DNA of 56,881 nucleotides from Spirochaetales bacterium. GTDB taxonomy: Bacteria > Spirochaetota > Spirochaetia > JABEVK01. The stretch spans positions 1-56,881 of the forward strand of contig JABEVK010000066.1 in assembly GCA_013044245.1 (NCBI GenBank), given 5' to 3'. How positions within the stretch are numbered: the stretch's first letter is position 1; every line of letters begins with the position of its first letter. A program made the position numbers and the translations under genes. Below the pieces are notes generated by a model that saw only the letters and a list, made by a program, of their open reading frames with translations, was not told where the DNA came from and ran no database searches. This document shows positions 1 through 56,881 of the stretch, piece after piece.

Positions 1-219
1 AGCGTCGGTCACCTGAACGTTGACCGAGGTAATCGCGACATCGCTCATTAGCGATCGGCTGGCGGACTGCTGTGCACTGGTCACGCCGCCGGACACTGCA
101 ACGTTCACCGTCAGAGCCGTTTGAGCCGGTTTTACTGCATTGATCGCCACAGGACTTTGGCAGGCCGTGAGAATACCCACGAGTGCTGCGACAAAAACCA
201 CAAGAAAAGTTTTACTCAC
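1..219 (-). CDS. Putative lipoprotein, partial (runs off the window start)
   Basis: Reverse strand from GTG at 219 reads VSKTFLVVFVAALVGILTACQSPVAINAVKPAQ..., a signal peptide with lipobox LTAC; GGAGAG upstream; open to position 1. Confidence 0.75.
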   Translation of the reverse strand, partial: MSKTFLVVFVAALVGILTACQSPVAINAVKPAQTALTVNVAVSGGVTSAQQSASRSLMSDVAITSVNVQVTDA

Positions 220-439
220 TGAGATCTCTCCTTTGAGATGCTAAAGGCCCGATGACGTAACCTGAGCAAGGTTTTTTTCATCAGCGTGCCTTTGATGATT
301 TTAATTTTAGTAAAAGTTGTTTCAGGTGATGAAATCGTAGATTGCTATAGAAACATTTACCTATTAACTTTAAGAAAATAATCCTCCCACTTTTCTTACC
401 TGTCAACCAAATTTTTGTACCTGGGTATTAGAACGGACC

Positions 440-468
440 TTGACAGGAACCCTCGCGGGGGCTATTTC
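440..468 (+). promoter_or_regulatory. Possible promoter upstream of the DUF134 gene
   Basis: TTGACA at 440-445, 17 nt spacer, weak -10 TATTTC at 463-468. Confidence 0.3.
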
Positions 469-497
469 AGAATCATATTCATTCAAAGGATGTTTTC

Positions 498-1121
498 ATG
501 TCGCGCCCACCTCAGGAACGGCGTTTAGCGGCCCCTATTCGTTCGCGCGTTTTTAAACCAGCCGAGCTTCCGGCGGGGAGTCTCGAAGAAGTTGTCTTAG
601 GGCAAGATGAAGCCGAGGCTTTGCGGTTAGCCGATTTAGAAGGTTTGTACCACGAAGCTGCTGCCCGCTCTATGGGGGTCTCGAGACCAACCTTTGGGAG
701 GGTGCTTGAAAACGCCCGTCGAAAAACCGCACAAGCCATTCTTGAAGGCAAGGTCCTCATCGTGGCGGGTGGCGAAGCCGAACCTAGCTCGAGCCTGGTG
801 GTAGAGCGCAGAAACGATTTTGTTGTTGCCGCCCCCGAGAATCAGGGACAAATTGAAGATCATTACGCTCAAAGCCGGCAATTTGCGATTTTTCATTGGG
901 ACAAAGAAAAACTTTGTCGTGAACCTGATTTTGTTACGCCAGGCGGAGTTTGTCGGCCAGGGATTGGTGCAGCCTTAGCGAAGCGGGGGGTAACTCACCT
1001 GGTTGCGAATCATATCGGTCCTGGTGCTGTGCGTATTTTGGCCTCGCACGGGATTACTGTCCGGCGAGGCGCCTCGGGGCCCTTAGAACCTGCGGTTCTT
1101 GAGCTATTCCCTACCGAGTAG
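498..1121 (+). CDS. DUF134 domain protein fused to a dinitrogenase iron-molybdenum cofactor (NifX/NafY-like) domain
   Basis: N-terminal MSRPPQERR...LRLADLEGLYHEAAARSMGVSRPTFGRVLENARRK (DUF134 HTH); C-terminal domain resembles FeMo-co-binding proteins; AAAGGA RBS. Confidence 0.8.
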   Translation: MSRPPQERRLAAPIRSRVFKPAELPAGSLEEVVLGQDEAEALRLADLEGLYHEAAARSMGVSRPTFGRVLENARRKTAQAILEGKVLIVAGGEAEPSSSLVVERRNDFVVAAPENQGQIEDHYAQSRQFAIFHWDKEKLCREPDFVTPGGVCRPGIGAALAKRGVTHLVANHIGPGAVRILASHGITVRRGASGPLEPAVLELFPTE

Positions 1122-1155
1122 CTATTCCCTACCGAGTAGCTATTCCCTTCCGACT
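1102..1155. repeat. Three tandem 18-bp copies (third degenerate) across two convergent stop codons
   Basis: AGCTATTCCCTACCGAGT at 1102-1119 and 1120-1137, AGCTATTCCCTTCCGACT at 1138-1155. Confidence 0.9.
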
Positions 1156-2042
1156 AACCGGCGAGGGTAGACTGCCTCTGGTTCAAAGGCTGCTACAAAC
1201 TGCGTCACCGGCAAAAGCGATTTCCGGGTCGGCAATGTTGACGCTGAATGGGGACTTGAGTTTGAAGCTGAATGTTGCAGAAAAGGCCACAACGAAACAG
1301 AGGCTTCTTCGACTTTTTGCGGCTGGTCGTCCACCCAAAACGCGTGAAGAACGGCTCCATGGCGAGGCTGATAGGTGCCTTCTCCCGTGCGGAGGCCAGC
1401 CTTAAACTGCCCCTGATACCAAGCCCCACCCCGCCAATGGTAGACTCCATGGCCTTCAGGCTTTCCCTGCAGGAACTGGCCCACAAAGGTATCGCCATTG
1501 CGAAAAAACATAAAACCCTTGCCCTGAGGTCGACCGTCCACAAGGGGCCCCTGATACCAGCCTTTGACATAGGGTACACGGTAGATTTTTCCAGGGATTT
1601 CCCAAACAGTTCCCTGCGGCCAGCTCAAGCGACGGGCAAACAACACTCTTGTTTTCCAGTAATGCTCAGAAAGACTACTAAGAACCACACCTCGTGGCCA
1701 CCCCTCAGACACAGCATGCAAAAGCGTGTCATTCCCCAGGTACAGCGCCACGTGTGAGACCTCTCGGTAACGCCCTGTCGCAAAAAAAATCAGGTCCCCG
1801 GGTTGAATTTGCTTCAGCGGAACCTTGTGACCCAAACGTGCCTGTTCCCAAGCCGAGGTGGGTAAGTTCGGAATGAGACGATGATACACGGCCCAAACTA
1901 ACCCACTACAGTCTAGGCCGTTTTCGTGCCTCCCACCCAACCGATACGGGCTTCCTAAAAGAGCTGAACCGTGGCCAAAAAGAGCATCAGCAATGGTCGT
2001 TGAAAGGCTAAAAAGGGGTGCTAAAGGAAAAACTATCAGCAA
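1140..2042 (-). CDS. Secreted NlpC/P60 (C40) peptidase with C-terminal MORN repeats; true start uncertain
   Basis: [25 protein letters not shown]...[24 protein letters not shown] (NlpC/P60 Cys/His); [53 protein letters not shown] (MORN repeats). Confidence 0.8.
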
Positions 2043-2093
2043 AAAGAACAGGATGGCCCGCCCTCCTGTGAACGGACGGTGAACCTCGTTAGC

Positions 2094-2123
2094 TTGCTCA
2101 AATGCCCAAAAAGGCGTTACATT
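2094..2123 (+). promoter_or_regulatory. Putative ilvD promoter, possibly leaderless
   Basis: TTGCTC (2094-2099), 18 nt, TACATT (2118-2123), ATG at 2130. Confidence 0.45.
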
Positions 2124-2129
2124 TACCCC

Positions 2130-3971
2130 ATGAAAGTCCCCTTACGCAGTTCGACCAATACGCTCGGCCGTATGATGGCAGGAGCCCGGGCGCTTTGGCA
2201 AGCCAACGGTATGACAAAAGAGCAATTTGGCAAACCCATCATTGCCATTGCCAACAGCTTTACCCAGTTTGTGCCCGGCCACGCCCATCTTCACGACATC
2301 GGCCAGAAAATGAAAAAGATCGTCGAAAGTCGCGGCTGTTTTGCCGCTGAGTTCAACACCATAGCCATCGACGACGGTATTGCCATGGGCCATGATGGTA
2401 TGCTGTACAGCCTTCCTAGCCGAGACCTGATCGCCGATAGCGTTGAATATATGGTCAACGCCCACTGCGCTGATGCGCTTATCTGCATTTCTAATTGTGA
2501 CAAGATCACCCCCGGTATGCTGATGGCAGCCCTCCGGCTCAACATCCCTACCATTTTTGTCTCCGGCGGTCCCATGGAAGCGGGTCGTGTCGGCGACAAA
2601 AAATATGATTTGATTGACGCCATGGTCATGTCGGCTGACAGCGCCGTGGATGACGCCACGCTTGAAGCTGTCGAAAATAATGCTTGTCCCACCTGCGGCT
2701 CTTGCTCAGGAATGTTCACCGCCAACAGCATGAACTGCCTCAATGAAGCTTTGGGCCTGGCCCTACCGGGGAACGGAACCGTGGTCGCTACCCACGCTGA
2801 GCGGTTGTCCTTGTTTGAAAAAGCCGCACACCGAATCGTCGATGTAGCGCTAGAATATTATCAGACGGGCAATGAACGCCTGTTGCCCCGAGGAATCGCC
2901 ACAAAAGCAGCCTTCATGAACGCCATGAGCCTCGATATCGCCATGGGCGGAAGCACGAACACCGTCTTACACCTGTTGGCGATTGCCCGTGAAGGCGAAG
3001 TGGATTTTTCCATGAAGGACATCGACGCCCTCTCTCGGCGGGTTCCCTGTGTTTGTAAAGTTGCTCCGAACACCCCCGACTACCATATCGAAGATGTGCA
3101 CCGCGCGGGCGGCATCATGAGAATTTTAGGTGAGCTAGCGCGAGGCGGCTTACTCGATACCAGCGTTGCCCGTATCGATAGCCCATCGCTGGCCGAGGCC
3201 CTCAAGGCATGGGACATCGGTGCCGAAAGCTCAACCGCCGAAGCCAAAAGCTTTTACACGGCGGCACCCGGTGGCCGGAGAAACCTGGTTATGGGCAGCC
3301 AAAGTGCTCGGTTCAAAGAACTGGACTTGGATCGTGTTCAAGGGTGTATTCGATCGGTAGAACATGCCTACTACCCAGATGGTGGCCTAGCTGTTCTTTT
3401 TGGCAACATCGCCGAACGCGGCTCGATCGTCAAAACCGCCGGTGTTGATAAAAGCATCTTTGAGTTCACCGGAAAAGCTGTCGTTTTTGAAAGTCAAGAA
3501 GATGCCACTCAGGGCATTCTTTCTGGAAAAGTCCAAGCCGGTGACGTCGTCGTGATCCGGTATGAAGGGCCCAAGGGGGGACCAGGTATGCAAGAAATGC
3601 TGTACCCCACTAGCTACCTGAAAAGCCGCCACTTGGGTAAAGAATGCGCCCTCTTGACCGATGGACGCTTCTCGGGTGGTACCAGCGGTCTTTCTATTGG
3701 CCACGTTAGTCCCGAAGCGGCCGCCGGTGGTGGCATTGCCTTAATTCGTGACGGCGACCAGATTGAAATCTCGATTCCTCGCCGACTGCTTCAGGTCAAA
3801 GTTTCGGCCGAAGAACTTCAACGCCGTCGTGCCGAAGAAGAAGCCCGCGGAGACCAAGCGTGGAAGCCTCGCCAACGTCAACGCAAAGTAACAAGGGCGC
3901 TTCAAGCCTATGCCCTCTTCGCTCAAAGCGCGGACGAGGGGGCGATCCGCCGACTTCCTTCCGAAAGCTAG
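2130..3971 (+). CDS. ilvD: Dihydroxy-acid dehydratase
   Basis: [28 protein letters not shown]...[34 protein letters not shown]; full-length IlvD/Edd family. Start placed at 2130. Confidence 0.95.
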
Positions 3972-4028
3972 CAAAAAGGGGTCTTGTAATTACCGATCAG
4001 GGGGGCGAAACTACTGTTGGAGCCTTGT

Positions 4029-4952
4029 ATGTCTGCCGAAGCCGTCCCCCAGATTCTTGTTCCGTTATGCCCTGCCAACCCGCTTCAACCCGGTCAAGAC
4101 ATTATTGTTTACCTCCGCCCCGAATCGAATGGCATTTTAACCGAAAGCGTTTTGTTCAAAGTGCTTTCAAACCCGCAATGGAAAGAAAAACTCACTCTGT
4201 CGTACCTCGCCAACTTACCTGGTGAGTTTATTTTGCGGCACCGTATTGTCGAACATCATTATGCTGTTCGGCTCGATTTCGCCGCTCGTGGCCGTTCCGC
4301 CTTTACACCATCGATGCGGTCAGCTTTGGAACGCTTTTTTGGCATTCCCTTTGATAAAGCACAAATTTTAGGTGCTTTCGAGGCGCTCCAGTTGCTACGC
4401 TTGTCCGCGGAAGAGCTGTTTCAATTGTGGGTACCGGTCTACGATATTTTGGAAATTGAGGGACAACTGGTCAAACGCCTTCACGACAATGTCTTTGTGA
4501 TTAACTATGACATACCCGCGCTCTTGCATAAGAACCACGCAGGCACCGACGTTGCTGTGATGCTTTTTCGAACAACTCTCGACTACGATGGCTTTAGACC
4601 CTTAATTGAGCGAATTCGCGACAATCTCATTCAAGCCAATATGCTCGACCCCACAAAAACAGAACGCCGCGTTTTTCACTATTCCAAGGGCCCTTTTGAA
4701 CAACTTCTGGACGGCCTAGGCTACCTTTGGAAGTCTGCGACTGAAAGGGCTTCGCTAGCTGATTTGCAATTTGCCCAGTTTTTGCATGCCAAAGGATGTA
4801 CCGACGAACAAATCCTTCGTTACTTGACTCACCCTATTGGTGTGTTAGAAACAGGGGAAAGACGACTTGAGCAGAACCTCTTTTCGTTCACCTTGTTTGA
4901 TTCGTATGAAGAGGCCTGGCGAAAAACTCTTAACTTTTCACAGGACTTTTGA
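4029..4952 (+). CDS. Conserved hypothetical protein, no recognised domain
   Basis: Long ORF MSAEAVPQILVPLCPANPLQPGQD...; GGAG RBS before ATG 4029. Confidence 0.7.
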   Translation: MSAEAVPQILVPLCPANPLQPGQDIIVYLRPESNGILTESVLFKVLSNPQWKEKLTLSYLANLPGEFILRHRIVEHHYAVRLDFAARGRSAFTPSMRSALERFFGIPFDKAQILGAFEALQLLRLSAEELFQLWVPVYDILEIEGQLVKRLHDNVFVINYDIPALLHKNHAGTDVAVMLFRTTLDYDGFRPLIERIRDNLIQANMLDPTKTERRVFHYSKGPFEQLLDGLGYLWKSATERASLADLQFAQFLHAKGCTDEQILRYLTHPIGVLETGERRLEQNLFSFTLFDSYEEAWRKTLNFSQDF

Positions 4953-5059
4953 GGACAACTTTGCTTTCTTCAGGATTTTCTTTCCCAGCCATTGTATATT
5001 TTGCTTTCTTTCCTTATGATTATGTGTTACGATTGCTGAAATTTTTGAGGGAATGACGG

Positions 5060-6496
5060 GTGAACGCCAACAAGAAAGAACCGCCTAGCATACATTATTA
5101 CGACCAAGACTTTGTGGATATCTACGACAAAAGCTGGGCATGGATCAAAGATTTTTGGCAAAAAGGCGGCGCCCAAAGCGCTTTTCAAAAAGCCTTTTTT
5201 CAATACCCGCAAAGCCCTGTCGTCGAGCAGTTCGAAGCTTGCATGTCGAGCTTCTTCCTAGTCTACAGCAACGGCGTGTACAACCCGCTGACAGCTTTGG
5301 ATAACTTTTACGCACTCCAGGAACCTAACGGGGCAATTCGCTCCCAATACGACTTGGAAACGAGTCAAGTCATCGAGGATCCAGAAAACCCCGAGGGAGT
5401 TCAGCCCCCGCTTTTTGCTTGGGTGGAATACAACCTTTATCATAAGCTGGGGTTGAAACGCCGTGTCAAAGATGTTGTCCCGATTCTTGAAAAACATTTT
5501 CTGTGGCTAGAAGAAAATTTTAAGCAAGAAAATGGTCTTTATTCCGTTCCTTTAACCGCGACAAGGATGACCAATAGTCCCCGCGAAAAAGCCTTTTATC
5601 CGGTAGACTTCAACGCGCAACAGGCGATGAACGCTCTGTATATTTCGGCTCTAGGTGATATTCTGAACGATAAAGATCTCAGTTTCCGCTATAAAAAAGC
5701 CTATTACTCACTCAAAACCCGGATCAATTCTCAGATGTGGAATGACGACGACGGGTTCTATTATGACCTCGACGCCTCGGGCCAACGACTAAACGTCCGC
5801 ACTATCGCCGCATTTTGGACGCTACTCGCAGAAATTCCCCACGAAGACCGCGCCGAACGCTTGATTGTTTATCTACAAAATGACAAAGAATTCGCTTCTC
5901 CTAATCCCTTTCCGTCACTTTCAATGTCAGATCCGCTTTTTGATCCTGCCGGCAACGGCTACCGAGGTTCGGTGTTCCCGTATTTGACGTTTATGATTAT
6001 CAAGGGTCTGGAAAAGTATGGAAAATACGAACTCGCACGAGAGTCGTCCATCAAACATATCTACTACATTCTCGATACTCTTCATCCCGACGCAAAGGGT
6101 ACACACGAAAAAGGCAACTTGTGGGAAGCGTACCGTCCCACCTCTGACGGTCCTGCCGTTTGGGAAGGGCAACCTGATTTTAATCGCCCTCATGACATGG
6201 CGCAGTCGGGCCTTAGCTCCATCACCTTGATGATTGAAAACGTAGTGGGCCTGTATATCAGTCTGCCCCGAAAGACGGTCGACTGGATCGTCCCAACCCT
6301 CGAACTAATGGGGATAGAAAATCTCTCCCTCAAACGCAATTTCATTACCATCTTGAGTAATAAAAGCGGTCGAGGGTGGGAAATCCGTTTGGAATCGGAA
6401 AAATTATACTACTTTACCATCAACATCCTTGGTAAGAAAAAGAAAACCCTTCCGATTCCTTCGGGAAAATGTTCTATGCTCTTAGAAAAACTTTAA
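5060..6496 (+). CDS. Glycoside hydrolase, GH63/trehalase-like (alpha/alpha)6 barrel
   Basis: YSVPLTATRMTNSPREKAFYPVDFNAQQAMNALYISALGDIL...DDGFYYDLD...FWTLLAEIPHEDRAERLIVYL; GTG start with GAGGGA upstream. Confidence 0.7.
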   Translation: MNANKKEPPSIHYYDQDFVDIYDKSWAWIKDFWQKGGAQSAFQKAFFQYPQSPVVEQFEACMSSFFLVYSNGVYNPLTALDNFYALQEPNGAIRSQYDLETSQVIEDPENPEGVQPPLFAWVEYNLYHKLGLKRRVKDVVPILEKHFLWLEENFKQENGLYSVPLTATRMTNSPREKAFYPVDFNAQQAMNALYISALGDILNDKDLSFRYKKAYYSLKTRINSQMWNDDDGFYYDLDASGQRLNVRTIAAFWTLLAEIPHEDRAERLIVYLQNDKEFASPNPFPSLSMSDPLFDPAGNGYRGSVFPYLTFMIIKGLEKYGKYELARESSIKHIYYILDTLHPDAKGTHEKGNLWEAYRPTSDGPAVWEGQPDFNRPHDMAQSGLSSITLMIENVVGLYISLPRKTVDWIVPTLELMGIENLSLKRNFITILSNKSGRGWEIRLESEKLYYFTINILGKKKKTLPIPSGKCSMLLEKL

Positions 6497-7476
6497 TTTC
6501 TCGGATCATCTAGGTAAGGAAAAACAAGTTTCCCCGACGGTGATAAGTGATCTTTCATGGGGCCGTTCAACTCATAATTGGCTTGCAAAGCTGCTGATCC
6601 TTCGGCGACGGTTGATAACGACCAGTTGCACCACGAAATGCGATGCTGATTCAAAAAGTTCATCCAGGCCTTGAACCGATTGGGGTGGATAGCTCCTTTT
6701 CCTGAACTGTCTGTGGTACCAATCTCGGTGACAATAAGGGGGACTTTCTTCAGGGCTGCCAAGGCTTGAGCCTGGAGTTCTGCGCCTTTGTCCATATACA
6801 CATGAAACACATACATCACCTGTGAATCTGGTAGGGGGTCCTCAAGCACATCTTGCGGTTGTGTACTCCAATTGGGCGTACCGACCAGGACTATCCGTTG
6901 GGGATCCACTGCCCTGATCGCGGCCAGGACCTGAACCGCATACGGCCGAATATCGCCCTTCCAGGAGACTCGAGAACCATTGGGTTCATTACAAATTTCA
7001 AAAAGCAAGTGTCCGTCGCCGCGATATCGCTTAGCCATTTCTGAAAAAAAAGCACTAGCTTCTTTAACATACGTCATGGGGTCGCCATCATAAAGAATAT
7101 GCCAATCCAAAATGGCATACATTCCCGCTTTTTCGGTATTGGCAATAACTTTTTCGACAAGGTGTTTTAACGTAGGGTTGACCGTGCCTTTCTCCGGGTC
7201 AACAACATAGCCAGCCTGATTCGAGTCAGTATACATGGCGATTCTTAAGACATCGGCATGCCAGACCTGTGAAAGTTCCTTCGTTTGGGGCACGCCAAAC
7301 AACCAATCGAACCCAGCAATGTTGTACGTGCTAAAACCCCGCAACTGGATGGGCTCCCCCCGTTGATCGACCAACTGCCGATTTTCAACATGAAGCGTCC
7401 CCCAGCGGCCGAAGGCGCCAGAAGAACACGACAGAAGCAATAAGCATAATCCACTTAACGCCAGTAAAAGTTTCAT
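6493..7476 (-). CDS. GH5-type cellulase/endoglucanase lipoprotein
   Basis: MKLLLALSGLCLLLLSCSSG (lipobox), ...LRGFSTYNIAGFDWLF...HLLFEICNEPNG...VPLIVTEIGTTDSSG; start at 7476 with GGGGGAG upstream. Confidence 0.85.
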   Translation of the reverse strand: MKLLLALSGLCLLLLSCSSGAFGRWGTLHVENRQLVDQRGEPIQLRGFSTYNIAGFDWLFGVPQTKELSQVWHADVLRIAMYTDSNQAGYVVDPEKGTVNPTLKHLVEKVIANTEKAGMYAILDWHILYDGDPMTYVKEASAFFSEMAKRYRGDGHLLFEICNEPNGSRVSWKGDIRPYAVQVLAAIRAVDPQRIVLVGTPNWSTQPQDVLEDPLPDSQVMYVFHVYMDKGAELQAQALAALKKVPLIVTEIGTTDSSGKGAIHPNRFKAWMNFLNQHRISWCNWSLSTVAEGSAALQANYELNGPMKDHLSPSGKLVFPYLDDPRN

Positions 7477-7621
7477 TTTCAAGTCTCTCCCCCTTACGCA
7501 ATCGATTATCCAGGGCAAAGTGCGCTGTTGTAAAGGTGCAAATAAGACAGTGATTGGTTTTCGCCAGGATTACGTCTATTTCTGGCCAGCTTTGAGTCTC
7601 GTTCAAGACGCGAAGGTGATT

Positions 7622-8455
7622 TCAAATTTTCGCGTTTTTGGTTACACGGTGCAACCGACCGGCACCCCGGCTGATAACCCAATCCACAACGTCAGGTAGC
7701 CAGGCTTGCAAAAGCGCCAAAAGCTTGCCCAAAAATGTTGAAACAGCCTTCTTTTTTTTGTGCTGTGCTGCCCATAACACAAAACGAGCAGCCTCTTGTT
7801 GCTTCATCTTCCAGGGTCGTTGGTAAGTAGTGGTACTTCCGTCTGCTTGCAAAAGCGTTTTTTGTGGGTCATTTTCAACAAAACCTAAATATGCCACCCC
7901 GGCTGTGACCGTTTTCCATTCGGCACGAAGTCCCTGACTCAGCGCGGTTAACGACATTTTGGCCGCCGAGTAGGGAACAACGTTGGCAAATCCCCTCAAG
8001 CCGGCCTGGCTAGATACAAATTCCACATGCCCACCGGAAGCCCTAAGCGCGGCCCCCGCCTCTCGGGTTAACCAATAGGCTGCCAAAAAGTTGACCTCTA
8101 TAACCTGGCGGACTACCTCGGGAACTGTCTGCTCAACAGACCCCCGCATCGAAAGTCCTGCGTTATGAACCAAAAGATTTAAGTGTCCCCAGGTTTCAAG
8201 TGTGTGTGCTACGAGGAGTGCCGCCTCCTGGGGGTTTGTCAGGTCAGCGGCAAAGAACGACATCTGACCTTCGGGAAATTCTTGCCTGAGCCGCTTTTCG
8301 GCCTCGGTAAGGCTTTCGGTTTGGCGTGCCGTGATGACCACGCATGCGCCTAGGGGCAATAGACAACGAGCCATTTGCAACCCAATACCCCGGCTACTTC
8401 CCGTGATCAACACCACCCTCGAATGCCAAAAACGAGCCGTCAACGGGGATTTCAC
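7622..8455 (-). CDS. Short-chain dehydrogenase/reductase (SDR)
   Basis: VVLITGSSRGIGLQMARCL...LVHNAGLSMRG...YSAAKMSLTALSQGLRAEW. Confidence 0.88.
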   Translation of the reverse strand: MKSPLTARFWHSRVVLITGSSRGIGLQMARCLLPLGACVVITARQTESLTEAEKRLRQEFPEGQMSFFAADLTNPQEAALLVAHTLETWGHLNLLVHNAGLSMRGSVEQTVPEVVRQVIEVNFLAAYWLTREAGAALRASGGHVEFVSSQAGLRGFANVVPYSAAKMSLTALSQGLRAEWKTVTAGVAYLGFVENDPQKTLLQADGSTTTYQRPWKMKQQEAARFVLWAAQHKKKKAVSTFLGKLLALLQAWLPDVVDWVISRGAGRLHRVTKNAKI

Positions 8456-8458
8456 GGG

Positions 8459-9331
8459 TCAAACCTTAGACAGGATAAAGGTGCGGCCGCCATAGACAAA
8501 CACGTTTTTTTCTAAATACAGCCGAAGCGCCTCAAAGAGTACTCGTCGTTCGACATCTTTTCCCAGCTGGACAAACTCGGCAATCGACAGAGAATCCTCT
8601 ACCCTGGCGACATCTTGGCAGATGATCGGCCCCTGGTCTAAATCTTCATTGGCGAAGTGTGCCGTTGCCCCTATAATCTTTACCCCTTTATGCCAGGCCT
8701 GATGATAAGGCTTGGCCCCCATAAAAGCGGGTAAAAAGCCATGGTGAATGTTGATGATACGAAACGACCACCGGCGTGTGAATTCGGGGCTAAGGATTTG
8801 CATATAACGAGCAAGAACTACGGTTGTAATGCCATGATCCTCTAAAATTTTTTGAACTTGGTCTTCGTAGGCGGCTTTTCCTTTCGCCGCTTCCACCCAA
8901 AAGAAAGGAATCTGAAACTGTTGTGCGACAGGTCGCAAATCGGCATGGTTAGAAATAATTACAGGAAATTCACAACGCAACTGCCCATCTTGATGCTTAA
9001 GCAGCAGCTCATACAGACAATGGCTCGTTTTACTCACCAAAATGGCGACACGCTCTTTGCGTGCCCTATCATAGAGTTCCCAAGTCATTCGGTATTTCTG
9101 AACCAGGGGCAAAAAGGACTGCTGAAATTGCTCTTGAGAAAAGGGCGGCTCACCACGAAAAACCGCTCTCAGCATGAAAAGCCCAATGTCTCCCGCAGAC
9201 TGCTGACTCAGGCTTAAAATATTTCCGCCATTTTCAGCGATGCAATGAGTGACCGCGGCAATAATGCCCTTCTGGTCAGGGCAACTCACCGTTAATGCGT
9301 ATTCCGATAAAGGGGGTTCACAGACGTCCAT
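8459..9331 (-). CDS. purU: Formyltetrahydrofolate deformylase
   Basis: YALTVSCPDQKGIIAAVTHCIAENGGNIL (ACT), C-terminal formyltransferase-like ...IINIHHGFLPAFMGAKPYHQAWHKGVKIIGATAHFANEDLDQGPIICQD. Confidence 0.93.
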   Translation of the reverse strand: MDVCEPPLSEYALTVSCPDQKGIIAAVTHCIAENGGNILSLSQQSAGDIGLFMLRAVFRGEPPFSQEQFQQSFLPLVQKYRMTWELYDRARKERVAILVSKTSHCLYELLLKHQDGQLRCEFPVIISNHADLRPVAQQFQIPFFWVEAAKGKAAYEDQVQKILEDHGITTVVLARYMQILSPEFTRRWSFRIINIHHGFLPAFMGAKPYHQAWHKGVKIIGATAHFANEDLDQGPIICQDVARVEDSLSIAEFVQLGKDVERRVLFEALRLYLEKNVFVYGGRTFILSKV

Positions 9332-9338
9332 GGTTGTC

Positions 9339-9367
9339 AGCCTAGAGGAGCGTTGAGTTTTTGGCAA
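9339..9367 (-). promoter_or_regulatory. Putative purU promoter inside the cdd 3' end, possibly leaderless
   Basis: On the minus strand TTGCCA (9367-9362), 17 nt, TAGGCT (9344-9339), then 7 nt to ATG at 9331. Confidence 0.35.
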
Positions 9368-9761
9368 GCTGAAAGGGGTGCGGCAAGAGCTCACCCAAGG
9401 TGAATGATTTTTCAATTCCCTTGAGGTTAGCAAGATAGATCGGAAAGTCCGGCGGACAAAACTCAGCCAAAACGCCTAAGCAAAAGGCACACGGTGGTGA
9501 AGCCGGAGTGGTCTCCGTGACCACCACTAAATGCTCAAAATCACGATAACCCTGCGCAACGGCGGCAAAGACCGCCGTGCGCTCCGCACAAACCGTACCA
9601 CCATAACTGGCATTCTCGACATTGCACCCCGTCACGGTACCACCCGTGCGGAGCGTTAAAGCCGCTCCCACTGCGAATCGTGAATACGGCGAATACGAGT
9701 TTTTTCGCGCCGAACAGGCCAGGTCCCAAGATTTTTGGATGTCAACAAAGGCATTGTTCAT
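9342..9761 (-). CDS. cdd: Cytidine deaminase
   Basis: YSPYSRFAVGAALTLRTGGTVTGCNVENASYGGTVCAERTAVFAAVAQG...PCAFCLGVLAEF; start at 9761. Confidence 0.92.
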   Translation of the reverse strand: MNNAFVDIQKSWDLACSARKNSYSPYSRFAVGAALTLRTGGTVTGCNVENASYGGTVCAERTAVFAAVAQGYRDFEHLVVVTETTPASPPCAFCLGVLAEFCPPDFPIYLANLKGIEKSFTLGELLPHPFQLAKNSTLL

Positions 9762-10456
9762 GATTCTCCCCCTCGGGCTTGTTTGAACAGGTAGACAAAG
9801 AAATAACTGATGAGCAAAAAAACCGCCAAGCTGACAGAAAAGAGCCAAGCATCCGGGGTTGCAAGGTTATCTACCAACCTTGTCCAGGCATCGCCCGGAG
9901 TGAAGAGATTCCAACTATTCAGGCGAAGGAACCTTCCCATGAATACCCCATAGCCTGCTAACAACGTGGAAACGACGACTAAAACCCAGCCCCCCACCCG
10001 GCCGACAGCCTTTTTCCATTGGCGATGCATGATCCAAAGCGAAACCAAACCCAAAAAATGCCCCGAAAAAGCAAACAGCGAGCGGACGATGACATCGTAC
10101 CACAACAGCATATTTTCCATTCCCCGGGCGTTGGGATTTTCAGCCGGCAGGCCTTTTTGAATCAGGTGGATAAAGTCGGTAAAGAGGTAGGACGAGTTGG
10201 GAAAGAAGATTAACCACGCAAAGCTGAAAACCACCAACGCCGGCAGAGTCAACAGACGAGGGCCCTTGTGGGTGACCACAGCCGTCAACACCGCTACCAC
10301 CAAAGGGATCAGCGCTAAAATGAGGTTCCAAAACAAAAAAAGATGAATCATTCGCCCTGTGACTATCGAGCGAATCGCAAGCATCAAAAAACTACCAAGA
10401 AAACCCAAAAAAAAGAGAAGAAATGTTTTACCCAACCCCAAACCCGAGCGTGTCAT
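9758..10456 (-). CDS. DUF1361 family membrane protein
   Basis: Multi-TM protein with FPNSSYLFTDFIHL and WYDVIV...FAFSGHFLGL. Confidence 0.75.
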   Translation of the reverse strand: MTRSGLGLGKTFLLFFLGFLGSFLMLAIRSIVTGRMIHLFLFWNLILALIPLVVAVLTAVVTHKGPRLLTLPALVVFSFAWLIFFPNSSYLFTDFIHLIQKGLPAENPNARGMENMLLWYDVIVRSLFAFSGHFLGLVSLWIMHRQWKKAVGRVGGWVLVVVSTLLAGYGVFMGRFLRLNSWNLFTPGDAWTRLVDNLATPDAWLFSVSLAVFLLISYFFVYLFKQARGGES

Positions 10457-10487
10457 CGCTCGAGTCTGAGGAAAAGCAGGAAAAAAA

Positions 10488-10937
10488 TCAAGATTTAGGA
10501 TTGGGCTGCGGAAGGGTTCCTTCTGAGGTGTCTCCCGCCATCGCTTTCCTCAACGCTTCAGCGGCTAACAGGCGAAAGTTGGCACTAGATTCCGTAGCAC
10601 CGGCCACCGAATCTACATGAGCGTTTTGCTGGTCAAGGAGTTCTTTCACCAACTGCTTCATATACTCTTTCGGCCCCACTCCCACCGCACTTTTCATCTG
10701 CGATTCATAACTGGGTTCTTCAGATTTCAAGGTTCCGTCCGCCGTATTAAGAGCATCAAACACCGCAGAATCAATACGCCCGCCAACCACGGTAATTTCG
10801 ACAAACTCTTTGTAGCCAAAGGCATCCGGTGCGTCAAAGGCGACCTTATAGGTCCCATCTTGCAGTTTTGATCCCACCGCGTGCAAGGGCGTCAATGTGA
10901 CTGCCAGCAGAAAAAAGACCATCCAACGGATCTTCAT
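10488..10937 (-). CDS. Secreted FMN-binding-domain-like protein
   Basis: Signal peptide; LQDGTYKVAFDAPDAFGYKEFVEITVVGGRIDSAVFDA...HVDSVAGATESSANFRLLAAEAL. Confidence 0.7.
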   Translation of the reverse strand: MKIRWMVFFLLAVTLTPLHAVGSKLQDGTYKVAFDAPDAFGYKEFVEITVVGGRIDSAVFDALNTADGTLKSEEPSYESQMKSAVGVGPKEYMKQLVKELLDQQNAHVDSVAGATESSANFRLLAAEALRKAMAGDTSEGTLPQPNPKS

Positions 10938-11047
10938 AAAGCCCCCTCTTCATAACCGATTTTATCCTTTATTCTAAGGGCGGGCCTTCCCCATTGTCAA
11001 ATGATTCTTTTTTGATCAACAATTCTTACGGGAGCTGATAAAATCCG

Positions 11048-12793
11048 ATGAAACCTTCGCTTTTAGCCCTATTAAACCGCATTCACGAGCACCGCCAAAG
11101 TGCCTCAAGCTTTTGGGGTGCGCCCTTGCGACCAGCTACCCCCGAAGAAATAGCGGCTTTAGCCGCACAAGCTAACCATATTGAAGGTCAGCTTTTTGTC
11201 ACTCAAGATTTTTCACCTCAAAATATTTACGGAAATCGCTTTTGTGGCCGCGTCGTTCTGGGTCGGTTTGACCGTGGCGGTGTTTGGTTTTCGACTCTTG
11301 AAGACAGCGAAATTGCCCCTGGTGCCAAAGTTGACCGCTGTCCACTCCTTCGCCGTACCTTGTGTGAAGGTCAAGTTGTCGCCTCGGCCGTGGATTGCCC
11401 CCGTCGGACACGGTTTGGTCTAGGACGACAGCTAAAAGCAGGGGTAGAGACAGGCGAACGATGGATCCCTGTCACCGAGGCGCTCACCTTAGAGCTTGCC
11501 CTTGCTCAAGCCAATTTCCTCCCCGCCTGGGCCGAAGCTCAACAGTATGGGGAACAAATCGAAGCCGATTTCAGTTACCTAGGCCCGCAAAGCTCGCTGT
11601 TTCAGGTAAACCTTGCCGAAGGGGTCCTTTTTGTTGGCCCCGTCGAAGCAAAAGGCTGTGCCCAACTCAAGGACTCGTGTTTCTATTCGGCCGATGAACG
11701 GCCTATCCTGTTGGGAGCAGGGGTCATCGCCGATACCTGTTTTTTTCAAGCCGGCACCGTTCTTGCTAGCCAGGCATTCGTCAAAAACAGTGTCTTTCTT
11801 GAAGCCTCCGGAGCTGAAGAGTTTGCCCGTGTCCACGAGAGTCTCATTGGGCCCAATACCAGCATTGCCGGCGGCGAAGTACACGCTTCTCTTTTAGGAC
11901 CTTTTATCGGCCTCCACCACCAAAGCCTACTGATTGCCGCCTGGTGGCCGGGCGGAAGAGGCAACGTTGGCTATGGGGCCAATGTAGGGTCAAATCACAC
12001 CTCGCGGTCTCCCGATCAAGAGGTTCGTCCCGGCGAGGGAATGTTTTTTGGACTCGATTGCGCCGTGAAGTTTCCTGCCGACTGGTCGCAGGCCCCCTAC
12101 ACGATTCTGGCAACCGGTGTCGTTACTGACCCTCAAAAATACACCTTTCCTTTTTCGCTAATTGTGGAAAATACCTTGCCCGGCACACCTCAAGGCTACA
12201 ACCGAGCTATCCCCGCTTGGGTGCTTCGCGAAAACATTTATATGCTTCTTCGCAACGAAAAGAAGTTTCTTCGCCGCAACAAAGCCCGAGCCTTGGCAAC
12301 TGACCTGAGGCTTTGGCGACCTGACCTTGTGGAGCGGTTGTGGATAAGTGGTGAAAGTCTTGAGAAAATAACGGGAAAATCTGTGTACACCCCTCTTGAG
12401 CTCCCCGGGCTCGGCCGCAACCTATTATCTGAGAAAGACCGCCTTTTGGCCCTGGATGCCTACAAAAAGTACAGTCTGTATGGGGCTTTGCGCCTCTACG
12501 TGGATAGTTTCTTAGGGTTGGGTTTGGTTGATCCCATCTGGGTAGAAGACTTTCTTGAACGCCTTTCGTGGGGTCATAGCACGAAAAAAGCCCGTTTTGA
12601 TGCCCTTTTGGCGCTTGAGGAGGAAATTTTGGCCAATGCTTTGCGTTCACGTCAAAAAGATGACCAAAAAGGCACCGAAGTCTTTTCGGATTATGCTCAA
12701 GTTCACGCGCCAGCCGATAAAGACCCTTTTATTGAAGAAAAACGACAGGATTTGCATTCTTTGCGTCAGAATTTGGCCCAGCTAGGCGTCTAG
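11048..12793 (+). CDS. DUF4954-like protein, predicted left-handed beta-helix
   Basis: MKPSLLALLNRIHEHRQSASSFWGAPLRPATPEEIAALAAQANHIEG...CRVVLGRF-type hexapeptide-like tracts; family assignment from memory. Confidence 0.6.
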   Translation: MKPSLLALLNRIHEHRQSASSFWGAPLRPATPEEIAALAAQANHIEGQLFVTQDFSPQNIYGNRFCGRVVLGRFDRGGVWFSTLEDSEIAPGAKVDRCPLLRRTLCEGQVVASAVDCPRRTRFGLGRQLKAGVETGERWIPVTEALTLELALAQANFLPAWAEAQQYGEQIEADFSYLGPQSSLFQVNLAEGVLFVGPVEAKGCAQLKDSCFYSADERPILLGAGVIADTCFFQAGTVLASQAFVKNSVFLEASGAEEFARVHESLIGPNTSIAGGEVHASLLGPFIGLHHQSLLIAAWWPGGRGNVGYGANVGSNHTSRSPDQEVRPGEGMFFGLDCAVKFPADWSQAPYTILATGVVTDPQKYTFPFSLIVENTLPGTPQGYNRAIPAWVLRENIYMLLRNEKKFLRRNKARALATDLRLWRPDLVERLWISGESLEKITGKSVYTPLELPGLGRNLLSEKDRLLALDAYKKYSLYGALRLYVDSFLGLGLVDPIWVEDFLERLSWGHSTKKARFDALLALEEEILANALRSRQKDDQKGTEVFSDYAQVHAPADKDPFIEEKRQDLHSLRQNLAQLGV

Positions 12794-12966
12794 CTCCCCT
12801 TAACCCTTAAAAATTTGCAAGAAAATACCTAACAAATAGGTTGTGGATAACTTGGGGATAGACTCTGGACTTCTCGGGATAATTTTGACCTAATCCTCAC
12901 TCGGGCTTTCCCTTACCCTCGTTTTTTGCTATAAAGAAAGCAGTTATCCAAGCACAAGGAGCTACC

Positions 12967-13965
12967 ATGGTCAGTTATAAAGATCTGGGCCTGGTGAACA
13001 CCAAAGATTTGTTCGCCAAGGCTGTCAAAGGCGGTTACGCCATTCCCGCCTACAATTTCAACAATCTGGAGCAACTTCAGGCTATTATCCAAGCCTGTGT
13101 TGAAACCAAATCTCCCGTGATCCTCCAGGTCTCGTCCGGTGCCCGTAAGTACGCCAACGCTACTCTCCTCCGCAACCTGGCCAAAGGTGCCGTGGAATAT
13201 GCCAAAGAATTGGGCTATTCGATTCCTATCGTTCTTCACCTCGACCACGGCGACAGCCTTGACCTCTGCAAAAGCTGTATTGAAAGCGGCTTTTCTTCGG
13301 TCATGATCGATGGTTCACACTTGCCGTATGAAGAGAACATTAAGTTAACCAAGTCGGTGGTTGATTTAGCTCATAGCCAGAAAGATTATGTTTCGGTTGA
13401 AGGAGAACTGGGTGTTCTGGCCGGTATCGAAGACGATGTGGTCGCTGAACACTCGTCGTATACCAAGCCCGAAGAAGTCATTGACTTCGTAAAACGAACC
13501 GGTGTCGATTCTTTGGCAATTTCGATCGGTACCAGCCATGGCGCCACCAAATTCAAGCCCGAGCAGTGCACACGCACCGCTGACGGTATTCTGGTCCCTC
13601 CGGCTCTCCGCTTCGACATCCTTGAAGAAATTGAGAAGAAGCTCCCCGGCTTCCCCATCGTCCTTCACGGATCCTCTTCGGTTCCCGTCGAGTACGTTAA
13701 GCAGATCACCCAGTACGGCGGTAAGTTGAAAGACACCGTTGGTATTCCCGAAGAACAATTGCGCCGCGCGGCGAAATCGGCTGTTTGCAAAATTAACATC
13801 GACTCGGACGGACGCTTGGCCATGACCGCCGCTATCCGCAAAGTCTTTCAAGAAAACCCCAGTGAGTTTGACCCCCGAAAGTACCTGGGCCCAGCCCGCG
13901 ATGAACTGAAGAAGCTCTATATGCACAAGAACCGAGAGGTTCTCGGCTCGGCGGAACGCGCCTAA
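12967..13965 (+). CDS. fba: Fructose-bisphosphate aldolase, class II
   Basis: GGYAIPAYNFNNLEQLQAIIQACVETKSPVILQVSSG...VLHLDHGDSLDLCKSCIESGFSSVMIDGSHLPYEENI. Confidence 0.95.
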   Translation: MVSYKDLGLVNTKDLFAKAVKGGYAIPAYNFNNLEQLQAIIQACVETKSPVILQVSSGARKYANATLLRNLAKGAVEYAKELGYSIPIVLHLDHGDSLDLCKSCIESGFSSVMIDGSHLPYEENIKLTKSVVDLAHSQKDYVSVEGELGVLAGIEDDVVAEHSSYTKPEEVIDFVKRTGVDSLAISIGTSHGATKFKPEQCTRTADGILVPPALRFDILEEIEKKLPGFPIVLHGSSSVPVEYVKQITQYGGKLKDTVGIPEEQLRRAAKSAVCKINIDSDGRLAMTAAIRKVFQENPSEFDPRKYLGPARDELKKLYMHKNREVLGSAERA

Positions 13966-13970
13966 CAACA

Positions 13971-14000
13971 AAAAAGCCGGCGTTAAGCCGGCTTTTTTTT
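13971..14000 (+). terminator. Rho-independent terminator after fba (symmetric; may also serve the opposing operon)
   Basis: AAAAAGCCGGC-GTTAA-GCCGGCTTTTTTTT. Confidence 0.92.
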
Positions 14001-14970
14001 ATACTTGTCCGGTGTTCGACCCCGTTGGGTCACGCTCTGGTCTAACAGCTTGGGAGGCAAGCCGGGTGACGCTATCTAAATTGGTAAGATCAAGCGGTAA
14101 GATGACCTTGTTCGTCTTGCCCTGAAGGTTGGCCAGCTGAGCGACAAACTTTTCAATCATCTGCATTTCAACCGCCATATCACCTCCGGGCAAACTCATG
14201 GCCCGCGCTATCTTTTCAAGACCTTCGGCGGTAGCCTTTGAAACGGCTAAAATTTCTGAGGCACGACCTTCCGCCTCGTTGATCTGCTTTTGTTTTTCAC
14301 CTTCAGATTTATTGATCGCCTCTTCCATGATCCCGACGGACTGATTGATCCGTGCGTTCATTTCACCAATCGACTTGGCAATTTTCGCCCGTTTATCTCG
14401 TTCTGCGTTAACCTGAAGTTCCATGGTCTTGATGATGCTGTGCGGGACGGTAATATTCTGAATCTCGTATCGCGTCACCCTAACACCCCAGGTCTCAAGA
14501 GCATCATCAAGATTTTTGACTAAGGTGGCATTGATCGAATCTCGTTCCTCGAAGGTGCGGTCCAGTTCCAAACGGCCAATCACTGACCGCATCATGGTCT
14601 GCGCCAACTGTATCGTGGCAAACTTGAAATCCGAAATCCCGTAACTGGCCTTTTTGGGATCCACAACCATCAAATACAAGACGCCGCCAATCTCAACCCG
14701 GACGTTGTCTTCGGTAAAGCAAGGTTGGGGAGGAACTTCTAACGCTATTTCCTTTAACGAATGGGTATAGCGGACTCGGTCCATGAGCGGCACTAAAATA
14801 TGTAGCCCCCCCTCCAACAGTCGAGAAAACTTGCCCAATCGCTCGACAACTAAGACTGACTTGGAGGGAACAATGCGGATACTTCGGAGCATGGAGACAA
14901 AAAAAACGGCCGCGGCGGCACCTAAAATCAACAAAAGGGGAAAAAACGGGTTCAGAAAAAAATTACTCAT
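13999..14970 (-). CDS. SPFH/Band 7 (stomatin-like) membrane protein
   Basis: IVPSKSVLVVERLGKFSRLLEGGLHILVPLMDRVRYTHSLKEIALEVPPQPCFTEDNVRVEIGGVLYLMVVDPKKASYGI. Confidence 0.92.
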   Translation of the reverse strand: MSNFFLNPFFPLLLILGAAAAVFFVSMLRSIRIVPSKSVLVVERLGKFSRLLEGGLHILVPLMDRVRYTHSLKEIALEVPPQPCFTEDNVRVEIGGVLYLMVVDPKKASYGISDFKFATIQLAQTMMRSVIGRLELDRTFEERDSINATLVKNLDDALETWGVRVTRYEIQNITVPHSIIKTMELQVNAERDKRAKIAKSIGEMNARINQSVGIMEEAINKSEGEKQKQINEAEGRASEILAVSKATAEGLEKIARAMSLPGGDMAVEMQMIEKFVAQLANLQGKTNKVILPLDLTNLDSVTRLASQAVRPERDPTGSNTGQV

Positions 14971-15890
14971 GCTTTGCCTCCTTGCCCGAAGCCCAATGAG
15001 GGCAAGACAGCAGAAAGAGAACTTTTGACCTGTGCCAATTCGAGCGGAAGAACTTGAACTTCAGAGGAGCCGAGAAGTCGCCCTAGCTGAGGAAAATATT
15101 GATCGGCTACCTGAAGGTTCATAGCCTTTCGTCCATTGGTTTTACTCAGGGCCTCGGCGACCATCCTGAGGCCTTCGGCCGTTGCGGTTGTTACCGTCTC
15201 AATCGAAATTGCTCGACCCTCGGCCTCGTTGATACGCTTTTGACGTTCTCCACGCGATAGGTTGATCGCTTCTTCGCGTTCCCCCTTCGACACGTTGATG
15301 CGGGCTTCTTTTTCACCTTCGGACTCGAGAATCTCGGCTCTTTTGGCCCGTTCTGCCACAACTTGCTTTTCCATCGCGTCAATCACGGACTTGGCTGGCT
15401 CTATGTCACGAATCTCGTACCGGGTGACTTTAACACCCCAAGGTTCACTGGCCGTGTCGATACTTTTGACGACGGATGCGTTGATTTTGTCGCGCTCACA
15501 AAAAGTCTTATCGAGGGCGATTTTACCGATTTCACTTCGCATCGTGGTCTGAGCCAGCTGTGTCGTTGCCCAACCATAGTTTTCAATCCCATAACTCGCC
15601 TGAACGGGATCTATCACCCGCAGGTACAAAACACCGTCAACTTCGACTTGGACGTTATCTTGGGTAATACAGACCTGAGGTTTTACCGTCAAAACCTGCT
15701 CTTTCAAGGTATGTTTGTAAGCGATTTTTTGGACGAACGGTACCACAAAATGCAGACCGGGCTCCAGTGCCTTTTTAAACTTTCCTAGCTCCTCGAGAAC
15801 CCAGGACTGCTGGGTCGGCACCACCCGGACCAATTGAAAGAAAACCCAGATGACCAAAGCCACCAAGGCGTAAATGAACCATGTCAGCAT
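14967..15890 (-). CDS. SPFH/Band 7 (stomatin-like) membrane protein, paralog
   Basis: VVPTQQSWVLEELGKFKKALEPGLHFVVPFVQKIAYKHTLKEQVLTVKPQVCITQDNVQVEVDGVLYLRVIDPVQASYGI. Confidence 0.92.
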   Translation of the reverse strand: MLTWFIYALVALVIWVFFQLVRVVPTQQSWVLEELGKFKKALEPGLHFVVPFVQKIAYKHTLKEQVLTVKPQVCITQDNVQVEVDGVLYLRVIDPVQASYGIENYGWATTQLAQTTMRSEIGKIALDKTFCERDKINASVVKSIDTASEPWGVKVTRYEIRDIEPAKSVIDAMEKQVVAERAKRAEILESEGEKEARINVSKGEREEAINLSRGERQKRINEAEGRAISIETVTTATAEGLRMVAEALSKTNGRKAMNLQVADQYFPQLGRLLGSSEVQVLPLELAQVKSSLSAVLPSLGFGQGGKA

Positions 15891-15931
15891 GGTTTACACT
15901 CCTTTTTTAAAGCATTTTTATTCCTCTGGCT

Positions 15932-16396
15932 TTATTTCTCTAGGGCTTTAAAGGCTTCTTCGATACGGTCGTGTTCGCTCAAGGCCACAAAAAGGGTTAA
16001 TCCGTCTCGGCCTAAGACTATTACCTCTTTCCCTACGGGTATCGCTTCTTCGGACCGAGCCGCCCAGGTCGTCCCTTCAAAGTGCACCCGTCCCGCCTGA
16101 ACCCCATCGAGGGCTTCCACGACTTGGGCCGTTTTACCGACGACTTCCTTGTCACGTGCCCCGCCCCCAGTGTTCACCAAGCCGCCAAAAAAGTGCCGAA
16201 ACAAAACGATCCCTGCCCCCGAGACTACGAGCCACACGGCAAACTGCAAGGGCAAAGCAGTATTGAAAAAAGGGAGCAAGTTCAGAACAGCAAGCACCAA
16301 AGCCGCTAAACCAGGAATGAGAAAATCGATCAGAGAGGAAAAAAGGGCGGCCGAAACCAACCCAAGGCCCAAAAGGCCCCAAAGCCAAAGGAACAT
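15932..16396 (-). CDS. NfeD family membrane protein
   Basis: N-terminal TM segments then OB-like C-terminus GKTAQVVEALDGVQAGRVHFEGTTWAARSEEAIPVGKEVIVLGRDGLTLFV; next to SPFH genes. Confidence 0.88.
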   Translation of the reverse strand: MFLWLWGLLGLGLVSAALFSSLIDFLIPGLAALVLAVLNLLPFFNTALPLQFAVWLVVSGAGIVLFRHFFGGLVNTGGGARDKEVVGKTAQVVEALDGVQAGRVHFEGTTWAARSEEAIPVGKEVIVLGRDGLTLFVALSEHDRIEEAFKALEK

Positions 16397-16427
16397 ACCT
16401 TAATTGTAAGGCAGGTTCGCTATAGTC

Positions 16428-17705
16428 TCAAGGGCGAACGCGTTTTCGGTCACGTGGGAAGGGGCTGGCTTCTTTAACGTTGAGCAGACCTAAAATCCGT
16501 GCCGTTAAGCGTTCGACACCAATGGCGAAGCCACCATGGGGAGGACAACCGTATTGATATATCGAAGCATAGTCAGACATCCCTTCGCGGGTCAGGCCAA
16601 ATTTCGGGAGTGCATCCAAAAACATAGCCAAGTCGTTGAGGCGACGCCCCCCTGAGGTGATTTCTAGGCCCCGAAAGATTAAGTCGAAACTCAGGGTTTT
16701 GAGACCATCGGCGCTAGGAAAGGTATAGAAAGGCCGCTTTTTGCGAGGCCATCCGTTGATGAAAACCGCATCGACCCCAAATTCTCGTTGTGCCCAATCA
16801 CAAAGAGCACGTTCACCTTCGGGCGCAATTTCAAACACTTTCTTGCCCGTTTCTTTCGTAATGATCTCTTTGGCTTCTTCGTGATCAACTACTGGAGCCT
16901 TCGCCATAGCACCTGCTACGGGAACACTGGCACCCCACAAGGCCAATTCGGCTTGGTTATGCGCCGCCACTTGGGTAAACACATAATCGAGAAGACCGCG
17001 TTCAAAGTTCATAAGATCCACTTCAGATTCAATAAATGCCATTTCCACGTCAAACGAGACATACTCGTTCAAGTGGCGCGGGGTGTCATGCTTTTCGGCC
17101 CGGTAGGCATGGGAAATCTCGAACACCCGTTCCAACCCCGACGACACCATGACTTCTTTGTAAAACTGCGGCGACTGCGCCAAATAGACCTTGTTTTCAA
17201 AATATTCTACCGCGAACAAGTTCGTTCCGCCTTCAGTTCCGGTACTGATCAGCTTCGAAGTCTTGATTTCAAAGAAATCCTGCTGGTGCATGTATTCTGA
17301 AAGGTAGCGCAACAACGAGGACTGCAGTTCAAAGATGGCGCGAATCTTGGGCAAGCGCAGAGCGACTACCCTGTTGTCTAACAGGGCTTCGAGCGGATAT
17401 TTGTCGGCTTCTTGATAAATGGCCAACGGGATTTCGGGGTCGGCTACCGAAAGGACCTCGACAGACGACGGTTCAATTTCAGCTCCTCCGGGAGCTTTGT
17501 CGTTAGCCGCCACACGACCACGAACTTTCAAAACAGATTCATGGGTAAACTCGGGCTTTTCATGAAATACCAGTTGAACGTAGCCTGAGCGGTCACGCAG
17601 GATCACAAAGTTCACCTGACCTAGTTCTCGAATTCGATGAACCCAGCCGAATACTTCTACTTCGGTGTTTAAATACTTCGCGACGTCTTGAGCTAATACA
17701 CGCAA
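16428..17705 (-). CDS. aspS: Aspartyl-tRNA synthetase, archaeal/non-discriminating type
   Basis: About 425 aa without a GAD insertion: LNTEVEVFGWVHRIRELGQVNFVILRDRSGYVQLVF...GTEGGTNLFAVEYFENKVYLAQSPQFYKEVMV. TTG at 17705 follows GGCGGGGGAA; ORF track begins at 17726. Confidence 0.85.
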   Translation of the reverse strand: MRVLAQDVAKYLNTEVEVFGWVHRIRELGQVNFVILRDRSGYVQLVFHEKPEFTHESVLKVRGRVAANDKAPGGAEIEPSSVEVLSVADPEIPLAIYQEADKYPLEALLDNRVVALRLPKIRAIFELQSSLLRYLSEYMHQQDFFEIKTSKLISTGTEGGTNLFAVEYFENKVYLAQSPQFYKEVMVSSGLERVFEISHAYRAEKHDTPRHLNEYVSFDVEMAFIESEVDLMNFERGLLDYVFTQVAAHNQAELALWGASVPVAGAMAKAPVVDHEEAKEIITKETGKKVFEIAPEGERALCDWAQREFGVDAVFINGWPRKKRPFYTFPSADGLKTLSFDLIFRGLEITSGGRRLNDLAMFLDALPKFGLTREGMSDYASIYQYGCPPHGGFAIGVERLTARILGLLNVKEASPFPRDRKRVRP

Positions 17706-17799
17706 CGCTGTTCCCCCGCCTGACAATATCGCTTTGTTGTACCGACTTCAGGTTAAAAAGGCAAGGGGAACGAGGTTTAACCAGGAGCAACCAGCGCGG

Positions 17800-19218
17800 C
17801 TAACCGAGCGCTTTTGCCAACAATTGATTGACCAAAGCGGGCGCGGCACGGCCTCCGGTAGCCTGCATCACCTGCCCGACCAAAAAGCCTTTTTGGCGTT
17901 GATCACCAGCACGAATGGCCTCGACCACACCGGAATGCTCGGTAAACACCTTCTCCAGAATGGGTTGAAGCTGACTTTCGGTGGTGATGGCCTCCCAGCC
18001 TTTTTCTTTGACAAGAGTTTCAGGGTCTTTATTTTCTTCAAACACCGCAATCAATAATTGTTTGGCAATCTTAATATGGATACGGCCCGATTCCAAAAGA
18101 GTCACCAGCTGAGCCAGTCGGGCACTCGACAAGGGACTGGCTTCGAGGGTGAGATCAAAATGTTTAAGCTCTTTCTGGACGTCGCCCATCAACCAGTTGG
18201 CCACTGAAGCGCCTTGACCGCTGGCTTTTGCTGTTGTTTCAAAGTAATCGGCCAGCGTCTTCGATTCACTGACAAAGTCTGCCTGCTCGGCGCTTAGCCC
18301 CCACGTCGTTTTCAGACGTTCACGGCGGGCCAGCGGTAGTTCAACCTGCAAGCTGTCGACGAGCCGAAGAAAGTCAGCGGATGGCACAAAGGGCGGTAAA
18401 TCAGGCTCGGGGAAGTATCGATAATCGTGACTAGACTCTTTACTGCGCATGGACTCGGTCACATCCCGGTTCTCGTTCCACAGTCGGGTTTCTTGAACAA
18501 TTCGTGTACCGGCCTCAAACTGGGCACTTTGCCGTTTGAACTCAAACTCAAGGGCTTTGCGGACAAAACGACTCGAGTTAAGGTTTTTGACCTCAACCTT
18601 AGTCCCCAAACCGCCCCCCGTCTTGTTGATCGAGATATTGGCGTCACAACGGAGCGAACCTTCTTCCATGTTCCCATCCGAGACATGAAGGTAGCGAACC
18701 AAACGCTGAAAGTACTGAAGAAACTTTTCGGCCTCTTCGCCGCCCGAAAGATCCGGTTCGGTGACGATTTCAAGAAGGGGGTAGCCGGTTCGGTTGTAAT
18801 CGCACAAGCTCATGTCGCCTGCATGTATCATCTTGCCGGCGTCCTCTTCGAGGTGGACGTCGTGAATGCGGATTCTCTTGGTCACCCCTTCAGCGAGCGG
18901 GACATCGATAAATCCGTTTTCGCCGACAGGGTCGCTAAATTGGCTGATCTGGTAGTTTTTTGGAAGGTCGGGGTAGAAGTAGTTTTTACGCTCAAAGAGG
19001 GTGCGTGGCGAAAGCCGACAGTTAAGCGACTGGGCCACCACGTAGGCGAGCTTGATGGCCTCTTCGTTCAACACGGGCAAAACCCCGGGGTAACCCAGAC
19101 AGACTGGACAAACATTGGTGTTAGGTTCGTCCCCGTAATGCGCCTTACACGAGCAGAAAACCTTGCTCTTGGTTAATAGGTGGATGTGGATTTCCAAACC
19201 GACAAAGGTGTCGTACAT
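17800..19218 (-). CDS. gatB: Asp-tRNA(Asn)/Glu-tRNA(Gln) amidotransferase subunit B
   Basis: MYDTFVGLEIHIHLLTKSKVFCSCKAHYGDEPNTNVCPVCLGYPGVLPVLN. Confidence 0.96.
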   Translation of the reverse strand: MYDTFVGLEIHIHLLTKSKVFCSCKAHYGDEPNTNVCPVCLGYPGVLPVLNEEAIKLAYVVAQSLNCRLSPRTLFERKNYFYPDLPKNYQISQFSDPVGENGFIDVPLAEGVTKRIRIHDVHLEEDAGKMIHAGDMSLCDYNRTGYPLLEIVTEPDLSGGEEAEKFLQYFQRLVRYLHVSDGNMEEGSLRCDANISINKTGGGLGTKVEVKNLNSSRFVRKALEFEFKRQSAQFEAGTRIVQETRLWNENRDVTESMRSKESSHDYRYFPEPDLPPFVPSADFLRLVDSLQVELPLARRERLKTTWGLSAEQADFVSESKTLADYFETTAKASGQGASVANWLMGDVQKELKHFDLTLEASPLSSARLAQLVTLLESGRIHIKIAKQLLIAVFEENKDPETLVKEKGWEAITTESQLQPILEKVFTEHSGVVEAIRAGDQRQKGFLVGQVMQATGGRAAPALVNQLLAKALG

Positions 19219-20612
19219 CAAAGACTCCAGTCCAGGGAGGTTCCCGGGCAATCCGCCGGGGGTACAGCCTCGGCAAAACGATCGGCGACCTCAAAGAGGC
19301 GCCCTTCCTCAAAGACAGGGGCCAGAACCTGTAGACCAACAGGGAGCCCATCAGCCAAACCGGCGGGAAAGCTTAACCCCGGTTGCCCGGTCAAGTTCGC
19401 CGTTACGGTGAACTTATCGGCCAATTTCTGTTGAAATGAGGTCATCGTGGTATCGCCATGAGCAAAGGCCGTGGTAGGAAACGTTGGCGAAAGAAAGACA
19501 TCGGCTTCTTCAAAGATCCGGTCAAAGTCTCGGCGAATAGCGGTGCGGACCTTTTGAGCCTTGGTATAATATTGGTCCTGGAACCCACTGCGCAGAACAT
19601 ACGACCCTAACAGGATCCGAGTTTTTACCTCGTCGCCAAAACCGGCGGTCCGCGCTTTACGAATCAGGTCTTCGGGGTTTTCGGCATATTCGGGGCGAAG
19701 GCCGTAGCGAATGCCATTAAACCGCGCCAGGTTAGCACTGGCCTCTGCGGTAGCGATGGTATAATACGCGCTCACGGCATACTCGAGAGTGGGCAGTTCT
19801 ACTTCGACCACCGTGTAACCCAGCTTTTTCAAGGTTGCTAAGGACTCACGGTAGATTGTTTCGACCCCGGGCGCTAACCCGGTCAGATTTTTCAAAACAC
19901 CAATTTTGCGTACCGGACGAGCAGGGCCCGGCTCACTCTTAAGTGAGGTTTGGTCATTCCCATCCTCGCCTTTTATTATGTCATAAACGGCGCGGGTAAG
20001 GCCTACAGATTTCGCGAGTACACCAATCACTTCAAGCGACGAGGCATAGGCGGTAAGACCAAAACGGCTCACCGTTCCGTACGTGGGTTTCAGGCCGTAC
20101 ACCCCACAGAATGAGGCTGGTTGTCGAACCGACCCCCCGGTATCACTGCCCAAGGCAAAGGGAACCTGCCCTGCCGCAACACAGGCGGCACTGCCTCCGG
20201 ACGAACCCCCGGCCACTCGGGTCACATCCCAGGGGTTGTTGGTTTTTCCCAGAGCGGAATTGTCGGTAGAGGAACCCATACCGAACTCATCCAAGTTGGT
20301 TTTTCCCACAGGGCGAGCCCCAGCATCAATCAGCTTTTGTACTGCAGTTGCCGTGTAGGGGCTGGTTAACCCCTCGAGCATTTTACTGCCACAGGTCAAG
20401 GGAAACTCTACCACGGCGATATTGTCTTTGACGCCGAACGGCAAGCCTGCTACTGGACTATCCCCTGAGGGGGCTGACGAAGTTGAGGTAGGTTTGTACT
20501 GAGGATTAAAGCTGAGAAAAGCGCCAATTTTGGCTTCCCAGGCCTTCGCATACGCGGTGTAGGAGGCTGATTTTTCAGAAAAGCGCCTCCACGAGTCTTC
20601 GAGTTTCGCCAT
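19218..20612 (-). CDS. gatA: Asp-tRNA(Asn)/Glu-tRNA(Gln) amidotransferase subunit A
   Basis: GLPFGVKDNIAV...GRPVGKTNLDEFGMGSSTDNSALGKTNNPWDVTRVAGGSSGGSAACVAAGQVPFALGSDTGGSVRQPASFCGVYGLKPTYG (amidase signature). Confidence 0.96.
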   Translation of the reverse strand: MAKLEDSWRRFSEKSASYTAYAKAWEAKIGAFLSFNPQYKPTSTSSAPSGDSPVAGLPFGVKDNIAVVEFPLTCGSKMLEGLTSPYTATAVQKLIDAGARPVGKTNLDEFGMGSSTDNSALGKTNNPWDVTRVAGGSSGGSAACVAAGQVPFALGSDTGGSVRQPASFCGVYGLKPTYGTVSRFGLTAYASSLEVIGVLAKSVGLTRAVYDIIKGEDGNDQTSLKSEPGPARPVRKIGVLKNLTGLAPGVETIYRESLATLKKLGYTVVEVELPTLEYAVSAYYTIATAEASANLARFNGIRYGLRPEYAENPEDLIRKARTAGFGDEVKTRILLGSYVLRSGFQDQYYTKAQKVRTAIRRDFDRIFEEADVFLSPTFPTTAFAHGDTTMTSFQQKLADKFTVTANLTGQPGLSFPAGLADGLPVGLQVLAPVFEEGRLFEVADRFAEAVPPADCPGTSLDWSL

Positions 20613-20621
20613 GGAGGTCTC

Positions 20622-20912
20622 CTATAGGACGTTCGGGATCACGATAAAACGATCTTCTAGCTCGGGAGCCCTTTCGAGGGCTGCATCCGCCAGAGTACTG
20701 GGCGTCACGGTATCGGGACGAACGCGGTTGGCTTTCACAAAGGCGTGGGTGGTGGGTTCAAGGCCGTCTGTATCGACCTCTTTCATTTTTTCAAAGTACG
20801 AAACCATCTGAGTCACTTCCCGGCCCAGGCGTTCCAGTTCAGCGGGGGTAAAGGCGATTTGTGCCAGCTCCGCCGTAATTTCTAGCTCGCGAATGTCCAT
20901 AATGTGTTTCAT
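20622..20912 (-). CDS. gatC: Asp-tRNA(Asn)/Glu-tRNA(Gln) amidotransferase subunit C
   Basis: LEITAELAQIAFTPAELERLGREVTQMVSYFEKMKEVDTDGLEPTTHAF...RPD. Confidence 0.9.
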   Translation of the reverse strand: MKHIMDIRELEITAELAQIAFTPAELERLGREVTQMVSYFEKMKEVDTDGLEPTTHAFVKANRVRPDTVTPSTLADAALERAPELEDRFIVIPNVL

Positions 20913-20935
20913 TAACACAGGAAGCTTTTCTTTTG

Positions 20936-21985
20936 TCAAGTTTTGGCGGGACGCTGGGGAAGGCCTACCCCTGTCGCGGGGCGTTCCAGTTGAACGCTGT
21001 GCCTAAAGCGGAACAACTGAGCCGGTCGCCCCGTTGTCGAGGAATCCTTGCCCTCGGCCTCTTTGACCAAGCCCCCCTGCAATAAAAGACGGCGAAAGTT
21101 TTGTTTGTGAAGAACGACCCCCGACAGAGCCTCGACGACGCGCTGAAGCTGAAGCAAGCTAAAGACCTGACCAACCAGCTCAAAAACAACGGGTCGGTAC
21201 CGAATCTTGGCGCGCAGGCGGCCCATGGTCGAAGCCAGAATACGACGATGATCGCCTTCCATCGGCAAACCCAACCGAACATCTTGCGAACTGAACTCGG
21301 TCTCGGCCATCCCTTGCTGAGTAATAGGGAGGAGGTCACGCTCGGTTTCAGGGTAGGAATGCCAATCGCGCTGGCTTTCGGATACCAAGCCGGCTTCATA
21401 CAACAGCTCAAAGCGCGGCAAAACTTTTTCGGGGTCCCAAGTGGATTTTCCCGTGCCAAACGCCACAGCGACCCTTTGTTCACACGAAAGCCTTGCATCG
21501 CCCTCGCGTTGAGAACACCATGAGTCCAGCCGAGGTAAAATGACTTCATCAAGAACGGCCGGTCTCCCTTTGCGATGATCTTCCCAGGGGAGAAAATCAT
21601 ACCAATCACGCCAAACGCCCGCCCGAGTTTGCGACGGAGCATCAGGGCCCACCAGGGCAAGGTAACCAACCGTCAGTAATCGTCGACGCCGCTCCAAGCG
21701 GACAGGATCGCGGTGCCGGTTGCCAAAAGTGTATAGTTGTTCCACATAGCCCAACGACAAACCACTCAGTTCATCGACCCAGGCACGCACGGCCAAGTCC
21801 AGAGTCCGATGTTTTCCCGGATCAAAGGGTCCAAACGGCAAAGCTAGGGTTTGGTCCTGCGGCTCACTCAGTCCGTGAGTCGGTGCACACAGCCCAGGAA
21901 CGGTAAGCACCGCCACCCGGCCATCACGAACCGACACCACCACCGCTGATAAACCCAGGTCTACCGTCCAAACTTGTTCCGCCAT
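20936..21985 (-). CDS. NrtR-like / COG4111 transcriptional regulator (degenerate Nudix domain plus winged helix)
   Basis: Nudix-like GPFDPGKHRTLDLAVRAWVDELSGL; C-terminal FSLLQLQRVVEALSGVVLHKQNFRRLLLQGGLVKEAEG...TGRPAQLFRFR typical of the NrtR winged helix. Confidence 0.75.
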   Translation of the reverse strand: MAEQVWTVDLGLSAVVVSVRDGRVAVLTVPGLCAPTHGLSEPQDQTLALPFGPFDPGKHRTLDLAVRAWVDELSGLSLGYVEQLYTFGNRHRDPVRLERRRRLLTVGYLALVGPDAPSQTRAGVWRDWYDFLPWEDHRKGRPAVLDEVILPRLDSWCSQREGDARLSCEQRVAVAFGTGKSTWDPEKVLPRFELLYEAGLVSESQRDWHSYPETERDLLPITQQGMAETEFSSQDVRLGLPMEGDHRRILASTMGRLRAKIRYRPVVFELVGQVFSLLQLQRVVEALSGVVLHKQNFRRLLLQGGLVKEAEGKDSSTTGRPAQLFRFRHSVQLERPATGVGLPQRPAKT

Positions 21986-21994
21986 GGCCGTAGT

Positions 21995-23218
21995 TTACGG
22001 CTTTTGAGCAAAATACGGAAGGGTCAACCAACCCGCAGTCAGGGCAATACTTAAAACCGCCAAGGGCAAACCTGTCTTCAAATACTCACGAAAGGTGAGC
22101 TTAATCCCATAAGGACGCGCCGTTTCTGCAACAATTAAATTGGCTACAGAGCCTAACAACGTGAGGTTTCCTGCCAAGGTCGAGGCCGCCGCTAACACCA
22201 GCCAAGCTTTTGACGGGTCAGCCAGCGTGGGGATCAAGGGCTTGAGCACCATGACGGCAGGAACATTACTGATGAAGTTGCTGAGTAATGCTGAAACCGC
22301 CGAAAACAGCCCCCAGTTTTCTGCCAAAAAAGGCCTCGACCACGCTAAAAGCGCCTTAAAGCCGCCTGTACTTTCGACGGCCCGCGTAATGATGAACAGT
22401 GCCGCAAAAAACAATAAAAGCGTCCCGTCGATTTTTCCCAAAACCTTGACCGGCTTGACCCGTCGCGTGACCAAAAGGAGAGCCGCTCCGGCCAGCGCCG
22501 AGAGGGCCAAGGGCCAACCTAAAAAAAAGCCCCCGATCATGACGAGCAAAGCCAGACCGCTTTTCATCAGCAAGGCTTTGTGAACCCTTATTCGCTTCAG
22601 CACAGCGCCCGCCAAGGGCCGAGGACGAAGAGATTTTCGGTAAGTCCAGGACAACAACAGCCAGGCCAAACCCAGGGACAGTACCCCCGGAACAAAAAGC
22701 GCCGATGCAAAGGCCTCAAAACCCAGACCCGACGAGGTTGCGATCAGGATATTCTGAGGATTGCCAATCGGGGTCATCATCGAGCCGATGTTGGCGCTTA
22801 CCGCCAAACCCATCAAGTATGGTAATGGATCTAGCTCAAGGGCCAAGGTGAGCTGTGCGACTAAGGGGGTAAACAGCAACACGACGGTATCGTTGATAAA
22901 GAGGGCGGAAAACAGGGCCCCCGCGACAATGACCAGAGCAAGAAAGCCTCTCGGAGAATGGGCAAAGCGGGCCAGAATTTGCCCGGCCAGCTCAAAAAAT
23001 CCCGCTAGCCGCAAATGGGCGGTAAACACCATCATCGCGAAAAGGAGCGCCAAGGTATTCAAATCGATGGCTTGGTACGCCGTGTTGAGCAGGATAACAC
23101 CCAACACCAAGACAACCACTGCACCAACAAGTGCGAAAGTCGCCCGGTTAAAATGAAAATAGGGAACCTCGCCAAGCGCCACACCGGCAAGGATCACGGC
23201 AAGCAAGGCCTCTACCAT
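21995..23218 (-). CDS. SLC13/ArsB/NhaD-type anion or Na+/H+ transporter
   Basis: Many TM segments; FINDTVVLLFTPLVAQLT, ANIGSMMTPIGNPQNILIA, AGNLTLLGSVANLIVAE. Confidence 0.85.
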   Translation of the reverse strand: MVEALLAVILAGVALGEVPYFHFNRATFALVGAVVVLVLGVILLNTAYQAIDLNTLALLFAMMVFTAHLRLAGFFELAGQILARFAHSPRGFLALVIVAGALFSALFINDTVVLLFTPLVAQLTLALELDPLPYLMGLAVSANIGSMMTPIGNPQNILIATSSGLGFEAFASALFVPGVLSLGLAWLLLSWTYRKSLRPRPLAGAVLKRIRVHKALLMKSGLALLVMIGGFFLGWPLALSALAGAALLLVTRRVKPVKVLGKIDGTLLLFFAALFIITRAVESTGGFKALLAWSRPFLAENWGLFSAVSALLSNFISNVPAVMVLKPLIPTLADPSKAWLVLAAASTLAGNLTLLGSVANLIVAETARPYGIKLTFREYLKTGLPLAVLSIALTAGWLTLPYFAQKP

Positions 23219-23847
23219 ACAAGAAAGCTCCCCATTAAAGACACCTGGGCTAGACCGTACAAAAGCATCACGAGGGCTTGAACAGTTTTTTGGGGTTTAA
23301 CAAAAACTTTAACCGTCAAAAGAACGTCCGAAAAGATGAATAGCAAGGACCCTACGACTCCGATGACAGCGGTGGGTCGGGACCCTGCAACCACCGAAAA
23401 CCAACTGGTCCAGCTCATCACGAAAATAACGAGCAGATAAATGAGAACGGGGATTTTCTGAACCCCCAGATAACGCCAAAGCCACAGCATCAAAATGCCC
23501 CCTGCGACCGAATAAGGTACCAAAAGCCAAAGCAACAACGGTTGAGTTAGCCCCCCCGAGACCTTCCAAAAGGCGACGGCATAGCAGACATTTCCCAAAA
23601 GAAAGGCAATTACCCCTGCTTTGAAGAAAATTTCTTTTTGTCCCAGCAAAAAGACGTCGCCCAAAAACCCGAAGACCAAGGCACCAACAACCCAACCGTT
23701 AGAAGGATTGGCCGAAAAGACATAGTAGAGGATGAGCAACGGCATTAAAAGTGGTTTTGTACACCGATCGCCGTGCTGACTTTGACGGACGGCAAACATC
23801 ATATTGGCCGCTAAAACGACTGCGAAACACCCTAAGAGCCACGCCAT
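23212..23847 (-). CDS. YhhN family (lysoplasmalogenase-like) membrane protein
   Basis: GWVVGALVFGFLGDVFLLGQKEIFFKAGVIAFLLGNVCYAVAF; GGGGG RBS before ATG 23847. Confidence 0.75.
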   Translation of the reverse strand: MAWLLGCFAVVLAANMMFAVRQSQHGDRCTKPLLMPLLILYYVFSANPSNGWVVGALVFGFLGDVFLLGQKEIFFKAGVIAFLLGNVCYAVAFWKVSGGLTQPLLLWLLVPYSVAGGILMLWLWRYLGVQKIPVLIYLLVIFVMSWTSWFSVVAGSRPTAVIGVVGSLLFIFSDVLLTVKVFVKPQKTVQALVMLLYGLAQVSLMGSFLVW

Positions 23848-23912
23848 AAAACCCCCAACGTACATTACCCTGTTGTGCAACACCTTTTGAGCTTAGGCCA
23901 AACCGCTTACCC

Positions 23913-23941
23913 TTGACAGCTATCTCCCGAGGCCGGATATT
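23913..23941 (+). promoter_or_regulatory. Promoter of the cation:proton antiporter gene, predicted leaderless
   Basis: Consensus TTGACA (23913-23918), 17 nt, GATATT (23936-23941), then 6 nt to ATG 23948; no purine-rich RBS. Confidence 0.6.
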
Positions 23942-23947
23942 CAAGAA

Positions 23948-25231
23948 ATGGGAATTTCATTACTTTTTATAGGCCTGCTTTTTTTTATTGCCCACTCCCT
24001 AGTCTTTCTGTTTAAGAGTACCAAAATCCCCGATGTGTTCTTTTTGATTTTGCTAGGGTTTTTAGCCGGTCCTGTTTTCGGCTTTGTGAACCTGAAAGAC
24101 TTCGGCCAAGTCGGCAACGTCTTAAGCACGTTTGCGTTAGTCCTGCTGTTATTTGAGGGAGGAACCCACCTCAGCCCCAAGACACTGTCACAGTCTTTGA
24201 AAGGAACGATGGGCCTCACCCTCACAACATTTTTTGCTACCGCCGCCTTAGCCGCCGCCGTCAGCTACTTTTTTATGGGCTTTTCGGTTTTAGGCGCCCT
24301 CACCCTTGGCACAATATTGGGAGGGATTTCTCCGGCCGTCGTTATTCCTTTAGCCAAGTATTTGGGTTTGTCTGATAACAACCAGACCTCGGTGATCCTC
24401 GAATCCGCCGTTACAGATGTGCTTTCGATCATCCTTACGTTCACCCTCATTAATCTGGGTACCGGCCAACATTTCGAAGTAGGCCCCATGATTGGGCAGA
24501 TTCTTTCTGCGTTTCTCTTTGCCGTCATCATTGGCCTTTTGGGCAGTTTAGTGTGGATCCTAGTTCTTAATTCGATTCGCGTCATTCCCAATACTGTTTT
24601 TTCCACCTTGGCGTTTGGGCTAGTCCTCTACGGGCTCACCGAATTTTTGGGTTTTTCGGGGGCTTTTGCGACATTAGCGTTCGGCTTTGGCCTAACGAAT
24701 CAGGTAGAGCTAGGTTTTCACAAGCTCCCCTTAGTCAAAAAAGGCAACCCAGCCAGTCTCACGGAGGTAGAAATGGGGTTTTTCAGCGAAGTGACGTTTC
24801 TGCTCAAAACTTTCTTTTTCTTTTACTTAGGCATCTCGTTCCAATGGCAAGGGTTAAACGCTCTTCCTTTTATTTTGGCGTTCTTGGTCGCCTTGTTTAT
24901 CGTCCGCCCCTTTTTAACCAGCTTCTTTTTGCGTCGCAAAGCTGGCAAGCGCGAGGGTGCCCTGATTGCAGTCTTAGTTCCTAAGGGCTTAGCCTCAGCT
25001 GTTTTGGCCACCATTCCCTTGGCACGAGGCCTACCTGATGGTCAACCGATTGCCAATTTTGCTGTCATTGCCGTCATCCTCAGTGTCGTATTTACTTCTG
25101 TCATGGTTCTTCTCGTAGAAAAAACCCCTGTGGCAAAACTCTACACGAGGCTTTTCAACGCCACCGACGCAACAATTCCTGAGGTTTCTGACAAAACTTC
25201 TCTCAGTAGTGTTCAAAACGAAAAATCTTGA
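23948..25231 (+). CDS. Cation:proton antiporter (CPA family)
   Basis: KIPDVFFLILLGFLAGPVFGF...LLLFEGGTHLSPKTLSQSLKGTMGLTLTTF...GTILGGISPAVVIPLAKYLGLSDNNQTSVILESAVTDVLSIILTFTLI. Confidence 0.9.
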   Translation: MGISLLFIGLLFFIAHSLVFLFKSTKIPDVFFLILLGFLAGPVFGFVNLKDFGQVGNVLSTFALVLLLFEGGTHLSPKTLSQSLKGTMGLTLTTFFATAALAAAVSYFFMGFSVLGALTLGTILGGISPAVVIPLAKYLGLSDNNQTSVILESAVTDVLSIILTFTLINLGTGQHFEVGPMIGQILSAFLFAVIIGLLGSLVWILVLNSIRVIPNTVFSTLAFGLVLYGLTEFLGFSGAFATLAFGFGLTNQVELGFHKLPLVKKGNPASLTEVEMGFFSEVTFLLKTFFFFYLGISFQWQGLNALPFILAFLVALFIVRPFLTSFFLRRKAGKREGALIAVLVPKGLASAVLATIPLARGLPDGQPIANFAVIAVILSVVFTSVMVLLVEKTPVAKLYTRLFNATDATIPEVSDKTSLSSVQNEKS

Positions 25232-25784
25232 CGTATTCAGGAAGACCCCAAAAAACCGGGCCGTTAATATTTGAAGGATGGTGGTGTGATTCATAAATCA
25301 TCGAATCACGAATTCGATCAACTCGGCCGACGGTCACATCCGAGTCGTCTATGCGGTTGATGGACTTCTTAAGGGTCTTGAGATAGGCCTCGAGTTCCGT
25401 TTGGCGATCCAACGATACGACAACGAGAAACTTTCCCAACCCAGCCGGAGGCTTGATCGGATACCAGCCATGGTCGGGGATATCATACCAGCGACCAGCC
25501 TGAATCCCTTGTTGGGCTAAAACGGTGATAAAGCCCTTGGTATTTTCGGCTAAAACATACAAAAAGGCATCCTGATCGGCTTCTAGATGAATTTGCAAGT
25601 TCTGCCCATCACGAAGGTAGTGCATTTCGTAGACATTCAGAGGCAGTTCCTCGACGTTCCCGCCGTCGTTACGAAACACTGCCATTCGCCACGATAGGCC
25701 TGCGGCAAACACAGGGGGTAAAAAACCAACTCCCAGCAACAAAAGTAGAATCCAGGGTCGCATTTTGCTTAGCATGGTACGCAT
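25203..25784 (-). CDS. Secreted protein, DUF4384-like
   Basis: Signal peptide; LRDGQNLQIHLEADQDAFLYVLAENTKGFITVLAQQG...KFLVVVSLDRQTELEAYL; AGGAGG RBS. Confidence 0.6.
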   Translation of the reverse strand: MRTMLSKMRPWILLLLLGVGFLPPVFAAGLSWRMAVFRNDGGNVEELPLNVYEMHYLRDGQNLQIHLEADQDAFLYVLAENTKGFITVLAQQGIQAGRWYDIPDHGWYPIKPPAGLGKFLVVVSLDRQTELEAYLKTLKKSINRIDDSDVTVGRVDRIRDSMIYESHHHPSNINGPVFWGLPEYVKIFRFEHY

Positions 25785-25790
25785 CCTCCT

Positions 25791-26405
25791 TTAGGGGGCC
25801 ATTTTCAAGTGAAAAACATTGGCGATCCCATTCAAAAGAAAGCTCACACCAATTGCGGCGATAAAGATGTACATAATCCTTGAAATTATCAGACTGCCAA
25901 AGCGGCCCATTAGCCGATGAAGAATATTCGAGGCCCGCAAAATACCCCAAGATAGCGCCATCGCCGCCGTTAACGAAATCAGGGCGATAAGCCAGCCATC
26001 CCGGTCTAAGACCAAAATTGATGTGACGATGGCCCCAGGCCCTACCAACAGCGGAATCGCTAACGGAACCACTCCCATTTCCAGCACGTGATCGCCAGAA
26101 ATCGCATCATGGTGCTGAAAGGGCGTCAGAATCCGCTGGACGGCGATAACGGTTAGTAAAATTCCCCCCGCGATACGAAACTCATCAATAGTTATTTGAA
26201 AAAAGTACAGGAGTATGCCCTTACCAGTAAAGGTAAGAACTAACAGAGTAAGAAATCCTGCCGCCGCCGCTGTATTGAATAGCTTCTTCCTAAGGCGATC
26301 TTCTAACCCGTCGGTATATTCCAAAAAAATCGGCACGTTACCCAGCGGGTTGAGAATCGCTATCAGCGCCAGCGTTGAGTTAAAAATTAGTTCCCATGTG
26401 TTCAT
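25791..26405 (-). CDS. MarC family membrane protein
   Basis: NSTLALIAILNPLGNVPIFLEYT...GKGILLYFFQITIDEFRIAGGILLTVIAVQRIL...GVVPLAIPLLVGPGAIVTSI. Confidence 0.92.
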   Translation of the reverse strand: MNTWELIFNSTLALIAILNPLGNVPIFLEYTDGLEDRLRKKLFNTAAAAGFLTLLVLTFTGKGILLYFFQITIDEFRIAGGILLTVIAVQRILTPFQHHDAISGDHVLEMGVVPLAIPLLVGPGAIVTSILVLDRDGWLIALISLTAAMALSWGILRASNILHRLMGRFGSLIISRIMYIFIAAIGVSFLLNGIANVFHLKMAP

Positions 26406-26419
26406 GATTCACAGAGAGC

Positions 26420-26782
26420 TTACTCGGATTTTCCCGTTTCCAGCAAGCCTCGGAATTCATCTTCCCAAACATAGAACGATTCTGCCACCAGAGTTCCACC
26501 GTGATAATACCGAACATAGGGAATAGCATGGCTATGAAAGACATTTTCTTTAAACATACGAATCTCGTTGAACCGCTTATGCTTGTCATAGACCAACTGA
26601 AAGACTTTGGCACCCGTGTAATCGTCAGTTAGCCATGACGCCATATCCACCCATTCCGGGCACCAGCCTTGAGTCATGATGACCGCAACCTTTGGTGCGG
26701 CTTGGGTAATGCGGTCAGGAAATTCTTTTTTTTCAAAGAGTTCGTCGAGCGCATCGTCAGGAATCGATTGTGGTTTAGGCAT
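26420..26782 (-). CDS. Small thioredoxin-fold-like hypothetical protein
   Basis: MPKPQSIPDDALDELFEKKEFPDRITQAAPKVAVIMTQGWCPEW...VFSHAIPYVRYYHGGTLVAES-like arrangement; GAGGAGA RBS before ATG 26782. Confidence 0.6.
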   Translation of the reverse strand: MPKPQSIPDDALDELFEKKEFPDRITQAAPKVAVIMTQGWCPEWVDMASWLTDDYTGAKVFQLVYDKHKRFNEIRMFKENVFHSHAIPYVRYYHGGTLVAESFYVWEDEFRGLLETGKSE

Positions 26783-26993
26783 GAGAATCTCCTCGTCGTA
26801 GTAAAGGTAGAAAATATTCTTCAAAGTATCACTGTCACACAGGATACGGAAATTCGATAATTTGTGAATTGTATCACTTGACATAATAATGCGCCTCAAG
26901 GCACAATAAACACATCTGAAGAACGGACTCAGTCCTTTCCAGGAACCCCAGCCGGCTACCGAAAACGGTGGCCTCCTATCCAGAGGTGATCTG

Positions 26994-27278
26994 ATGGAGA
27001 AGAGAATAGGCGTCGTCGCCGTCGTTATTCAAAATCGCGAGAGCGCGAAGACGTTCAATTCTATCCTGGGCGAATTTCACGACATGATTTTGGGTCGCCA
27101 AGGCCTGCCCTTGCACGCTCGAAATCTTCATGTGATTTCGCTTATCGTTGAAGGTACCACGGATGAGATCGGAGCCATGACCGGCAAAATCGGCCGCTTG
27201 GCGGGTGTTCAGGTAAGGTCTGTTCTGACGAAAGGAGACACCGATGAACGCCGCAACTCTCTCGAAAACCTTCATTGA
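26994..27278 (+). CDS. TM1266-like putative regulator of the [FeFe]-hydrogenase system
   Basis: MEKRIGVVAVVIQNRESAKTFNSILGEFHDMILGRQGLPLHARNLHVISLIVEGTTDEIGAMTGKIGRLAGVQVRSVL; directly upstream of hydG. Confidence 0.85.
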   Translation: MEKRIGVVAVVIQNRESAKTFNSILGEFHDMILGRQGLPLHARNLHVISLIVEGTTDEIGAMTGKIGRLAGVQVRSVLTKGDTDERRNSLENLH

Positions 27279-28641
27279 CCGAGATAAACTGTACTCGCTT
27301 TTGGACGGAAAAACTCCCACCGACGCCGAAGTCACGGCACTGTTGAATAAAGCCTTAAAGCTTAAAGGCCTTGAGCTAGAAGATGTTGCCGTGCTTTTGC
27401 GCGTTAAAGATGCCCCGACCATCCGACGGATTCAAGAAACCGCCCACCAGGTCAAAGAGATTATTTATGGTAAACGATTAGTTCTGTTCGCCCCTGTTTA
27501 TACAGGCAACAAATGCTCCAACTCTTGTACTTACTGCGCCTTTCGCCAAGAAAACACCGAGCTTAAACGAACCGTTTTAACAACGGCACAAATTGAAAAT
27601 GAAGTCCGCTTTTTGCTCAAGCAAGGTCACAAGCGCGTCCTTCTGATCTGCGGTGAGGACGCCGACAGTACCATCGACGACTTTATTGCGGGCATCCGAG
27701 CCGCCTATAACGTCAAAGAAGGCAAGGCTTCGATTCGGCGTATCAATGTCGAAATCGCCCCGCTGAGCGTCGAAGATTTTCGCAAGCTGGCCGCCGAAAA
27801 AATCGGTACCTACATCTGCTTTCAAGAGACCTACGACCCGATCCAGTACAAAAAGTACCACCTTAAAGGGCCCAAGGCCGACTACGAAAACCGTCTGTAC
27901 GTCATGGATCGTGCCATGGAAGCCGGTATTAAGGACGTGGGAATCGGGGCTTTGTTTGGGCTCGGAGATTATCGTTTTGAAGTTCTTGCCATCATGGAAC
28001 ATGCTCGCCACCTTGAAGAAAATTTCGGCTGTGGACCTCACACCGTTTCGGTACCCCGCATTGAACCTGCTGACGGCGCTCCGGTAGCCAACCACGTACC
28101 CCACCCCGTTTCTGACGACGACTTTAAAAAGATTGTCGCGTTGATCCGTATCGCCCTCCCCTATACTGGCATCATCCTTTCGACCCGCGAAAATGAAACC
28201 ATCCGTAAAGAGCTGTTTCAATACGGAATCAGCCAAATCTCGGCAGGGTCTCGTACCAACCCCGGCGCTTATGCCGAAGAAGGCGGCGATACAGGCGCTC
28301 AATTTTCTTTGGGCGACCACAGAACTCTCGAAGAGGTTATTTCTCAACTAATCGACGACGAGTACGTTCCTAGCTTTTGCACCGGCTGTTACCGCAAGGG
28401 CCGGGTTGGCGCCGACTTCATGGATTTAGCCAAGCCTGGTCTAATTAAAGAGTTCTGCCTACCTAACGGCTTGTTTACCTTCCGCGAGTACCTTAATGAC
28501 TATGCCACCCCCGCGGTTCGCGAACGAGGATTCGCCTTAATGGAAAAAATCACCGCGAACGTTGGCAAGGCTTCGCTTGAAAAGAAAATCCGCGACAATG
28601 TGGCAAAAATCGACGCCGGTGAACGGGATGTCTATCTATGA
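27244..28641 (+). CDS. hydG: [FeFe]-hydrogenase H-cluster maturase HydG (radical SAM)
   Basis: LFAPVYTGNKCSNSCTYCAFRQENTELKRTVLTTAQIENEVRFLLKQGHKRVLLICGED; C-terminal FCTGCYRKGRVGADFMDLAKPG. Confidence 0.95.
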   Translation: MNAATLSKTFIDRDKLYSLLDGKTPTDAEVTALLNKALKLKGLELEDVAVLLRVKDAPTIRRIQETAHQVKEIIYGKRLVLFAPVYTGNKCSNSCTYCAFRQENTELKRTVLTTAQIENEVRFLLKQGHKRVLLICGEDADSTIDDFIAGIRAAYNVKEGKASIRRINVEIAPLSVEDFRKLAAEKIGTYICFQETYDPIQYKKYHLKGPKADYENRLYVMDRAMEAGIKDVGIGALFGLGDYRFEVLAIMEHARHLEENFGCGPHTVSVPRIEPADGAPVANHVPHPVSDDDFKKIVALIRIALPYTGIILSTRENETIRKELFQYGISQISAGSRTNPGAYAEEGGDTGAQFSLGDHRTLEEVISQLIDDEYVPSFCTGCYRKGRVGADFMDLAKPGLIKEFCLPNGLFTFREYLNDYATPAVRERGFALMEKITANVGKASLEKKIRDNVAKIDAGERDVYL

Positions 28642-29666
28642 CAACCGCCACGAGCGTTGACCCCAAAGCGGTGGTGGCCTATTACCGAACAGCATCGACG
28701 GGCGAACTGATTCAGCGCGCCGACGCCCTTTGCCGTTCGGTGCATGGAGACAAGGTCTGGTTGCGCGGGTTGGTCGAGTTTTCGAACTTTTGCGGAATGG
28801 ACTGCCAGTATTGCGGCATTCGCCATTCCAACAGCAAGGTCGAACGTTACCGGCTCACCCCCGAACAGATCATCGATCTCACCGTTCAAGGCCACGAAGC
28901 AGGTTTGCGGACCTTTGTCTTGCAGGGGGGCGAAGACCCGTGGTTTACCGCCGACCGGGTGGCCCAATTGCTCGACAGCATTAAAACGCGCACCAAAGGA
29001 GAGGTGGCTATCACCCTCAGTCTCGGCATACGCCCCCGCGAAACCTTCCGTTTGTGGAAAAACGCCGGTGCCGACCGGTACTTGATGCGCTTTGAAACCT
29101 CGGATCCCGACCTGCATGCGCGTTTGCGCTGTGGTGTTTCGCTGGAACGACGTCTTGAGGCGTTAGACGATCTGCGCGACTTGGGTTGGGAAGTGGGTTC
29201 CGGCTTTATGGTGGGTTTACCCGGAGAAACCGAAGAGACTCGTATCCGAAACGCTTTACTGTGTTATGAGAAGCACTTTGACATGGTGGGAATTGGGCCT
29301 TTTATTCCTCACCCCGAAACCCCTTTAGCCCAGGCTCCCCAACAACCCTTGGAGCTGGCGCTACGAGCCACCGCCCTGGTTCGCCTCCTTTTACCCTTGG
29401 CTAATATGCCAGCCACAACAGCGGCTGGAAGTCTTGATAAACAAGGCCGTGAAAAAATGATGGCCGCCGGTGCCAATGTGCTCATGCCCAACATTACTCC
29501 CGAAGACGTAAAAAAGAACTACTTGTTATACCCGAATAAAATCTGCTTAGATGAATCGGGTTTCGAATGCATCAACTGCCTCGATATCCGTACCCATCTG
29601 GTACAAAAAACCATCGACTACGCCCGCGGCGACAGCCCTTCGTGGAGGTCGGGTCAATCCGAATGA
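28638..29666 (+). CDS. hydE: [FeFe]-hydrogenase H-cluster maturase HydE (radical SAM)
   Basis: VWLRGLVEFSNFCGMDCQYCGIRHSNSKVERYRLTPEQIIDLTVQGHEAGLRTFVLQGGEDPWFTADRVAQLL. Confidence 0.93.
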   Translation: MTTATSVDPKAVVAYYRTASTGELIQRADALCRSVHGDKVWLRGLVEFSNFCGMDCQYCGIRHSNSKVERYRLTPEQIIDLTVQGHEAGLRTFVLQGGEDPWFTADRVAQLLDSIKTRTKGEVAITLSLGIRPRETFRLWKNAGADRYLMRFETSDPDLHARLRCGVSLERRLEALDDLRDLGWEVGSGFMVGLPGETEETRIRNALLCYEKHFDMVGIGPFIPHPETPLAQAPQQPLELALRATALVRLLLPLANMPATTAAGSLDKQGREKMMAAGANVLMPNITPEDVKKNYLLYPNKICLDESGFECINCLDIRTHLVQKTIDYARGDSPSWRSGQSE

Positions 29667-29682
29667 CTTTGGGACATACAGA

Positions 29683-31005
29683 ATGACAGAGACAGAGAAA
29701 GCCGCAACAAACTTTGGTCGTTCTCAAACCCCTCGAGAGGTGATTTGCGCCTACGCTTTTGTCAAAGAAGCGGCTTTACGAGCGGTTCAAGAGGTCGAAA
29801 CCCGGTTTACCTTGCCAGAGTTTGACGTTCTTTTGACGGTTCTGACCGAAATCCGGGATGGGTTACACGACGAGCTGTTCATCTTGCCACTGGAACAAGG
29901 CGGTGCAGGTACCAGTCTCAACATGAACCTCAACGAGGTGGCCGCCAAGCTCGCCAGCCAGCGTGCTGGGCGTGTCTTTCACCCGCTCGACGACCTTAAC
30001 CGGTATCAGTCGACGAATGATACCTTTTCAACAGCGGTAACGATACTGGCCTATCAAGACCTCGTTCACCTCGAAAAAAAAGTCATCGCCTGGCAAGAAA
30101 AGCTCGTGTCTCGGGAACAACAGTACGCCCATATCCTCGCCCCAGCCCGGACCGAATATCAAGATGCGTTACCCATTACGGTCGGCCAAATGTTCGGCTC
30201 ATGGGCCGGTCCGGTCGAACGTGACCGCTGGCGGTTAGCAAAGCTCAAAGAGCGTATTCGCTCAATCGCGTTGGGCGGAACTGCCGTGGGAACCGGGTTT
30301 GGCGCCCCTGTTCGGTATGTATTTGCCGCCGAAAAGCATCTCAGACGTCTCACTGGCCTCCCCTTAGCCCGTAGTCAGAACCTTAGTGACGAAATCGCCC
30401 ACCTTGATAAATACGCAGAATTAGCCGGAGGCTACCGGCTTGTCGCCGAAAACCTCTTTCGTTGGGCGGGTGATCTGCTGTTTTTAACGTCCAGTCCTGT
30501 GGGAGAATTCCGGCACCCCAACCTTCAAGCTGGCTCTTCTTTGATGGCCGCCAAAACCAACCCTGTTCTTCTTGAGTTCATTCAAGGCCTAGCCGTCGAG
30601 GTGCAAGGCGAATGTTTTAAAATTTCATTGGGCAGTCAGTCTGGTCGGCTGGCGCTCAATGCGTTTCTACCCTTTGTCCTAAAGAATCTTCTGACCATTC
30701 ACAGCGCGTTAAGTCGTGCCCTTGATGCGGCGGTCACACTCCTGGACCTCCTCGAAGTTCGCGAAAACGTCCTTTTAGATCACTTAGCGCATTCGGCAGC
30801 CTTGGCCAATGCGCTTGTTCCTTTACTCGGCTACGACCGCGTCAAAACCGTCCTGGCCGCCTGGGAGGCCTCACCTCCCACCTCTTGGTCCAGCGCCGAA
30901 GCACTCTTAGCCCAAGAACTTGGGCTGTCGGGCGCCGAGGTGGCCGCCCTGTTAGATACTCAAAGCCTCACTACCTACTTAGCCCCCGTCAAGGAGCCTT
31001 TATGA
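29683..31005 (+). CDS. aspA: Aspartate ammonia-lyase-like protein (fumarase/aspartase superfamily)
   Basis: LEQGGAGTSLNMNLNEVAAKLASQRAG...YQSTNDTFSTAV...GSSLMAAKTNPVLLEFIQGL. Start at ATG 29683. Confidence 0.82.
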   Translation: MTETEKAATNFGRSQTPREVICAYAFVKEAALRAVQEVETRFTLPEFDVLLTVLTEIRDGLHDELFILPLEQGGAGTSLNMNLNEVAAKLASQRAGRVFHPLDDLNRYQSTNDTFSTAVTILAYQDLVHLEKKVIAWQEKLVSREQQYAHILAPARTEYQDALPITVGQMFGSWAGPVERDRWRLAKLKERIRSIALGGTAVGTGFGAPVRYVFAAEKHLRRLTGLPLARSQNLSDEIAHLDKYAELAGGYRLVAENLFRWAGDLLFLTSSPVGEFRHPNLQAGSSLMAAKTNPVLLEFIQGLAVEVQGECFKISLGSQSGRLALNAFLPFVLKNLLTIHSALSRALDAAVTLLDLLEVRENVLLDHLAHSAALANALVPLLGYDRVKTVLAAWEASPPTSWSSAEALLAQELGLSGAEVAALLDTQSLTTYLAPVKEPL

Positions 31006-32246
31006 GCAATCCCCAAGCCACCCCACTCGCCGAACGGCTGTCCATTGTCTTTTACGGCTTACGAAATGCCGGAAAGTCAAGTTTGTTGAACTCGTTTTTA
31101 GGAACCGCCACCGCCATCGTCTCGGCGGAACCAGGAACGACAACCGACCCTGTAACACGAGCCTTTGAACTGGGAACTTTAGGTCCCGTCGCCCTTACCG
31201 ACACAGCAGGTCTTGATGATGAAGGCGAGCTTGGTCAGCTTCGGGTGCAAAAAAGCCGCGAAAAGTTGTCCGTCTGTGATGTGCCCGTTTTGGTTACTCG
31301 TTCCGACCTGCCCCCCTCCCCTCTTGAGACGGACTTGTGGGAAGAGCTCATCGCCAAAAAACCAGCGATGACTTTGGTACTCACCCATGCCGATTTGGGA
31401 CTCCACCCCGACAAAAAGACTTGGGCCGAACTTCGCGGAGGGGTGAGCGTTAATAACTTGACCGGCGACGGTATTCTCGAATTTCGTAAGCTCCTTCAAA
31501 AAAAAGCCGCGCTGGCGGAACGCGAGATCTCACCACTCGAGGGTTTGGTGAACGAAAATGACTTTCTTATCCTTGTCACCCCGATTGATCTGGCCGCCCC
31601 AAAAGGCCGCCTGATTTTGCCTCAAGTTGAAACGATTCGCGATGTTCTGGACAAGGACTGCGCTTGTTTGATCGTGAAAGAACGCGAGTTGAAAAGCTTT
31701 TACGACCGTCTTGGTGTTAAACCAAAGCTGGTTATCTGTGACAGCCAGGTGTTTTCAAAAGTCGCATCGGATATTCCCGAAGAACAACCGCTGACCTCGT
31801 TTTCTATCGTCTTTGCCCGTAAAAAGGGCGATTTAGGGGTCTACCTTGATGGCATTGCCGCCTTGGAATCTATTAAGCCGGGAGCCAAGATTCTTGTTCT
31901 TGAAGCCTGCGCCCACCATCAACAGGCCGATGACATTGGAACGGTTAAGATTCCCCGACTGTTTCATCAAATGGTCCAATCGCGAGCCGTCTTTGAACAC
32001 AAACGCGAGATACCCGACGATGAAGAGCTCAAGAAATATGCCTTGGTCGTCAATTGCGCAGGTTGCATGGTCTCGCGCAATAAAATGCTGACACGTATCG
32101 ATAAGCTCAAGGAGCTGGGAGTACCTGTCATCAATTATGGCTTATTCTTGGCCTGGGCAAACGGTCTTCTGCCTCGGGCGGTACTACCCTTCCCCGAAGC
32201 AGAAGTTCTGGTGTCACGCCTTAGCGCAAAGTCTTCCACGACATAG
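31002..32246 (+). CDS. hydF: [FeFe]-hydrogenase H-cluster maturation GTPase HydF
   Basis: MSNPQATPLAERLSIVFYGLRNAGKSSLLNSFLG...PVALTDTAGLDDEGELGQLRVQKSREKL...EACAHHQQADDIGTVKIPRLF...NCAGCMVSRNKML; ATGA overlap with aspA. Confidence 0.95.
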   Translation: MSNPQATPLAERLSIVFYGLRNAGKSSLLNSFLGTATAIVSAEPGTTTDPVTRAFELGTLGPVALTDTAGLDDEGELGQLRVQKSREKLSVCDVPVLVTRSDLPPSPLETDLWEELIAKKPAMTLVLTHADLGLHPDKKTWAELRGGVSVNNLTGDGILEFRKLLQKKAALAEREISPLEGLVNENDFLILVTPIDLAAPKGRLILPQVETIRDVLDKDCACLIVKERELKSFYDRLGVKPKLVICDSQVFSKVASDIPEEQPLTSFSIVFARKKGDLGVYLDGIAALESIKPGAKILVLEACAHHQQADDIGTVKIPRLFHQMVQSRAVFEHKREIPDDEELKKYALVVNCAGCMVSRNKMLTRIDKLKELGVPVINYGLFLAWANGLLPRAVLPFPEAEVLVSRLSAKSSTT

Positions 32247-33000
32247 GAAAGGTAACCGAGCCGCCGAAATCGGCGCCGATCACAAACCTGTGCCACAAAC
32301 TCAAACAAGGGATCTCCACAAGGCCATACAGGCTTTTTCCGGGGTCGAGCGTTGTTTTTCGTAGTAGATTCGCCCTTAGATAATGAACGCGATCTACCAA
32401 CTGGCGCCGTTCCACGGCATGCTGAATCTCACTGTTGGTTTGATTGTCGTTGACTTCGTCAAGGGTATGTCGGTCATGTTTGTTTCCCGATGCCGCCCCT
32501 GGGACACTGATAATTGTCGTGGCCAGGTTCATCGTCGAGGTCAACGCATACGAGGTATCGGAGTTTTGGACCGCTTGTCGAGCTTGTTCAATGAGCTTTT
32601 CGGCGTCTAATGCCACTAATTTCGTAGGGGGTGCAAGGTAGGCAACGACACTTGAGGCGTTTTGCGGAAGTAGCTCCTCGGGAGGCTTCCCCATATACCC
32701 AGGAACAACTTCAGCAAAGAAATTTTCGCTACTCACTAAAATTGGCGCCGACGAGGTGTTTGTTACTTGCACAACAACGTGTTCTACACCCTGGTCACCC
32801 AGACCTTGATCCCCTTGGTTAACGAAGTATTTAAAAGAAAGCTCAACCTTCGCTTGCGGGGTAATGCCCTGATAAAATCCCGACCCATGATTCCAACTCG
32901 TAGGAATTCCTTCAGGGACAACCGTGATCGTCGTACAGGATGAAAGGGCAATGGCGCTGAGGGCTCCGGCTAAAATTAAGGTTAATTTCATATTTTTCAC
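32221..33000 (-). CDS. Hypothetical lipoprotein
   Basis: MKNMKLTLILAGALSAIALSSCTTITV (lipobox LSSC). Confidence 0.75.
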   Translation of the reverse strand: MKNMKLTLILAGALSAIALSSCTTITVVPEGIPTSWNHGSGFYQGITPQAKVELSFKYFVNQGDQGLGDQGVEHVVVQVTNTSSAPILVSSENFFAEVVPGYMGKPPEELLPQNASSVVAYLAPPTKLVALDAEKLIEQARQAVQNSDTSYALTSTMNLATTIISVPGAASGNKHDRHTLDEVNDNQTNSEIQHAVERRQLVDRVHYLRANLLRKTTLDPGKSLYGLVEIPCLSLWHRFVIGADFGGSVTFPMSWKTLR

Positions 33001-33072
33001 GATAACATGATTACCTCTTGTCGAAAAGCTCGATTTTTCTTAGAACGACTCCAGCGATAAGGCGGAAAATCT

Positions 33073-33948
33073 ATGAATCCTCAAAAAGAAAAATATGAAG
33101 CTGATAAGTTGGCCAAAAGACTGCGTCATTACACAGGTGACGCCATCCACGATTTCAACATGATAGAAGATGGCGACCGGGTTATGGTCTGTGTGTCGGG
33201 GGGTAAGGATAGCTTTAGTCTGCTTCATCTGTTGATGAGTCTTCAGCGCAATGCTCCGGTACACTTCGACTTAATCGCGGTCAACCTTGATCAAAAGCAA
33301 CCAGGCTTTCCCGCGCATATTCTTCCCGAGTACTTTCAAAAGCTAGGCATTGAATACCGTATTGTGGAGCGCGATACCTATAGCATTGTCCGTCGTCTTA
33401 TCCCTGCCGGGCAAACGACGTGTAGTCTCTGCTCGCGCCTCCGGCGTGGCATCTTGTATAAAACGGCCGATGAACTTGGTGCCACCAAAATCGCCTTAGG
33501 GCACCACCGGGACGACCTTCTTGAAACCTTATTCCTGAACATGTTCTACGGAGGCAAACTCAAAGCGATGCCGCCTAAACTCATTAGCGATGACGGTCGG
33601 CATATTGTCATTCGGCCCCTAGCCTACTGCCGCGAAAAAGATATTGAAAAGTTTTCGCAAATTCAGGAGTTTCCCATTATCCCGTGCGATTTATGTGGAA
33701 GTCAGCCTAACCTGCAACGAAAGGTCATCAAAAATATGATGCGTGATTGGGATCATCGCTTTCCCGGCTCATTAGAATCGATGCTCCGAGCCGTGCAGAA
33801 CGTGGTTCCTTCGCATTTAGCCGACCCCAAGCTTTACGATTTTCGCAACCTTAAAACCCAAGAATTCCCCTTCCCAGGCGGGGATTTAGCGTTTGATGAG
33901 GATTGCGCTGTCGCAGGCTTTGACCTTCGGCCGATCCCGAACGCTTAA
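33073..33948 (+). CDS. ttcA: tRNA 2-thiocytidine biosynthesis protein TtcA
   Basis: [20 protein letters not shown] (PP-loop), [56 protein letters not shown]. Confidence 0.92.
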
Positions 33949-33961
33949 AACGAGAAAAATT

Positions 33962-33991
33962 TCTTGACTTTCTCAAGACGGAAGGACATTA
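33962..33991 (+). promoter_or_regulatory. nadA promoter region with an inverted repeat over the -35
   Basis: TCTTGA-CTTTC-TCAAGA at 33962-33978; -35 TTGACT at 33964-33969 followed 17 nt later by a CATTAT-like -10. Confidence 0.4.
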
Positions 33992-34019
33992 TACTCATAT
34001 TGAACATAAGGGGGTCTGA

Positions 34020-35027
34020 ATGACTACCACCCTTCCGGCTTTCACACCGGAGGTACGCCAGCGAACTGCTGCGCTGTACGCTAAACTCAAGAACCATATT
34101 CCCGAGGTGGAGTGGGCCTTGACTGCGCCAATCATCGACGAGATACGCCGTCTTAAAACCCAAAAGAACGCTCTTGTCCTGGCACACAACTATATGACTC
34201 CCGATATTTTTCATGGTGTTGCCGACATTGTCGGCGATAGCCTGGCACTAGCTCGTGAAGCGGCTCGCGCTAAAGCCGACATTATTGTCATGTGCGGCGT
34301 TCACTTTATGGCAGAAACTGTCAAAATTCTAAACCCCGAGGCCAAGGTCCTTATTGCGGATTTAGAAGCAGGTTGTTCTCTTGCCGATTCCATTACCCCC
34401 GAAGATGTCGCCGGGTTACGACGCCGGTATCCTGGTGCCCCTGTGGTGACCTACGTTAACACCTCTGCCGCTGTCAAAGCCGCCAGTGATATTTGCTGTA
34501 CCTCCGGTAATGCCCTGCAAGTCGTCGAATCGCTCGAGTCCGACGAGGTTATTTTTATTCCCGACCGTTATTTGGCCCGCAATATTGCCCGCCAAACCAA
34601 AAAGACGATCAGGATCTGGGAAGGCGCCTGTGAAGTCCACGAAAAATTCACCCCTCAAGACCTCGATCAGATGCGACACGATTACCCTGGTGTAACCATC
34701 ATGGCGCACCCTGAATGCCCCCCCGAGGTGGTGCAAGCGGCCGATTATGCCGGTTCAACAGCGCAAATGATCCGTTTTGTGCAAGACAAGCACCCCTCAC
34801 GAGTCGCGCTCATTACCGAGTGCTCGATGAGCGACAACGTTGCTGTCCAATTTACCGGTATAGATTTTATTCGCCCTTGCAACCTATGCCCGCACATGAA
34901 AAAAATCACCCTTCCTAAAATTCTGGACACCTTGGAAAACGAAAGTCCCGAAGTCACGGTGGACCCTCAGTTCATTGAGCCAGCCCGCCGGGCGATTGAA
35001 AGGATGTTGGCTGTTCAGGCAGGCTAA
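34020..35027 (+). CDS. nadA: Quinolinate synthase
   Basis: [65 protein letters not shown]. Confidence 0.95.
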
Positions 35028-35030
35028 GTT

Positions 35031-36560
35031 GTGAGAATAGAAGCCTGGGATGCGGTTGTCGTCGGAACTGGCCTTGCGGGGATGACGGCGGCCTTGGCCC
35101 TGAGTCCGCTAAAAACCCTTCTGATCACAAAAACAGATACCCTTGAAAGTGGATCAACTCCTTGGGCTCAAGGCGGTGTGGCCTTTCCCGCTGATGAACA
35201 GGATATCCCGGTCCATATTCAAGATACGCTTGAAGCCGGTAGCCATGCCGGCAATCAAGCCGTTGTAGAGTTTTTGATTCGTCAAGCACCGCTCGCTCTG
35301 TCCTGGTTAGAAAATCAGGGCTTCTCTTTTGACCACGGCGTCGATGGCCAATATGATCGCGGTCAAGAAGGGTCACACTCTCGCCGGCGGATTTTGCATG
35401 CGGGCGGCGACGCCACAGGGGCCGCTTTATCCCGCTTCTTTGCAAAAAAAGTCACACAAGCTTCTCATGTTTCGGTGCGAACTCAAATCTTCGCCGTTGA
35501 CCTCGCAACCGACCCTTATGGTGTTTCGGGTGTCTGGCTTTGGGACGCTCAGGGGGCGCTTTTAGTGACCACGCGACGGGTAATTCTGGCCACAGGCGGC
35601 TGGGGTCAAGTCTTTCCTCGTACAACAGCACCGGTCGAAGCTACCGGAGATGGCGCCGTGATGGCCTTTCGTTCGGGTGCGGACCTGCGCGACCCCGAGA
35701 TGATTCAGTTTCACCCTACAGGACTTGAGACAACCAAATCGGGACAAGTTCCGCTTTTAACGGAAGCTCTTCGGGGAGAAGGGGCACCTTTGATCACAGC
35801 CTCTCACGAAAAGGACTTAACCCCATTGACCATTCCCCATCCGTTAGGAGCCTTAGGCCCACGCGACACCGTAGCTCGCGCCGTATTTTTACGCCGTCAG
35901 CAAGGCTTTGGTGTCTGGCTGGATGTGCGAAGCATCCCCCACTTAGAACAACACTTTCCGACTGCCGTTTCGGTTGCGCACCAGAGTGGCTTCAACCCCC
36001 TTCAGGAACCACTCCCAGTTATCCCGGTCGCACACTACATCATGGGTGGCGTCAAAACAAATCGTTCGGGCGGTACTCGTGTTCCCGGTCTGTACGTCAT
36101 CGGCGAAGCCGCCTCCAGTGGCGTTCACGGGGCAAATCGTTTGGCCTCAAATAGCCTTTTAGAGTGCTTGGTCTTTGGTCTAGCCAGTGCTAACGCGGCA
36201 GTACACCAGGTCACGCCCCCCATTGTTACCCCCATCACAACACCACAGCGCCTGCAGGGCCCCCTGGTTCCTCTTCAAGAGATTGAACGTTTTAGAAAGC
36301 AATTACGCGATGTTACCTATCAATCAGGCGGTCCCGTGCGCAACGGGCAGGAACTCCAAGACGGCTTAAACCAGCTAGAAAAATTGACTCAAGAGTGGCG
36401 CCGATCTGCTGTTGTGCCGCTGTCAGACCAGACCACGCGCGAACACCTCCAAGCCTTTATCGAAACAGATAACCTCTTGGTTCTGTCCCGGCAAATTCTT
36501 AGGGCGGCGCTTGCTCGAGGTTCTAGCCTGGGGGCTCACTACCGCAGTGATGCTCCATGA
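35031..36560 (+). CDS. nadB: L-aspartate oxidase
   Basis: AVVVGTGLAGMTAALALSPLKTLLITK...STPWAQGGVAFP...SHSRRRILHAGGDATGAAL...YIMGGVKTNRSGGTRVPGLYVIGEAASSGVHGANRLASNSLLECLVFG; GTG start. Confidence 0.95.
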   Translation: MRIEAWDAVVVGTGLAGMTAALALSPLKTLLITKTDTLESGSTPWAQGGVAFPADEQDIPVHIQDTLEAGSHAGNQAVVEFLIRQAPLALSWLENQGFSFDHGVDGQYDRGQEGSHSRRRILHAGGDATGAALSRFFAKKVTQASHVSVRTQIFAVDLATDPYGVSGVWLWDAQGALLVTTRRVILATGGWGQVFPRTTAPVEATGDGAVMAFRSGADLRDPEMIQFHPTGLETTKSGQVPLLTEALRGEGAPLITASHEKDLTPLTIPHPLGALGPRDTVARAVFLRRQQGFGVWLDVRSIPHLEQHFPTAVSVAHQSGFNPLQEPLPVIPVAHYIMGGVKTNRSGGTRVPGLYVIGEAASSGVHGANRLASNSLLECLVFGLASANAAVHQVTPPIVTPITTPQRLQGPLVPLQEIERFRKQLRDVTYQSGGPVRNGQELQDGLNQLEKLTQEWRRSAVVPLSDQTTREHLQAFIETDNLLVLSRQILRAALARGSSLGAHYRSDAP

Positions 36561-37489
36561 GCGGGTTTACGATTCGGTCTCTGCCCGGTCGGGTACACCA
36601 CTGGATTGAGGGTCTAGAAGCTTGGGGGCGCGAAGAACATCGGCGACTCGAAGGACAAACTCCCCTACCGCTCGAGGGCGAAACTCTTGCCTATAGTCCT
36701 CAAGGAAGCAAGGAACTCTTCTGGGTAACTAACACCTGGCAGTCTCCCGTTGAAATCCACTTTACTTCAATTACCGACGCCGCACAGGCTCTACGAAGCC
36801 TGGGCGCCCTTTGGTCGCCTGTTCCGGGTCGCTTTCATCGCCGCGCGGCGTTGATTCAAGAAAAGCTGCCTTATCTTTCACTCAAGCCCAAGAGCTTTCC
36901 TTTTCGCTTGCCTTCGGCCCCGCTAGGAGCCTGGACCCTGCTTAACGAAACGACCCTTTGGGCCTCGCCGGTTTGCACTAACCCCTTCCCTGAGGGCAAG
37001 CCACCCCTTCTTGAAAACAAACTTGACCCGCCCAGTTCGGCGTATGCCAAACTCCAAGAAGCGCTTCTCTACTATGGCGCCGTACCCCAACCGGGCGACC
37101 TCTGTCTCGATGCAGGCGCCGCCCCCGGCGGTTGGACTTGGGTGCTCCTCAATTTAGGCGCTCGGGTTATGAGTTTTGACCGCGCGCCCTTAGACGTTCG
37201 GCTTAGTCACCATCCAGGGCTAACTCACCGCCAACAGGATGCATTCACCCTAAAACCCGAACACGTTGACCCGCTAGACTGGTTTGTCTGTGATGTGGTT
37301 TGCTACCCCGCCAAATTGTGGGATTGGCTTCAAGCTTGGCTGGACAGCGGAAAGGTTGAGCACTTTATTGTGACCATTAAAATGCAGGGCGAGCCGGATT
37401 GGGAAACCCTAGAACGCTTTGCGCACGTACCAGGGTCCCGTTTACGTCATTTAGCACACAACAAGCACGAGTTAACCTGGATGCTGTAA
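36557..37489 (+). CDS. RlmM-like 23S rRNA 2'-O-methyltransferase
   Basis: GDLCLDAGAAPGGWTWVLLNLGARVMSFDRAPLDVRLSHHPGLTHRQQDAFTLKP...VCYPAKLWDWLQAWL; ATGA overlap with nadB. Confidence 0.8.
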   Translation: MSGFTIRSLPGRVHHWIEGLEAWGREEHRRLEGQTPLPLEGETLAYSPQGSKELFWVTNTWQSPVEIHFTSITDAAQALRSLGALWSPVPGRFHRRAALIQEKLPYLSLKPKSFPFRLPSAPLGAWTLLNETTLWASPVCTNPFPEGKPPLLENKLDPPSSAYAKLQEALLYYGAVPQPGDLCLDAGAAPGGWTWVLLNLGARVMSFDRAPLDVRLSHHPGLTHRQQDAFTLKPEHVDPLDWFVCDVVCYPAKLWDWLQAWLDSGKVEHFIVTIKMQGEPDWETLERFAHVPGSRLRHLAHNKHELTWML

Positions 37490-37493
37490 GCCC

Positions 37494-38027
37494 TTACAGG
37501 GTTTGACTAGCGTCGTACACCGTACCGTTGACGGTAATGGTTCCTGTTCTTGTCCCGGTAAAAACAGCACTTTGAGTTAAATTATACGTTAAGGTCGGAT
37601 CCAAAGACAGGGTTTGGCCACCTGTTGCGCTTAGAATTCCAAGCTCCGTAAACGTCAGTGTACTGCCATTGGACGCCGAGGGAACCGCGGTCTCGGTTCC
37701 CGAGATTGTCATTGAACCATTGATAACATAACCGCTCACAACATCAAAGTAGTTCGATAATACACAGTTAAAATGAAACTGGGTGACCGCACTACCGTTG
37801 GTACCAGACACGGAATACGCCCCTGTAATCGTCGCCTCGGCATTGTTCAACAGGCTGATGTTTCCGTTGGTGGTCACCGTTTGGGTTGCCAGATTTGGAA
37901 GCGCTGCTAGGCCTTGCTTCGTCACGTCGTCAACGGCGTACATAACATTGGCTACGCTATTTTGAACAGACCAGCTCGCTGAGGATAACGGGGGGTAAGA
38001 CGGTTCGCTAGGATACTGGCAGCTCAC
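37494..38027 (-). CDS. Lipoprotein, paralog of the next gene; frame extends upstream of GTG 38027 to include a signal peptide
   Basis: Ends NGTVYDASQTL; in-frame upstream VKRFNKWYCSALCLVGLVSC gives a lipobox, but no ATG/GTG/TTG precedes it. Confidence 0.6.
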   Translation of the reverse strand: MSCQYPSEPSYPPLSSASWSVQNSVANVMYAVDDVTKQGLAALPNLATQTVTTNGNISLLNNAEATITGAYSVSGTNGSAVTQFHFNCVLSNYFDVVSGYVINGSMTISGTETAVPSASNGSTLTFTELGILSATGGQTLSLDPTLTYNLTQSAVFTGTRTGTITVNGTVYDASQTL

Positions 38028-38064
38028 AAGGCCAACAAGACAAAGTGCGCTGCAATACCACTTG

Positions 38065-38706
38065 TTAAAGCGTTTGACTATCGTCGTAAGTCGTTCCGTT
38101 GTAGGCTATCGTTCCTGAAATAGAACCTTTTGTGACTGATTGACCACCAAACGGTCCTGTTGACGTCGCATTAACGGTCATATCAGGGGCCACGGTGCCA
38201 TTATCAACGCCAACCGACGTCAATGATCCTTTATATGTCATGTCCAGGCCCACCGTCAATGTATTCGCCGTTGAAGTAGAACTAATCGTCACTGTTTCAG
38301 AACCAGCAATCGTAATAGTTCCATTGATCGTGTCACCCGTAGACGCGTCAGAATAATTTACAAACGTGGCAGTAACGTCAATTGTCACTGTTTGGTTGTT
38401 GTTGCTGATTACGTAAGTTCCACTGATTGTGACACCGGCTAGACTAGTGTTGTTGTTAATGACACCGCTAGTAGCATTTGATGTAGCTGGGTTAGGAACA
38501 GAGCTTAACGCCTGATTTGCAGCTGCCGAGACGTCGGCTAGTACCTTTTTAACCGACGTCTGAGTAGCGGCGCTGGCCGATGTCAGCGGGGTATAGGTGG
38601 GCGTTGACGTTGTCGAGCTAGCCGTGGGATTTTGACAGCCCACAAGCAAAACAAGCAATAGCGTAACTGTTGCGCCAATTGCTATGTGTTTTTGTAACAT
38701 AATCAC
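38065..38706 (-). CDS. Lipoprotein
   Basis: MIMLQKHIAIGATVTLLLVLLVGCQNPTASS (lipobox LVGC); ends NGTTYDDSQTL. Confidence 0.75.
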   Translation of the reverse strand: MIMLQKHIAIGATVTLLLVLLVGCQNPTASSTTSTPTYTPLTSASAATQTSVKKVLADVSAAANQALSSVPNPATSNATSGVINNNTSLAGVTISGTYVISNNNQTVTIDVTATFVNYSDASTGDTINGTITIAGSETVTISSTSTANTLTVGLDMTYKGSLTSVGVDNGTVAPDMTVNATSTGPFGGQSVTKGSISGTIAYNGTTYDDSQTL

Positions 38707-38744
38707 TCCTTTTGTTCATTGTAAAGGAGTACTGTTGAAACCGT

Positions 38745-38772
38745 CAACCCTGGACATAATTATCCAGGGTTG
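38745..38772. repeat. Perfect 10-bp inverted repeat (hairpin) between two lipoprotein genes
   Basis: CAACCCTGGA-CATAATTA-TCCAGGGTTG. Confidence 0.9.
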
Positions 38773-38792
38773 AGTAAAAATTTCTATAGTTT

Positions 38793-39938
38793 TTAGAGCA
38801 AATTGGCCGATTGGTAACTATTGCCGTTAGCCGTTGTCAGATCGGTTCCATAGGTTTTCACCCAAGTGGCACCGTTTCCATTGTCAAACACAACGGTTTG
38901 GCCCTGCGAAAACGCAGTGTCAGTATAGGTGTCTTGAAAGACCACGTTCCCAGTACCGTCAAACCCTTCTTGCCAATAGTAGTTGGTTGCTGTACCACCG
39001 CTCGGTGTCATAGTGATTGATGTGTTGGTTACCCCGCCGTTGTTGTCGGCATAGCCATAAATTCCATAAGTCGCAGTATCGGTACCGGCGATGTTGAAGC
39101 TCATACTGGCAAAGACGCCGTTTAAGGTCGATTTAGGATCCGGAACAACGCTCATCTGCATGGAATCCGTGTTGCCTGTCACCGTTTGATCGGGCATGCT
39201 CACCTTAAAGGAAGTAGAATTATCAGCACCGTCAGCCACCAGTTCAAGCGTCGTTCCCGACATCGTCATGGACATTTTTATCGCCTGAGTTGACCAACTA
39301 AAGGTCATCGACATCGACGATGCTGCCGCAGTACTGGTTGCTGGCTGTGTAACCGTAATAACGGCCGAGTTTGGTAAGCTTGCAGCAGAGTTTGTTGCCA
39401 AATAATTGAAATCGTTAATCGTGATTGGTTGCCCGACCATGCCGGCTTCATTCGAAGTGGAATCTGAGGCAGGTAACTGCTCAGCTAAAGCGTTGATCAT
39501 GGCTTGCGTGGGGGTTACGACAACATTTTTGGTGTCCGTTCCGGGCTTAAGGTTGTTTTGACTGATCGCCGCATCGACTACCGATTCAAACATCAAAAGT
39601 ACGGGCTGAATCGTGGACATCAGGCCCGTCATGTTCTTAATTTGCTGGTAACCTTCAGATTGAGCGGCAACGGTAGTTGTGCGCGCGCCAGCTAAAGAAG
39701 CCGCGGTTGAGGAAGAGGTCAACGACGTAGGCAACTTTACAGTCGAGGTGTTCGGTAAAACCTGATTCTTATAAACGGTCGTTGTCGGAGTTGGGGTCGG
39801 TGTGGGGGTTGGCGTCACCGAGGTTGTCGTCGAACTCGTGCTTGAGGTCGGCTGGGAACACGAACTAAACACCAGGGTCAAACCCAAAGCTAGCCCTAAA
39901 AGAACAGAAATTTTCATAGCTTTCTCCTTTGTGAGCAA
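38793..39938 (-). CDS. Lipoprotein with Thr/Pro-rich linker
   Basis: MKISVLLGLALGLTLVFSSCSQPTSSTSSTTTSVTPTPTPTPTPTTTV. Confidence 0.75.
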   Translation of the reverse strand: MLTKEKAMKISVLLGLALGLTLVFSSCSQPTSSTSSTTTSVTPTPTPTPTPTTTVYKNQVLPNTSTVKLPTSLTSSSTAASLAGARTTTVAAQSEGYQQIKNMTGLMSTIQPVLLMFESVVDAAISQNNLKPGTDTKNVVVTPTQAMINALAEQLPASDSTSNEAGMVGQPITINDFNYLATNSAASLPNSAVITVTQPATSTAAASSMSMTFSWSTQAIKMSMTMSGTTLELVADGADNSTSFKVSMPDQTVTGNTDSMQMSVVPDPKSTLNGVFASMSFNIAGTDTATYGIYGYADNNGGVTNTSITMTPSGGTATNYYWQEGFDGTGNVVFQDTYTDTAFSQGQTVVFDNGNGATWVKTYGTDLTTANGNSYQSANLL

Positions 39939-40025
39939 GTTACTAAGAAATTGCTCAAAAGAAGAATATCACAGTTTTTTTAATAAACAAGTAAACCGCT
40001 CAGAATTCTCTACTACTCTTATTTT

Positions 40026-40688
40026 TTACCAATCGATGACCGGCTTTCCTTGAGCTGTCAGGTACGCATTGGCTCGGCTGAACGGGTGAGAACCAAAAAA
40101 CCCTCGGTAGGCGGACAACGGCGACGGATGTGCACTTCGAATGATCAAGTGCCGCGTTTCGTCTAAAAACGACCCTTTTCGTTGAGCGTACGCCCCCCAT
40201 AAAATGAACACGACGCCACTTTTTTCGGTACCGAGAAGCTTTAACACGGCATCCGTAAACGTTTCCCACCCTCGCCCGGCATGGCTAGTTGGTTGTCCAG
40301 AACGAACAGTCAGCGTCGAGTTGAGAAGCAACACGCCCTGCTGGGCCCATGATTCCAACGAAGAATCCGTATGCGGCTCCCGCCCTAAGTCGGTACGCAA
40401 TTCTCGAAAGATATTGACCAACGATGGCGGAAGATCCACACCGGGAAAGACTGAAAAGCAAAGTCCATTGGCTTGGCCGACGCCGTGGTACGGGTCCTGC
40501 CCTAAAATCACGACGCGCACCTGAGGAAACGGACAAAGATCAAAAGCGCGAAAAATTCGTCCCCCTGTGGGGTAAACGGTTGTGCCTTTATATTCCTGAC
40601 GGACAAATTCTGTTAATTCACAAAAATACGGTTGCGCAAACTCGCCCGATAATTTTTGCTTCCAAGAATCTTCAATGCGAACATCCAT
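40026..40688 (-). CDS. ung: Uracil-DNA glycosylase
   Basis: VRVVILGQDPYHGVGQANGLCFSV...WAQQGVLLLNSTLTVRSGQPTSHAGRGWE...HPSPLSAYRGFFGSHPFSRAN. Confidence 0.95.
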   Translation of the reverse strand: MDVRIEDSWKQKLSGEFAQPYFCELTEFVRQEYKGTTVYPTGGRIFRAFDLCPFPQVRVVILGQDPYHGVGQANGLCFSVFPGVDLPPSLVNIFRELRTDLGREPHTDSSLESWAQQGVLLLNSTLTVRSGQPTSHAGRGWETFTDAVLKLLGTEKSGVVFILWGAYAQRKGSFLDETRHLIIRSAHPSPLSAYRGFFGSHPFSRANAYLTAQGKPVIDW

Positions 40689-40769
40689 GCTTTCATTAGA
40701 TGCCGACAGGCAGGGGTGCTCGTCAACAGGGGTCTCGGAAATTCTTACCAAATCCAGTACCTTAGAGTC

Positions 40770-41579
40770 ATGATCAAACTCATCGCTATCGATTTAGACG
40801 ATACCCTTTTACGGACCGACCTGACAATTTCCCATAAAAACCGCGCCGCTCTGCGTGCCGCCGAAGAAAAAGGTGTGCGCCTGGTGCTAGCTTCGGGACG
40901 GTCGTTGCCCTCGATGAAGAATTATGCCCACCAATTGGGCTTGCACGATAAGCCGGGCTACCTGATTTCGGACAACGGTTCCACCGTTTCGTCCACCTCC
41001 CCTTTTCAGGTTCTGGTGTCACACACCCTCGAAAAGCCTCTTTTAGACGAATTATTTGACGCCTTTGCTGAGCTTGGCCTGCCAGTGCAAGTTTACCAAG
41101 ACAAGACGATCCTGGTTACCTCCGAGAACAAGATTACTTCGGTAGACGTTAAGTTGTCCGGCTATGAACGCCAAATCGTTCCCGATTTAAAACAGAGTTT
41201 AACCTTTCGACCGGCAAAACTGGTGATACCCGGCGACCCCGAACTTCTTAAAACTGCTCTTGTACGCATTCGTAAGGTTTTTGGCACGCGGGTGAATAGT
41301 TTTATCTCTAAACCCTATTTTCTAGAGGTCTTGCCGTTGGCCGCGGACAAAGGAACAGCGTTAGCTTTTGTGGCCCAACAGGCCGGTCTTAACCGAGAAA
41401 ACATAATGGCCATCGGTGATGCGGCCAATGATTTAGGGATGATCAAGTTCGCCGGTTGGGGCGTCGCCATGGCCAACGCCATTCCCGAGGTCAAAGCCAT
41501 CGCCCGGATAATCAGTGCCGCTGATCATGAGGACGATGGTGTTGCCGAAATTCTTGAACGATATGTGTTGTCGAATTAA
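40770..41579 (+). CDS. Cof-type HAD-IIB family phosphatase
   Basis: MIKLIAIDLDDTLLRTDLTISHKNRAALRAAEEKGVRLVLASGRS...IMAIGDAANDLGMIKFAGWGVAMANA. Confidence 0.9.
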   Translation: MIKLIAIDLDDTLLRTDLTISHKNRAALRAAEEKGVRLVLASGRSLPSMKNYAHQLGLHDKPGYLISDNGSTVSSTSPFQVLVSHTLEKPLLDELFDAFAELGLPVQVYQDKTILVTSENKITSVDVKLSGYERQIVPDLKQSLTFRPAKLVIPGDPELLKTALVRIRKVFGTRVNSFISKPYFLEVLPLAADKGTALAFVAQQAGLNRENIMAIGDAANDLGMIKFAGWGVAMANAIPEVKAIARIISAADHEDDGVAEILERYVLSN

Positions 41580-42260
41580 TTATACTTTATCGACGTAGCT
41601 GACACGGACCTGCTTGATCAGGCCATCACCCTCGCTTTCGGTGGTGATATCTTTCATATCATTGAGGGCGGTGTGAATCAAACGGCGTTCAAACGGGTTC
41701 ATGGGTTCGAGCAATTTCGAGGTGCGAGTGCGCCGAACCTGCTGCGCTGTTCGCAGAGCTAAGTTGACCAAATGGTCCTCTCGGCGGTTGCGATAGTTTT
41801 CGGCATCCAAGACCACTTTGAGGTGAGTACCTTTCCCGTCCAACAGGTTCATGGCATACACATTTGCTAAAACTTGAAGCGAATCCAGGTTTTTGCCGTG
41901 TTTCCCAATCAATAAGTTGGCATCTTCGCTGAGCAGATCCAGAATGATCTTGTTTCGCTCTCGGCCAGTCAGGCTAACGCGAGCTAAAAAACCCATCTTT
42001 TTGATCATCGTTTCAACAAAAACCGTGACTTTGCGCTCGAGCTCAGGGTTTGGTTCGTAAGGCAGACTTTCTTCGTCTTCTTCTAAAGCCGGCTCGGAGT
42101 CGTGGGTATAAACCCGGATCCGCACCCCACCTTTTTTAAAAAGTCCCTTTCGTCCGGAATCGAGGATTTCAACATCAAACTCGCTTTCGTGAAGGCCCAA
42201 TTCCGCCATCGCTTTGGCAATGGCTTCATTTTCGGTTTTTGCTTCAAATTCGTGAGTCAT
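41580..42260 (-). CDS. jag: Jag/KhpB RNA-binding protein (Jag-N, KH, R3H)
   Basis: EFEAKTENEAIAKAMAELGL...LLIGKHGKNLDSLQVLANVYAMNLLDGKGTHLKVVLDAENYRNRREDHLVNLA...EPMNPFERRLIHTAL. Confidence 0.92.
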   Translation of the reverse strand: MTHEFEAKTENEAIAKAMAELGLHESEFDVEILDSGRKGLFKKGGVRIRVYTHDSEPALEEDEESLPYEPNPELERKVTVFVETMIKKMGFLARVSLTGRERNKIILDLLSEDANLLIGKHGKNLDSLQVLANVYAMNLLDGKGTHLKVVLDAENYRNRREDHLVNLALRTAQQVRRTRTSKLLEPMNPFERRLIHTALNDMKDITTESEGDGLIKQVRVSYVDKV

Positions 42261-42263
42261 TCT

Positions 42264-44018
42264 CTACCTCCGCACTTTTTTCGAAGACGGCGCGATCTTG
42301 GGACCAGCCGCAGTTACCGGTTTCTTAAAATGTTTATTGACATAAGCCTGTTGAAACACGGTTAAAATATTTTGAACGCACCAGTATACCATCAAACCTG
42401 AGGGCATTTCATAAAGCATAAAGAAGAAGAGGATGGGGATACCGAAGGTCATGATCTTCATCTGGGTGTTGCCCTGAGCCCCACCAGGCTGACTTAATGA
42501 CGAGCTAAGGATCTGTGTACCCACCATGATAAAGGGTAAGGCGTGCAAGGCCGTCCAGTTGAGGAGCGGCAAGGGGAAGCCCCAGCTAAAGACAACATCA
42601 GGAACCGAAAGGTCCGGAATCCAACCGGGGATAAACATGGCCCCGCGCAAGTCAAACTGATTTTGGAACATCCCGTACAGGGCAAAGAAGATGGGGATCT
42701 GCAAGATCATCGGCAGACAGCCGCCCATGGGGTTGACGCCTTCTTTTTGGTAAAGCGCCATCGTTTGTTCGTTAAGTTTTTTTGGGTCATCCTTGAACTT
42801 AGCCTGCAATTCTTTCAGCTTTGGCTGTAGGGCCTGCATGGCAGCACTGGCTCGATAGCTCTTTTGGGTTAAAGGCCAAGTCAGCAGTTTGACCAAAATT
42901 GTCAACAGAATAATGGCCACACCCCAGTTCGGGATTAAGTAAACAATGCCTTGAAGAACAAATTTCAGAATAACCTCAAGCCAGCCCAGCAAAAAGTTGT
43001 CTTCGAGCGCCCGTTCCAGCTTCAGATCCGAGAAACCTTCCGGGTTATTCTTTGCCTCGTCATACATTTTAAGGACTTTTTCTTCTTTCGGTCCTACATA
43101 GAAATGGAAAACATCTTTATTGGTCGAACTTTGCAGTTGGGGACGGGAAAAGGCCAACCGGTCAACCTGAGTGTCTCCCTGTTCTGGTTTGTCCGAGAAT
43201 GTCGTTTCATACTGAGTACCATCGGGAATACCAATCACGGTAAAGTACTTGCCGACAATAGCCGCCCATTTTGCATCGTCGTGAAAAGACTTGGTTTCGT
43301 TAGTAAACGTTTCATCCTTACGGTCATTGCCCACGAGACGATAGAATTTCCGATAATCGGCGGACCCATCGAGTTTAGTAAACGACGGCCCAATCTGAGG
43401 GCCATAGGTCAAGGTGTACGCATACTTTCCGTTCGAAAGATCTGGGATCGTTCCGTTAGAACTTTGGGTTTCAACATCAACTTCGATCATGTAATCGTTG
43501 TTATGAAAGGTGAACGTTTTCGATAAGGTAAAGGGTACGCCTTTGACATCCAAAAAGTTCTGTGAGAAGCGAACTTTATGCGGTCCCAGCTGTTCCACTT
43601 GAAAAGGGACCTGAATATTTGGTTTTCCCCAACCGCCAAAATTAGTCTCAAAAGCATCGCCCGTTCCCCATTTGGTGGCAACCATCTGAACGGGTTTGCT
43701 GTTATCCAGGTGTTTTTTTAACTCGATCGACGTTGCCACGGCACCGACATTCGACAAAGTCACCTGCATCAGGTTGGTACTGATGACCACGTTTTGCGGT
43801 GTTGCAGGCAGGGTCGTCAACACAGGGGCTTTTCCGTTTGCGGGCACCGTCGGAGCCAGGGACGGCGCAAGTTGAGCGGTACTGGCTGGTTGTTCTGTTT
43901 TTGTCAGAGGCGGTAAGGGGGCTTCCGGTTTTTTAGGCCAAAAGACGTTTTGAATCAAAAAACTGCCGAGCACCACGACGATCGATAAAACAATCGCCAA
44001 GATGGTGTTTTTTTCCAT
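42264..44018 (-). CDS. yidC: Membrane protein insertase YidC
   Basis: GVAIILLTILVKLLTWPLTQKSYRASAAMQALQPKLKELQAKFKDDPKKLNEQTMALYQKEGVNPMGGCLPMILQIPIFFALYGMF. Confidence 0.96.
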   Translation of the reverse strand: MEKNTILAIVLSIVVVLGSFLIQNVFWPKKPEAPLPPLTKTEQPASTAQLAPSLAPTVPANGKAPVLTTLPATPQNVVISTNLMQVTLSNVGAVATSIELKKHLDNSKPVQMVATKWGTGDAFETNFGGWGKPNIQVPFQVEQLGPHKVRFSQNFLDVKGVPFTLSKTFTFHNNDYMIEVDVETQSSNGTIPDLSNGKYAYTLTYGPQIGPSFTKLDGSADYRKFYRLVGNDRKDETFTNETKSFHDDAKWAAIVGKYFTVIGIPDGTQYETTFSDKPEQGDTQVDRLAFSRPQLQSSTNKDVFHFYVGPKEEKVLKMYDEAKNNPEGFSDLKLERALEDNFLLGWLEVILKFVLQGIVYLIPNWGVAIILLTILVKLLTWPLTQKSYRASAAMQALQPKLKELQAKFKDDPKKLNEQTMALYQKEGVNPMGGCLPMILQIPIFFALYGMFQNQFDLRGAMFIPGWIPDLSVPDVVFSWGFPLPLLNWTALHALPFIMVGTQILSSSLSQPGGAQGNTQMKIMTFGIPILFFFMLYEMPSGLMVYWCVQNILTVFQQAYVNKHFKKPVTAAGPKIAPSSKKVRR

Positions 44019-44029
44019 AAAGACTCCTT

Positions 44030-44251
44030 TCAGGGTACGGGATCATAACCCCCCGGCGAACCGGGGTGACATCTCAGAATACGTCGGATAGCTAAAATAC
44101 CGCCGCGCCAGGCGCCGTACTTTTTCACTGCTTCTAAACCATACGACGAACATGTCGGCGTATAGCGGCAAGAAGGGGGAAAAAGTCCAGAAAACCCATA
44201 TTTGTAGACCAGAATAAGTCCCCGCAAGGGCCACGATAAAAGCTTCGAGAC
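44030..44251 (-). CDS. yidD: Membrane protein insertion efficiency factor YidD; start uncertain
   Basis: [73 protein letters not shown]; no canonical start near the N-terminus. Confidence 0.85.
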
Positions 44252-44255
44252 CCAA

Positions 44256-44597
44256 TTAGGCTTCCAACCCGGCTTTTGCCAGGAGCTGAAGGACTTGTCT
44301 TTCTCTGTCCCAGTAGGAAAACTTTCCGGGGTAAACGAGGATAACAATGTCGTGACCCGGGCGGATTTCTTCTTTATGAAGACGAAAGATTTCCCGGATT
44401 TGTCTTTTGGCGCGATTTCTTTGAACTGCATTACCGAATTTCTTGGACAAGCCGACACCAAGTCTCGACCTCTCCAGGGAATTCGCCGAAGCGGCTAGCT
44501 TCGCTCCCTGGCAACTGGCGCGCAGGGGCGAAGTAAACGCCCGCTGAAAGTCCTGTTTTCGTTTTAGCCTTTCTTGGTTAGTAAGGCTTTTTCTCAT
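44256..44597 (-). CDS. rnpA: Ribonuclease P protein component
   Basis: [21 protein letters not shown]...[47 protein letters not shown]. Confidence 0.94.
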
Positions 44598-44733
44598 CGG
44601 AAACAGTCAGCTTTTTGCGGCCTTTAGCGCGGCGGCGAGCCAACACCATGCGGCCTCCCCGTGTTGCCATGCGGGCCCGGAAACCGAATTTGCGGGTTCT
44701 TTTAACACGGCTGGGTTGGTAAGTTCGCTTCAC
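44578..44733 (-). CDS. rpmH: 50S ribosomal protein L34
   Basis: Minus strand GTG 44733: [51 protein letters not shown]; below the ORF-track length cutoff. Confidence 0.95.
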
Positions 44734-44760
44734 AATAACACTCCTCAAAAAAAGAAAAAA

Positions 44761-44833
44761 TCGGGATGACTGGATTTGAACCAGCGACCCTCACGTCCCG
44801 AACGTGATGCGCTACCCCTGCGCTACATCCCGA
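44761..44833 (-). tRNA. tRNA-Pro(CGG)
   Basis: Cloverleaf TCGGGAT...TCACG-TTCGGGA-CGTGA...GGTTCAAATCC...ATCCCGA on the minus strand. Confidence 0.93.
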
Positions 44834-44882
44834 AATTTAGCCTAGGTAGAATATCGGTTTTTTTTATCTTTGCCAAGTGCAT

Positions 44883-45317
44883 TCACTCACGATGCAGTTT
44901 TATAAGATCTTCGAGTTTTTTTAAAAGCTCTTGGCGATTCTTTTCTTCTTCGGCAGAAATTGGTTCGGGGATAATTTTTGTTTTGGGTGCTTCCGAAGGA
45001 GCCGGTAGGTCCCCATAGCGAAACTTTAACCCTGTTATTTTCAATTCAGGGACACGACGCCGTAAACTTGCCAACAATGGTGCCTCATAGAGCAACAGAA
45101 GCTGTAGCCAAGCGGGATGATCGGCGGTGATCGTCACAACGCTATTTTTCCACTCCTCGATTCGGCAATGGCGCGCGGGGTGACGTTTGGCCAAGGCGGG
45201 AACATCCAACAAAACAGACTCCCAGCGGCTCACGAGGTGAAAAGACTCTTCGCCGGTAGGCCCAGTCTTTTGCGAAATAAAAGATTCCAGGTATGCTTTG
45301 AGCCTTTGTTCATCCAT
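44883..45317 (-). CDS. DUF721/DciA-like protein
   Basis: Small protein with WESVLLDVPALAKRHPARHCRIEEWKNSVVTITADHPAWLQLLLLYEAPLLASLRRRVPELKITGLKFRYGD; between recF and rpmH. Confidence 0.75.
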   Translation of the reverse strand: MDEQRLKAYLESFISQKTGPTGEESFHLVSRWESVLLDVPALAKRHPARHCRIEEWKNSVVTITADHPAWLQLLLLYEAPLLASLRRRVPELKITGLKFRYGDLPAPSEAPKTKIIPEPISAEEEKNRQELLKKLEDLIKLHRE

Positions 45318-46380
45318 CTTTTTCGAACCTACCGTTCTTAACTTTAAGAATCAAGGGTTCGAGACTGCTACTAGGGTGCTCCTCGGGCAAATACGTGAAA
45401 AACGCTTGTTCGGCACTTGGTAACTGCTTCAAAAACCGCTGTCTCTTTTCCCCGTCAAGCTCTAACAGAACGTCGTCAAACAAAAGTAAAGGCAATTTGC
45501 CTGATTTTCGGGCCGAAAACCGAGCTTGCGCCGTACGGAGCAGCAGCGAAACGAGACGCACCTGACCAGTAGAAGCCGCCTGGGCAAAGTCACGACCTTC
45601 GAGGGTGAACACATACCGATCCCGGTGCGGGCCCGTGGTGGTATACCCGGTTTCGCGTTCTTTGGTCCGAGATTGTTCCAACTGTTGGACCAAGTCTTCA
45701 TGTGAACCCCTCCACGAAGGCCGGTAACGAATTTCAAGTTTTTCTAAGCCTGATACCGTTGAAAACAGCTCGGGAAAAACCTCGTTGAACTCTTCGATCA
45801 ATTGCTGACGCGCCTCAACGAGATCTAAACCCTTGCGGATCAACTGTTCTTCCCAAACGGGTAGAGCCCCTCCGGGGTCCGAGCTGAGCAAAAGGTTCCG
45901 TGTTTTAAGGAGCTTTCGATATTGTCGCAAGTTATCGATGTAGGATGCGTCAAATAGCGACAAAGTTTGATCAAAAAAGAAACGCTGATGATCGGGGGTA
46001 CCTTGAACAAATAGGTAATCTTCGTGCGTAAACGCCACACAGGGCATTTCACGAACCATGTCTTTGCGGTCGCGCACCGGCTCGCGGTCCCATAAAAAAG
46101 ATTTTCCTTCTTCGGTAACTTTCAACCCTGCGGTATGAGTTTCACCGTCGCGCAAAAATTCCGCTTGAAGACTAAAGTGCGGCGAACCCCATCGACACAA
46201 TTGCCCATCGATTTTGGTACGAAACGACGAACCGTAGCAAAGAAGGTAAAGGGCTTCGAGAAAATTGGTCTTCCCTTGACCGTTTTGCCCCACCAAAAAA
46301 ATTTCCCTGGCTTTACCCAGGGAAATTTCCTCATCTTGAAGATTACGAAACTGGAAAAACCGTATCCGGGTAAACCCCAT
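45310..46380 (-). CDS. recF: DNA replication and repair protein RecF
   Basis: IRFFQFRNLQDEEISLGKAREIFLVGQNGQGKTNFLEALYLLCYGSSFR...GPHRDRYVF...STGQVRLVSLLLRTAQ...PLLLFDDVLLELD. Confidence 0.95.
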   Translation of the reverse strand: MGFTRIRFFQFRNLQDEEISLGKAREIFLVGQNGQGKTNFLEALYLLCYGSSFRTKIDGQLCRWGSPHFSLQAEFLRDGETHTAGLKVTEEGKSFLWDREPVRDRKDMVREMPCVAFTHEDYLFVQGTPDHQRFFFDQTLSLFDASYIDNLRQYRKLLKTRNLLLSSDPGGALPVWEEQLIRKGLDLVEARQQLIEEFNEVFPELFSTVSGLEKLEIRYRPSWRGSHEDLVQQLEQSRTKERETGYTTTGPHRDRYVFTLEGRDFAQAASTGQVRLVSLLLRTAQARFSARKSGKLPLLLFDDVLLELDGEKRQRFLKQLPSAEQAFFTYLPEEHPSSSLEPLILKVKNGRFEKDG

Positions 46381-47480
46381 TAGTCCATCTGCATGGGCAT
46401 AACGATATGAAAAAAGTCCCTGGCCGGTTCGGGGCGCAACGTCATAGCGCGTTTAGAATCGGTGAATTCCAATGCCATTCGCTCGGAACCTAAGACGCGT
46501 AAAGGGTCAAGTAAAAAGTTGTAGTTGACCGCAATGGTGGTTTGCTCTCCTGTAAAATCGCAGGGTATTTCTTCTTTAGCCATACCCAGTTCACTTTCTT
46601 CCGTGTTCACCATCAAGTTACCGTCGCCCACGGTGATAAAAACTCTTTTCGCTTTTTGTTCCGAGAGCAGTGAAACACGCTTGAGGGCTTCGCTAAATTC
46701 TTCACGCTTAAGACCAATCGTAAAGTTTTGACTTTCGGGTATGACACGGGAATAATTGGGAAATTGACCATCAATGAGGTTCGACGAAATTTTTTGATTA
46801 TCAAACCGAACAAAAAGCTGTTTGTCTCCGACCGATAGGCTCATGACGCCCTGTCCAGAAGCCAGCTTTCGGATCAAATTCATCGTTTTTGGAGGAACGA
46901 TGATACCGGGAAACTCAGGGATTCCGTTGGCAGGCTTTTCGATATACGAAAGTCTTCGACCGTCGGTAGCGACCATAACCACTTTATCGCCTTTGCGTTC
47001 CAAGTAAATCCCGTTCATAAAGTAACGAGTTTCATCGTCAGAAACCGAAAAAATTGTTTGACTGATCATTTCAAGAACTTCAGCTTGTGGTAGGTCAAAC
47101 CATACAGCGTTTTCCGGGTCTTTAATTTCGGGAAACTTATCGCTCGAGGCGCTTTTGAGTTGAAAATCGATAGTCGTTCCTACCGGTTTGATAAAAAGTT
47201 TGCCGTCACGAACTTCAAAGCTGATCTCTCGATCGGGTAAGGATCGAAGAATACCTAAAAGTTTTTCACAGTAGACGGTGGTTACTCCGTCTTGTTCGGC
47301 TGCTACCGGCAAACGAGTTTCAAAGGCTACTTTCAGGTCAGTGGCTTTGATGGTCAAAAAGCCATCTTTTACCTCAAGAAGAACATTGCTGAGGATCGAC
47401 ATGGCGTTCTTGACAGAAATAATTTCCTGGGCAATCGAAACTTCTTTGAGCAGAACGTTGCGTTCCAAGGCAAACTTCAT
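46380..47480 (-). CDS. dnaN: DNA polymerase III beta sliding clamp
   Basis: MKFALERNVLLKEVSIAQEIISVKNAMSILSNVLLEVKDGFLTIKATDLKVAFE...YFMNGIYLE...VATDGRRLSYIE...IVPPKTMNLIRKL. Confidence 0.96.
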   Translation of the reverse strand: MKFALERNVLLKEVSIAQEIISVKNAMSILSNVLLEVKDGFLTIKATDLKVAFETRLPVAAEQDGVTTVYCEKLLGILRSLPDREISFEVRDGKLFIKPVGTTIDFQLKSASSDKFPEIKDPENAVWFDLPQAEVLEMISQTIFSVSDDETRYFMNGIYLERKGDKVVMVATDGRRLSYIEKPANGIPEFPGIIVPPKTMNLIRKLASGQGVMSLSVGDKQLFVRFDNQKISSNLIDGQFPNYSRVIPESQNFTIGLKREEFSEALKRVSLLSEQKAKRVFITVGDGNLMVNTEESELGMAKEEIPCDFTGEQTTIAVNYNFLLDPLRVLGSERMALEFTDSKRAMTLRPEPARDFFHIVMPMQMD

Positions 47481-47510
47481 AGAAAGGCTCCTTCTTCTAA
47501 ATTTCTATTT

Positions 47511-47666
47511 ATAAAACAGTAGTAATAGTAGTAGTGTCGGGAAATTTGTGGATAAGCTTTCAAGTTCTTTTCCCAACGGCAGATATCTTTCCACATCCCT
47601 GTGAGAAGTTATGCCGGTTTTGTCCACATTTCCCCAAGCGCTTTTCGTTATACCGGATTTTCCACA
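47511..47666. other. oriC: Predicted origin unwinding element (DnaA box, GC patch, DnaA-trios, AT tract) and further DnaA-box-like sites
   Basis: TGTGGATAA at 47547-47555, TCGGG at 47537-47541, TAG-TAA-TAG-TAG-TAG at 47520-47534, TTTATAAAA just left; one-mismatch boxes TTGTCCACA 47620-47628 and TTTTCCACA 47658-47666. Confidence 0.75.
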
Positions 47667-47702
47667 AGAATATAACAGAAAATCCGGATGTTTTGCTACT
47701 CA

Positions 47703-49091
47703 TCATGAGGCGTTGGCTCGTTCTCGGATGGTACGCATGATGTTTTGAATCACAATATCAAAATTGGGTTCGGTTTTTAGCTTGTCGACGATCTTTTGGA
47801 CAGCGTGCATGACCGTGGTATGGTCACGGCCGCCGAACTCGATCCCGACTTCAGTGGTCGAAAACTCTGTCATTTCGCGAATTATGTACATCGCGATTTG
47901 CCGAGGTTGGGTAATGGCTTGCGTTCGCTTTTTGCCTTTGAGGTCCGAAACGCTCATTTTGAAGAACTCCGCAACAACCTTCATGACCAGATCCATGGGA
48001 ATGCTCTGTTGAACAGGTCCAGCAAAGATGTTTTTGAGAAGGCTTTGGGTTACCTCTAAGGTCAAATCACGGCTGGTGAGTTCGGCATAGGCAGAAATTT
48101 GCTTAAGAGCAGACTCTAAGTCGCGAATGTTTGTTGTGATTTTTCGGGAGATGATTTCGAGAACGTCATCCGACACCTTCAGTTGCCGAACTTCGGCTTT
48201 CTTTTTCAAAATCACCATGCGAGTTTCCCAGGTGGGAATCTGTAAGTCGGCGTTAATGCCCAAGGTAAGCCTACTCAACAAGCGGTCGGTAAAGTCACGG
48301 AGCTCTTGTGGGGGTCGGTCACAGGTAAAAACGAGTTGCTTTTTTGACTGGTAGAGGGCGTTGAAGGTGTTAAATAATTCTTCTTGTGTTTCGCGTTTGC
48401 GCTGAAGGTCATGGATATCGTCAAGCAATAAGACATCAGCATTGCGGTACTTATTTTTAAAACTGCTGGTCTTTTTTGTGTTGATGGCGTCAAGAAACTC
48501 GTTCACAAAGCTTTCGGTGGGAATGTAGAGGATATTTGCCTTGGGGTTGTTCTGGTAAATGGCATTTCCTATGGCTTGCATGAGGTGAGTTTTGCCCAAG
48601 CCGACGCCACCGTACAACAAAAGCGGGTTGTAATTGGTCCCGGGGTCTTTTGAAATCGCCACCGCGCAGTTGTACGCAAAGTCGTTGTTGCCGCCGACAA
48701 CAAAGTTGTCAAAGGTAAAATCGGGGTTGAGCATACTGTGCGGCCGTAGTTTGGCATGGTCAAACGAGCCTGAAGAGGCTATAGACGACGAAGAATTCTG
48801 TTTCATGGCAGGCTTTTCAGCGGGGAGAGAAACAGCTTTTTCGGCGGGTGCTTTCACAGTGAACTCGATGTTAACCTGGTGACCCGTCAAGTCTTTGAGA
48901 ATTCCTTCGAGCTTGCCTCCAAAGGTCGACCTGAGTTTATCGCGAAAAAATGCTGACGGACTTTCAACCGTCAAATTGTTGTCCTCTTCGAAGATGACGT
49001 TCAGGTTCGAAAAAAATAACACAAACTCTGACTCGCTCGTCGTTTGCTGGATTTGCGAGAGAGTCTCCTTCCAAAAATCTGCCAGGTGCAT
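47703..49091 (-). CDS. dnaA: Chromosomal replication initiator protein DnaA
   Basis: MHLADFWKETLSQIQQTTSESEF...NPDFTFDNFVVGGNNDFAYNCAVAISKDPGTNYNPLLLYGGVGLGKTHLMQAIGN...GIEFGGRDHTTVMHAVQKI; start at 49091. Confidence 0.96.
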   Translation of the reverse strand: MHLADFWKETLSQIQQTTSESEFVLFFSNLNVIFEEDNNLTVESPSAFFRDKLRSTFGGKLEGILKDLTGHQVNIEFTVKAPAEKAVSLPAEKPAMKQNSSSSIASSGSFDHAKLRPHSMLNPDFTFDNFVVGGNNDFAYNCAVAISKDPGTNYNPLLLYGGVGLGKTHLMQAIGNAIYQNNPKANILYIPTESFVNEFLDAINTKKTSSFKNKYRNADVLLLDDIHDLQRKRETQEELFNTFNALYQSKKQLVFTCDRPPQELRDFTDRLLSRLTLGINADLQIPTWETRMVILKKKAEVRQLKVSDDVLEIISRKITTNIRDLESALKQISAYAELTSRDLTLEVTQSLLKNIFAGPVQQSIPMDLVMKVVAEFFKMSVSDLKGKKRTQAITQPRQIAMYIIREMTEFSTTEVGIEFGGRDHTTVMHAVQKIVDKLKTEPNFDIVIQNIMRTIRERANAS

Positions 49092-49441
49092 GGTTAGCCT
49101 CAAAAAGGATTTTAACAAGTTATCCACAGATAGGGTAGCGAAAAGAGTATCCTAAACCCAAGAATTTTTCAAACAACACCTTAACAAAAATTTGCGAATT
49201 TGAAAAAAGAATTCAAATAAATAACTGTAATAGAACGACTTATTTTCTCATGGATTTTTAATTATAAAAACTTGTCGCCCGATGGTAAATTTTAGCCACT
49301 TTTCCCCTGAAAATCCACCGAATTTAAAAAGGAATTCCGAATTTTTCCACAAGTTATCCACGACCAGATTGCTTGTATATTATAAGACAAAAAGCTGAGA
49401 ATCTTTACTTTTTCGCTTTCAGCGCCTATACTGCGGGACTT
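49092..49441. other. oriC: dnaA-gyrB intergenic region, AT-rich, with DnaA boxes (second origin module and/or dnaA promoter)
   Basis: TTATCCACA 49120-49128, TTTTCCACA 49343-49351, TTATCCACG 49354-49362; AT-rich 49180-49290. Confidence 0.7.
49404..49432 (+). promoter_or_regulatory. gyrB promoter, near-leaderless
   Basis: TTTACT (49404-49409), 17 nt, TATACT (49427-49432), ATG at 49442. Confidence 0.55.
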
Positions 49442-51352
49442 ATGAACGAAAATTATTCCGCGGAGCAGATTCAGATCCTTCGGGGTCTTGACGCTGTCCG
49501 AATGCGGCCAGGTATGTATATCGGTTCCACAGGTCCCGATGGTTTGCATCACCTGGTCTATGAAGTTGTCGACAATAGTATCGACGAGGCCTTGGCGGGC
49601 TTCTGTACTGAAGTCAATGTCACAATCGAAGAGGGCGACATCATTCGCGTTGAAGACAACGGGCGCGGTATTCCTGTGGATATCCATCCCGAAGAGGGCA
49701 TCAGTGCTCTCGAAGTCGTCATGACCAAACTTCATGCGGGCGGTAAGTTTGACAAAAACTCCTACAAAGTTTCTGGCGGTCTCCACGGAGTGGGTGTATC
49801 CGTCGTTAACGCGCTCTCAGAATGGCTTGAGGTCATTGTAGAGCGTGATGGCCAGGCCTGGTTTCAAAAGTACCGCTTAGGTGAGCCAGTTAAGCCGGTT
49901 GAGCTATCTGGCCCCTCGTCGCGACGAGGAACCACAACAAAATTTAAGGCCGACCCGTCGATTTTTCAAGAAACGACGGTTTACAGCTTTGACGTGTTGG
50001 CCAAACGTCTTCGAGAATTGGCCTTTTTGAACAAAGGTGTTCGGATTATCCTCGTGGATTCCCGGGAACTTCCTGACAAAACCCAAGAGTTTTACTTTGA
50101 GGGTGGGGTGAAATCCTTTGTTGAGTACCTCAACACCAACAAAAACAAGCTCCAAGAAGAAGTGATCCACTTTGAAAAAGATAAAGATAGTGTCAATGTT
50201 GAAATCGCCTTGGAGTGGAACGATACCTACCAAGAAAATCTCTTTTGTTTCGCAAATAACATCAACACGCGCGACGGTGGTACTCACCTGATAGGGTTTA
50301 AGTCAGCCTTGACCAGAACGGTCAATGCTTTTTTAAATAACTCTAAGTGGGCTAAAAAGTTACCAGAACCTCTGTCGGGCGAGGATACCAGGGAAGGCCT
50401 AACGGCCGTCATCTCGGTCAAAGTTCCTAACCCGCAATTTGAGGGTCAAACGAAGGGTAAATTGGGCAATTCCGAGGTCAAAGGGATTGTCGAATCGGTT
50501 GTTAACGAAGAGTTACAAGATTATCTGGAACGGCACCCACGCGAGACGGAAAAAATCCTTGAGAAGTGTGTTTTGGCAGCAAATGCCCGTGTTGCGGCGC
50601 GTAAAGCTCGTGAGAATGCCCGTCGTAAGAACCCGTTTGAATCGAACGGACTCCCGGGTAAGCTGGCAGATTGCGCCGAACGCGACCCCACCAAATGTGA
50701 AGTCTATATTGTAGAAGGTGACTCGGCAGGTGGTTCGGCAAAGATGGGACGTGATCGTAACTTCCAGGCGATTTTGCCCCTGTGGGGCAAGATGCTCAAC
50801 GTCGAGAAAACCCGCGAGGACAAAGTCTTGACCAACGACAAACTGTTGCCGGTCATTCAGACGCTCGGTGCCGGTGCAGGCGAAGTCTTTGATGTTAGCA
50901 AATTGCGCTACCACAAAGTCATCATTATGGCCGATGCCGACGTCGATGGGTCCCATATCCGTACCCTTCTCCTGACGTTCTTTTTTCGTTACATGCGAGA
51001 TCTGGTTGAAAAAGGCTATGTGTACATCGCCATGCCGCCTCTGTACAAAGTTACCGTCGGTAAGCAGATTCGCTACGCTTATGATGACGCAGAGCGAGAA
51101 CGGATTCTGGCTGAGCTGGATGTTTCTGCCGAAAAAGCCAACATTCAACGCTACAAAGGTTTGGGTGAAATGAATCCCGACCAGCTGTGGGAAACCACCA
51201 TGAACCCCGCGACTCGGAATATCATTCAGGTTCATCTCGAGGATTACATTGGCGCCGATCAAATTTTTAACACCTTGATGGGTGATTTAGTTCCTCCCCG
51301 CCGCCAGTTTATCGAAGACAACGCCTTATTTGTTTCTAATCTCGACATCTGA
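49442..51352 (+). CDS. gyrB: DNA gyrase subunit B
   Basis: [53 protein letters not shown]...[32 protein letters not shown]. Confidence 0.97.
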
Positions 51353-51366
51353 CAGGAGAGATCGCT

Positions 51367-53829
51367 GTGTCTGACCATCAAGGGAAAGTTATCCCCGTTA
51401 ACATTGAAGATGAGGTGAAAACCTCGTACTTGAACTATGCTATGTCGGTCATCGTTTCGCGGGCCCTTCCCGATGTCCGAGACGGTTTGAAGCCGGTTCA
51501 CCGCCGCATCCTGTACGCAATGCACGAGATGGGCTTACGGGCGGACCGGACGTACAAAAAAGCGGGCCGTATTGTCGGTGACGTTTTGGGTAAGTACCAC
51601 CCGCATGGTGACCAATCCATTTATGACGCGCTGGTCCGTCTGGCCCAAGAATTTAGCATGCGGTATCCCGTGGTTCGGGGCCAGGGAAACTTCGGCTCGG
51701 TAGACGGCGATCCACCGGCGGCTATGCGGTATACCGAAGCGAAAATGCATCGGATTGCCGAAGAAATTCTGCGCGATATTGAAAAGAATACGGTCGATTT
51801 CGGCCCCAACTATGACGATTCTCTCGAAGAACCGCTGGTTATGCCAACGGCATTCCCCTACCTCTTGGCTAACGGCTCAAGCGGTATCGCTGTTGGTATG
51901 GCAACCAACATGGCGCCTCATAACCTTCGGGAGATTTGCGCCGCCATAGTGGCGCAAATTGATAATCCTGATGTCACTATCGAGCAGTTGATGCAACACA
52001 TCAAAGGACCAGATTTTCCTACTGGGGCGCAGATTTTTGGTCGTGCCGGTATCTATTCGGCGTTTCGTACGGGCCGCGGTCAGGTCATGGTTCGCTCCCG
52101 CTACGAAATCGAAGAATCCCGAACGGGGAAACAAGCGGTTATCGTTTCCGAATTGCCTTATCAAGTAAACAAGGCCCTCTTGATCGAACACATCGCCGAG
52201 CTTGTTCATGATAAAAAAATTGAAGGCATTTCGGACCTGAGGGACGAGTCGGATCGCACCGGTATACGGATGGTTATCGAGATTAAGAAGGGTTTTGATC
52301 CTCAAGTGATCCTGAATTTCCTCTTTACCCATACGAACCTTCAACAGAGTTTCAACATCAATAACCTGGCCCTGGTTAATGGCCGTCCCGAAGTTCTGGA
52401 TTTAAAAAAGATAATCCAGGCATTCATTAACCACCGTAAAGAGGTGATTACCCGGCGGACCAGGTTTGACTTAGAAGCCGCTGAGAAACGAGCCCATATT
52501 CTGCAGGGCCTTAAAATCGCCCTCGAAAACATCGATGAAGTCATCCGCATCATCAAAGAATCCACCAGCGTCCAGAATGCCAAAGAACGCCTGATGGCCC
52601 GGTTTGAGTTCAGCGAGATCCAAGCTCAGGCGATCTTGGATATGAGACTTCAAAAACTCACGAGCCTGGAAACGCAAAAGATCCTAGAAGAATTGCAAGA
52701 AGTGATGGCGATTATTGCCTACCTGACGGACCTTCTTGAGCACGAAGAAAAGATTTTCGATGTTATTCGTGAAGAAACCAATACGATTTCTGAAAAGTAC
52801 GGAGATGATCGGCGAACCGAAATCGTTGACGTAGAGTTGGAATCTGTGGACTTGGAAGACCTGATCCAAGAAGAGGCTATGGTTGTTGTGCTTTCGACCG
52901 AGGGGTACATCAAGCGCGTTCCCTTGACTGCCTACCGTTCACAGGGGCGGGGTGGTAAAGGTTCCAACTCGGCTAACCTTAAAGAAGAAGATATTGTTCA
53001 AGACATTGTGGTGGCCAGTACCCATGCGGTGATCTTGATTGTTTCGTCTTTGGGGAATGCCTACTGGGTTAAAACCTATCAATTCCCCGAAGGCTCGCGC
53101 ACCAGTCGTGGCAAGCACGTTCACTCGCTTCTGCAAATGGAAGAGGGGGAAACTATCAAAGCGATTGTTCCTCTCGAGAAGTTTGACGAGGACCATTTTG
53201 TCGTGATGACTACCAGGCGTGGTCAGGTTATTCGTATCAACACTTGGGAATTTCGTAATGCGAAGACCAAGGGCATTAATGGTATCACGCTTAAAGAGGG
53301 TGATGTGCTGGTGAACGCCACGCTTACCAACGGGCAAAATGACCTTATGTTGTTAACGCGTAACGGCTACGGCTTACGGTACTCCGAAAACCTTATCCGG
53401 GCCACGGGCCGGAACTCACAGGGTGTGATCGGCATCGCACTTCGCGAAGACGACGACCAGGTGGTTTCGATCTTGGCGGTTCATGAGGACGAACAGGTTC
53501 TCATGATTTCAGAGAAGGGTTTTGGAAAGCGTCTTGATTATTCGACCCTGAACCCCCACGGTCGCGGTACTATGGGACAGATCTGCTACAAGGACAATGA
53601 AAAGACCGGAAAAATCATCAGTGCTATTGCCGCCGGTCCTGACTTTGACATTGTCTGTATCACCTCCGCGGGAAAGACCCTTAAATGCAACACCCAAGAG
53701 GTTTCGCAGCAAGGTCGGGCCTCAATGGGTGTAAGGGTTCTGGATATTGATGAAACGGACTTGGTAGTAGGGATTGCCCGCGCGCTCAAAGAAACTGATA
53801 CGTATGATGTTTCACGTGAAACAAATTAA
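51367..53829 (+). CDS. gyrA: DNA gyrase subunit A
   Basis: [90 protein letters not shown] GyrA box. Confidence 0.97.
53808..53823. promoter_or_regulatory. parS: parS centromere site
   Basis: Perfect 16-bp palindrome TGTTTCACGTGAAACA, fitting the bacterial consensus TGTTNCACGTGAAACA. Confidence 0.93.
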
Positions 53830-54881
53830 AGTTTAAAACGCTTTCGGAACGCTGAAACGGCCGCCTGGTAGTCTGACTCCAGAGCGGCCTTTTCTTTTTC
53901 TGACAAAAAGCTCCCTCGGATGGCGGTGAGATTGATACGAATTAGGTCGTCGAGGTTAAGGTCAAAGTAGCGAATGGCGAGTAGGTAATCATCGGTAAGG
54001 TCTGTGTTCTGGATGTGTGGATCGTCTGAATTCAGGGTAACCGGTACACCCTCGTGAAAGAGTTTGCCAAAGGGGTGGGTGGAGGTGTCCTTCCAAGACC
54101 CTGTTTGTCGATTAGAGGTTAGGCATTGTTCCAACAGGATGTTCTTATCTTTGAGGTAGGCTTGGAGCTCTCTATCTTGAATTGCCGACGTACCGTGTCC
54201 AATGCGCGCGGCATTGAGTAAACGAATCGCATCCCAGATCTGTTGGGCAGGACTGACTTCGCCGGCATGAATGGTTGCCTTAAAGCCGTCTTGATGAATG
54301 AGGTTAAAAAGCCGCTGAAATTCGTGGGGTGGGTAGTTTGTCTCGTCACCAGCTAAGTCGTAGCCACAAATTTCGGGCGAAACCCCTTTGATCTGATGGT
54401 ACATGGCAATTAAATCGTCTTCGGTCTGTTTGCCTCGGTTCAGGGTGATCAAGAACTTCAGGCGAAGATTATCTTCGACGGCGGCTTGCAGGGCGGAATG
54501 AATAACCACCTTGCTGACCTCGGCACGATTAAAATTGTTAAATACGGCGTAATGTTCTGGGTTGAAGCGTAGCTCCATGTAAAAGATGGCATCTTGGCGA
54601 AAGGTCTTGACGGCGTGGTAGGTGATTTCGGCAATATCGCCAAGACTGCGGTACCAATCGTTTTTGAACTTGCTCAAAAACAACAAAAAATCTGGCTGGC
54701 CGTTGGCGGGAAACTGGTTTTCTTCACGAAACGCAGTAAGGGTAGAAGGAACAGATAAACCATTCCGCTTTGCGATTTCGTAGAGTTTGTCCAACGGGTA
54801 CGTTCCCTCTAAATGACGGTGCAACTCTACCTTAGGAAAATACCGTAATACCTCTTTGTTCAACAGCCTGTCGTTCGCCAT
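53826..54881 (-). CDS. add: Adenosine deaminase
   Basis: [27 protein letters not shown]...[11 protein letters not shown]...[33 protein letters not shown]...[10 protein letters not shown]. Confidence 0.94.
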
Positions 54882-54918
54882 CCTTGGGTCCCTCTAGAAA
54901 TTCCTCGGCAACTAGAGC

Positions 54919-54947
54919 TTCAAACTAAAGATTCTTTTCGTTATACT
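54919..54947 (+). promoter_or_regulatory. parA promoter, predicted leaderless
   Basis: TTCAAA (54919-54924), 17 nt, TATACT (54942-54947), 6 nt to ATG at 54954. Confidence 0.5.
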
Positions 54948-54953
54948 CGACCT

Positions 54954-55709
54954 ATGGGAAAAATCCTTGTGTTTGCCAACCAAAAGGGCGGGGTGGGAAA
55001 AACCACTACCGCCGCCACCTTGGGCGCGTACTTAGCCCAACATCAAAAGAAGGTTTTGCTGGTCGACTTTGACCCGCAAGGGAACTTAACGAGTTCGGTG
55101 GGGGCCGATAAGACTCTTCCAGGTATTTACGAGGTCATCACCGGGGTAAAACAGTTGACCGACTGTGTTCAGGCAACGGGCGAAGCGAACCTCTTTGTCT
55201 TAGGGAGCAATATCAACCTTTCGGGTGCGGGCGTGGAGTTGATTGGCCAAAAGGACCGGGAATTCTTTTTGAAAAACGCCCTGGCTCCGGTGAAAGAAGC
55301 TTATGACTACATATTTATCGATAGCCCGCCCTCGTTAGATCTGATCACCATCAACGGGTTGGTCGCGGCTGATGGGGTGTTTATCCCCTTGCAGTGCGAA
55401 TACTTCGCCATGGAAGGACTTTCTCAGCTGGTAAAAACCATTCAAGCTGTACAAAAAGGGCTTAATCGGAGTCTTGAAATTGCCGGAATCATCCTTACGA
55501 TGTACGACTCGCGGACCAACCTCGCCCAAGATGTCGCTCGAGAAGCGGTCAAGTATTTTAAAGACAAGGTGTTTCGCACGATTATTCCGCGGAACGTCCA
55601 TCTTGGCGAGGCACCTTCGCATGGATTGACGATAAACCGCTATCGACCAGGTTCCCCCGGGGCTAAAGCCTACGAGAAATTGGCCGAGGAGGTCTTACAG
55701 CGTGTCTAA
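54954..55709 (+). CDS. parA: Chromosome partitioning ATPase ParA/Soj
   Basis: MGKILVFANQKGGVGKTTTAATLGAYLAQHQKKVLLVDFDPQGNLTSSVG...YDYIFIDSPPSLDLITINGLVAADGVFIPLQCEYFAMEGLSQL. Confidence 0.95.
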   Translation: MGKILVFANQKGGVGKTTTAATLGAYLAQHQKKVLLVDFDPQGNLTSSVGADKTLPGIYEVITGVKQLTDCVQATGEANLFVLGSNINLSGAGVELIGQKDREFFLKNALAPVKEAYDYIFIDSPPSLDLITINGLVAADGVFIPLQCEYFAMEGLSQLVKTIQAVQKGLNRSLEIAGIILTMYDSRTNLAQDVAREAVKYFKDKVFRTIIPRNVHLGEAPSHGLTINRYRPGSPGAKAYEKLAEEVLQRV

Positions 55710-56562
55710 AGGTTTAGGAAAAGGTTTCGGCGCCCTTTTGCCCGAAGAGAACGAAACATCCGCCGAAGGCGTCTTACTGGCGCCCTTATCAGCGCTTCAG
55801 ACTAACCCCGACCAACCGCGCAAAGAATTTGCCCAGGCGGCTCTTGAGGAATTGGCCGCTTCGATCAAAGAAAAGGGCATCCTTCAACCGATTTTGGTTG
55901 AACCCGTAGGCTCTGGCTACCGAATTGTGGCCGGTGAACGCCGCTTCCGGGCGGCGAAGATGGCTGGGTTAACGGAAGTGCCGGTGTTGGTCCGTTCCTT
56001 TACTGCCGAAGAGCGCATGGAAATTGCGCTGATCGAAAATATCCAGCGGACAGACCTCAACCCTGTCGAAGAAGCCAAGGCTTACCGACAACTCATGGAC
56101 AGCTTTAACCTGACGCAAGATCAGGTAGCGCAAAAGGTGGGCAAACAACGCTCTACCGTGGCCAACGCCCTGCGGCTGTTGCGCTTGTCGGACGCAATGT
56201 TGGTCGATTTGGAACGGGGGGCCTTTAGTCCCGGCCATGCAAGAGCCTTGTTGGCGGTCGAAGATCCTTCTCGTCGTGAAGAGCTCCATCGACGAATTAT
56301 TCAAGAGGGGCTAAGCGTGCGTGAGGCCGAGGCCTTTGTGAACGGAAAAGCCTTAAAAACCCCGACGAATAGCAACCCACCCTCACCGGCGCCGAGTGCT
56401 CCCCGTGATACCGAATTGGTATCTTGGGAACAACGCCTGATTGAAGCCTTTGGAACCAAGGTTCGCATCAAAGGCGATTCGCGCCAAGGCGTGGTCGAGA
56501 TTTCCTATTTTACAACCGATGATTTGGAAAGGGTGTTGGAGCGTTTAGAAAAAGGTTCTTGA
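55702..56562 (+). CDS. parB: Chromosome partitioning protein ParB/Spo0J
   Basis: SKGLGKGFGALLPEE...LQTNPDQPRKEF...IKEKGILQPILVEPVGSGYRIVAGERRFRAAKMAGLTEVPVLVR...IALIENIQRTDLNPVEEAKAYRQL. Confidence 0.95.
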   Translation: MSKGLGKGFGALLPEENETSAEGVLLAPLSALQTNPDQPRKEFAQAALEELAASIKEKGILQPILVEPVGSGYRIVAGERRFRAAKMAGLTEVPVLVRSFTAEERMEIALIENIQRTDLNPVEEAKAYRQLMDSFNLTQDQVAQKVGKQRSTVANALRLLRLSDAMLVDLERGAFSPGHARALLAVEDPSRREELHRRIIQEGLSVREAEAFVNGKALKTPTNSNPPSPAPSAPRDTELVSWEQRLIEAFGTKVRIKGDSRQGVVEISYFTTDDLERVLERLEKGS

Positions 56563-56587
56563 CAAACCTCGTGTGTTCCGATAACTT
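56559..56587 (+). promoter_or_regulatory. Promoter of the tRNA cluster, overlapping the parB stop codon
   Basis: TTGACA (56559-56564), 17 nt, TAACTT (56582-56587), tRNA starts at 56602. Confidence 0.65.
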
Positions 56588-56601
56588 CTGTGAGTCTAAC
56601 T

Positions 56602-56688
56602 GGAGAGATGGTCGAGCGGTTTAAGGCACCGGTCTTGAAAACCGGCGAAGGCGTCAGCCTTCCGTGGGTTCGAATCCCACTCTCTCCG
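56602..56688 (+). tRNA. tRNA-Ser(TGA)
   Basis: GGAGAGA...CCGGT-CTTGAAA-ACCGG, long variable arm, GGTTCGAATCCC, TCTCTCCG. Confidence 0.95.
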
Positions 56689-56699
56689 AGCTGTTGACT

Positions 56700-56788
56700 G
56701 GAGAGGTGCCAGAGTGGCCGAATGGGGCTCCCTGCTAAGGAGTTGTACGGCTAAAACCGTACCGGAGGTTCGAATCCTCTCCTCTCCG
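56700..56788 (+). tRNA. tRNA-Ser(GCT)
   Basis: GGAGAGG...CTGCTAA anticodon loop, long variable arm, GGTTCGAATCC, CCTCTCCG. Confidence 0.95.
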
Positions 56789-56807
56789 TAGTCTTTTTAG
56801 ACAAAAT

Positions 56808-56881
56808 GAGACCATAGCTCAGCTGGATAGAGCATTAGATTGCGGATCTAAAGGTCGGAGGTTCGAATCCTCTTGGTCTCA
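56808..56881 (+). tRNA. tRNA-Arg(GCG)
   Basis: GAGACCA...TTAGA-TTGCGGA-TCTAA...GGAGGTTCGAATCCTCT-TGGTCTCA; A20 in the D-loop as in tRNA-Arg. Confidence 0.85.

Follow-up and report, generated by a model that had tools for sequence, protein, structure and literature searches.

A predicted DnaA-trio opening site between dnaA and dnaN of an uncultured spirochaete, and its layout across Spirochaetia

In this study, we report a 45-base stretch (47511-47555) that very probably forms the core strand-opening module, or basal unwinding system (BUS), of a spirochaete chromosome origin, as judged from its sequence. It sits on the minus strand in the 222-bp gap that separates the dnaA stop codon from the dnaN start codon, and it narrows the likely site of strand opening in this uncultured organism to about 20 bp. 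The window, that is, the whole 56,881-nt stretch of DNA analysed, is contig 49 of a draft genome of 2.62 Mb in 142 contigs that is 94% complete. An earlier note on this DNA had held that the host does not look like a Bacillus; it is indeed a spirochaete (Spirochaetia), and, among named relatives, Spirochaetales and Spirochaetes metagenome bins come closest. Since BUS have been predicted in 85% of 2070 bacterial origins (1755 origins; PMC8287927), finding one in a spirochaete is no phylogenetic surprise.

The features of the locus are listed in Table 1. The minus-strand neighbours are dnaA, dnaN, recF and a DciA-family gene, the last directly after recF in the dnaA-dnaN-recF run, and the plus strand carries gyrB, gyrA, parA and parB. 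The dnaA start was placed at the ATG at 49091 because homologues align from about that position; a GTG start at 49127 was dropped for the same reason.

Table 1 Features of the dnaA-dnaN locus and its surroundings in the window
Feature	Position	Strand	Remarks
DciA-family gene, putative replicative helicase operator	44883..45317	-	Pfam PF05258, E 1.2e-8
dnaN (sliding clamp)	46380..47480	-	Pfam DNA_pol3_beta domains
AT tract TTTTATAAATAG, adjoining the trios	47505..47516	-	A/T-rich in relatives too
Six DnaA-trios, CTA CTA CTA TTA CTA CTG	47517..47534	-	
Three bases preceding trio 1	47535..47537	-	ACA in window, GCC-like in relatives
Spacer AATTTCCCGACA, 12 nt, between box 1 and trio 1	47535-47546	-	
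Site of abutting second DnaA box	47538..47546	-	~TATYCACAG in relatives; from position table
DnaA box 1, TTATCCACA	47547..47555	-	Perfect consensus, 0 mismatches, oriented toward trios
DnaA box, TTGTCCACA	47620..47628	+	1 mismatch, opposite orientation
DnaA box, TTTTCCACA	47658..47666	+	1 mismatch, opposite orientation
dnaA (initiator)	47703..49091	-	Pfam Bac_DnaA, Bac_DnaA_C, DnaA_N
DnaA box, perfect	49120..49128	+	Just upstream of dnaA
Two near-consensus DnaA boxes, TTTTCCACA and TTATCCACG	49343..49362	+	dnaA-gyrB gap
gyrB	49442..51352	+	Divergent from dnaA; Pfam DNA_gyraseB

From dnaA toward dnaN, the earlier note had described a perfect DnaA box, a GC patch, five contiguous trinucleotides and an AT tract. 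The box and the AT tract were found as described, and the other two elements needed correction. The uninterrupted YTA/CTG array, CTACTACTATTACTACTG as read on the minus strand and flanked by AATTTCCCGACA and TTTTATAAATAG, does contain five YTA units (CTA CTA CTA TTA CTA, 47520-47534), but it extends through CTG at 47517-47519. Six NAN trios are counted instead of five because this final CTG (3'-GAC-5') retains the central adenine, and six is also the number in relatives. The bound strand of the trios is 3'-GAT GAT GAT AAT GAT GAC-5', in which five of the six units are of the form 3'-(G/A)AT-5'. The GC patch is present as CCCG but does not touch trio 1, from which it is separated by ACA, an unusual arrangement among relatives, where the sequence is usually GC-rich directly at trio 1. 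CCCG falls within the site of the second box, which is degenerate in the window (AATTTCCCG, 3/9 matches) and clearer in relatives. The GC fraction is 0.20-0.27 across the last part of the dnaA-dnaN gap, and the AT tract is the probable site into which the opened region extends.

A run of five contiguous YTA units occurs once in the 56.9 kb window and in none of 100 shuffles. With box matches, spacer and six trios combined into one score, the dnaA-dnaN gap of the window reaches 25, and the highest value among 3000 dinucleotide shuffles of this gap is 19.

For comparison, the dnaA-dnaN gaps of 124 Spirochaetia genomes were collected. In 87 of them a box with at least 6/9 matches, starting 21 nt ahead of trio 1, lies exactly 12 nt before two YTA units; these genomes span at least 28 families, as they carry 29 family labels of which one pools loci of unknown family. 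Twelve nt is the commonest spacer in the set, and the other frequent values (7, 10, 13, 15, 16 and 18) probably reflect, to some extent, the 3-nt periodicity of the array or matches to the second box. Of the first 89 gaps, 81 outscored every one of 20 shuffles of the same gap, and 31/37 families include a member scoring at least 11. In the forward direction, 59 genomes have six central-T trios, at least four of them YTA, at 12 nt; on the reverse complement the number is 0.

The array is present in five of the seven genomes of the window's own family, and an order-level genome search gave the same seven genomes. The two genomes of genus g2 (G001 and G002; loci L074 and L075) have eroded arrays, in which the central base is lost in two or three of the six trios while the box and the 12-nt spacer are still recognisable; they offer a natural test of the minimum trio number. 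The more distant Spirochaetota classes, which were partly readable as dnaN was often not found adjoining dnaA, have clear arrays in some families only (e.g. f54, f63, f64, f65 and f72). The earlier note had proposed conservation in related genomes as a check, and the trios and the box-to-trio spacing are kept in close and distant relatives alike, with the two eroded arrays of the same family as exceptions.

Across relatives the array lies anywhere between about 20 and about 170 nt from dnaN, whereas its distance from the box stays mostly at 12 nt, so that its position follows the box rather than the gene. This bears on the suggestion that we have here a dnaN leader or promoter element, with the AT tract as its -10 region and the trinucleotides incidental. 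The element does end about 24 nt ahead of the dnaN start and includes TATAAAT, which is like a -10 element, but a sigma-70-like promoter was not found here on the minus strand, and with the variable distance to dnaN we regard a promoter role as very unlikely.

The shape of the array was measured in the 87 gaps, which were aligned by the box and trios 1 and 2 only. The central T is kept at trios 3, 4, 5 and 6 in 76, 65, 79 and 80 of the 87 gaps, and at trio 7 it falls to 43/87, as expected for AT-rich sequence; trio 7 is YTA in 8/87, and the array thus ends sharply at six units. A purely functionless trinucleotide microsatellite could give a short run of CTA-like units, and yet here the units alternate between CTA and TTA while their number is constant at six, the end is sharp and the phase to the box is fixed. 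Arrays of at least five units are also rare outside this setting, with a single one in the whole window and a single one in 400 kb of a relative, and the microsatellite explanation is hardly credible.

Within the array, the conservation of trios 5 and 6 in Spirochaetia matches that of trio 3, and trio 4 is the weak one. Twenty-nine arrays have a single broken trio, which is trio 4 in 18, trio 3 in 6, trio 6 in 3 and trio 5 in 2. With each family and position counted only once, the single breaks at trios 4, 3, 6 and 5 number 10, 4, 2 and 2 (chi-square P = 0.023). Borreliaceae add support: of the 15 arrays found there, 14 have CAA, CCA or TAA as trio 4, without its central T, and all 15 have the central T in trio 5. 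The dip in central-T retention at trio 4 is thus supported but not beyond doubt. In work on B. subtilis, trios 1-3 were named as essential.

In a position table of 62 gaps, positions 1-9 are box 1, positions 10-18 a weaker copy that abuts it (about TATYCACAG) and positions 20-21 GC-rich; the trios begin at 22. Of the Bacillota loci obtained with the same query, those with a clear layout have, by eye, mostly a 13-nt spacer, and a single base separates their boxes. Borreliaceae loci (L261-L275, L160 and L256) carry overlapping AATTAGACA-like repeats with an 8-bp step in place of a TTATCCACA-type box, followed by about four bases and then CTA CTA ATA CAA CTA TTA, so that the Spirochaetia layout is retained. 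The Borreliaceae pattern was found in 15/36 genomes of the family and in 14/18 of genus g21, and a reversed control pattern in 0. AATTAGACA is put forward as a candidate for the Borrelia DnaA box at the opening site. A 2022 study described the Borreliaceae DnaA box as still under investigation (PMC9879097).

The earlier note had named an inversion of GC skew as a further check, and opening in the dnaA-gyrB gap as one finding that would speak against its reading. Skew was computed in the window and, for a relative assembled as one 3.67-Mb contig (G068), in 20 slices. In the window, cumulative GC skew has its minimum at 46719 and is nearly flat over 46.5-48.0 kb, as measured in the organism's own genome within this contig. 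In the relative, negative values prevail ahead of dnaA and positive values beyond it, with a local minimum at about 1,915,941, beside dnaA. The switch is thus at the locus in the window and next to dnaA in the relative.

Near-perfect DnaA boxes are concentrated here as well, 7 of the 17 in the window falling in 47.5-49.7 kb. The dnaA-gyrB gap, with both strands scored, has boxes but no trio array, its score being 13 against 25 for the dnaA-dnaN gap; the class means on the better strand are 14.3 and 22.1, respectively. The two boxes near gyrB are possibly the second half of a bipartite origin, and boxes without trios in that gap would fit such an origin with its opening site downstream of dnaA. 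If opening took place in the dnaA-gyrB gap instead, the dnaA-dnaN array would be a relic or a DnaA-binding regulator. Three near-consensus boxes and AT-rich stretches in the former gap speak for this; the absence there of a box-plus-trio array on either strand, the class-wide conservation of the downstream array and the melting of the equivalent downstream gap in C. difficile (PMC7561715) speak against it, and we hold it to be highly improbable.

The window DnaA was aligned with B. subtilis DnaA as present in the BUS structure 8btg; papers and this PDB protein form the basis of the comparison with B. subtilis. It retains E183, N187, I193, K222, E228 and the arginine finger R264 (B. subtilis numbering) and carries the substitutions I190 to L, R202 to K, N196 to K and E223 to R, the first two of which are conservative. 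Across 89 Spirochaetia DnaA proteins, E228 and R264 are invariant and N187 is present in 79. Trio-contact residues are known not to be universally conserved, with the chemistry generally maintained (PMC10721633). As a separate observation, K replaces the guanine-contacting R202 in 83 of the 89 proteins.

A DnaB_2 (DnaD/DnaB) domain was not found in the organism's own 94%-complete draft genome, for which the B. subtilis positive control matched, and the DciA family is present in 7/7 genomes of the family. Because the operon holds a DciA-family gene and the draft has no DnaB_2 domain, helicase loading would presumably proceed via DciA, so that a Bacillus-like opening site would here go together with a helicase operator of the DciA type.

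The B. subtilis element at incC also lies between dnaA and dnaN and has an AT tract after the trios. The window further resembles it in a box ahead of the trios, the co-orientation of the two, six trios and most of the trio-contact residues of DnaA (PMC6669920, PMC10721633). It differs in its degenerate second box and GC patch, in K for R202 and in an operon with a DciA-family gene, the DnaD/DnaB domain being unmatched in the draft genome. The likeness in order and position to the B. subtilis BUS, which the earlier note had drawn, is supported by the conserved layout, the skew and the DnaA residues. C. difficile oriC2 shares an identical trio core, CTACTACTATTACTACT, the dnaA-dnaN gap and further boxes on the other side of dnaA; DnaA-dependent melting was mapped there in vitro to the dnaA-dnaN gap and needs both gaps (PMC7561715), whereas opening in the window is predicted. 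B. burgdorferi oriC belongs to the same class and uses the same gap, which its DnaA binds in gel shifts (PMC9879097); Borreliaceae differ from the window in the repeats that replace box 1 and in the broken fourth trio.

The published predictions (PMC8287927) were followed in defining a BUS as a DnaA box with at most 2 mismatches and at least three contiguous 3'-NAN-5' trios at no more than 16 bp, running away from the box. The window has a 0-mismatch box with six NAN trios 12 nt away. Its spacer falls within the reported 10-13 bp peak, and GAT is the commonest trio there as here; the commonest spacer of the predicted set is 13 bp (PMC8287927), whereas it is mostly 12 in Spirochaetia. A second tandem co-oriented box is frequent but not obligatory, being present in 57% of predicted BUS.

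In B. subtilis, the boxes load DnaA in cis onto the trio strand, where it captures two bases per trio and separates the strands (PMC6669920, PMC10721633). For the window, sequence, position, conservation, geometry, skew and DnaA residues were established, and from them we infer DnaA binding, the direction of the oligomer and opening. DnaA would bind the perfect box, with a second molecule probably on the degenerate neighbouring site. The oligomer would extend over the GC-containing spacer onto the trio strand, capture two bases per trio and open about 18-20 bp. The AT tract toward dnaN would then melt, leading to helicase loading. Boxes elsewhere in the dnaA-dnaN gap and in the dnaA-gyrB gap may raise local DnaA, as in other bipartite origins. 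The second box with 3/9 matches, the displaced GC patch, the two eroded arrays in the same family and the changes of N196 and E223 to K and R count against the BUS reading.

Spirochaetia emerge as a class with a very regular BUS. We suggest tentatively, as a proposal that is somewhat doubtful, that it is a distinct form with abutting boxes, a fixed 12-nt step and exactly six trios, the central adenine being dispensable in the fourth and obligatory in the fifth and sixth, and that Borreliaceae keep the same geometry with the box changed to AATTAGACA. The DnaA oligomer would then read the array as two blocks and need its far end. The BUS itself is already known; the 12-nt step, the six trios, the weak fourth trio and the changed Borreliaceae box may be new, as no paper on these regularities or on spirochaete trios was found in a literature covered incompletely and without supplements. 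The comparison bears on the number of trios required and on whether every one has to be read, and it offers a candidate box for the Borreliaceae origin.

Outside the spirochaetes, 28 of 58 dnaA-dnaN gaps of Oscillospiraceae and related bacteria (L010-L067) have a trio array with a one-base slip, for example CTA NNN N CTA CTA CGA over 16 nt, a pattern seen in 0/89 spirochaetes. Such slipped arrays are unexpected because a one-base deletion within the B. subtilis trios slows unwinding (PMC6669920).
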